Below, piece after piece: positions 1 to 32,401 of a DNA stretch of 32,401 nucleotides. Both the position numbers and the translations under genes were made by a program. The DNA comes from Aneurinibacillus thermoaerophilus (lineage in GTDB: Bacteria > Bacillota > Bacilli > Aneurinibacillales > Aneurinibacillaceae). Position 1 is the first letter of the stretch. Each line of letters begins with the position of its first letter. Below the pieces are notes generated by a model. That model was given only the letters and a program-made list of their open reading frames with translations, was not told the origin of the DNA and did not search any database. The DNA lies in contig NZ_FNDE01000037.1 of NCBI RefSeq assembly GCF_900099925.1, positions 3,172 to 35,572 of the forward strand. Reading direction: 5' to 3'.

Positions 1-1
1 A

Positions 2-265
2 GCAAGGGTTACAACCGGGGAGTATGAAACCATAACGTGGGAGACGTTGACAGCGCAAGAACAAAACAAGTTGCGGCAACACTATGGCTTACAACCTCAC
101 CAGCGGATCAATAACCCGTACGTCATGGAAGACGTACGTATAGCAAGAATGCTACAGCGAAGCAGAGAGGAGACAGAGGATATCCGCTGGATTCAGATTG
201 AAGAAGCCTTGGCAAGGATACAAGGGAAAAGATGTAAACAAATTTGCAGTATGTTACAGCGATAG
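2..265 (+). CDS. C-terminal end of an unknown protein (5' end outside window)
   Basis: The frame is open from the first bases of the window, so the TTG at 47 is probably internal and this is the last ~87 residues of a longer protein. The visible part is charged and rich in Gln, Arg and Glu, with no membrane segment and no motif I recognise; a helical DNA-binding or phage-type protein is possible but unsupported. It lies upstream of, and points towards, two minus-strand Crp/Fnr genes, and would be inside the putative cotE intervening element. Function unknown. Confidence 0.4.
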   Translation, partial: ARVTTGEYETITWETLTAQEQNKLRQHYGLQPHQRINNPYVMEDVRIARMLQRSREETEDIRWIQIEEALARIQGKRCKQICSMLQR

Positions 266-390
266 TAAGATACGGAGATTTAGTAGAATGGGTTTGGGGC
301 CCTGTATTCCTCTATAAGTTGGTGTAAAGCCCTTTTTGTGGTCAAAAAATCCTTGCGGCTCTAAGAGCAAAAATTATGCAAAACGCCCGA

Positions 391-1005
391 TTACATAACC
401 TTCCCAATTTCGCTCATTTTCTTCATATCGAGAATCTGAATCTTCCGTCCTGTGATTTCAATCAATCCCTGCTGTTTCCATTTCTGAAAAGTTTTATTTA
501 CAGTGATGCGTGAAGTCCCAATATATTGAGCAAACGATGTTTGGTCAATTGAAATATTCCCATTTTCGTGCACTAACTTTAGTAAATAGTAAGCCATCTG
601 GTGTTCTATTCCACTATCAAGGAGGGATATAATTTCCGCTAGTATCCTAAATTTGTAGATGAGAGAATGGGTAAATATCGTTGCAGCATTTGGATGATCC
701 GCACAGACTTTTGATAAATCTTCATCAGAGAAGTAATACAAAACAGAAGGAGAGGTAGTAACTGCCGTAGTTAGATAATTCTCTTTATGAACTCCATGTT
801 CTCCTAACAACATTCCTACCGGAACGTAGTTAATAATTCTTTCGTTCCCTTGATCTGAGAGAAATAAAATTTTGACCCCTCCCTTACTCAAATAGTAGAA
901 ACCTTTTCCACTCTCTCCTTGGAGGTAGATTACGGTCTTCTTTTTCAACTCAAGTTTTTGTCCATAGTCTAAAAAGGGTTCCCATGTGTAGCGAAGTTCT
1001 AACAT
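391..1005 (-). CDS. Crp/Fnr-family transcriptional regulator
   Basis: A 204-residue protein of typical Crp/Fnr length. Residues ~1-120 form the cyclic-nucleotide-binding-like beta-barrel (motifs KKTVIYLQGESGKGFYYLSK, then a VLYYF strand before the dimer helix). The C-terminal ~60 residues carry a Crp-type helix-turn-helix (QYIGTSRITVNKTFQKW). No cluster of N-terminal cysteines for an iron-sulfur cluster is visible, so it is not a classical oxygen-sensing Fnr; the effector is unknown. The ATG is preceded by an AGGTGA ribosome binding site that lies inside a 14-bp tandem duplication. It is a diverged paralogue of the next minus-strand gene and, by position, a candidate regulator of the catabolic operon that starts at 2483. 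Confidence 0.85.
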   Translation of the reverse strand: MLELRYTWEPFLDYGQKLELKKKTVIYLQGESGKGFYYLSKGGVKILFLSDQGNERIINYVPVGMLLGEHGVHKENYLTTAVTTSPSVLYYFSDEDLSKVCADHPNAATIFTHSLIYKFRILAEIISLLDSGIEHQMAYYLLKLVHENGNISIDQTSFAQYIGTSRITVNKTFQKWKQQGLIEITGRKIQILDMKKMSEIGKVM

Positions 1006-1032
1006 TCGATCACCTATTTTCGATCACCTATT
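1005..1032. repeat. Perfect 14-bp tandem duplication covering a ribosome binding site
   Basis: The unit ttcgatcacctatt occurs twice back to back (1005-1018 and 1019-1032). Read on the minus strand each copy contains AGGTGATCGAA, so the Shine-Dalgarno sequence of the 391-1005 regulator is present twice, the inner copy at normal spacing to the ATG. Confidence 0.8.
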
Positions 1033-1235
1033 CTAGTATGTTAATTATTTATAGAGTGAAATCCAAATCCAGAGTATGCATTGAAGTTATAACAAATGAT
1101 TCCTGCTAAAAAACTACATTTTTCTTCAATATGATAAAGGACAGATGATCTTCGCTCAACTTCAATTTCTAAATTAAATACGAATAAAAATGAATGAAAA
1201 TTCTTCACATACTTTTTTCTTCTTACCCTAAATGA

Positions 1236-1892
1236 TCAAACATTTTTACTTAAGCTATGTGAGGGCTCCTTTACAAGCCTTTTTAATAGTTCCGGTCTTT
1301 TGATAATAAATCTGCGATTTTGGATCTGTATAATTTTATCTTCTCTCCATTGTTTTAGTATTTTGTATACGGTGATTCTGGTTAGACCTGTACAGTTTGC
1401 AAGATCTTGTTGTGATAGAGGAACTTTATAGTTTTTAAAATCATCATAAATATTTAGGAGGAGTATGGCGATTTGCTGTTCGGATGAAAGCGTGTTCAAT
1501 TTTATGCCTTCAAGAAGAATACGCATTTTGTGAATGATAGTTTGAGCAAAGAGATTTCGTAGATCGGGATATATCATTATTAAATCCTTAAATTGATCGC
1601 GAGGAAAATAATAGAGTACACAATCTTTTACGGTTACAGCTGTTGTAAAATGAGCGTACTGATCCAGGGATTGAATTCCTAAAATTTGGCCGGGAACTAC
1701 AATGTTTAATATCCGTTTTCTCCCTTTTACTGTTGAAGTCACAATTCTCACTAAGCCTTTGTGAAGATAATAGAACCCGTCCCCAATGGAACCCTGGTTG
1801 TATATCACTGTTTTTCTTTTTACAAATTGCCTTGTTCCATATTTTAAATAAGGTTCCCAATTGTATTCGGTTTCAAATATAGTTGCCATCAT
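1236..1892 (-). CDS. Crp/Fnr-family transcriptional regulator, paralogue
   Basis: A 218-residue Crp/Fnr protein. The N-terminal sensor barrel is clearly related to the neighbouring 391-1005 protein (shared pattern YxWEPxLxYG, RKTVIYNQG, GFYYLHKG, and AVTVKDCVLYYF). The C-terminal helix-turn-helix is seen at QDLANCTGLTRITVYKILKQ. Two adjacent ATG codons (1892 and 1889) follow an AGGGGTGAT site; the second has the better spacing. It faces the catabolic operon across a ~590-bp intergenic region, the usual arrangement for a local regulator. The two paralogues suggest duplication followed by specialisation. No iron-sulfur cysteines are evident; the ligand is unknown. Confidence 0.85.
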   Translation of the reverse strand: MMATIFETEYNWEPYLKYGTRQFVKRKTVIYNQGSIGDGFYYLHKGLVRIVTSTVKGRKRILNIVVPGQILGIQSLDQYAHFTTAVTVKDCVLYYFPRDQFKDLIMIYPDLRNLFAQTIIHKMRILLEGIKLNTLSSEQQIAILLLNIYDDFKNYKVPLSQQDLANCTGLTRITVYKILKQWREDKIIQIQNRRFIIKRPELLKRLVKEPSHSLSKNV

Positions 1893-2482
1893 ATCACCCC
1901 TAAAATATGAATTTTATAATATTATCTAAAAAATAGAAATTCTTAAATTTATTATAATTATTTTTCAAATATTTACAATAATTATATTGATAAAAGTATT
2001 TTTTCTCTTCTATGGCGAGCGGGAGTCAATGTTACAGAATTAGTAAAGAATACGATGTCTATGTTTCTACTTGGTAGGAATATTTATGCTGCTTATCATT
2101 ACTTACCGGGGAAGTGCTGTCCTGCACATTTCTGGATGTTAGGATTATAAACACAGTGCTGAACGAGCATTGAAGCATTAGAGGATTCAAAATTAGATCC
2201 CTTGTTTGGAACTCTAGGGTTTTGAATCATAAAGTTTGATGAATGTATCTCATCAGGTTTATGTATGATCTTATGTTTTAGTATGATTTAAAAAAAATTA
2301 TAAAATACGTTAATGAGTTTACAGTTATTCTGACGATCCAATATTATAATGCAGCTATAAGGTACGAAATAAAAATATAAGTTAAGGATAAAACCGAAAG
2401 GAGATAAGAAACGAAAAAACAAGATTTTACTTCTAATTTAAAATGTAAGTGTTTTCAAATGCCGAATATGGGAGGGATCATG
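1893..2482. promoter_or_regulatory. Divergent intergenic control region of the catabolic operon
   Basis: About 590 bp without a convincing gene, very AT-rich on the left. It separates the minus-strand regulator from the plus-strand operon and must hold both promoters. Two inverted repeats are visible: a 9-bp pair (gattcaaaa at 2184-2192, ttttgaatc at 2220-2228) and a 6-bp pair with 7-bp spacer (tgatga 2237-2242, tcatca 2250-2255), the latter with the size and symmetry of a Crp/Fnr-type operator. I could not assign a convincing sigma-A promoter. Confidence 0.45.
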
Positions 2483-3961
2483 ATGGGAATTCGTACAGGT
2501 GAGCAGTACATTAATGCAGTGAAATCACGAAAGCCTGAGGTTTGGCTGGCAGGAAAAAAGGTTGAAAACGTATTTGATGAACCTGTATTAAGACAGACAG
2601 TAATTGAAATCGCAAAGCTATATGATATGCAACATGATCCGGAATATCAAGATAAGATTACTCATTTCTGTGAAGAAACTGGGGAAAGAGTGAACAATGC
2701 GTTTTTGATTCCGAAGAATTACGAAGATTTAATTAAGCGTAGAGCGGCGTTTGAAGCTTTTGCGAAGGCTACTTTTGGTTTAATGGGAAGATCTCCGGAC
2801 TTTTTAAACGTAGTAATTACCTCCATGTACAGCCATTCTAGTTTCTTTGAAAAGTACAATAAGCAATGGGCTGAAAACATACGCAGATATTATCGATTGG
2901 TTCGTGATAATGACTTGTTTTTAACACATGCCATCATCAATCCTCAAAATGATCGAAGCAAATCCTCTCATGAGCAACAGGATATGTTTACTCATTTAGG
3001 AGCTGTGAAAGAGACACCGGAAGGACTTGTTGTGAGAGGTGCTAAATTTTTGGCTACACTCGCTCCTGTGGCAGATGAAGTTATTATTTACACCTTCCCA
3101 GGATATAAACCCGGTGATGAACGTTATGCGCTAGCATTCGCGCTACCAATTGATACGCCAGGCCTTCGAATTATTTGTCGTGAACCGATGCAGGATGGAA
3201 AACGTCCGTTGTTTGATCATCCATTGGCATCACGCTTTGAAGAAATAGATGCGTTGTTAGTCTTTAAGGATGTTTTAGTTCCCTGGGATCGAGTGTTTAT
3301 TTATAACAATGTGGAAGCCGCAAACCTCCTTTATCCAAAAACAGGAATCGCCCAGCAGCCAGCTCATCAGTCTGCAGTGAGAGGACTCTTAAAACTTCAA
3401 TTTGCTACAGAAGTAACATGTAGGTTAGCTGACTCAATTGGAGTAGATGTATTTTTACATGTTCAGGAAAGCCTTGGTGAGTTAATCCAAGCTGTAGAAT
3501 CTATAAGGGCATTATTGCGTATTGCAGAGCATGAGTATGAAGTTACTCCTGAGGGTGAGGCTATGCCAAATTGGGTACCCCTTGAAACGATTCGAGGTTT
3601 ATTACCAAAGATGTATCCACGTGCTATTGAACTGATGCAAACCATAGGAGCTGGTGGATTATTACTGTCTCCAACTGGTGCTGATTTTGAAAATCCGGAA
3701 TTAAGAGAAGATATAGAACGTTACTATATTGGAAGAGCGGGTGTATCTGCAACGGATCGTGTAAGCGTATTCAAGCTTGCTTGGGATTTGTGCGGCGAAG
3801 CTTTCGGTCAGCGCTTACTTCAATATGAACGTTATTATACAGGCGACCCAATCCGGAAGAAAGCTATATTTTACAATTCAATTAAACGTCAGCGTACGTT
3901 TGACATGGTTGATGACGCATTACAGGTAAGCAAGTTGAAAGAACTAGTAACAAATAAATAA
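2483..3961 (+). CDS. HpaB-family flavin-dependent monooxygenase, probable anthranilate 3-monooxygenase (oxygenase component)
   Basis: A 492-residue member of the two-component, FADH2-dependent 4-hydroxyphenylacetate 3-hydroxylase (HpaB) family, of normal length. Family segments are seen at [19 protein letters not shown], in the middle ([20 protein letters not shown]) and near the C-terminus ([20 protein letters not shown]). Such enzymes hydroxylate aromatic rings with reduced flavin supplied by a separate reductase. From memory, Geobacillus thermodenitrificans uses an HpaB-like enzyme of this kind to turn anthranilate into 3-hydroxyanthranilate, which is the substrate of the next gene; the substrate assignment rests on that context. 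ATG 2483 is chosen over 2459 because GGGAGGG at 2470-2476 sits just before it. No flavin reductase gene is visible, so it must be elsewhere. Confidence 0.8.
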
Positions 3962-3987
3962 TATGAAATATTTGATCTTCCGTATAG

Positions 3988-4185
3988 AAATCTAAGGACA
4001 TTTTTGAACAATATCAATCAGCTTTAAAAAATGGCAAAAGACTTTACCATCATTTTACCATAATTGAATCAACCACACCACCAAATCTTTTTAGGCGCAC
4101 ATATTTTGACTCCTGTTCAAAAAAACGGGTTCGATTAGAACAGCTGGAAATAGATCATGTGATCATTGCACGGTTTGAAGAATGA
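3988..4185 (+). pseudogene. Orphan open frame without start codon, probable gene remnant
   Basis: Between the monooxygenase and the dioxygenase a 65-codon frame reads open to TGA at 4183-4185 with coding-like composition, including LFRRTYFDSCSKKRVRLEQL and ending IDHVIIARFEE. It begins after a TAG and has no ATG, GTG or TTG near its start and no ribosome binding site. It looks like the C-terminal remnant of a lost gene within the operon. I do not recognise the family. Confidence 0.35.
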
Positions 4186-4259
4186 TATGCTAGCCGCTGT
4201 CCTCATAAAGGGACAAACAATGCAACCATTATTAAATGATGGGAGGAGTGTATAAAACA

Positions 4260-4796
4260 ATGAGCGCGTTCGTACCGATCCATTTGTGGAATTTTATCGA
4301 GGAAAATAAAGACCTGTTAAAACCTCCGGTAAATAATAAAGTGATTTGGAAAGATGCAGAATTGATGGTTCAGGTGATCGGAGGGCCGAATAAACGGCGC
4401 GATTTTCATGTGGACCCGTCTGAAGAAGTGTTCTATCAAATAAAAGGAGATTGTTATGTTGAAGTGATGAATTCAGAGGGAAAGCGTGAGGTAGTAACGG
4501 TAAAAGAGGGGGAAATGTTTTTGTTACCGCCGAATGTTCCTCACTCTCCGCATCGGGTATCAAATACGATTGGTATTGTTATTGAACGTAGCAGGGCTGA
4601 AGGAGAATTGGAGGATTTTATATGGTTTTGTGATCAATGCAATCATGAAATGCATCGCGTAACCGTTCAGTTAACCAATATTGAAATTCAGGTAAAAGAA
4701 GCTATCAACGGATTTAATAATAATTTGGATCTTCGCACGTGCAAAAATTGCGGATATGTGATGCCGCCGGAAGCGAGTGAGTGGAAGTGCGAGTAG
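4260..4796 (+). CDS. nbaC: 3-hydroxyanthranilate 3,4-dioxygenase
   Basis: A 178-residue cupin that opens the ring of 3-hydroxyanthranilate with O2 and Fe(II) to give 2-amino-3-carboxymuconate semialdehyde. Visible active-site residues: His50 and Glu56 in DFHVDPSEEVFYQIKG and His95 in PPNVPHSPHR (iron ligands), with Arg47, Arg99 and Glu109 matching known substrate-binding positions. The C-terminus has two CxxC pairs (Cys124/Cys127 and Cys161/Cys164), the rubredoxin-like iron site typical of bacterial enzymes. ATG 4260 follows GGGAGGAG at 4241-4248. The 3' end overlaps the decarboxylase gene by 16 bp, implying coupled translation. Confidence 0.93.
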   Translation: MSAFVPIHLWNFIEENKDLLKPPVNNKVIWKDAELMVQVIGGPNKRRDFHVDPSEEVFYQIKGDCYVEVMNSEGKREVVTVKEGEMFLLPPNVPHSPHRVSNTIGIVIERSRAEGELEDFIWFCDQCNHEMHRVTVQLTNIEIQVKEAINGFNNNLDLRTCKNCGYVMPPEASEWKCE

Positions 4797-5776
4797 ATTT
4801 CCATACGCATATTATTCCCGAAGACATTTCCCATTTGACTGAAAAACTCCAAGGTGACCGCTGGCCTATTCTTAACAGGACATGCACATGCGGCGCCAAT
4901 ATCATGGTTGCAGGAAAGGTGTTCCGTGAAGTAACAGATCAGGTATGGGACCCTGCGAAACGTATTCATGATATGGAACGGGAAAATGTAGACATACAGG
5001 TACTATCCCCCATCCCAGTTACGTTTTCTTATTGGGCACCTGTTGAAGAAGCGGAAGTGATGGTTCGCATCCAAAATGATTTTATCGCAGAAACGGTAAG
5101 GCAAAATCCGGAGCGTTTTATTGGACTTGGTACGGTTCCCTTGCAAAACACGGAAATAGCGATACACGAAATGGATCGCTGCATGAACGAACTAGGATTA
5201 AAAGGGATTGAAATCGGTACGAATGTGAACGGAAAAAATCTCGACGATCCATATTTGATAGAATTTTTTGAAATGTGCGATCAGTGGAAAGTCCCCATTT
5301 TTATTCACCCGTGGGAAACATTGGGCAGAGAACGGATGCCTCGTCACAACTTAATGTATACCGTAGGCATGCCAAGCGAAACCTCCTTAGCTGCGGCAAG
5401 TTTAATCCTGGGCGGCGTGATAGAAAAATTCCCTCGGCTAAAAATTTGCTTTGCTCATGGGGGAGGCTCATTCCCTTATATTCTTCCTCGTCTTGACAAA
5501 GGGTGGAGGGTTTGGCCACATCTGAGGTTAATTGAGCAGCCGCCGAGCTATTATGCTAAAAACTTTTATTTTGATTCGTTAGTAAACGACCCTTTAAATA
5601 TTCAATATCTGGTTGATCGTTTTGGATATGACAGGATTTTAATGGGATCGGACTACCCCTTCTTGTTAAGGGAAAGTCCTCCAGGCGAAGTCATTGACAA
5701 AACGTTGGCGATAACAGAAGAACAAAAACGGGCCATGCTGGGAGAAAATGCTCTTCGTTTTTTAAATATCAAATAA
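4781..5776 (+). CDS. nbaD: 2-amino-3-carboxymuconate-6-semialdehyde decarboxylase (ACMSD)
   Basis: A 331-residue amidohydrolase-superfamily zinc decarboxylase that converts the dioxygenase product to 2-aminomuconate semialdehyde. The unstable substrate would otherwise cyclise to quinolinate, which fits the overlap of the two genes. Ligands are in place: His8 and His10 (DFHTH), His176 (IFIHPWE), catalytic His226 (FAHGGG) and Asp291 (GSDYPF). FSYWAPVEEA and VGMPSETSLAAASLILGG are family hallmarks. The start is GTG, either 4781 (GGAAG seven bases upstream) or 4787, which would give the more usual MRVDFHTH N-terminus. Length is normal. Confidence 0.93.
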   Translation: MEVRVDFHTHIIPEDISHLTEKLQGDRWPILNRTCTCGANIMVAGKVFREVTDQVWDPAKRIHDMERENVDIQVLSPIPVTFSYWAPVEEAEVMVRIQNDFIAETVRQNPERFIGLGTVPLQNTEIAIHEMDRCMNELGLKGIEIGTNVNGKNLDDPYLIEFFEMCDQWKVPIFIHPWETLGRERMPRHNLMYTVGMPSETSLAAASLILGGVIEKFPRLKICFAHGGGSFPYILPRLDKGWRVWPHLRLIEQPPSYYAKNFYFDSLVNDPLNIQYLVDRFGYDRILMGSDYPFLLRESPPGEVIDKTLAITEEQKRAMLGENALRFLNIK

Positions 5777-5792
5777 AAAAAGGGATGAAATC

Positions 5793-6266
5793 ATGAATCG
5801 TATTGAGGTTACACCTGAACAAAAATTACAGGAACTAGGCTTAACCTTGCCCACCCCGCGTCAAGCCGTCGGAAATTACATCGGTTGCGTCCGAACGGGG
5901 AACCTCATATTTACGGCTGGTCAAGGCACGGATGAATACCGCGGCAAGCTTGGTGAAGATGTAACGGTTGAGGTAGGATATCAAGCGGCCAGGCAGTGCA
6001 TGCTAAATCTTTTGGCGGTCGTAAAACAAGAAATCGGAGAACTCAGCAAAGTAAAGCGTATTGTCAAAATCCTCGGGTTTGTGAACAGTGCCCCTGATTT
6101 CACAGAACAACCTAAGGTGATGAATGGTGCTTCAGATCTGTTGGTACAAGTATTTGGGGAGAGGGGAAAACACGGACGATCCGCTGTTGGAATGGCCCAG
6201 CTTCCAAACAATAATGCGGTTGAAGTGGAAATGATTTTAGAGATTGAGGATTGGGAGGAGAAATAA
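5793..6266 (+). CDS. nbaF: 2-aminomuconate deaminase (RidA/YjgF family)
   Basis: A 157-residue RidA-fold protein. The operon context and the subgroup segment FVNSAPDFTEQPKVMNGASD point to 2-aminomuconate deaminase, which hydrolyses 2-aminomuconate to 4-oxalocrotonate plus ammonia, rather than a general imine deaminase. The conserved arginine of the RidA pocket is in GKHGRSAVGMAQLP. It starts 16 bp after the decarboxylase with an AAAGGGATG site and ends one base before the dehydrogenase ATG. The order deaminase before dehydrogenase is opposite to the reaction order, as often in operons. Confidence 0.88.
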   Translation: MNRIEVTPEQKLQELGLTLPTPRQAVGNYIGCVRTGNLIFTAGQGTDEYRGKLGEDVTVEVGYQAARQCMLNLLAVVKQEIGELSKVKRIVKILGFVNSAPDFTEQPKVMNGASDLLVQVFGERGKHGRSAVGMAQLPNNNAVEVEMILEIEDWEEK

Positions 6267-6267
6267 T

Positions 6268-7734
6268 ATGAGTAAGATTTTAGAAAATCAAATGAAAGTC
6301 AAGGATGCAAAGCTATTCATTAATGGCGAATATACAGATGCGATTTCCGGGGAGACGTTTGATACGATTGATCCTTCGACCAATCGAAAGCTAGCATCCG
6401 TAGCGAATGCGAATGAGCGAGATGTGCAAAGAGCGATCGAAGTGGCTCAGCGCACGTTTGAAAGCGGTGTTTGGAGCGATATGCCGGTTGAAGAGAGAGC
6501 GAAGATTCTTTGCAGAATGTCCGACCTTGTGATGGAACGTGTCGAGGAGCTGGCCCTTGTGGAAACGATGGATGTTGGAAAGCCGATTAAAGAGAGCCGG
6601 GGCTTTGATATTCCCAGAGCGGCCTCCAATCTGCGTTTCTTTGCCGAAATGGCCAAATATATCAATTACGAACATTATGATCAATCCAAGCACATGAGCT
6701 ATTCGAAATATGCGCCAGCAGGTGTAACAAGCTTAATCATTCCATGGAATCTTCCTTTTATGCAAATGACCTGGAAGGCATCCGCAGCACTGGCTGCCGG
6801 GAATACCGTGGTTGTGAAGCCAGCTTCTTATACTCCGCTCAGTGCCGTGATGTTAGGGGAAATCGCCAATGAAGCAGGTCTTCCTCCGGGGGTACTGAAC
6901 ATTATTACCGGTCCAGGCAGAACAGTCGGTACAGCAATGACGACCCATCCTTATGTTCGACGTATCTCTTTTGTTGGGGAAACGACCACTGGGAAAACGG
7001 TGATGAAAAATGCTGCCTCTCAATTAATCCCTGTATCGCTGGAATTAGGCGGAAAGTCAGCCAATATTGTTTTTGAAGATGCTGATCTGGATGAGGCAGT
7101 AAAAGGTTCGATTGAGGCCATTTTTAGGAATCAAGGAGAAATTTGCTTGGCTGGCTCCCGCTTATTAGTACAAGAAAAGATTTATGATAAATTTCTGGAA
7201 AATTTTATTGATAATGTAAAAAAGATTAAGGTTGGCAACCCTCTGGATGAAGATACAGATATGGGAGCCCTGGTTTCGAGAAGTCATTTGGAAACCATTG
7301 AAAATTATGTGCAAATCGGAATATCGGAAGGTGCGAAGCTTGCTATTGGCGGTAAGCGGGTTGAAGGATTGGCGGAGGGCAATTTCTATGAGCCAACTGT
7401 TTTTTATGATGTAGAGAACAAGATGAGGATAGCTCAGGAAGAAATATTTGGTCCGGTACTTGTTGTGATTCCTTTTAAAACGGAAGAAGAGGCAGTGAAA
7501 ATTGCTAATGATTCGATGTACGGTCTTGCGGGTGTAGTCTGGACCAATGATCTGCGGCGTGCCCATCGTGTAGCTTCTCGAGTAACTTCAGGTTTGCTAT
7601 GGATCAATTGCTGGTATCACAGAGATTTAAGAACTCCTTTCGGAGGATCGAAGGCGAGCGGAATCGGCCGTGAAGGTGGACGCCATAGTTTTGAATTCTA
7701 TACCGAAGCGAAAACTATTACGATGAAATTATAG
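6268..7734 (+). CDS. nbaE: 2-aminomuconate-6-semialdehyde dehydrogenase
   Basis: A 488-residue NAD(P)-dependent aldehyde dehydrogenase. Catalytic Cys293 lies in RNQGEICLAGSR and general base Glu259 in VSLELGGKSANIVFED; cofactor-binding segments include IIPWNLPFMQMTWKASAALA and SFVGETTTGKTV. The C-terminal PFGGSKASGIGREGG is the usual oligomerisation tail. Neighbours make 2-aminomuconate semialdehyde to 2-aminomuconate the expected reaction. The ATG at 6268 follows GGGAGGAG inside the 3' end of the deaminase gene, so the two are translationally coupled. Confidence 0.9.
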   Translation: MSKILENQMKVKDAKLFINGEYTDAISGETFDTIDPSTNRKLASVANANERDVQRAIEVAQRTFESGVWSDMPVEERAKILCRMSDLVMERVEELALVETMDVGKPIKESRGFDIPRAASNLRFFAEMAKYINYEHYDQSKHMSYSKYAPAGVTSLIIPWNLPFMQMTWKASAALAAGNTVVVKPASYTPLSAVMLGEIANEAGLPPGVLNIITGPGRTVGTAMTTHPYVRRISFVGETTTGKTVMKNAASQLIPVSLELGGKSANIVFEDADLDEAVKGSIEAIFRNQGEICLAGSRLLVQEKIYDKFLENFIDNVKKIKVGNPLDEDTDMGALVSRSHLETIENYVQIGISEGAKLAIGGKRVEGLAEGNFYEPTVFYDVENKMRIAQEEIFGPVLVVIPFKTEEEAVKIANDSMYGLAGVVWTNDLRRAHRVASRVTSGLLWINCWYHRDLRTPFGGSKASGIGREGGRHSFEFYTEAKTITMKL

Positions 7735-7744
7735 CGGTAGGTTG

Positions 7745-7772
7745 TAAAGAGTGGCTCAAGAGTCACTCTTTA
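7745..7772 (+). promoter_or_regulatory. Intercistronic stem-loop between dehydrogenase and hydratase genes
   Basis: A 12-bp stem (TAAAGAGTGGCT with AGTCACTCTTTA, one G-U pair) closed by a CAAG loop lies 10 bp after the dehydrogenase stop codon. There is no uridine run after it, so it is more likely an mRNA-stability or processing element than a terminator. It excludes the early GTG at 7751 as a sensible start for the next gene. Confidence 0.6.
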
Positions 7773-7804
7773 TGTATCCAAGGAGAAAAGGAAGGAGCAG
7801 GCTT

Positions 7805-8584
7805 ATGAATTTATTATTAGAAGTAATTGCTAATGAATTGATAGAAGCAGAGCGAAGCAAGCGACCAGTGCTCCCTCTTACACAGCGATATACTGAATTG
7901 AATGTAACAGATGCCTATCAAATTCAGCTGGAAGTCATAAAGAAAAAGAGAACAGAAGGACGTCAGGTTATTGGGAAAAAAGTAGGACTTACCAGTGTAG
8001 CTATGCAGAAAATGCTTGGGGTTAATGAGCCGGACTATGGACATTTGCTAGATGATATGCGGGTATCCGATGGAGCAACCGTAAAAATTAGCGATTTGGT
8101 TAGTCCGAAAGTCGAAGCAGAAATAGGGTTCGTCCTTGCTCAAGATTTAACTGGCCCGAACATTAACTATCTGGATGTATTAATGGCTACCAAATATGTA
8201 GTACCAACGATAGAGATTATTGATAGCCGCATTGCGAATTGGAAGATTCAATTAATTGATACCGTCGCAGACAATGGTTCTTCAGCGAAAGTGGTTGTGG
8301 GAAACAAGCTGAGTAGGGTGGATGGTTTGGATTTGCGGAGTGTAGGGATGGTTCTTTATAACAATGGGGAACTTATGGCAACCGGTTCTGGAGCTGCCGT
8401 TCTTGGACATCCGGCACAGGCGATTGCATGGTTAGCGAATAAATTGCATGAGTTTGGCATTCAGCTTAAAGCAGGAGAATTGATTCTTTCGGGAGCTCTT
8501 TCCGGGGCATTGACTGTTAAACAAGGGGATACGATTTCAGCTCATTTTGGATCGCTAGGTTCTGTATCCGTAACCTTTCAGTAA
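7805..8584 (+). CDS. nbaH: 2-oxopent-4-enoate hydratase (2-hydroxypenta-2,4-dienoate hydratase)
   Basis: A 259-residue member of the hydratase/decarboxylase family (fumarylacetoacetase-like fold). It adds water to 2-hydroxypenta-2,4-dienoate to give 4-hydroxy-2-oxovalerate. The family metal site is seen as PKVEAEIGF and [28 protein letters not shown] is closer to DmpE/NbaH hydratases than to the decarboxylase, which is the paralogue at the end of the operon. ATG 7805 is chosen because AAGGAG lies at 7792-7797. Hydratase and decarboxylase of such pathways usually form a complex that channels the unstable dienol. Confidence 0.85.
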
Positions 8585-8598
8585 AGGAGGTTGTTAAT

Positions 8599-9465
8599 GT
8601 GAGTAAAATGAAAGCAGCTATTATTGGTTCTGGCAATATTGGTACAGACCTCATGTATAAGTTGGAAAGAAGTGAAGTCATCGAATTAACTACTATGATT
8701 GGGATTGATCCTGAATCTGACGGATTAAAACGTGCGAAAGATCGAGGGTATCAGGTGTGCTCAAACGGGATTCAAGCCATCATCGATAGTCCTGATTTGG
8801 CAGATATTGTTTTTGATGCGACATCAGCCAAAACACATGTAAGACATGCAAAAGTCCTAAAGGAATTGGGAAAATTGACGATTGATCTTACCCCTGCTGC
8901 CAGGGGACCGTTTGTGAGTCCGGCCGTTAATTTGGGTGCCAACCTTCATGCTAAGAATGTCAATATGATTACATGTGGCGGACAGGCAACAATTCCTATT
9001 GTCCATGCCGTTAATCGTGTGGCTGACGTATCCTATGCAGAAATTGTGGCTACGATTTCAAGCAAAAGCGCAGGTCCGGGAACACGTGCCAACATTGATG
9101 AGTTTACGATTACTACAAGCCGAGGAATTGAACAAGTGGGCGGTGCTGATCGGGGAAAGGCCATTATCATCCTCAATCCGGCCGAGCCTCCCATTCTCAT
9201 GCGCGACACTGTCTATTGCGAAGTAAAGAATATGGATCAAGAAGCGATTCGCAGATCCATTTATGACATGGTAGAAATCATGCAGCAATATGTGCCGGGT
9301 TATCGACTCAAACAGGCCCCCCTTTTTGATGAAAATCGCGTGACGGTTTTCCTTGAAGTAGAAGGAGCAGGGGATTACTTCCCGAAATATGCAGGGAATT
9401 TAGATATTATGACTGCTGCAGCGACACGCGTAGCTGAGGATTTTGCCCGTAATATTTTAAATTAG
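8599..9465 (+). CDS. nbaJ: Acetaldehyde dehydrogenase (acylating)
   Basis: A 288-residue DmpF/MhpF-type enzyme that oxidises acetaldehyde to acetyl-CoA with NAD and CoA. The N-terminal Rossmann motif [15 protein letters not shown] and catalytic Cys126 in [12 protein letters not shown] are intact. [12 protein letters not shown] and the C-terminal [19 protein letters not shown] match the family. It begins with GTG eight bases after a strong AAAGGAGG. The partner aldolase is the next gene; the two normally form a channelling complex that hands over acetaldehyde directly. Confidence 0.93.
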
Positions 9466-9522
9466 GCAACAGTCGAAATGGCTGCAAGTGAAGAATAGAC
9501 AGAAAGGAAGAGGTGAGTACAG

Positions 9523-10551
9523 ATGAAGCGCAAAAGTGACAAACCTATTAAAGTCACAGAAGTATGCTTACGTGACGGAAGTCACGTTATGGCACATCAA
9601 TATACGGAAGAACAGGTTCGCAAAGTTACACGCGCATTGGATGATGCAGGCATGCACTATATTGAGGTCAGTCACGGCGATGGCTTAGGAGGTTCGACAC
9701 TTCAATACGGTCGTTCTCTTATTGATGAAATGAAATTGATTGAAGCTGCCGTAGAAGAGTGTAAACAGGCAACAGTGGCGGTTCTTTTGCTGCCCGGAAT
9801 TGGTACCGTTCATGATCTGAAACAGGCACGACAGCTCGGAGCAGGATTGGTTAGGGTTGCGACGCATGTAACAGAAGCGGATGTATCGGCTCAGCATATT
9901 AGCGTGGCACACGAATTGGGAATGGAAACATTAGGATTTCTTATGATGGCCCATATGGCTCCTGTAGAGAAGTTGGTGGAACAAGCCAAACTGATGGAAA
10001 GTTATGGTGCGCAAGCGGTGTATGTAACCGATTCGGCTGGTGCTCTTTTGCCTGATCAAGTTCGTGAGCGAATCAGCGCCCTTCGTAATTCCTTAGATAT
10101 TGAGGTTGGTTTTCACGGACATAATAATTTATCTGTTGCCGTTGCCAATACGCTTGTGGCCATTGAAGAGGGGGCCACGCGGATTGATGGCAGCATTCGT
10201 TGTTTAGGAGCAGGTGCGGGAAATACACAGACGGAAGTCTTATTAGCTGTATTGGATCGAATGGGAATTGATGTAGGAATCGATCTTTACAAAACAATGG
10301 ATGTTGCTGAGAATATTGTCGGACCGATGCTTCCTCGACCACAAGAGATTAATAAAGGAAGCTTGGTTCTGGGGTATGCGGGCGTTTATTCTAGCTTTCT
10401 CCTTCACGCGGAGCGGGCGAGCGAGCGGTTTGGCCTTGATCCACGGGATATCCTGATTGAAATTGGAAAGAGAAACGTGGTTGGGGGGCAAGAAGACATG
10501 ATCCTTGACGTAGCAGCCGAATTGGCCAGAGCTCAAAAAGTGGAGGCGTAA
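9523..10551 (+). CDS. nbaI: 4-hydroxy-2-oxovalerate aldolase
   Basis: A 342-residue DmpG/MhpE-type divalent-metal aldolase with an HMGL-like TIM barrel. It splits 4-hydroxy-2-oxovalerate into pyruvate and acetaldehyde. N-terminal EVCLRDGSHVMAHQY and the metal-binding VGFHGHNNLSVA are present, as are IDGSIRCLGAGAGNTQTE and the C-terminal RNVVGGQEDMI of the communication domain that docks the dehydrogenase. Start at ATG 9523 after GAAGAGGTGA. The stop codon lies two bases before the next ATG. Confidence 0.94.
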   Translation: MKRKSDKPIKVTEVCLRDGSHVMAHQYTEEQVRKVTRALDDAGMHYIEVSHGDGLGGSTLQYGRSLIDEMKLIEAAVEECKQATVAVLLLPGIGTVHDLKQARQLGAGLVRVATHVTEADVSAQHISVAHELGMETLGFLMMAHMAPVEKLVEQAKLMESYGAQAVYVTDSAGALLPDQVRERISALRNSLDIEVGFHGHNNLSVAVANTLVAIEEGATRIDGSIRCLGAGAGNTQTEVLLAVLDRMGIDVGIDLYKTMDVAENIVGPMLPRPQEINKGSLVLGYAGVYSSFLLHAERASERFGLDPRDILIEIGKRNVVGGQEDMILDVAAELARAQKVEA

Positions 10552-10553
10552 AG

Positions 10554-11342
10554 ATGGAAATTGTGCAAGGAACAGATATGGAAATTGTTGATTATCTTTT
10601 GTCAGCGGAGAAGGAACGGCGGGAAGTCGTAAAAGTCACGGATAAATACCCGAATTTGACTTTTGAGGAAGCGTATGTCTTACAGGAAAAATTGATTCAA
10701 AAAAAAGAACAAGAGGGTGCTCGACGAATTGGGTTGAAACTTGGTCTAACAAGTAAGGCCAAGCAGCAAATGATGGGGGTTCACGAGGCCATTTACGGAT
10801 ATTTGATGGATAATATGCTGGCTTTGGAATGGGAACCCATTGATTTCAATCAACTCATCCATCCAAAAGCGGAACCGGAAATCGCGTTTTTCATCGGAGA
10901 AGATCTTCAAGGAACCAATATTACTGCAGCGGATGTTTTGCAGGTAACCCAATATGTAGCACCAGCAATCGAAGTTATTGACAGCCGCTACTTAGATTTT
11001 AAATTCACTCTTGCGGATGTAATTGCAGATAATTGTTCTTCAGCACGTTTTGTAGTAGGAAGCAAATGGATGTCTCCTGCCGGACTGGATTTGGGAAATT
11101 TAGGAATGATCATGTCCAAGAATGGGGAACTGTCTACAGTAGGAGCAGGTGCTGCCGTTTTGGGACATCCTGCTACCTCGGTTGCTTGGGCGGTGAACAA
11201 GCTTGGAGAGATCGGAAAAGGCTTAAAGAAAGGGGATATTGTGCTGAGTGGCGCCATATCCGAAGCGATCTCCTTCCAGCCGGGCGATTCGATTCTCGTT
11301 CAGTTTGCGGAATTGGGGAGCGTTTCATTTACATGTAAATAA
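10554..11342 (+). CDS. nbaG: 4-oxalocrotonate decarboxylase (2-oxo-3-hexenedioate decarboxylase)
   Basis: A 262-residue paralogue of the 7805-8584 hydratase. It decarboxylates 2-oxo-3-hexenedioate to 2-hydroxypenta-2,4-dienoate. PKAEPEIAFFIGEDLQG and VIDSRYLDFKFTLADVIADN follow the DmpH/NbaG pattern rather than the hydratase pattern. GLTSKAKQQMMGV and [19 protein letters not shown] are family signatures. A GGAGG at 10541-10545 inside the aldolase gene serves as its ribosome binding site. It is the last gene of the operon; a terminator follows at 11457. No 4-oxalocrotonate tautomerase gene is present, so the deaminase product must be usable directly or the tautomerase is elsewhere. Confidence 0.87.
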   Translation: MEIVQGTDMEIVDYLLSAEKERREVVKVTDKYPNLTFEEAYVLQEKLIQKKEQEGARRIGLKLGLTSKAKQQMMGVHEAIYGYLMDNMLALEWEPIDFNQLIHPKAEPEIAFFIGEDLQGTNITAADVLQVTQYVAPAIEVIDSRYLDFKFTLADVIADNCSSARFVVGSKWMSPAGLDLGNLGMIMSKNGELSTVGAGAAVLGHPATSVAWAVNKLGEIGKGLKKGDIVLSGAISEAISFQPGDSILVQFAELGSVSFTCK

Positions 11343-11456
11343 ATCAAAAAATTTAGCATGTAGATAAATGGAATAGTGCTCTATCAAATTTGTCGGCGTT
11401 TAGTAGAAACTGCTAAGCGCTGTTCCGATTGCTGCTAATTAATATCATTCAACTGA

Positions 11457-11480
11457 ACCGGGCGAATGCCCGGTTTTTCT
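11457..11480 (+). terminator. Rho-independent terminator of the catabolic operon
   Basis: Perfect 7-bp GC-rich stem ACCGGGC/GCCCGGT with a GAAT loop followed by TTTTTCTT, 115 bp after the decarboxylase stop codon. Confidence 0.88.
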
Positions 11481-11722
11481 TATTCTTCATCTAGTAACAT
11501 GCCAGTTATATATACCATACGGAAGGCCATGTGGTAAGAGCTAGCCACCTCCCTCTAATTAAGCGAAAAATTCGCGGGAATTTTGTGTCTGCTTTATTAA
11601 CCTAATATCACATGCTCTGTAGTAAGTCATTTTCATAAAACATGTAACTAAAATAAGTACAGGCATAAAAAGTCGTACAAGATATTTTAGTAAATCCTTC
11701 ACCATAAAGATAATATCGGGTG
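11481..11722. other. Non-coding stretch before the small gene
   Basis: Together with 11343-11456 this makes ~380 bp without a gene. No remnant of the N-terminal half of CotE could be read on either strand. A short GCGAA/TTCGC hairpin near 11563 is the only structure seen. The region probably holds the promoter of the small gene and possibly of the recombinase, but none could be assigned. Confidence 0.4.
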
Positions 11723-11860
11723 ATGCTTATGATTCGAATTCTTAACATTGAATACGGCAATGAACCCATTTCACAATATTTCATTGAGCAAATCCTTATC
11801 TTTCATAAGGAGAGATATGGAAATGATGTGGAAGTCGAAATTTTTGAGCCGTCTGCGTGA
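11723..11860 (+). CDS. 45-residue small protein upstream of the recombinase; unknown, possible directionality factor
   Basis: ATG 11723 (or ATG 11729, better placed after GGGTGAT) opens a frame of 43-45 codons ending TGA at 11858-11860. The peptide is soluble and acidic towards its end (SQYFIEQILIFHKERYGN, then DVEVEIFEPSA), with no cysteines or membrane segment. It is followed at once by its own terminator and, 64 bp on, by the serine recombinase. Small proteins of about 50-60 residues act as directionality factors for sporulation-linked serine recombinases (SprB of SPbeta). The position allows that role but no homology is claimed. Confidence 0.5.
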   Translation: MLMIRILNIEYGNEPISQYFIEQILIFHKERYGNDVEVEIFEPSA

Positions 11861-11873
11861 CGGTCTTTTTTTG
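11848..11873 (+). terminator. Terminator after the small gene
   Basis: Stem CCGTC/GACGG with a TGCGT loop overlapping the stop codon of the small gene, followed by seven T. It uncouples that gene from the recombinase. Confidence 0.7.
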
Positions 11874-11923
11874 TAGGTTGGCGGGCACACCGGGAAGTGA
11901 CATTACAATAAAAGGGTGATGAC

Positions 11924-13465
11924 ATGATACCTGTTGCCATCTATGCCAGAGTTTCCACTGATCAGCAAGGGGACTCCATTGAGCATCAGATTTCTTTAAT
12001 GAAGGACTACATGAGTCGAAACTTCACTTCGGATTATTATACGAATGAAAGTTTTATCTATGTAGACGAGGGATATAGCGGATACTACACGACGATTCTG
12101 GAACGGCCGGCGATGAAGCAGCTACTCGAAGATGCGAAAAGTGGGAAATTTAAAGTTGTATTATTTAAAGAAATTACGCGGATGGGACGTGACGAGGAAG
12201 AAAATCTGAAAATCGTGCGGATTCTGGAAGCATCTGGTGTCCGAATTAAATCGAATGACGGGTATGATTCAGAACGCCCGGAATCGAAGCTACTATTCAA
12301 GATTAGCAACTTTATGGCAGAAGTGGAATCTGAGCGCATCAGCAGTCGTGTATCAGCGGGGTTTAGGGAAAAGGCACGTTCAGGTAAATGGCCAGCTTCC
12401 AAAATTCCGTTCGGATATGTACGTAATGCGGATACACATCGTCTGGAAATTGATGACGTGCAGGCAGAAGTTGTTCGAATGATTTTCAATTTGTATGTAA
12501 ACGACAGAATTGGCACGCTTACTATTGCCAATCGATTAAATGAGATGGGGTACAAGACAGCCAACAATAACCGTTTCCAGCAAGCTACGATCCGCAAAAT
12601 ACTGGAGAACCCAGTGTATACCGGTGATGTCGTATATGGAACAAAACGGGCAAAGCTGGAGCGGGTATATGATTCAAATCAGAATCTTGTGAAAAAGAAT
12701 CGAAAATATGTTGAAACCGGAAATCCTGTTATTGCGAAAGATGCGCATCCTGCGATTATTGATCGCACTACATTTTTAAAAGCGCAAGAAATTATGAAAG
12801 AGCGGCAGGCCAGGGTAGGACAAACATCAAACCGGGCCAAGTATCCGTTGTCAGGCATTCTGTATTGTGCCAAGTGCGGAGCAGGGATGGTGTCGATTCG
12901 TTCTACAAAGCCATATAACGAAAAGTACAATTATCGCTATTACAAATGCGGAAGGAATCATAAATACGGAAATACCGTTTGCGTACATGATCCGGTTCCG
13001 GCTCAGAATTTAGAGAGGACGATTTTTGAGTTACTTATGAATGAGCTTAAAAAATCCACAAAGCAGTCATTTCGTTCACGGAACAAAACGAAAAGTAATG
13101 CTTTGGAGGCTAAATTGCAGGCCTTGCAAGAGCAGAGAAAGAAGCTACAGAAAAAGCAGGTGAATATCGCTGCGAGCAGTGACTTGTTCGATGCAGAAGC
13201 CTTTCGTGAAGTTTTGTCAGGATTAAAAAGCCAGATGAAGACGGTGGATCAGCAGATAGAGACTGCCCGTAAACAGATGGAAGAAAACGAGAAAGCAGAA
13301 AACAGGGTGTATACATTAAATGAAGTGCTGGATAACCGTCATAACATTGATCTTAATGATATCCAGGCACTGCGTGCGCTGTTCCATAGATTGATCGAGC
13401 GAATCGATATTTACGATAAGACGAGGATAATGAACGTAAAGTTTAAATTTGATTTATACAATTAG
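11924..13465 (+). CDS. Large serine recombinase at the right end of a cotE intervening element
   Basis: A 513-residue serine recombinase of SpoIVCA/SprA-like size. Order: resolvase domain (~1-150) with catalytic Ser11 in IYARVSTDQQGDS and the RMGRD arginine segment; recombinase domain (~160-290); zinc ribbon with Cys315/Cys318 (YCAKCG) and Cys342/Cys353; a charged coiled coil (~375-450); and a short tail. All core residues are present, so it should be active. Its TAG at 13463-13465 is directly followed, in the same frame, by the 3' part of cotE, so the gene end forms the attachment junction. By analogy it excises the element in the mother cell to restore cotE. Start ATG 11924 after AAAAGGGTGA. 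Confidence 0.92.
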   Translation: MIPVAIYARVSTDQQGDSIEHQISLMKDYMSRNFTSDYYTNESFIYVDEGYSGYYTTILERPAMKQLLEDAKSGKFKVVLFKEITRMGRDEEENLKIVRILEASGVRIKSNDGYDSERPESKLLFKISNFMAEVESERISSRVSAGFREKARSGKWPASKIPFGYVRNADTHRLEIDDVQAEVVRMIFNLYVNDRIGTLTIANRLNEMGYKTANNNRFQQATIRKILENPVYTGDVVYGTKRAKLERVYDSNQNLVKKNRKYVETGNPVIAKDAHPAIIDRTTFLKAQEIMKERQARVGQTSNRAKYPLSGILYCAKCGAGMVSIRSTKPYNEKYNYRYYKCGRNHKYGNTVCVHDPVPAQNLERTIFELLMNELKKSTKQSFRSRNKTKSNALEAKLQALQEQRKKLQKKQVNIAASSDLFDAEAFREVLSGLKSQMKTVDQQIETARKQMEENEKAENRVYTLNEVLDNRHNIDLNDIQALRALFHRLIERIDIYDKTRIMNVKFKFDLYN

Positions 13466-13482
13466 AGTACTAACAGAGAAAC
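13455..13482. other. Attachment junction between recombinase gene and cotE
   Basis: Recombinase codons end ...TAC AAT TAG at 13465 and cotE codons resume AGT ACT AAC AGA GAA at 13466. In B. subtilis CotE (from memory) the residue before the matching Ser is Tyr, whose TAY codon shares TA with the TAG, so crossover very near 13463-13470 would restore the frame. The palindrome AGTACT lies exactly here. The core dinucleotide cannot be fixed without the other junction, which is outside the window. Confidence 0.6.
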
Positions 13483-13798
13483 AACCGTGTTGAAGGAAAC
13501 CGTGAAGTTTGTGGATGTCGTTCCCCTTTCCTACTACGACCACAATTGCCGTGGAGATGTGGAGGTAACGGCGCGCGTGACACAGGAGCCGAACTGTGTG
13601 GAGGCGAAGGTAAAGCCCGGCGGGGGGATCGTGGTCACGGTTGAGCGTGAATACGCGGTAGAGGTGATCGGTGAGACTAAGCTTTGCGTCTTTGTTTGCG
13701 ATTTGTGCGACGATGACGACAAAGACGACATATTCATCGATGAATTCGAAGAACTGGACGACTTTACGGACTTAGATCCTGATACATTCCTCGATTAA
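13466..13798 (+). CDS. cotE: CotE spore outer-coat morphogenetic protein, C-terminal segment of a split gene
   Basis: The 110 codons from 13466 align without a gap to B. subtilis CotE from about residue 69 to its end: VKFVDVVPLSYYDHNCRGD, ARVTQEPNCVEA, VTVEREYAVEVIGETK and a highly acidic tail rich in Asp and Glu. CotE forms the platform for outer-coat assembly around the forespore. The first ~68 residues, which include the start codon and the HKY-type N-terminal region, are missing, and the reading frame runs directly into the recombinase TAG. GTG 13487 could serve as a start but has no good ribosome binding site. A full-length protein therefore requires excision of the upstream element. If the 5' half has been lost, this is a pseudogene. 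Confidence 0.88.
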   Translation, partial: STNRETTVLKETVKFVDVVPLSYYDHNCRGDVEVTARVTQEPNCVEAKVKPGGGIVVTVEREYAVEVIGETKLCVFVCDLCDDDDKDDIFIDEFEELDDFTDLDPDTFLD

Positions 13799-13824
13799 AC
13801 CGCGCATAAGGAGCTTATAACCGT

Positions 13825-13855
13825 GGGAGGGAACGTCCTCCCTTTTTCTTTTTCA
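13825..13855 (+). terminator. Terminator of cotE
   Basis: GGGAGG/CCTCCC stem with GAACGT loop and a T-rich tract (TTTTTCTTTTT), 27 bp after the cotE stop codon. Confidence 0.88.
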
Positions 13856-13884
13856 ATCATTATTATTGGGAAAGGGGCCATAGC

Positions 13885-15345
13885 ATGGACTGTTTTTTGC
13901 TGTATCCGAATGATAGGCAGCCTGATGCCGCTTTGCTTGTTCAGTGGAAGGGTAAAAGCGGCTCTGTCGTACCTTCCTCTTGCCCAGATATTATATTACA
14001 GTGGGAAGACGCGGGATTGTCGTGCCTAGAAACGTACGCTGTCGTGCTAAATGGACGGGAAGCGCTCCACAATGCTTCACAGCCGGAAACGAAACGAGCG
14101 ATGCTTACGGCGGCAGACATTCCATATATTCATAATGTATCTGCTGCAAAAGAGAAAGATATTTCCGCCACAATCAGGCGTTACATAGCGATCGTGTTTC
14201 AGCAGGAGATAGTGAGCCTGTATCGCTCCTCCGGCCGTAGTCTTTGGCTGAACCATCGCATTCGTGAAGGGGAGGACAAATATCGGGAGATAGAGGTCAA
14301 CCAGAAAATCAGGGAAATCCGGCGTGTTACGCAATACGCGGTACAAAGTGTATATGCACTTGGCCTCGATTTTGCGGCGGTATATTTCGGGGTAGATTTG
14401 CGTGGAAGAATATATGTGCTGGATGTTGCTCCTACTTTTCGTATGACACATACGTTGGCACGCAAGTTTATAGCGTGTGTGGAACGTTTTTGTCAGGGAT
14501 ACGCATGTGATGCAGTCGATATTACGCTTGGTGCTGATGTGGAATTTGTACTGCGGAACGCCGAGGGAAAAGCGGTCATGGCGTCCAGTTACCTTCCGAA
14601 AGAAGGGGTTGTCGGGTGTGACAGGATCTTGTTGAGAAGTGATCTTACTCATAAACATTTGCCTTTGGCTGAAATCCGGCCTGAGCCGGGGGCGGATGCC
14701 AGGGAGCTGTTTCGCAATATATATCACGCTATGATGATAGGTATCCGTAAAATTGGCTCGGAGCAAATTGAGTGGGTGGCAGGCGGGATGCCGCTCTCCG
14801 GCTATCCGATCGGCGGACATGTGCATTTTGGCGGGCTGCCCCCAAATTCGCAATTGCTGCGCGCGCTGGACACGTATCTGGCGCTTCCAGTTTTTATGAT
14901 CGAGAGCTCTCGTTCGCTATTGCGCCGCCCGAAGTATGGGTGTTTGGGAGATATGCGGTTCCAGTTTCATGGAGGTTTTGAGTATCGCACGCTACCAAGC
15001 TGGCTTACGTCTCCGAAGGTGGCGCGCGGCGTGCTGGCATTAAGTCATGTGATTGCGCTGTCATATCGGAAACTGCGCCAATTGCCATTGCTTGATCCGG
15101 AGATGTACCGGGCGTTTTACAACGGCGATCGTGAGGCGCTGGCGCCGCTGCTCCCGTTTCTCTGGAACGATTTACGTCTTCTGGAATCCTACGCAAGATA
15201 TGAATCGTATCTCGAACCGTTCGCGCAGCTTGTACTATCCCGTGTTGAATGGGAAGAGTTTGCTGACATCCGCCCTGTTTGGAAGCTTCCGCCGTTTCAT
15301 CCGGAGTTGACGGCCAGTCGAGCGTACGAGCATAGTGTGTTATAA
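13885..15345 (+). CDS. ATP-grasp-like plus phiEco32-type amidoligase domain protein
   Basis: A 486-residue protein. The N-terminal ~210 residues resemble the C-terminal part of an ATP-grasp/YheC-type domain (IRRVTQYAVQSVYALG, then YVLDVAPTFRMTHTLARKF). The C-terminal ~260 residues match the putative amidoligase family first seen in phage phiEco32 (COOH-NH2 ligase): LGADVEFVLRN, LAEIRPEPGADARELF, SGYPIGGHVHFGG and HGGFEYRTLPSWLTSP. Glutamine-synthetase-like amidoligases join carboxylates to amines; the substrate is unknown. Position between a spore-coat gene and mutS suggests a role in spore envelope peptide modification, which is inference. ATG 13885 follows GGGAAAGGGG. The stop lies 40 bp before the mutS start. 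Confidence 0.8.
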   Translation: MDCFLLYPNDRQPDAALLVQWKGKSGSVVPSSCPDIILQWEDAGLSCLETYAVVLNGREALHNASQPETKRAMLTAADIPYIHNVSAAKEKDISATIRRYIAIVFQQEIVSLYRSSGRSLWLNHRIREGEDKYREIEVNQKIREIRRVTQYAVQSVYALGLDFAAVYFGVDLRGRIYVLDVAPTFRMTHTLARKFIACVERFCQGYACDAVDITLGADVEFVLRNAEGKAVMASSYLPKEGVVGCDRILLRSDLTHKHLPLAEIRPEPGADARELFRNIYHAMMIGIRKIGSEQIEWVAGGMPLSGYPIGGHVHFGGLPPNSQLLRALDTYLALPVFMIESSRSLLRRPKYGCLGDMRFQFHGGFEYRTLPSWLTSPKVARGVLALSHVIALSYRKLRQLPLLDPEMYRAFYNGDREALAPLLPFLWNDLRLLESYARYESYLEPFAQLVLSRVEWEEFADIRPVWKLPPFHPELTASRAYEHSVL

Positions 15346-15385
15346 TAAAACAAGAGAAAAAGCAGACACAGGAGAGAAGAAACCG

Positions 15386-18076
15386 ATGAAATATACTCCG
15401 ATGATTCAGCAATACCTCGCGATTAAAGCCCAGTACAAAGACGCATTTCTGTTCTTTAGGCTGGGTGATTTTTATGAGTTGTTTTTTGAGGATGCGCTCA
15501 CCGCTTCTCGGGAGTTGGAAATTACGTTGACCGGACGGGACGGGGGCGGCGAGGAGCGAATTCCGATGTGCGGTGTTCCGTATCATTCGGTTGACACATA
15601 TATTGCTCAATTGATTGAAAAAGGGTATAAAGTCGCCATATGCGAACAGGTGGAAGACCCGAAGCAGGCCAAAGGTGTTGTGCGTCGTGAAGTGACACGC
15701 GTGATTACGCCGGGGACGGTAATGGAAGGCAAGTTCTTGCAGGATAAAGAAAACAACTATCTGGTGTCTGTCTTCCAGAAGGATGGTGTGTACGCCCTTG
15801 CGGCGTGCGATATTTCTACCGGGGAATTTTATACGACAGAAGTGGGAACGCGGTCGCTTCTGCTTGATGAAATGATGCAGTATCGCCCGTCAGAAGTCGT
15901 GCTGTTGACGGGAAGGGAAGAGGACGACGAGCTGGGAGAAATGCTTGTGCTTTATCCGATCGTAGTGACGAAGCGGCCGCCGGATGTCGCAGAGGATGGG
16001 GAAGATGTCCGTGCAGGCTTTGCAGCGTTATTTAGTGAAGTGAAAGGAACGAAGGAAAGCACGCCAGCGATGCTGACGGCGACACGCGGCCTGCTTTCCT
16101 ATTTGCGCGAGACACAGAAACGTTCGCTTGAGCATCTGCATCAAGTTACGCTGTATGAAGCGGCTTCGTTCATGGTGCTTGACCAGTTCACTCGCCGTAA
16201 CCTTGAACTGGTGGAAACAATCAGGGACAAGTCCAAGAAAGGTTCGCTTCTCTGGTTGCTGGATCAGACGGTGACGGCAATGGGAGGGCGCTTATTGCGC
16301 CGTTGGATTGACAAACCGCTGCTCAGCAAAAGCGAAATCGAGAAGCGGCAAGCGGCAGTGCAGGCGCTTCTGGACGGCTGGATGGCACGGGATGAAGTGC
16401 GCGCATGCTTAAAAGAGGTGTACGACTTAGAACGGCTTGCGGGGCGCATTGCATACGGAACAGCCAGTCCGCGTGATTTGGTGCAACTGAAAACATCGCT
16501 GCTCGCGATTCCGGCACTTAAACAGGCGCTGCGCGAAGTGGCAAATGATTCTGCTGCGTTGCAGGAAGTTCTGGATGGGCTGGATGAATGCCCGGATGTG
16601 ATCGAAACGATCGACCGCGGCATTGTCGACGATCCGCCGGTTGCTGTAAAAGAAGGCGGATTGATTAAAGAAGGATATCACGAGTATTTGGACAAGCTTC
16701 GTACCGCAAGCCGTGAAGGCAAGCAATGGATTGCGGCCCTTGAACAGCAGGAACGTCAGGCGACAGGTATCCGTTCGCTTAAAGTCGGCTATAACAAAGT
16801 GTTTGGCTACTATATCGAAGTGACGAAAGCAAACCTTTCGTTGCTTCCAGAAGGACGTTACGAGCGCAAGCAAACGCTTGCCAACGCGGAGCGTTTTATT
16901 ACGCCGGAGCTAAAAGAAAAAGAAGCCCTTATTCTTGAGGCGGAGGAAAAGCGATCAGAACTGGAGTACCAGCTGTTTGTAGAAATCCGGGAAAAAGTAG
17001 CGCGCGAAGTCAAACGGTTGCAGGCGCTGGCTCTTAAGGTGGCCACGGTCGATGTCTTGCAGTCGCTCGCGACAGTAGCGCAGGACAACCGCTATGTCAG
17101 GCCAGAAATTCTTACGGAGGGCCCGCTTGTGATTCGGGACGGCCGTCATCCAGTAGTAGAGGCGGTGCTGCATGGCGAACCGTTTGTGCCGAATGACACA
17201 GAACTTGGTACCCATCAGCAAATCCTGCTTATTACCGGGCCGAACATGGCCGGGAAGAGCACCTATATGCGCCAGGTTGCTTTAATTGTGATTATGGCGC
17301 AGATGGGCAGTTTTGTGCCGGCTGAATTTGCGCAGATTACGCCGGTAGACCGTATTTTTACCCGCATCGGCGCCGCGGATGACCTAGTGGGTGGCCAGAG
17401 CACGTTTATGGTAGAAATGAAAGAGATTGAAGTGACGCTGACCAATGCGACAGAACGTAGCCTTGTGATTATTGATGAATTGGGCCGGGGCACATCAACA
17501 TCGGAAGGGATGTCCATTGCCCAAGCGGTTATCGAATATTTGCATAATGATATTGGCTGTAAAACGCTTGTTTCTACCCACTATCATGAACTGTCTCATT
17601 TGGAGACGACGCTGGATAGACTGAAAAATTTCCACATGGCGGTCAACGAGACGGACAACAACGTGATTTTCCTGCGTAAGCTTGTCAGCGGCCCGGCGGA
17701 TAAAAGTTACGGTATTTACTGTGCACAAATTGCCGGTTTGCCGCAGCGTATTATTGATCGGGCGAACCGGTTGCTGGAGGAGTATGAGGGCGCAGTAGTG
17801 CGGGAAGCTGCGCCGGAAGAAGCGGCGAACAGGAACAAGATGTCCGACCCGGAACAGGAACATATGTCGGTGACGGCTTTTGCAGCGGCCGAAGAGCCGC
17901 AGCAACTCGCTTTGTTCAGCGAGCCGGTTCAGCCGAAACCGGAGAAAAAATCCGGCGTTGCTACGCTGGGGCGCGCAGAAGAAAAAGTGCTGAAAAAACT
18001 GCGGGAAGCCGATTTGCTGAATATGACGCCCATGCAGGCGATGAACTTTTTATTCGAGTTAAAGCAACAAGTGTAA
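15386..18076 (+). CDS. mutS: DNA mismatch repair protein MutS
   Basis: An 896-residue MutS1, slightly longer than the usual ~860. The mismatch-reading Phe29-Tyr30-Glu31 lies in FFRLGDFYELF. Connector, lever and clamp domains follow, then the ABC ATPase with Walker A GPNMAGKST (from residue 618), Walker B LVIIDELGRGTS (Asp697-Glu698) and STHYHEL. A QQLALF segment at 839-844 in the C-terminal linker fits a beta-clamp binding motif. ATG 15386 is preceded by AGGAGAGA; the upstream frame extension to 15335 overlaps the previous gene and is not needed. It binds mismatches and recruits MutL, encoded next. Base composition is visibly GC-richer than the catabolic operon. Confidence 0.97.
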   Translation: MKYTPMIQQYLAIKAQYKDAFLFFRLGDFYELFFEDALTASRELEITLTGRDGGGEERIPMCGVPYHSVDTYIAQLIEKGYKVAICEQVEDPKQAKGVVRREVTRVITPGTVMEGKFLQDKENNYLVSVFQKDGVYALAACDISTGEFYTTEVGTRSLLLDEMMQYRPSEVVLLTGREEDDELGEMLVLYPIVVTKRPPDVAEDGEDVRAGFAALFSEVKGTKESTPAMLTATRGLLSYLRETQKRSLEHLHQVTLYEAASFMVLDQFTRRNLELVETIRDKSKKGSLLWLLDQTVTAMGGRLLRRWIDKPLLSKSEIEKRQAAVQALLDGWMARDEVRACLKEVYDLERLAGRIAYGTASPRDLVQLKTSLLAIPALKQALREVANDSAALQEVLDGLDECPDVIETIDRGIVDDPPVAVKEGGLIKEGYHEYLDKLRTASREGKQWIAALEQQERQATGIRSLKVGYNKVFGYYIEVTKANLSLLPEGRYERKQTLANAERFITPELKEKEALILEAEEKRSELEYQLFVEIREKVAREVKRLQALALKVATVDVLQSLATVAQDNRYVRPEILTEGPLVIRDGRHPVVEAVLHGEPFVPNDTELGTHQQILLITGPNMAGKSTYMRQVALIVIMAQMGSFVPAEFAQITPVDRIFTRIGAADDLVGGQSTFMVEMKEIEVTLTNATERSLVIIDELGRGTSTSEGMSIAQAVIEYLHNDIGCKTLVSTHYHELSHLETTLDRLKNFHMAVNETDNNVIFLRKLVSGPADKSYGIYCAQIAGLPQRIIDRANRLLEEYEGAVVREAAPEEAANRNKMSDPEQEHMSVTAFAAAEEPQQLALFSEPVQPKPEKKSGVATLGRAEEKVLKKLREADLLNMTPMQAMNFLFELKQQV

Positions 18077-18148
18077 TGATATGTTTTGGTTATTTCAGCA
18101 CTTATATTGTCGTAGAGAACAGGAGTCTATATTTAGGGAGTGATGCCG

Positions 18149-20218
18149 ATGGCGGTTATACAGGTCATGGATACCCAATTAGCTAATCTGATTGCGGCTG
18201 GTGAGGTAGTTGAGCGCCCGGCTTCCGTTGTAAAGGAATTGGTAGAAAACGCGATTGATGCAGGAAGCACACGCATTGAGGTACATCTGGAGGAAGGCGG
18301 GCTTGCTTCGATCCGGGTTGTGGATAACGGCTGCGGCATGGCGAAAGAAGACTGCCGCTTGGCATTTGAGAGGCACGCTACCAGCAAGCTGAAACGGGAA
18401 CGAGACCTTGCCCGCATTCGAACGCTTGGATTTCGCGGCGAGGCACTGCCGAGCATCGCGGCCGTCTCCCGCGTGGAACTGAAAAGCACGCCCAAAGATG
18501 GGACAGGCGGAACGCGCATTCGCATCGCGGGCGGCAAGGAGGAAGGATACGAGCCGGTTGCCCATCCACGTGGTACGGAAGTGATTGTGTCAGATTTGTT
18601 TTACAACACGCCGGCCCGCCTGAAATATATGAAGACAATTCATACAGAAGTCGGCCATGTGTCTGATGTAATGAATCGGCTTGCGCTGTCGCATCCGGAT
18701 ATCGCATTTTTACTGACGCATAACCAGAAGCAGTTGTTGCGCACATCGGGCAACGGAGACTTGTTGCAGGTGATCGCTGCGGTGTACGGTATGAACGTCG
18801 CCCGCAATATGGTCAAAATTGAGGCGGCATCCCTTGATTTTACGCTGTTTGGCTACCTTGCCAAACCGGAGATTACCCGTGCCAGCCGAACGTATATTTC
18901 TACATTGGTGAACGGGCGCTATATTCGGAATATGGGGCTTGTGAACGCGATTCTGCGCGGCTACCATACGCTCTTGCCGATTAACCGCTACCCGATTGCG
19001 GTACTTGCGCTTGAAATGGAGCCTACGCTTGTGGATGTGAATGTACATCCGGCGAAGCTGGAAGTGCGTTTCAGTAAAGACCAAGAATTGTACGGATTTG
19101 TCGAGCAGGAAGTGAAGAATGTCTGGAGCCGGGAGCGTCTTATTCCGGAGCCGGGGCGCCAGCGTCCGACATCCTTTGGGCCGCGTCCGAAAAAAAACGA
19201 GTACCAAGCGTCGATGGATTGGTCCTTATTTGTGCCAGCGCAAGATGAACGGAAGGAAGCCGGAAATCATGTTGGGGTTATGGACAGCGGGAATATTTTT
19301 TCCGATCGGGAGAAGGCATGGAACCGGGAAGAGGAACGCGCCTTCAAGTGGTCGGAGCAGCCGGAAAAGCGTGATCTGGAATGGAAGCGGGAAATGGTCA
19401 AAGCACGGGACGAGGATGAAGTGGCAACATACTCTTCGCAGGATGGTTTGTCTTATGATGGATATCAGTCGGACCGAGATGCGGATTATGTGTCCGAACA
19501 CCGAACCTCGACAGATGTGTTATCGGAAGAGGAGCGTCAAGTGTTTCCGTCCAATCTTGCGGAACCACATCGAAGCGAGTACGGAAAACATGAATGCAAG
19601 GAAGTAGAGTCACAGGAAGCGTGTGAGGGTAGTATGCGGGTGCCGGAGATGTATCCGCTCGGACAGTTGCATGGTACCTATATTCTTGCGCAAAATCCGG
19701 ACGGCATGTTTATGATTGATCAGCATGCGGCACAGGAGCGGATTTTTTACGAGTATTTCCTTGATAAGTTGCGAGAAGAAGCGGTGGAGAGCCAGGAGCT
19801 TTTGATTCCAATTACGTTGGAGCTGACAGCGGTAGAAGCGGCGGCGGTGGAAGAGTATCGCGACTGGTTTGAGCGCGTTGGTGTGCATATGGAGCCGTTC
19901 GGTACGAACAGTTATATTATTCGTTCCCATCCCCGCTGGTTGCCGCGCGGCGAAGAAGAAGCCATCCTGCGAGAGATGGTGGAAATGGTGCTAATGACGA
20001 AAAAGGTGGATGTAGTGAAGCTAAGGGAAGCGGCGGCGATTACGATGTCGTGCAAGGCTGCCATCAAAGCCAACCGTTACCTGACGCACGCAGAAATGGA
20101 AGCACTTATTGAGCGCCTTCGCCGTACGACAAGCCCGTTTACCTGCCCGCATGGCCGACCGATCATTATTCATTTCTCAACGTATGACATTGAGAAGATG
20201 TTTAAAAGAGTCATGTAA
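18149..20218 (+). CDS. mutL: DNA mismatch repair endonuclease MutL
   Basis: A 689-residue MutL with intact GHKL ATPase (ELVENAIDAG, DNGCGM, RHATSK, LGFRGEALPSIAAVS) and a DNA-mismatch-repair C-terminal fold. The endonuclease motif DQHAAQERIFYE begins at Asp524, and SCKAAIKAN and CPHGRPI (Cys666) complete the metal site, so this is the nicking type found in bacteria without MutH. QELLIPI fits the beta-clamp contact. A long charged, low-conservation linker (~350-480) separates the domains. ATG 18149 is preferred over GTG 18140 because AGGGAG at 18135-18140 is then correctly spaced. Likely cotranscribed with mutS. Confidence 0.97.
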   Translation: MAVIQVMDTQLANLIAAGEVVERPASVVKELVENAIDAGSTRIEVHLEEGGLASIRVVDNGCGMAKEDCRLAFERHATSKLKRERDLARIRTLGFRGEALPSIAAVSRVELKSTPKDGTGGTRIRIAGGKEEGYEPVAHPRGTEVIVSDLFYNTPARLKYMKTIHTEVGHVSDVMNRLALSHPDIAFLLTHNQKQLLRTSGNGDLLQVIAAVYGMNVARNMVKIEAASLDFTLFGYLAKPEITRASRTYISTLVNGRYIRNMGLVNAILRGYHTLLPINRYPIAVLALEMEPTLVDVNVHPAKLEVRFSKDQELYGFVEQEVKNVWSRERLIPEPGRQRPTSFGPRPKKNEYQASMDWSLFVPAQDERKEAGNHVGVMDSGNIFSDREKAWNREEERAFKWSEQPEKRDLEWKREMVKARDEDEVATYSSQDGLSYDGYQSDRDADYVSEHRTSTDVLSEEERQVFPSNLAEPHRSEYGKHECKEVESQEACEGSMRVPEMYPLGQLHGTYILAQNPDGMFMIDQHAAQERIFYEYFLDKLREEAVESQELLIPITLELTAVEAAAVEEYRDWFERVGVHMEPFGTNSYIIRSHPRWLPRGEEEAILREMVEMVLMTKKVDVVKLREAAAITMSCKAAIKANRYLTHAEMEALIERLRRTTSPFTCPHGRPIIIHFSTYDIEKMFKRVM

Positions 20219-20249
20219 ACATATCTGTAGTGAATAAAAAAGAGGGGAT

Positions 20250-20288
20250 GCAGAAAATCCAGTATTATCAAGGGTTTTCTGCTTTTTT
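20250..20288 (+). terminator. Terminator of the mutSL operon
   Basis: Stem GCAGAAAATCC/GGGTTTTCTGC (11 bp with one wobble) with an 11-nt loop, followed by TTTTTT. It lies between mutL and the mobile region. The usual downstream neighbours miaA/hfq are not seen. Confidence 0.88.
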
Positions 20289-20348
20289 AATCTTTTCTCT
20301 TATTCCTTGAAAGGTTCAATTGCTAACATTTTGCTAACCTTTATTGTG

Positions 20349-21478
20349 CTAAAGTGATTGCTTGTAGTGTTTTATAGCTTGTTCAAAACGGTCGGACGCT
20401 TCTTTCTGCATATCCAGTGTGACATGGCTGTAAGTATTTAATGTCATTTGAATACTCGAATGACCAAGACGTTCAGAAACAATTTTAGGATGTTCACCAA
20501 GCTTCAGCATAATGGTAGCGTGTGTATGTCGTAAATCATGAAAGCGAATGGGAGGAACATTTGCTTTTTGAAGCAATTTCTTAAAATGATTAAAGATATA
20601 ATTAGGATTAATCGGTTCGCCGTTTTCTTTGGAGATAATATATCCGTTATCCTGATAAGCATTTCCAAGCCTAAGTTTCATTTTTTGCTGATACAAGCGA
20701 TACCTCTTCAATTCCTCAATCAGCATTTCGGATATAGAAACGATTCGATTGGAACGCCCTGTTAAACAATGCCCTGTCCTTTTATATAAGAGAGCGTTTT
20801 GCTAACGCTAATCTTTCCTTCATCAAGCATACAATCTTTCCAGCGAAGTGCTAAGATTTCTCCTCTTCGCATACCCGTAAAGATAGCAAGGAGATAAAGC
20901 ATATAAAAATGGGGTTTTGTTTTCTTAGCTTCTTCTAAAAAACGTATAGCCTCTTCAAGTGTCCATACTTGCATTTCTTTTCTCTTGCGGCGCGGGCGAT
21001 CTACATTGGTCATAATATTATTTTTAAGCAGCCCCCATTTTACCGCAGTATTAAAAGAATTTGTGAGAATGCTGTGGATATATTAAACAAATTCTTCTGA
21101 AATTCCCTCATCTAATAAAGAACTATAAAACTTCATAACTTGCACTGGCTTAATATCTATTAACTTTTTGTTTCCAAACGCAGGGATAAGGCGACTTTGA
21201 ATTGCGCTTTTATATCCAGTATAAGTGGTTGCTCGTAAAGTGGGTTTAGCAACTGTTTTTAACCATTCCTGAATAAAGTCTTTAAAAGCAATTTTGCTTT
21301 CTTTGAAGTATTTTCCATTCTCAATTTGCGCAATCATTTCAGCACAGGCTTTTTCTGCTTCTTTTTTTGTCTTGTAGCCTGAAAACCACTTTTGTTTTCT
21401 TTTTCCTGTTTTCTCATCTCGTCCGATGTCAAGAATAAAAGTCCATTTGCTTCCACGTTTAACAAAATGCCCTTTCAT
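20349..21478 (-). pseudogene. Phage-type tyrosine integrase, broken
   Basis: Reading on the minus strand from ATG 21478, the protein starts as an arm-DNA-binding integrase (SGYKTKKEAEKACAEMIAQ) with a core-binding domain, then meets TAA at codon 132 (21083-21085). The same frame continues open (YIHSILTNSFNTAVKWGLL) through the first catalytic arginine (TGMRRGEILALRW). Near 20755-20765 the frame shifts, then the last 125 residues carry HDLRHTHAT, LGHSS and the nucleophile region TLNTYSHV. All catalytic residues are thus encoded but a nonsense codon and a frameshift split the gene. Its location beside mutL marks the left side of an integrated, now immobile prophage or ICE. GAAGGTGA precedes the start. 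Confidence 0.9.
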
Positions 21479-21647
21479 TGTGCTTCACCTTCTTTTTCCG
21501 TTATCATACAAGATCCGTAAGATGAATAATGAGGAAAAAGAGCTTTGTCTCTTTCTGCATGTGAGATGTGGCAGACTGGCACAATTACATGGAGCCGCTT
21601 TTTAATCTGTCACAATCGTAATAGGGTAGGGAATGATTATAACGGCC

Positions 21648-21800
21648 CTACCTTTGAAATTCTTCTATGTAGTCATCAGATAACAAGGTCAGAGTAGACT
21701 CGTTCCATTTAATTTGATACCCACTGTGGCCATTTCGCACAAACGGAAATTCTTCACCGTACTCTTTTGAATCATTTGAATCACCTCGATAAACAAAATA
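21648..21800 (-). pseudogene. Short open frame without start codon, probable remnant
   Basis: A 50-codon minus-strand frame ending TAG at 21648-21650 reads as plausible protein (EEFPFVRNGHSGYQIKWNES, then LTLLSDDYIEEFQR) but has no ATG, GTG or TTG in frame before an upstream TGA. It may be the tail of a lost phage gene, or a small gene shifted out of frame from the ATG near 21780. Family not recognised. Confidence 0.3.
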
Positions 21801-21806
21801 TCATGT

Positions 21807-21897
21807 TAATAAACAATAGTCTGTTTACTTTTGTTTCATATTGTACATAATGATAAAAATTTGGTCAATGACAAAATGAACAACATATTGTTTATTA
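21807..21897. promoter_or_regulatory. Perfect 12-bp inverted repeat upstream of the XRE repressor
   Basis: TAATAAACAATA at 21807-21818 and its exact reverse complement TATTGTTTATTA at 21886-21897 flank a 67-bp AT-rich segment. They lie upstream of the repressor start at 21936, a layout typical of paired operators of a phage repressor that represses itself. Confidence 0.55.
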
Positions 21898-21935
21898 TGA
21901 AGTGTATATGGTATTTTAAATACGAGGTGTTATTC

Positions 21936-22451
21936 ATGATAAAGTGTAATTTAGCTGTTTTAATGGCAGAGAGAGGACTAAAAATCGCCGATATTGCCAG
22001 TGGAACGGGGATGTCCCGAACGACAATCAGCTCCCTGATGAACCACAATGCGAAAGGAATTCAGTACGACACGTTTAATACACTGTGCGAATTCCTCAAA
22101 GTGTCACCGGGGGAACTGTTCATCTACGAGCCATTTAAATTTAGCTTCGAGGTAAAAGAAGTAGAGGAGAGGGAGAACGACTTCCTGTTTAAACTGGATG
22201 CGGACATTACATACAAAAAGCAGGTGTTACAGGAAGTGATACCGGCCCGTGTGATCCTCGACATGGATGAAAAAGACGAGCTCTGTTATGTTGGGATTGA
22301 AGTCAACTATTCCGAGGAAATGACGCAGCTGATCGCCCCGATTCCTCGCATGTTCCATAAGGATATGGAGGAGGAAATCAAAGAGACGATTACGGAGAAG
22401 CTGGCTCAGACGTACTCTTTTGCAGAGGATATCGTCGTTACATTGAAGTAG
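21936..22451 (+). CDS. XRE-family phage-type transcriptional regulator
   Basis: A 171-residue protein. Residues ~1-65 form a Cro/C1-type helix-turn-helix (LAVLMAERGLKIADIASGTG, then SRTTISSLMNHNAKGI and LCEFLKVSPGELFIY). The remaining ~100 residues are an acidic domain of unknown fold, perhaps for oligomerisation or ligand sensing. ATG 21936 follows GAGGTGT; the frame extends upstream to 21831 but that part is low-complexity AT-rich DNA. It is divergent from the broken integrase, the normal place for a lysogeny repressor. Confidence 0.8.
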   Translation: MIKCNLAVLMAERGLKIADIASGTGMSRTTISSLMNHNAKGIQYDTFNTLCEFLKVSPGELFIYEPFKFSFEVKEVEERENDFLFKLDADITYKKQVLQEVIPARVILDMDEKDELCYVGIEVNYSEEMTQLIAPIPRMFHKDMEEEIKETITEKLAQTYSFAEDIVVTLK

Positions 22452-22462
22452 CAGGAGGGTAA

Positions 22463-22543
22463 ATGTTTGGAGAGAAAGGTATAATGAAACCAAGGGGGTA
22501 TAGGAACAGAGTAGGAGGAAGAGTATGCGTGAATTTAACATAG
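22463..22543 (+). CDS. Possible 26-residue leader peptide
   Basis: ATG 22463 has a near-perfect AGGAGGG ribosome binding site at 22453-22459 and opens a 26-codon, Arg/Gly-rich frame that ends TAG at 22541-22543, overlapping the start of the next gene in another frame. It could be a translated leader coupling the repressor to the next gene pair, or chance. No family is recognised. Confidence 0.25.
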   Translation: MFGEKGIMKPRGYRNRVGGRVCVNLT

Positions 22544-22761
22544 ACGAGTTCTTTAAAGAAATCGATGAAAAGCAACAAGAGGTAAATGAACGGGCCTATA
22601 AATTATTTCGCGGGAATGGGCGTAAGACACGGGTCCGACCACGAGACAAAGATGAACAGCGTTGTTTGGATATAATTTGCCGGGAAAAATGGATGCGAGC
22701 TGTTGAAGAAGGAAAGATTCGCTATATTAATGACAGGGAGATGGATTATTTTGTCGATTGA
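22525..22761 (+). CDS. 78-residue protein, partner of a nucleotidyltransferase
   Basis: Start ATG 22525 after a strong AGGAGGAAG. The protein is highly charged and helical (EFFKEIDEKQQEVNERAYKL, then RPRDKDEQRCLDIICREKW) with an acidic end. I do not recognise the family. Its stop codon overlaps the TTG start of the nucleotidyltransferase by 11 bp, so the two are translationally coupled. The small-first, nucleotidyltransferase-second layout recalls antitoxin-toxin pairs, but this is inference. Confidence 0.65.
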   Translation: MREFNIDEFFKEIDEKQQEVNERAYKLFRGNGRKTRVRPRDKDEQRCLDIICREKWMRAVEEGKIRYINDREMDYFVD

Positions 22762-23314
22762 ATCGTATCGGGCAGAAGTATATGGATTGAAGGGAAAGCC
22801 TAAAACAGAAAAAATGCTCCTGTTCTCGGCAATTTTGACAGAGATACTAGAGTCTTTGAATGTAGAGCCCATCATCGTAGGTGGATTCTCTGTTGAGCTC
22901 TACACCCGGAATAGTTATTTAACAGAGGACATTGATTTTGTATTGAACGGTCGAGATAAAGCGAACCAGGTACTATTAGATCTTGGATTTGAAAAACAGG
23001 GAAAGGACTGGTATCACAAGGAAGTTGGGTTGATTGTAGAGATACCGGATAACTGGTTAGACGGTGATTACAGCCGGGTTACAAAGCTCAATATCGGGAA
23101 TGGACGCTATGTTAAAGTAATCGGGATTGAAGATATTATTTGTGATCGGTTGCGTGCTTGTAAGTTTTGGCGTTCCCAAAGTGATTGCGAGTGGGCATTC
23201 CGTTTGTATTATGCCCATAGAGAGCGGATCGACATGAAGTATCTGAAGCAGAAAGCAACAAAGGACGGAACGTATGAAATTGTGGAAGAGTGGATAGAAA
23301 AAAATAATGAGTAA
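22751..23314 (+). CDS. Nucleotidyltransferase-fold protein (DUF6036/AbiEii-like), possible toxin
   Basis: A 187-residue protein with the nucleotidyltransferase signature: IIVGGFSVELYT then EDIDFVL, i.e. GG[F]S followed about 13 residues later by the Asp-x-Asp metal pair, then a C-terminal helical half (GIEDIICDRLRACKFWRSQS). This fold is shared by MNT, AbiEii and MenT-type toxins and by small antitoxin nucleotidyltransferases. TTG 22751 is chosen because AGGGAG at 22735-22740 precedes it; longer starts run through the neighbour's coding sequence. It forms a coupled pair with the 22525 gene in a prophage cargo position, which suits an abortive-infection or toxin-antitoxin role. Confidence 0.75.
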   Translation: MSIESYRAEVYGLKGKPKTEKMLLFSAILTEILESLNVEPIIVGGFSVELYTRNSYLTEDIDFVLNGRDKANQVLLDLGFEKQGKDWYHKEVGLIVEIPDNWLDGDYSRVTKLNIGNGRYVKVIGIEDIICDRLRACKFWRSQSDCEWAFRLYYAHRERIDMKYLKQKATKDGTYEIVEEWIEKNNE

Positions 23315-23395
23315 ATCGTAAACCAGAGTAGGAATAGAAAGATTTCTGCGGAGCAAAAACAATGCTTGCGAAGCCTGTTGTAGTGTTTTGGCAAT

Positions 23396-23431
23396 AAAAA
23401 GGGGTGGATTTCAAGGAGTCCCCCCTTTTTA
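23396..23431. terminator. Bidirectional terminator after the nucleotidyltransferase pair
   Basis: AAAAAGGGG/CCCCTTTTT stem continued by GGA/TCC, with A and T tracts on both sides, so it can act in both directions. Confidence 0.85.
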
Positions 23432-23656
23432 TATTCTAAAAATTAGCAGTATCTCAATCGCGAAAGATAACGTCCAGGTTGAATTTTTTGTAATGATTTC
23501 ATGAGAAAAGGGAGTAGGCTTTGGGAAGTTTATTCCCTTTTGTTGAACTAACGTGCAGTTATCTTTAACAAAACCGTTTAAAAAAAGGATTTCACAACAT
23601 GAATCACGAAATATGGATGTACTTGTAATCAAAAATTTTAAAAAAGGGTGGTATTT
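23432..23656. other. Non-coding stretch before dinB
   Basis: Part of the ~340 bp between 23315 and 23656. Apart from the terminator at 23396 and the AAAAGGGTGG ribosome binding site of the next gene, I see no gene or clear promoter. Confidence 0.4.
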
Positions 23657-24142
23657 ATGATTCGTGATGTGGAGGAATTTGTAAAGTTTTTAGATGGATT
23701 ACGAAAGCGTACCATGCAGTATGTTAAGGTTGTACCGAATTCTATCTTAGAATGGAAACCAGCTGAAGATAAATTTTCAACGGGAGATTTGCTTCGACAT
23801 CTAGGTTCCTCTCAACTCATGTTCTTAAATGTATTTGAGCATGGAAAATGGATCTATCCAGGCCATGAAAGTAGTAAAGGGGAAAAGATAGAGGAAATTG
23901 TTCATTACCTAGAAGTGTGTCATGCAAGGTTAACGGAGGGTTTATTAACTTTAGGAAATGATCTATTGGCAAAAAAGGTTCCAACCCTACATGGACATGA
24001 GGTAAGCTCCTGGAGGATCATGATGGCATTGGCGGAACATGAGATGCATCATCGTGGTCAATTATCAACATATCTTCAGATGAATGGAATAGAACCACCT
24101 CAAATTTTCGGTCTAAAAATCGAACAAGTTGAAAAAGGTTAA
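23657..24142 (+). CDS. DinB-family protein
   Basis: A 161-residue four-helix-bundle protein of the DinB/YfiT-like superfamily, of normal length. The three expected metal-binding histidines are visible: one in DLLRHLGSSQ and two in MALAEHEMHHRGQLSTYLQM. WKPAEDKFSTGDLLRH is a family hallmark. Members are often thiol- or metal-dependent enzymes or damage-inducible proteins of unknown substrate. ATG 23657 follows AAAAGGGTGG; GTG 23648 overlaps that site. It appears to be a single-gene unit between two terminators. Confidence 0.88.
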   Translation: MIRDVEEFVKFLDGLRKRTMQYVKVVPNSILEWKPAEDKFSTGDLLRHLGSSQLMFLNVFEHGKWIYPGHESSKGEKIEEIVHYLEVCHARLTEGLLTLGNDLLAKKVPTLHGHEVSSWRIMMALAEHEMHHRGQLSTYLQMNGIEPPQIFGLKIEQVEKG

Positions 24143-24259
24143 TATAAATTATTTATATTGGTTTAGTTTCTCCAAACATGGGTTAAAGAAAAATAAATTT
24201 GATACAAATGATTTGTCAAAATTGCCAGGAAGAGATGCAAAATCTGAAGTAGGTATATG

Positions 24260-24296
24260 AAAAGCTACCAAGTAAGTAACCAGGTAGCTTTTTTTA
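24260..24296 (+). terminator. Terminator after dinB
   Basis: AAAAGCTACC with GGTAGCTTTTTTT: a 10-bp stem and 13-nt loop followed by a T run. Confidence 0.85.
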
Positions 24297-24386
24297 ATTT
24301 GGTTTGCTGGAGTTGCCTCAAGATATATTTTTTATATTGTATCTTATTTCCTATTTTTGTATTCTATATACATTCCAATTGACAGT

Positions 24387-24590
24387 TTAACAGCCAATAC
24401 GACCAATACGACGTAGTACTCGTTCTGGACAAGATTGTGTAAAGTCTAAAAATCGCTGAACCGCCTGTTCAATCTCCGATTGATTTTTGTGAAACACGTT
24501 TGAAATGACACTATCTTTAAGCCAGCGCCAAAGCTTTTCAATTGGATTTAGATTGGGTGAATACGGCGGCAAAAACAATAAGTAGAGTCT
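24387..24590 (-). pseudogene. IS630-family transposase C-terminal fragment
   Basis: The minus-strand frame encodes LLFLPPYSPNLNPIEKLWRW, the hallmark end of the IS630 DDE domain with its last catalytic Glu, then a helical tail ending RRIGRIGC. Everything N-terminal of this is absent: the frame stops near 24590 at a hairpin. A scar of an insertion sequence. Confidence 0.85.
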
Positions 24591-24591
24591 C

Positions 24592-24640
24592 TATAAAAAG
24601 AAGGAAGCAAGAGGATATATGGTGGAGTCTTGCTTCCTTG
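24592..24640 (-). terminator. Minus-strand terminator-like hairpin at the IS630 scar
   Basis: AAGGAAGCAAGA (24602-24613) and TCTTGCTTCCTT (24629-24640) form a perfect 12-bp stem. On the minus strand it is followed by CTTTTT. No minus-strand gene upstream of it survives, so it is likely left over from deleted DNA. Confidence 0.7.
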
Positions 24641-24787
24641 GTTAGAAGGTGATAGGTGAAGAGAGCACCTGTCAGCACTTTTTCATGTACGCAAATAGTA
24701 TGCCAATGTAACAAAAAAGACGAATTCCTTTGAATCTGTGTATTCTCATGAAATGTTGCATAAATAAGGAAATTTTTCAATGTATAA

Positions 24788-25207
24788 TTGCATAGAAAAA
24801 TTCCTTTTTGCATTGAAGATAAACAAACACCCCTCCCGGTCGCCACAATTGGTTTTGTTCGCCGTGAAATCGGGATGACGCCTGCTTATGAAGCTTGGTA
24901 TCACGGTGCGACAAACAAGACAAGTGACCAGGTGGCTGAGTGCGCGACGTGGAATGCGGACGAGGAAGAAAGGATTCGGCAATTGACGGAGCGCGTAGAA
25001 TGGGCGGTAAGTCGGTTGTCCAAGAAGGAAGAAGAGATTATTCGGAAGCGGTATCTGGAAGATGAGAGCTTTGATTATATTGTGGCTGGAGAGGTAGGAC
25101 TGAGCGAACGGACGTATACCAGGGTGAAGGCTCGGGCGTTTTATAAGTTGGCATTTATGCTGAAGCTGGAAGTGCTGGCTGAAGATCCGGGCCCTGTTCC
25201 GGCATGA
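24788..25207 (+). pseudogene. ArpU-family phage late regulator, probably 5'-truncated
   Basis: From about codon 40 the 139-residue frame matches ArpU-type phage transcriptional regulators: VEWAVSRLSKKEEEIIRKRY, LEDESFDYIV and SERTYTRVKARAFYKLAFML, a sigma-factor-like helix-turn-helix used for phage late or lysis genes. The first ~25 residues do not fit the family N-terminus and the start lacks a ribosome binding site. The body of the gene is GC-richer than the AT-rich sequence before ~24830, so the IS630 event probably removed the true 5' end. It shows that the region derives from a phage. Confidence 0.75.
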
Positions 25208-25239
25208 GTGAGGAAATTAAACAATGGAAAACCAACGAG

Positions 25240-25277
25240 AAAGGCGGTTCCGAAAAGGGATTGCCTTTTGTATTTTT
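25240..25277 (+). terminator. Terminator after the ArpU gene
   Basis: AAAGGCGGTTCC/GGGATTGCCTTT stem (12 pairs with G-U wobbles), GAAAA loop, followed by TGTATTTTT. Confidence 0.7.
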
Positions 25278-25472
25278 AGAAGATATCCGATAGCTTGGTT
25301 TATGGAAACAGGAATATTTAAAGTTAAAAATAATTATTCAGATAATCATGCTTTTTCTTTATTTTATAAAGGTGTAGTATAAAAGGATTATATTTCTTGA
25401 AAAATGTAATTTTTGTGTTTTTCCTATGCTGAGCGGGAAAGAATATAAAAAAGTATTAGGAGGAGAAAAAGC

Positions 25473-27290
25473 ATGGTAACCAAATTAAAACGATTTTTAA
25501 TTGGATGACCGATGAAGACAGATGAACTTACAGAAGAAAAATTAAGTAAATTAAAAGCGCTGGCTGTTCTTTCTTCCGATGCTTTATCTTCTGTTGCATA
25601 CGGAACAGAACAAATTCTTTTAGTGTTAATTACCGTTGGTGCAGCAGCGTTATGGTATTCCATCCCGATTTCATTTGCTGTTCTTGGTCTGTTAACAGTA
25701 CTAATTTTGTCTTATCGCCAAACCATTTATGCTTATCCAACAGGCGGTGGTGCGTATATTGTAGCTAAAGACAACTTGGGCACTTCCGTTGGCCTAGTTG
25801 CTGGTGGATCTTTGCTGGTAGATTACATCTTAACCGTAGCAGTGAGCTCCTCAGCTGGTACAGATGCTATTACATCAGCTTTTCCAACATTTCATGAGCA
25901 TCGTGTTATGATTGCGCTATTAATGATTTTAACGTTAACGATTTTAAATTTACGCGGGATTACAGAATCTGCAACCATACTAATGTATCCCGTTTATTTG
26001 TTTGTTTTCGCTGTTTTTCTTCTAATTATCGGTGGTGGGTATCAATGGATGACAGGGAATGTGCATGCTCAGGCTCCCGCTTATGGAGTAGCCGTTCCAG
26101 GGATTACCTTATTCCTGCTGTTAAAAGCGTTTAGTTCAGGCTGTTCTGCTTTAACAGGGGTAGAAGCGGTATCAAATGCGATTCCTAATTTTAGAGACCC
26201 AGCCCCTAGAAATGCGGCAAGAACTCTGATCATGATGGGAGTTATCCTTGGCATTATGTTCATTGGTATTAGCCTTCTGGCTTATGTATACGGCATTGCT
26301 CCTAAAGCAGATGAAACAGTCGTATCCCAGATCGCATCAGCCGTATTTGGACGAGGAATTATTTATTAGTTTATTCAGGCTGTAACATCACTGATTTTAT
26401 TCCTCGCTGCAAACACTGCATTCGCAGCATTTCCATTACTTGCCTTTATGCTATCAAAAGACAGATTTTTACCGAATATGTTTATGGTTCGAGGAGATCG
26501 TTTTGGTTTTTCAAATGGAATCATTTTCTTAGGTATCTTTTCAGCACTCTTGATTATTGTTTCTGAAGGAGATACAGAAAATCTAATCCCTCTTTACGCG
26601 ATAGGGGTGTTCGTTCCCTTTACCTTATCTCAAACAGGGATGATGAAACGATGGATTACGAAAAAGCCAGCGGGATGGCTTCTCCCTTTTGTTATTAATA
26701 CGGTTGGGATGCTGACTACGCTTACAATTACCCTTATTTTCTTGATTACAAAATTCTCGCAAGTATGGATGATTTTCTTGTTCCTTCCTGCTGTTATCTT
26801 TGCTTTTAAGAAAGTAAACCAGCATTATCGCGACCTTGCGGAACAATTACGCATTGATCTTTCTACAGATAAGCCGGAGAAAAAGGGAAGCGTGATTGTG
26901 ATTCCTGTAGCGGGTATTACGCAGGTTGTTCGAAATACCATCAGCTACGCTCAATCACTGTCAGATGATATCGTAGCCGTTTATGTTGGATTTGATGAAG
27001 AAGAAATTAAAAAAATGGAGGAGAAGTGGGAAGAGTGGAATCCGGGTGTACGTCTTATTACCTTGCGTTCCCGCTATCGCAGTATTGTGCGCCCCTTATC
27101 TAAATTTATTGATACGGTGGAATGGAAAACTTCAGCCACCGATCATGTAACGGTTATGATTCCACAATTTATTACGAAGCGTTGGTGGCATAATTTGCTG
27201 CATAACCAGACGAGTTTATTGTTACGTGCTTATTTATTTGCACGACAAGACGTTAAGATAACGACTGTTCCTTATCGATTAAAAAAATAA
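25473..27290 (+). pseudogene. kimA: KimA-type high-affinity potassium transporter, interrupted by two nonsense codons
   Basis: A 605-codon frame colinear with B. subtilis KimA (formerly YdaO, ~607 residues): twelve APC-fold membrane segments (SSDALSSVAYGTEQILLVL, YAYPTGGGAYIVAKDNLG, LLLKAFSSGCSALTGVEA) and the cytosolic C-terminal domain that senses c-di-AMP. TGA at 25506-25508 (codon 12) replaces the Arg of the usual FLIGRP, and TAG at 26367-26369 (codon 299) replaces a Tyr. No frameshift occurs, so both losses look recent or are sequence errors. ATG 25473 follows AGGAGGAG; ATG 25512 could restart but lacks a good site. No ydaO-type c-di-AMP riboswitch is visible upstream. Confidence 0.88.
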
Positions 27291-27379
27291 GGTTGAATGC
27301 CTAACGATTAAAGTAGTCGTTCTCTGAAGAGGAACGGCTTTATGTTCGTCTGCATGCTGCTTTAATGTAGTGCTAAGGC

Positions 27380-27517
27380 TTGAGGATCGTTTTTTTATTA
27401 TCGCGTCAAACTGTATCACCAAGTATTGGTGGAACAGTATTAATAATTGTTGCAGTTCTTATTTGGAAATGGGCTGTATGGATGGATAATCAATACGCAA
27501 AGAGAAATAAGTCATAA
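27380..27517 (+). CDS. Possible 45-residue single-span membrane peptide or gene remnant
   Basis: From TTG 27380 a frame of 45 codons reads through one hydrophobic segment (SIGGTVLIIVAVLIWKWAVW) and a basic tail, ending TAA at 27515-27517. There is no clear ribosome binding site. It could be a small membrane protein or the C-terminal end of a lost transporter. Confidence 0.25.
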   Translation: MRIVFLLSRQTVSPSIGGTVLIIVAVLIWKWAVWMDNQYAKRNKS

Positions 27518-27638
27518 AGTGTTATTAATGCTTTTTAATTGTAAAAAAGTTTGGCGTGAAGATGGCGTAATTTTGGCCAGATATTGGCGCGCCGTTTTGA
27601 GATAGGGGTAGTATGATGATAGTATCAGAAGATAAGCG

Positions 27639-27671
27639 AAGGGGCCGTTCCGAGGGGAGCGGTCCTTTTTT
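27639..27671 (+). terminator. Rho-independent terminator
   Basis: A 12-bp stem with G-U pairs (AGGGGCCGTTCC/GGAGCGGTCCTT), GAGG loop and TTTTTT. It sits in the ~660 bp between kimA and the DUF2935 gene (27291-27951). Apart from the small membrane frame at 27380 and a CGTTC/GAACG hairpin near 27318, I see nothing else there. Confidence 0.75.
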
Positions 27672-27951
27672 GGTTGCATAAAAAAAGAGAGACACACGAA
27701 GTAACACGAACGTAAGGTGAAGAGGGTGTACCGTACACAAGAGCGCGGAAATTAAAGCATGAGGTCATAAAAAATCTAGCTTGGATTATCTATGATGAGC
27801 AAAAGAAAGGAATAGGTGCTCTCTTCATGAGAACGCCTTTTTTAAGTTCGATAACTTGGTTTATGTCTATTTAACAAATAAATGTAGGTTGTTACCCATT
27901 GGAACATTTATGCATATCTTATTCTGAAAGTTTATTTTAGGAGGCTTGTTC

Positions 27952-28761
27952 ATGTCCAATGGATTTGTTGCTCGCTCGTTAGATGAGGTTCGTTTCTGGT
28001 CCCGTATTATGAAAGAACACTCGTTGTTTATTACATTGGGCCTTCGATGTGAAGATACTCAGCTTATAAATGAAGCACAACAATTTTTTCGTATCTTCGA
28101 ACAAATTGAGAGCCAATCACACGCTTTTACTTTGAATACCGATCCTCGACAGATTGCGCAATTTAATGCAGAGGTTTATAATGCTGTCTCCCATATTTGG
28201 GCTTATAAAAGAAAACTTCTTGGTCTTATTTTACATTGCAAGTTGCCTGGAGCTAATTTATTTCCTTTACTTATTGATCATATAAGTAGAGAAGCAAATT
28301 ACTTTAGAAATAGGTTGTCAGAGTTAAATCAAGGTCAATTGGAGCCAATACCCGATGCCATTATCGATGAAAACGTATTTTTCTTGCGTATTATGGCCGA
28401 TCATGCGAAATTTATTGGTCATCTTCTGGACCCGTCAGAACGAAAACTCGTAGAGCAGGCTCAGGAATTCAGTCATGATTTTGATCAATTATTATTTCAA
28501 GCAATTGATTTGGATTCTATGCGTCCACAATCACAAACGTCCCCTCTTCTTAGTCAGTTTCTTGACCAAAACAGAGTATCTGTAAAATCACTTCGTGATT
28601 TTAAAAAGACGGCTCGTGATTTAATTGAGGCATGCCGTATTAAAAGTATTATTCACCCGTTACTGGCTGATCACGTATTCCGTGAAGCGGAGAGATTTCT
28701 GGAGATTATCGATATGTTTGAAAGGGCACTAACAGGAAAAAAATCTGTTAGTAAATGCTAA
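27952..28761 (+). CDS. DUF2935-domain protein (ferritin-like helical bundle, two repeats)
   Basis: A 269-residue all-helical protein made of two tandem DUF2935 domains. Each repeat has the same spaced metal-ligand-like residues: WSRIMKEHSLFI and LIDHISREANYFRNRL in the first, FLRIMADHAKFI and LLADHVFREAERFLEI in the second. The fold is ferritin-like and common in Bacillales, but its function is unknown; metal binding is suggested by the repeated His/Glu pattern. ATG 27952 follows a perfect AGGAGG. Not a typical phage gene, so probably cargo or host DNA between phage segments. Confidence 0.85.
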   Translation: MSNGFVARSLDEVRFWSRIMKEHSLFITLGLRCEDTQLINEAQQFFRIFEQIESQSHAFTLNTDPRQIAQFNAEVYNAVSHIWAYKRKLLGLILHCKLPGANLFPLLIDHISREANYFRNRLSELNQGQLEPIPDAIIDENVFFLRIMADHAKFIGHLLDPSERKLVEQAQEFSHDFDQLLFQAIDLDSMRPQSQTSPLLSQFLDQNRVSVKSLRDFKKTARDLIEACRIKSIIHPLLADHVFREAERFLEIIDMFERALTGKKSVSKC

Positions 28762-28796
28762 AAACGTCCGACAATGCCCACTTTGTAAACTAGGAT

Positions 28797-28826
28797 AGCC
28801 GCTCCAATTGAGAAGTGGCTTTTTCT
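28797..28826 (+). terminator. Terminator after the DUF2935 gene
   Basis: AGCCGCT/AGTGGCT stem (7 bp, one wobble) followed by TTTTTC. Confidence 0.65.
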
Positions 28827-28832
28827 TTTGCG

Positions 28833-28915
28833 TAACGTTACAACCGAGCCAGTGAAACGCAAGCGCACATGTAACGCTTCATTGGTTGGCTTGTAACGTT
28901 AAAACTTTGCGTTAC
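28833..28915. repeat. Large imperfect inverted repeat with five GTAACG motifs
   Basis: Arms 28833-28859 and 28875-28901 are complementary at 22 of 27 positions around a 15-nt loop. GTAACG occurs at 28832, 28871 and 28893, and its complement CGTTAC at 28836 and 28910. No gene overlaps it. It may be a protein-binding cluster, a structured RNA or the end of a mobile element. Confidence 0.65.
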
Positions 28916-28956
28916 AATTGCAGGAAAATAGTCCTTCTTTTACAATAATATTTTGG

Positions 28957-29174
28957 GTGTTTAAAATCTATTATGCAAGAAAAACACAACTTGCTTTCTT
29001 AAAAGGAATATTGGAGCACTGTATTCAGGAAAAAGAGCAGTTCTCTCAGAAATTAAAAGAAAAGCCGGAGTTAAGAAATTTCTAACTAGAAAGAAGTTCG
29101 GTGAGAAATATCCGTTTGGCGATTTATCCTTTTATTATGTAGTGAAGACCAAAAGTAACTTTTTATTTTGCTGA
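28957..29174 (+). pseudogene. Frameshifted gene remnant
   Basis: Two frames join naturally: ARKTQLAFLKGILEHCIQEK through KPELR, then in another frame KFLTRKKFGEKYPFGDLSFY and VVKTKSNF, with the shift near 29075-29080. No start codon with ribosome binding site is seen. The family is not recognised. It is the only coding-like stretch between the inverted repeat and hicA. Confidence 0.4.
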
Positions 29175-29198
29175 ATATGGAAAACTTAACAAAATCCT

Positions 29199-29242
29199 CT
29201 TGATATATGATACTAAATATGATACTATAATATCAGGAGGTG
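29199..29242 (+). promoter_or_regulatory. hicAB promoter and operator repeats
   Basis: ATATGATACTA is repeated directly at 29205-29215 and 29217-29227 (12-bp period), and TGATAT/ATATCA (29201-29206, 29230-29235) frame them. TTGATA at 29200 and TATAAT at 29226 are -35/-10-like (spacing 20; TACTAT gives 17). AGGAGGTG precedes the hicA ATG. Overlap of promoter and repeats fits autorepression by HicB. Confidence 0.5.
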
Positions 29243-29246
29243 AAAC

Positions 29247-29471
29247 ATGGCAAGGATAGATAAAATCCTCGAAAAAATGAAAAACCGCCCTAACGGAATA
29301 TGGTTCGAGGAAATTGCCATCGTGCTTGAATATTACGGATACATACAAGTGAGAAGCAAAGGGTCTCACCATCACTTCCGAAATCAAGCAGGCGATGTAA
29401 TCACAATCCCAAAGCAAAATCCCGTTAAGGCGGTGTACGTAAAAAACGTACTAAAAAGGATGGGGGAGTGA
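29247..29471 (+). CDS. hicA: HicA-family mRNA interferase toxin
   Basis: A 74-residue HicA: a small dsRBD-like fold with the conserved histidine in VRSKGSHHHFRN and the end VKAVYVKNVLKRMG. HicA toxins cleave mRNA and are neutralised by HicB. ATG 29247 is preceded by AGGAGGTGAAAC. The gene ends 45 bp before hicB with a GGGGAG/CTCCCC hairpin between, perhaps for differential expression. Confidence 0.92.
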   Translation: MARIDKILEKMKNRPNGIWFEEIAIVLEYYGYIQVRSKGSHHHFRNQAGDVITIPKQNPVKAVYVKNVLKRMGE

Positions 29472-29516
29472 CGGCTCCCCTTCCTTCAAAATATATTCTA
29501 TCCTTGTAAAGAATAA

Positions 29517-29870
29517 ATGGCAAATAAAGACGTTTCTTATTACATGAGCTTACCCTATACCATTCAGATTCAACATATAAATGATGAAAGCGGTCAGTAT
29601 TATTATGCGACTGTGCTTGAATTGGATGGTTGTCAAAGTGATGGGCAAACGGTAGAAGAAGCACATAAAAACATTCGGGAAGCAATGGAAGGTTGGTTTG
29701 AGACTAAATTAGAGTTTGGCGACCCAATTCCAGAACCGATAACCGATGATGATTACAGTGGAAAATTCGTCGTGCGTGTTCCTAAAAGTTTACATCGGCA
29801 GTTAGCACAAATGGCAGCAAAAGAAGGAATATCGTTAAATCAATACGTACTTTACAAATTAAGCCGTTAA
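29517..29870 (+). CDS. hicB: HicB-family antitoxin
   Basis: A 117-residue HicB. The N-terminal half has the partial RNase H-like fold (YYYATVLELDGCQSDGQTVE, EEAHKNIREAMEGWFE). The C-terminal ~32 residues form a ribbon-helix-helix DNA-binding domain (VVRVPKSLHRQLAQMAAKEG, ISLNQYVLYKLSR). It would bind HicA and repress the operon at the repeats before hicA. The ribosome binding site is weak (ATG 29517). Confidence 0.92.
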   Translation: MANKDVSYYMSLPYTIQIQHINDESGQYYYATVLELDGCQSDGQTVEEAHKNIREAMEGWFETKLEFGDPIPEPITDDDYSGKFVVRVPKSLHRQLAQMAAKEGISLNQYVLYKLSR

Positions 29871-29895
29871 GTCACTCTCCGGAGTGGCTTTTTCT
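29870..29895 (+). terminator. Terminator of hicAB
   Basis: CACTC/GAGTG stem extended by flanking pairs around TCCG, followed by CTTTTTCTTT. Confidence 0.75.
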
Positions 29896-29924
29896 TTACC
29901 CTAAAACGGAGGTGGGTGATAGAA

Positions 29925-31221
29925 ATGGAAATACGAAAGGTACCTGTCAGCAACATCAATTCAGCGCCGTACAACCCGCGTGTGGATTTACGGCCCGGAG
30001 ATCCGGAATACGAGAAGCTAAAGCGTTCCATTGCGGAGTTTGGATATGTCGAGCCGCTTGTTTGGAACGGAACGTACCGGGAATCTTGTAGACGGCCACC
30101 AGCGATTAAAAATTTTACTGGAACAAGGCCATACGGAAATCGAAGTATCCGTGGTTAACCTGGACGAAGTACGCGAGAAGGCGCTGAACATCGCACTGAA
30201 TAAAATTAGTGGACGATGGGATGAAGAGAAGCTGGCTATCTTGCTCCAGGAGTTGGTTGAGAGTGAAAGTAGTATCGAGCTGACCGGCTTTGATGGTGAG
30301 GAACTGGAAGACCTTATCTCTGCTTTACCTGCTGACACAGAGCCGGGTGAGCCCGTCGTCGATGATGAATATGACGTGCAGGTTGCGCTCGATGCTATCA
30401 AAGAGCCGGAAACAAGGCATGGGGATATATGGCGCTTGGGCAGGCATTTGCTTGTCTGTGGTGATGCTGCACGCTTAGAAGATGTACAGCGTCTTATGCA
30501 GGGTAAAAAAGCAAATCTGGTAGTTACAGACCCGCCGTATAACGTAGCTGTGGAAAGTGATTCAGAACGTCTGGCTGCAGACAGTCGTGATTCTATTTTA
30601 AATGACAACATGTCCGATGAGGATTTTGTTGTGTTCTTAAATCAGATATTTGCAAACTACGCCGCGATCATGAAACCGAACGCGGCGATTTACATTTTTC
30701 ACCCATCTTCTTATCAGCGAGAGTTTGAGAATGCGATGAATGCCGCTGGAATCGTGACCCGTTCACAGTGCATTTGGGTGAAGAACGCGCCGACGTTTGG
30801 CTGAGCGCAGTACCGGTATAAGCATGAGCCAGTGTTTTATGCACACATCAAAGGGAAAGCTCCGGCATGGTATGGCGATCGAAAGCAGACGACAGTGTGG
30901 AAAGCAGGATTGCCTGTCGAAATTCCACAACCAGAAACCGTATGGGAAGTATCGCGTGGCGATGTGACGAAATATGTCCATCCGACACAGAAACCATTGG
31001 ATTTGCTGGCGATTCCGATTGGCAACAGCAGCAAGAAAGGGGATATTGTTGTTGATTTCTTTGGTGGCAGCGGTTCAACGCTGATGACGTGTGAACAGAT
31101 GGGACGTGAATGTCGGACGCTTGAATTGGACCCGGTATTTTGTGATGTGATTAAGCAGCGATTCTATGAAGCAACTGGTATTGAGCCTGTTCTTGTTTCT
31201 CGTATTGATGAAGTGGCATAA
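29925..31221 (+). pseudogene. ParB-domain DNA methyltransferase of phage type, broken
   Basis: Intact it would be ~430 residues: a ParB-like N-terminal domain (MEIRKVPVSNINSAPYNPRV, GHQRLKILLEQGH), then a beta-class N6/N4 methyltransferase with catalytic DPPY (LVVTDPPYNVAVES) before the AdoMet motif (VVDFFGGSGSTLMTCEQMGR). One extra G at 30069-30070 shifts the frame within PLVWNERTGNLVDG, and TGA at 30802-30804 replaces the Trp of NAPTFGW. The rest is colinear. Such enzymes sit just before the terminase in Firmicutes prophages, as here, and protect phage DNA. ATG 29925 follows GGAGGTGG. Confidence 0.88.
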
Positions 31222-31238
31222 CCGTAGAAAAAGCAAAA

Positions 31239-31368
31239 GGAGGACGCTGCGAACGCCCTCCTGACAAGCTGCCGGGTACCCCCGACGAAGGATAGCAGAA
31301 CACCGTGGCCACGGAAGGGAAAGCTGCTATCCTGTTTCCATTTTACATGGAACTCGGGGGTATGTTCA
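31239..31368 (+). ncRNA. Structured leader or packaging-site candidate (three-way junction)
   Basis: After the methyltransferase stop codon comes a hairpin GGAGG/CCTCC (31239-31261), then three nested helices: TACCCCCGA (31277-31285) with TCGGGGGTA (31354-31362), closing; GGATAGCAG (31290-31298) with CTGCTATCC (31324-31332), capped by the palindrome CCGTGGCCACGG (31303-31314); and TTCCA (31336-31340) with TGGAA (31348-31352). The closing strand holds the only purine-rich ribosome binding site (GGGGG) before ATG 31369. It is either an RNA controlling translation or a DNA packaging (cos/pac) site near the terminase. Confidence 0.55.
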
Positions 31369-31605
31369 ATGAAAAATACGAACGAATATTCTTGTTTTGG
31401 TAATAAGGAAAATGTACTGCTGCAGCACGAAATAGAGACGATGGAAAACATTATGGAGTCGAAGTCAAAGTATCGAAAAATCATTCATGCTGGCATTGCA
31501 CGCTGGGTGAAAGACTTTCAGGAAGGCCGGATTGAAATTAAAACGGTGGATGATTTGAAGAAGCTGATTGAAATCGACTTAGATCTCCAGCGAGATGACG
31601 TATAA
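31369..31605 (+). CDS. 78-residue phage protein of unknown function
   Basis: ATG 31369 follows GGGGG inside the structured leader. The protein is charged and helical (NVLLQHEIETMENIMESKSK, then RWVKDFQEGRIEIKTVDDLK) and ends in an acidic stretch. I do not recognise a family. Its place between the methyltransferase and the terminase small subunit is typical for small phage genes. Confidence 0.65.
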   Translation: MKNTNEYSCFGNKENVLLQHEIETMENIMESKSKYRKIIHAGIARWVKDFQEGRIEIKTVDDLKKLIEIDLDLQRDDV

Positions 31606-31650
31606 AAACAAACTCAACTCAAACCAGATTATGGAGGTGGGTGGAATGTA

Positions 31651-31830
31651 GTGGGACGAGAAAGAAATCCGAATCGCAGAAAAGCATTTGAAATGTGGAA
31701 AGAGAGCAGTGGAACTTTAAGTTTAAAGGACATTGCTGCTGCTTTAGTTTTTGGGAATATATACCGTAATGACAAATATATCGCGGAGATAAAACACCAT
31801 ATTAAGAAATTCAGCGCCTTCTGGTATTGA
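31651..31830 (+). pseudogene. Terminase small subunit, truncated
   Basis: From GTG 31651 (AGGAGG-like ATGGAGGTGGGTGG upstream) the first ~33 residues match phage terminase small subunits of the PBSX type: GRERNPNRRKAFEMWKESSG then SLKDIAAAL, the start of the DNA-binding helix-turn-helix. After ~31749 the similarity ends and an unrelated tail runs to TGA 31828-31830. The remainder and the large subunit are missing, so packaging genes were deleted at this junction. Confidence 0.75.
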
Positions 31831-31893
31831 AATTTTCTTTAGCACCTTTTTCTCTTTGTCATCTAGCAGATATTTAAAACTTAAATTAAGCAT
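31744..31893 (-). CDS. 49-residue minus-strand protein, possibly a truncated gene
   Basis: ATG at 31893 on the minus strand has a perfect AGGAGG ribosome binding site and opens a 49-codon frame (LNLSFKYLLDDKEKKVLKKI, then IPEGAEFLNMVFYLRD) ending TAA at 31744-31746, precisely where terminase homology begins on the other strand. It is thus probably the N-terminal part of a gene cut by the same deletion. Family not recognised. Confidence 0.5.
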   Translation of the reverse strand: MLNLSFKYLLDDKEKKVLKKISIPEGAEFLNMVFYLRDIFVITVYIPKN

Positions 31894-32134
31894 ATATTAT
31901 CCTCCTAATAAAATATATGGCTACCTTCTTTTGCGCTCCATTTTATACAATTCTTATTGACTTTGCTGGCAAATCCCAAATGTTATATCTTTTTATGTTG
32001 TGCATAATAAAATAACTGTAGTTGCCCAAAAACACTTACACAAATTTAAAATTGAATAGAAAAGAGACATATCTCTTCACCCTGTGTAAAAATAGAAGTA
32101 CCACCAACCACTTTTACGCAAAGGAGAAGACTAT
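31894..32134. other. Boundary region before the IS element
   Basis: AT-rich DNA without a gene. The left end of the insertion sequence probably lies near 32020-32050, but only one end is in the window so the terminal inverted repeat cannot be defined. Confidence 0.35.
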
Positions 32135-32401
32135 ATGCCTCTTACGTATAGGGTAGCACATCAACAGGAAATCAACAATATTTTACGTACCTGGCGTTTC
32201 CCACTTTATTTTTCTAAGCCGGTAATGAACCATATGGTTCATTTTCTCGATGGTGTGATGACCAGAGGTTTTTCTGGAACGTTAACCGATATCCATCGTG
32301 AAAGCTGCCATTCACAAGACCGACGGACACTGAGCCATTTTCTTACTCATGGGAAGTGGAATGAGCAGCATTTGATGCGTATAATTCAGCAACAATCATG
32401 G
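32135..32401 (+). mobile_element. IS701/IS4-like DDE transposase, 5' part (continues beyond window)
   Basis: ATG 32135 follows AAGGAGA. The 89 visible residues have the N-terminal pattern of IS701-type transposases (FSKPVMNHMVHFLDGVMTRG, then RRTLSHFLTHGKWNEQHL). The catalytic DDE residues would lie beyond the window end. It marks another insertion into the decayed phage region. Confidence 0.75.

Follow-up and report, generated by a model that had tools for sequence, protein, structure and literature searches.

The element studied here lies near the end of the window, by which we mean the whole stretch of 32,401 nucleotides that was analysed (positions 3172-35572 of a contig of 35572 bases). 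It sits in a prophage remnant, where the order is methyltransferase, element, phrog_1476 and truncated terminase small subunit (TerS). The genes concerned are the following:

30031-31221, + strand: phage DNA methyltransferase upstream of the element, split over two ORFs
31369-31605, + strand: 78-aa ORF of the family phrog_1476 (function not assigned; E 1.6e-28)
31651-31830, + strand: terminase small subunit, truncated (PF10668, first 32 residues match)

The two methyltransferase ORFs share one frame with a stop codon at 30802-30804 between them. In the stretch 31651-32401, TerS ends after about 32 matching residues and is followed by an ORF (32135-32401) without Pfam match, transposase-like by eye, that is still open at the window end, where the contig stops. 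Given the prophage remnant and the truncated TerS, the window's own copy of the element may no longer work. Directly before the remnant, a pair of HicA toxin (PF07927) and HicB antitoxin (PF05534) genes occupies 29247-29870. Elsewhere in the window (13885-15345), a 486-aa protein matching the phage phiEco32-like COOH.NH2 ligase-type 2 family (PF14395, E 8.7e-94) is an odd neighbour of mutS and mutL, just upstream of which it lies. In some phages (2820-2870 in locus L019, also L018, L007 and others), extra genes and terminator-like hairpins are found between methyltransferase and element; by eye these genes are NUDIX-like and peptide deformylase-like, and one has no family match. With such extra genes, the junction looks like a spot for cargo insertion.

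A first-pass annotation had described separate complementarities before the phrog_1476 gene that nest into a three-way junction, one arm being capped by a 12-bp palindrome, and a check of the sequence found them all. TACCCCCGA (31277-31285) is complementary to TCGGGGGTA (31354-31362), giving the closing helix P1, and GGATAGCAG (31290-31298) is complementary to CTGCTATCC (31324-31332). It had also placed the GGGGG before ATG 31369 inside the 9-bp closing helix and suspected more structure than expected by chance, and both points hold for the + strand: its minimum free energy (MFE) fold is a three-way junction covering this ribosome binding site (RBS), at -49.8 kcal/mol with a z-score of -2.85, and was equalled by 3 of 200 shuffles. 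Overlooked in that first reading were a 5' hairpin (31239-31261) and, on the opposite strand, a promoter and a terminator. The features, predicted by folding, by pattern scans or by comparison of copies, are:

31277-31285, + strand: 5' strand of P1 (anti-RBS strand) of the mRNA leader; both sides changed in 11 of 12 pairs
31354-31362, + strand: 3' strand of P1, containing the RBS GGGGG (leader folds)
31336-31352, + strand: third arm P3 (TTCCAT/ATGGAA), 31336-31341 with 31347-31352; both sides changed in 3 of 4 pairs
31232-31333, - strand: predicted antisense sRNA (about 102 nt) that begins shortly ahead of the SL1 stem and runs to the T-tract (comparison of copies)
31364-31369, - strand: putative -35 box TTGAAC, extending over the A of the start codon (pattern scan)
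31340-31345, - strand: putative -10 box TAAAAT, identical with the loop of the third arm; spacer of 18 with TTGAAC
31289-31333, - strand: SL1, a 9-bp arm (10 bp with the next pair) that also forms on the + strand
31303-31314: perfect palindrome of 12 bp, CCGTGGCCACGG, within the loop of SL1; a proposed site of dimerisation or kissing, without mismatch in any of the 72 rows of alignment A4
31271-31286, - strand: SL2 hairpin, 31271-31276 with 31281-31286; at least 4 bp in the MFE fold of 71 of 71 copies
31238-31262, - strand: SL3, predicted intrinsic terminator, equivalent to the 5' hairpin (31239-31261) (pattern scan, G-U asymmetry)
31229-31238, - strand: T-tract of the predicted terminator (comparison of copies)

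Alignment A4 holds 72 rows (71 distinct) from 72 of 73 sources, L088 having fallen below the E limit. The 73 sources were hand-picked for diversity from 112 searched with R1; excluded were duplicates, numerous close relatives and, as decayed copies, L002, L086, L119 (two) and L120. All counts over the 71 copies are to be read as non-independent, the copies being related to each other. The pairings proposed in the first-pass annotation were borne out by this comparison: of 38 base pairs, 33 have changed on both sides, and the share of paired cells is 88.3%, as opposed to 40-48% once partners are offset by 1-3 columns. On five measures, not one was reached by a single shuffle out of 500; relatedness alone can beat shuffles, and the column offsets are the firmer control. 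By eye, pairing and palindrome are lost in L002 and in two copies of L119, and the damaged copies L120, L119 and L086 carry no 12-bp palindrome. The copy in L002 (1501-1620, contig G000:C87) is a decayed second element in the window's own genome, with broken palindrome and stems, and is fused to an apparent phrog_1476 fragment. The two decayed elements of L119 (4814-4947 and 6745-6874) lie about 1.9 kb apart on one contig of a Paenibacillus MAG.

The structure beyond the closing helix is best read as a putative antisense sRNA of about 102 nt on the - strand. Positions 31230-31333 of this strand fold with a z-score of -3.84 to -3.85, which none of 200 shuffles matched, and model R2 matches the window at 73.7 bits (R2 includes the window among its sequences). 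For this span, MFE averages -50.3 on the - strand and -39.9 on the + strand and is lower on the - strand in 68 of the 71 copies; SL1, SL2 and SL3 are all present in the - strand MFE fold of every one of the 71. In A5, the - strand alignment comprising 46 of the 71 distinct rows, 99.6% of cells pair in SL1, 90.4% in SL2 and 98.4% in SL3, and both sides have changed in 8 of 10 SL1 pairs. The 5' hairpin distinguishes the strands: read on the + strand, its cells in the 71 copies comprise 528 Watson-Crick, 38 A-C and 1 G-T combinations, the A-C and G-T cells being spread over 36 copies. Since A-C on the + strand is G-U on the - strand, the hairpin is better on the latter, and G-U is seen in 7 of its 8 pairs in A5. 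Likewise, at least four T among the first six nucleotides past the hairpin are found on the - strand in 70 of 71 copies (the exception is L078) and on the + strand in 2 of 71.

The predicted promoter follows the same pattern. Its mean score on the - strand is 8.5 of 12 matches versus 4.4 in single-letter shuffles of the same regions; 55% of copies versus 2.3% of shuffles reach a score of at least 9, and 70 of 71 copies a score of at least 7. The spacer is 17 in 54 copies and 18 in 16, and the -35 box starts with TTG in 56 of 71. Taken by itself, the pattern scan of the window has little meaning, with 3 promoter matches versus 2.0 expected. In L016 and L050 the ATG is replaced, yet the CAAT that gives the TTG of the -35 box is kept. 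The sole copy without the promoter, L113, has also lost arm 3 and carries a stop codon inside phrog_1476. The 5' end of the sRNA would lie about 36 nt before ATG 31369 on the opposite strand, which makes it complementary to the 5' region of the mRNA. Of the traits that define a cis-encoded antisense sRNA, three are found here at the level of sequence, namely a predicted promoter and a predicted terminator of its own and complementarity to the 5' region of the neighbouring mRNA. The main texts of E. faecalis RNA-mapping studies, queried with few guessed gene numbers and words, yielded nothing on this locus.

Comparison supports a different assignment for P1, which hides the phrog_1476 RBS and belongs to the + strand mRNA. 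P1 joins the SL2 region to the promoter spacer, and the sRNA alone can therefore not explain it. Native pairs of P1 strands have a mean energy of -19.1 versus -14.8 kcal/mol for chimeric ones (54 distinct pairs). Read on the + strand, the cells of P1 comprise 42 G-T versus 15 A-C, and its duplex is stronger on this strand in 57 of 71 copies and weaker in 13; a further 143 P1 cells in A4 fall outside the standard, G-T and A-C classes, the unpaired ones being mostly those of the four outer pairs. The MFE fold of the full leader contains P1 in 70 of 71 copies and has at least three of four RBS bases paired in all 71. The probability of the RBS being unpaired rises from 0.16 in the whole leader to 0.46 when the sRNA-covered part is removed, and is raised in 66 of 71 copies. 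The earlier suggestion of a phage regulatory RNA therefore survives for the conserved structure that hides an RBS before packaging genes, but most of the structure is better read as an opposite-strand sRNA. The accompanying suggestion of a riboswitch-like leader found no backing: Rfam release 15 gave no match for the window at the gathering threshold, for 31150-31450 at E ≤ 5 or for eight diverse loci at E ≤ 1, and nothing was found that points to a ligand.

The phrog_1476 gene and the predicted sRNA co-occur almost one to one. Among viral contigs, the 78-aa protein has 60 relatives, and an element with a perfect 12-bp palindrome lies directly upstream in 58 of 58 (51 distinct), L003 and L010 being excluded because their contigs begin inside the element. 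In genome contigs, R1 matches at 26 of 27 gene loci and is missing at L121, a short gene match; these 27 loci come from records named Paenibacillus, Brevibacillus, Cohnella, Siminovitchia, Sutcliffiella, Cytobacillus, Oceanobacillus and a Selenomonadales MAG. Across 398 genomes of the class, phrog_1476 occurs at 32 places in 24 genomes and R2 (E < 1e-8) at 29 places in 21. By coordinates, 27 of these 29 strong matches adjoin phrog_1476. An insertion, IS-like by eye, separates the two in G393, and G311 holds an sRNA remnant, its terminator hairpin missing by eye, in a genome without phrog_1476. Weak sRNA matches are also present in G119 and G376. Viewed from the gene, a strong sRNA match is present at 28 of 32 places and a weak one (2.5e-4) at one (G153, locus L088); places without sRNA match are G033, where the domain is inside a TerS-like protein, and G293 and G168, which are short matches. 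A sample spanning the phylum had phrog_1476 in just 4 of 398 genomes, and these 4 belong to the same class as the window.

Six records of a phage collection, found via the protein and not part of the R2 training, have R2 matches on the - strand upstream of a phrog_1476 relative: Parageobacillus phage JGon-2020a (1.4e-11), Listeria phages PSU-VKH-LP041 (1.7e-11) and B054 (9.9e-13), Latilactobacillus phage TMW 1.2272 P1 (3.1e-11) and Enterococcus phages phiFL3A (4.2e-9) and phiEf11 (9.6e-9), the E-values being for about 9.5 kb per search with filters off. In all six, the promoter scores 9 to 11 of 12 and the palindrome measures 10, 12 or 14 bp. By blastn, the window region matched phages in the methyltransferase only, and neither the elements of L046 and L019 against phages nor that of L019 against plasmids gave a match. 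Weak R1 matches (below about 30 bits) in G001:C179 and G002 were dismissed as single terminator hairpins by eye.

The SL1 loop evolves quickly and nearly always keeps its self-complementarity. All 72 rows of A4 carry a self-complementary palindrome, in 10 different sequences; with the six phage-collection records there are 16 distinct palindromes of 10-14 nt, the 10-bp palindromes of phiEf11 and phiFL3A being the cores of GCCACGCGTGGC and CCACGCGCGTGG in A4. On a tree built without the loop, the minimum number of changes is 20 for the palindrome type, 6 for the centre tetramer and 3 for the centre dinucleotide, each change leading to another self-complementary sequence; these counts are approximate as the tree has some long branches. 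Adjacent bases cannot pair within one molecule, so that a hairpin does not explain the palindrome centre, and RNA-RNA dimerisation can account for the paired switching of the centre dinucleotide. The computed homodimer gain is -19.0 kcal/mol versus -10.9 with scrambled palindromes. In fixed columns, the outer four palindrome pairs form in 71.7% (A4) and 65.2% (A5) of cells, figures that are low because the offset of the palindrome in the loop varies (3 to 6); a 4-bp hairpin also fits these outer letters.

Two pairs of close relatives illustrate this turnover. L034 and L046 are 94% identical over 5.4 kb, and their elements are identical outside the SL1 tip, where the palindromes differ (CCGAGCGCTCGG and CTGCGGCCGCAG). 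Their ParB-like/methyltransferase proteins are 96.3% identical, TerS (phrog_1889) 98.1% and the terminase large subunit (TerL) 98.5%, and phrog_1476 agrees in 74 of 77 residues. With proteins this similar and palindromes that differ, a neighbouring protein is evidently not what fixes the palindrome letters. The pattern recurs in Listeria phages B054 and PSU-VKH-LP041 (ACCACGCGTGGT and ACCTCGCGAGGT), with the element differences mostly in the SL1 tip. As to a target elsewhere, GCCACGCGTGGC occurs at one place per record in 13 of 13 phage records chosen for carrying it, and no second palindrome copy was found in these records or in the window's genome. Moreover, prophages of one genome share palindromes (L070, L092 and L152 in G249; L082, L153 and L154 in G231), which does not support a strict incompatibility of co-resident prophages. 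The distant copy L088 (1501-1622), also upstream of phrog_1476, has kept its hairpins by eye and has a small SL1 loop without palindrome.

The phrog_1476 protein is predicted to consist of one long helix and a shorter one (mean pLDDT 79.3). A fold search with this model gave nothing significant, and a PDB sequence search nothing below E 0.29. In G033 (L143, 1360-1797), a phrog_1476-like domain stands behind a helix-turn-helix-like part in a 145-aa protein encoded directly before TerL. This protein has a weak match to one TerS family (E 0.0012), and its locus has no R2 match. A TerS-like role for phrog_1476 is plausible given the domain's presence in this TerS-like protein.

Taken together, we consider it moderately probable that the locus encodes an antisense sRNA controlling the first gene of the packaging operon of temperate Bacillota phages. 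On the - strand, as comparison supports, a sigma-A-like promoter overlapping the phrog_1476 start codon would start the sRNA of about 102 nt, which would fold into SL1 with its palindromic loop, SL2 and SL3 and stop at SL3. On the + strand, again supported by comparison, the mRNA of the packaging operon would fold such that P1 hides the phrog_1476 RBS. The sRNA might meet this mRNA through the SL1 loop, and, because that loop is palindromic, like RNA molecules may pair through it too. In this way the sRNA could set the amount of phrog_1476 and perhaps also of TerS. The direction of control is more tentative. The sRNA covers the anti-RBS strand of P1, and full pairing would thus free the RBS, which would favour unlocking over blocking; we regard unlocking as possible though doubtful. 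P1 would have to be opened, and RNase III decay or polymerase collision could still make the sRNA a repressor. Further, the palindromic loop counts against antisense control, since an sRNA that can pair with itself is unusual for an antisense regulator.

The same palindrome invites the reading that the sRNA is a homodimeric RNA acting in trans, on the phage, on the host or together with the phrog_1476 protein, with its antisense position being secondary. The retention of self-complementarity through all type changes and centre switches, the computed gain from dimerisation and the tie of the sRNA to one gene would agree with this. However, covariation of P1 with the promoter spacer requires the mRNA strand too, and among the 29 strong matches in the 398 genomes only the remnant in G311 has no phrog_1476 in its genome, and we judge an action in trans unlikely. 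It is likewise rather improbable that the + strand leader alone is functional, its three-way junction hiding the RBS and a transient upstream hairpin delaying the folding, as in the maturation leader of MS2, in which the RBS is hidden by long-range pairing. In transcripts cut before the 3' strand of P1, the upstream hairpin is indeed in the MFE fold of 67 of 71 copies as against 4 in the full leader, where P1 dominates, and P1 covaries on the + strand. As a switch partner on the + strand, this hairpin was our first reading until the strand test reassigned it to the sRNA: at one position it has G-U on the - strand in 22 of 46 rows, the 5' hairpin as a whole is better on that strand, and a functional leader leaves the promoter and T-tract of the - strand unexplained. 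SL2 read on the + strand shows a modest gain (-6.3 versus -5.7 for chimeras), and 237 of 1440 shuffled linkers fold equally well.

Two further explanations place the function of the palindrome between phages or in their DNA. If the prophage sRNA served immunity or superinfection exclusion by blocking the packaging operon of a related incoming phage, the loop would diversify to escape, in line with the replaced SL1 tips of closely related phages, and antisense exclusion and heteroimmunity have precedents among those treated in PMC12197685. We consider this very improbable, as prophages of one genome share palindromes and blocking would be required of an sRNA that, fully paired, frees the RBS. 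The least credible reading is the DNA packaging site, already entertained in the first-pass annotation, in which the palindrome inside inverted repeats would be a cosN or pac site cut or bound by terminase. The element adjoins terS, has perfect dyad symmetry and carries its 12-mer at one place in each of the 13 chosen phage records. Against this, the palindromes of L034 and L046 differ next to almost identical TerS and TerL, and the records of B054 and PSU-VKH-LP041 have their ends at distances of about 560 and 650 bases, past the next two ORFs, these ends being those of sequence records. Carrier TerL are diverse as well, with best matches to phrog_5902 (L019, L008) or phrog_2 (L011, L034) and with Pfam Terminase_3 in L085, Terminase_6N in L034 and none in L011, a diversity tempered by all four TerL scanned with PHROGs also matching phrog_2. 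Palindromic overhangs would also let like DNA ends join.

Going beyond antisense control, a homodimeric sRNA and a TerS-like phrog_1476 might form an RNA-protein part of terminase-type motors in Bacillota phages, with the palindromic loop as a fast-diversifying tag for self-recognition by which RNAs pair with those of the same phage but not with those of others, an idea we mention as highly unlikely. Should the favoured antisense control be true, the packaging operon is governed in a broad range of phages by a small RNA that is absent from Rfam. Hosts are named in the records as Paenibacillus, Brevibacillus, Cohnella and several Bacillus-like genera, and the range extends to Listeria, Enterococcus, Latilactobacillus and Parageobacillus phages. 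Elements that are identical save for a self-complementary loop tip are a rare natural experiment and make RNA-RNA self-recognition directly testable, also with the described phages B054, phiEf11 and phiFL3A. Moreover, phrog_1476, a family without assigned function, gains a context.

An antisense RNA at a terminase operon was not found in the literature as far as titles and abstract openings reveal, subscription papers being mostly outside this coverage. Phage cis-antisense sRNAs as such are well represented in PMC12197685, with OOP and aQ of lambda, sar and sas of P22, c4 of P1/P7 and STnc6030 of BTP1. Like the RNA predicted here, these are encoded by a phage and antisense to phage mRNA, c4 acting near an RBS and STnc6030 on the tailspike gene (PMC12197685). 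However, the main text of PMC12197685 places none of them at a terminase operon (the word terminase is absent from it), nor does that source describe a hypervariable palindromic loop or a self-locking leader for them. The cabRNA of staphylococcal phages is a structured phage RNA from the terminase region, yet measures about 400 nt in two phages and less than 50 nt in others and is transcribed from within terS and terL (PMC10686824). We rejected it as the identity of the element because size and origin differ and, going by the same source, no sequence is common to the phage groups (PMC10686824).

Other likenesses concern single traits. The MS2 maturation leader is a very stable, cloverleaf-like leader in which a transient structure permits translation before the cloverleaf forms (PMC6733600). 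MS2 is, however, an RNA phage, whereas the leader region studied here would encode an antisense RNA as well. The pRNA of phi29, likewise a phage RNA, pairs between molecules through loops and is tied to DNA packaging (PMC7357161), traits that the present sRNA may share. It uses two different complementary loops and forms rings with motor proteins (PMC7357161), whereas the one palindrome of the present sRNA would allow dimers, in other phages with a terminase-type motor. OLE and GOLLD are far longer RNAs with Rfam profiles, OLE forming a dimer and GOLLD a cage of 14 chains (PMC12286853), in contrast to the RNA predicted here, which would measure about 100 nt, has a single palindrome and matches nothing in Rfam. 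Their likeness to it lies in paired switching of the tetra- or dinucleotides at the palindrome centre, like GGCC, GCGC and CGCG here, and for OLE and GOLLD this paired switching has been taken as support for intermolecular pairing (PMC12286853).
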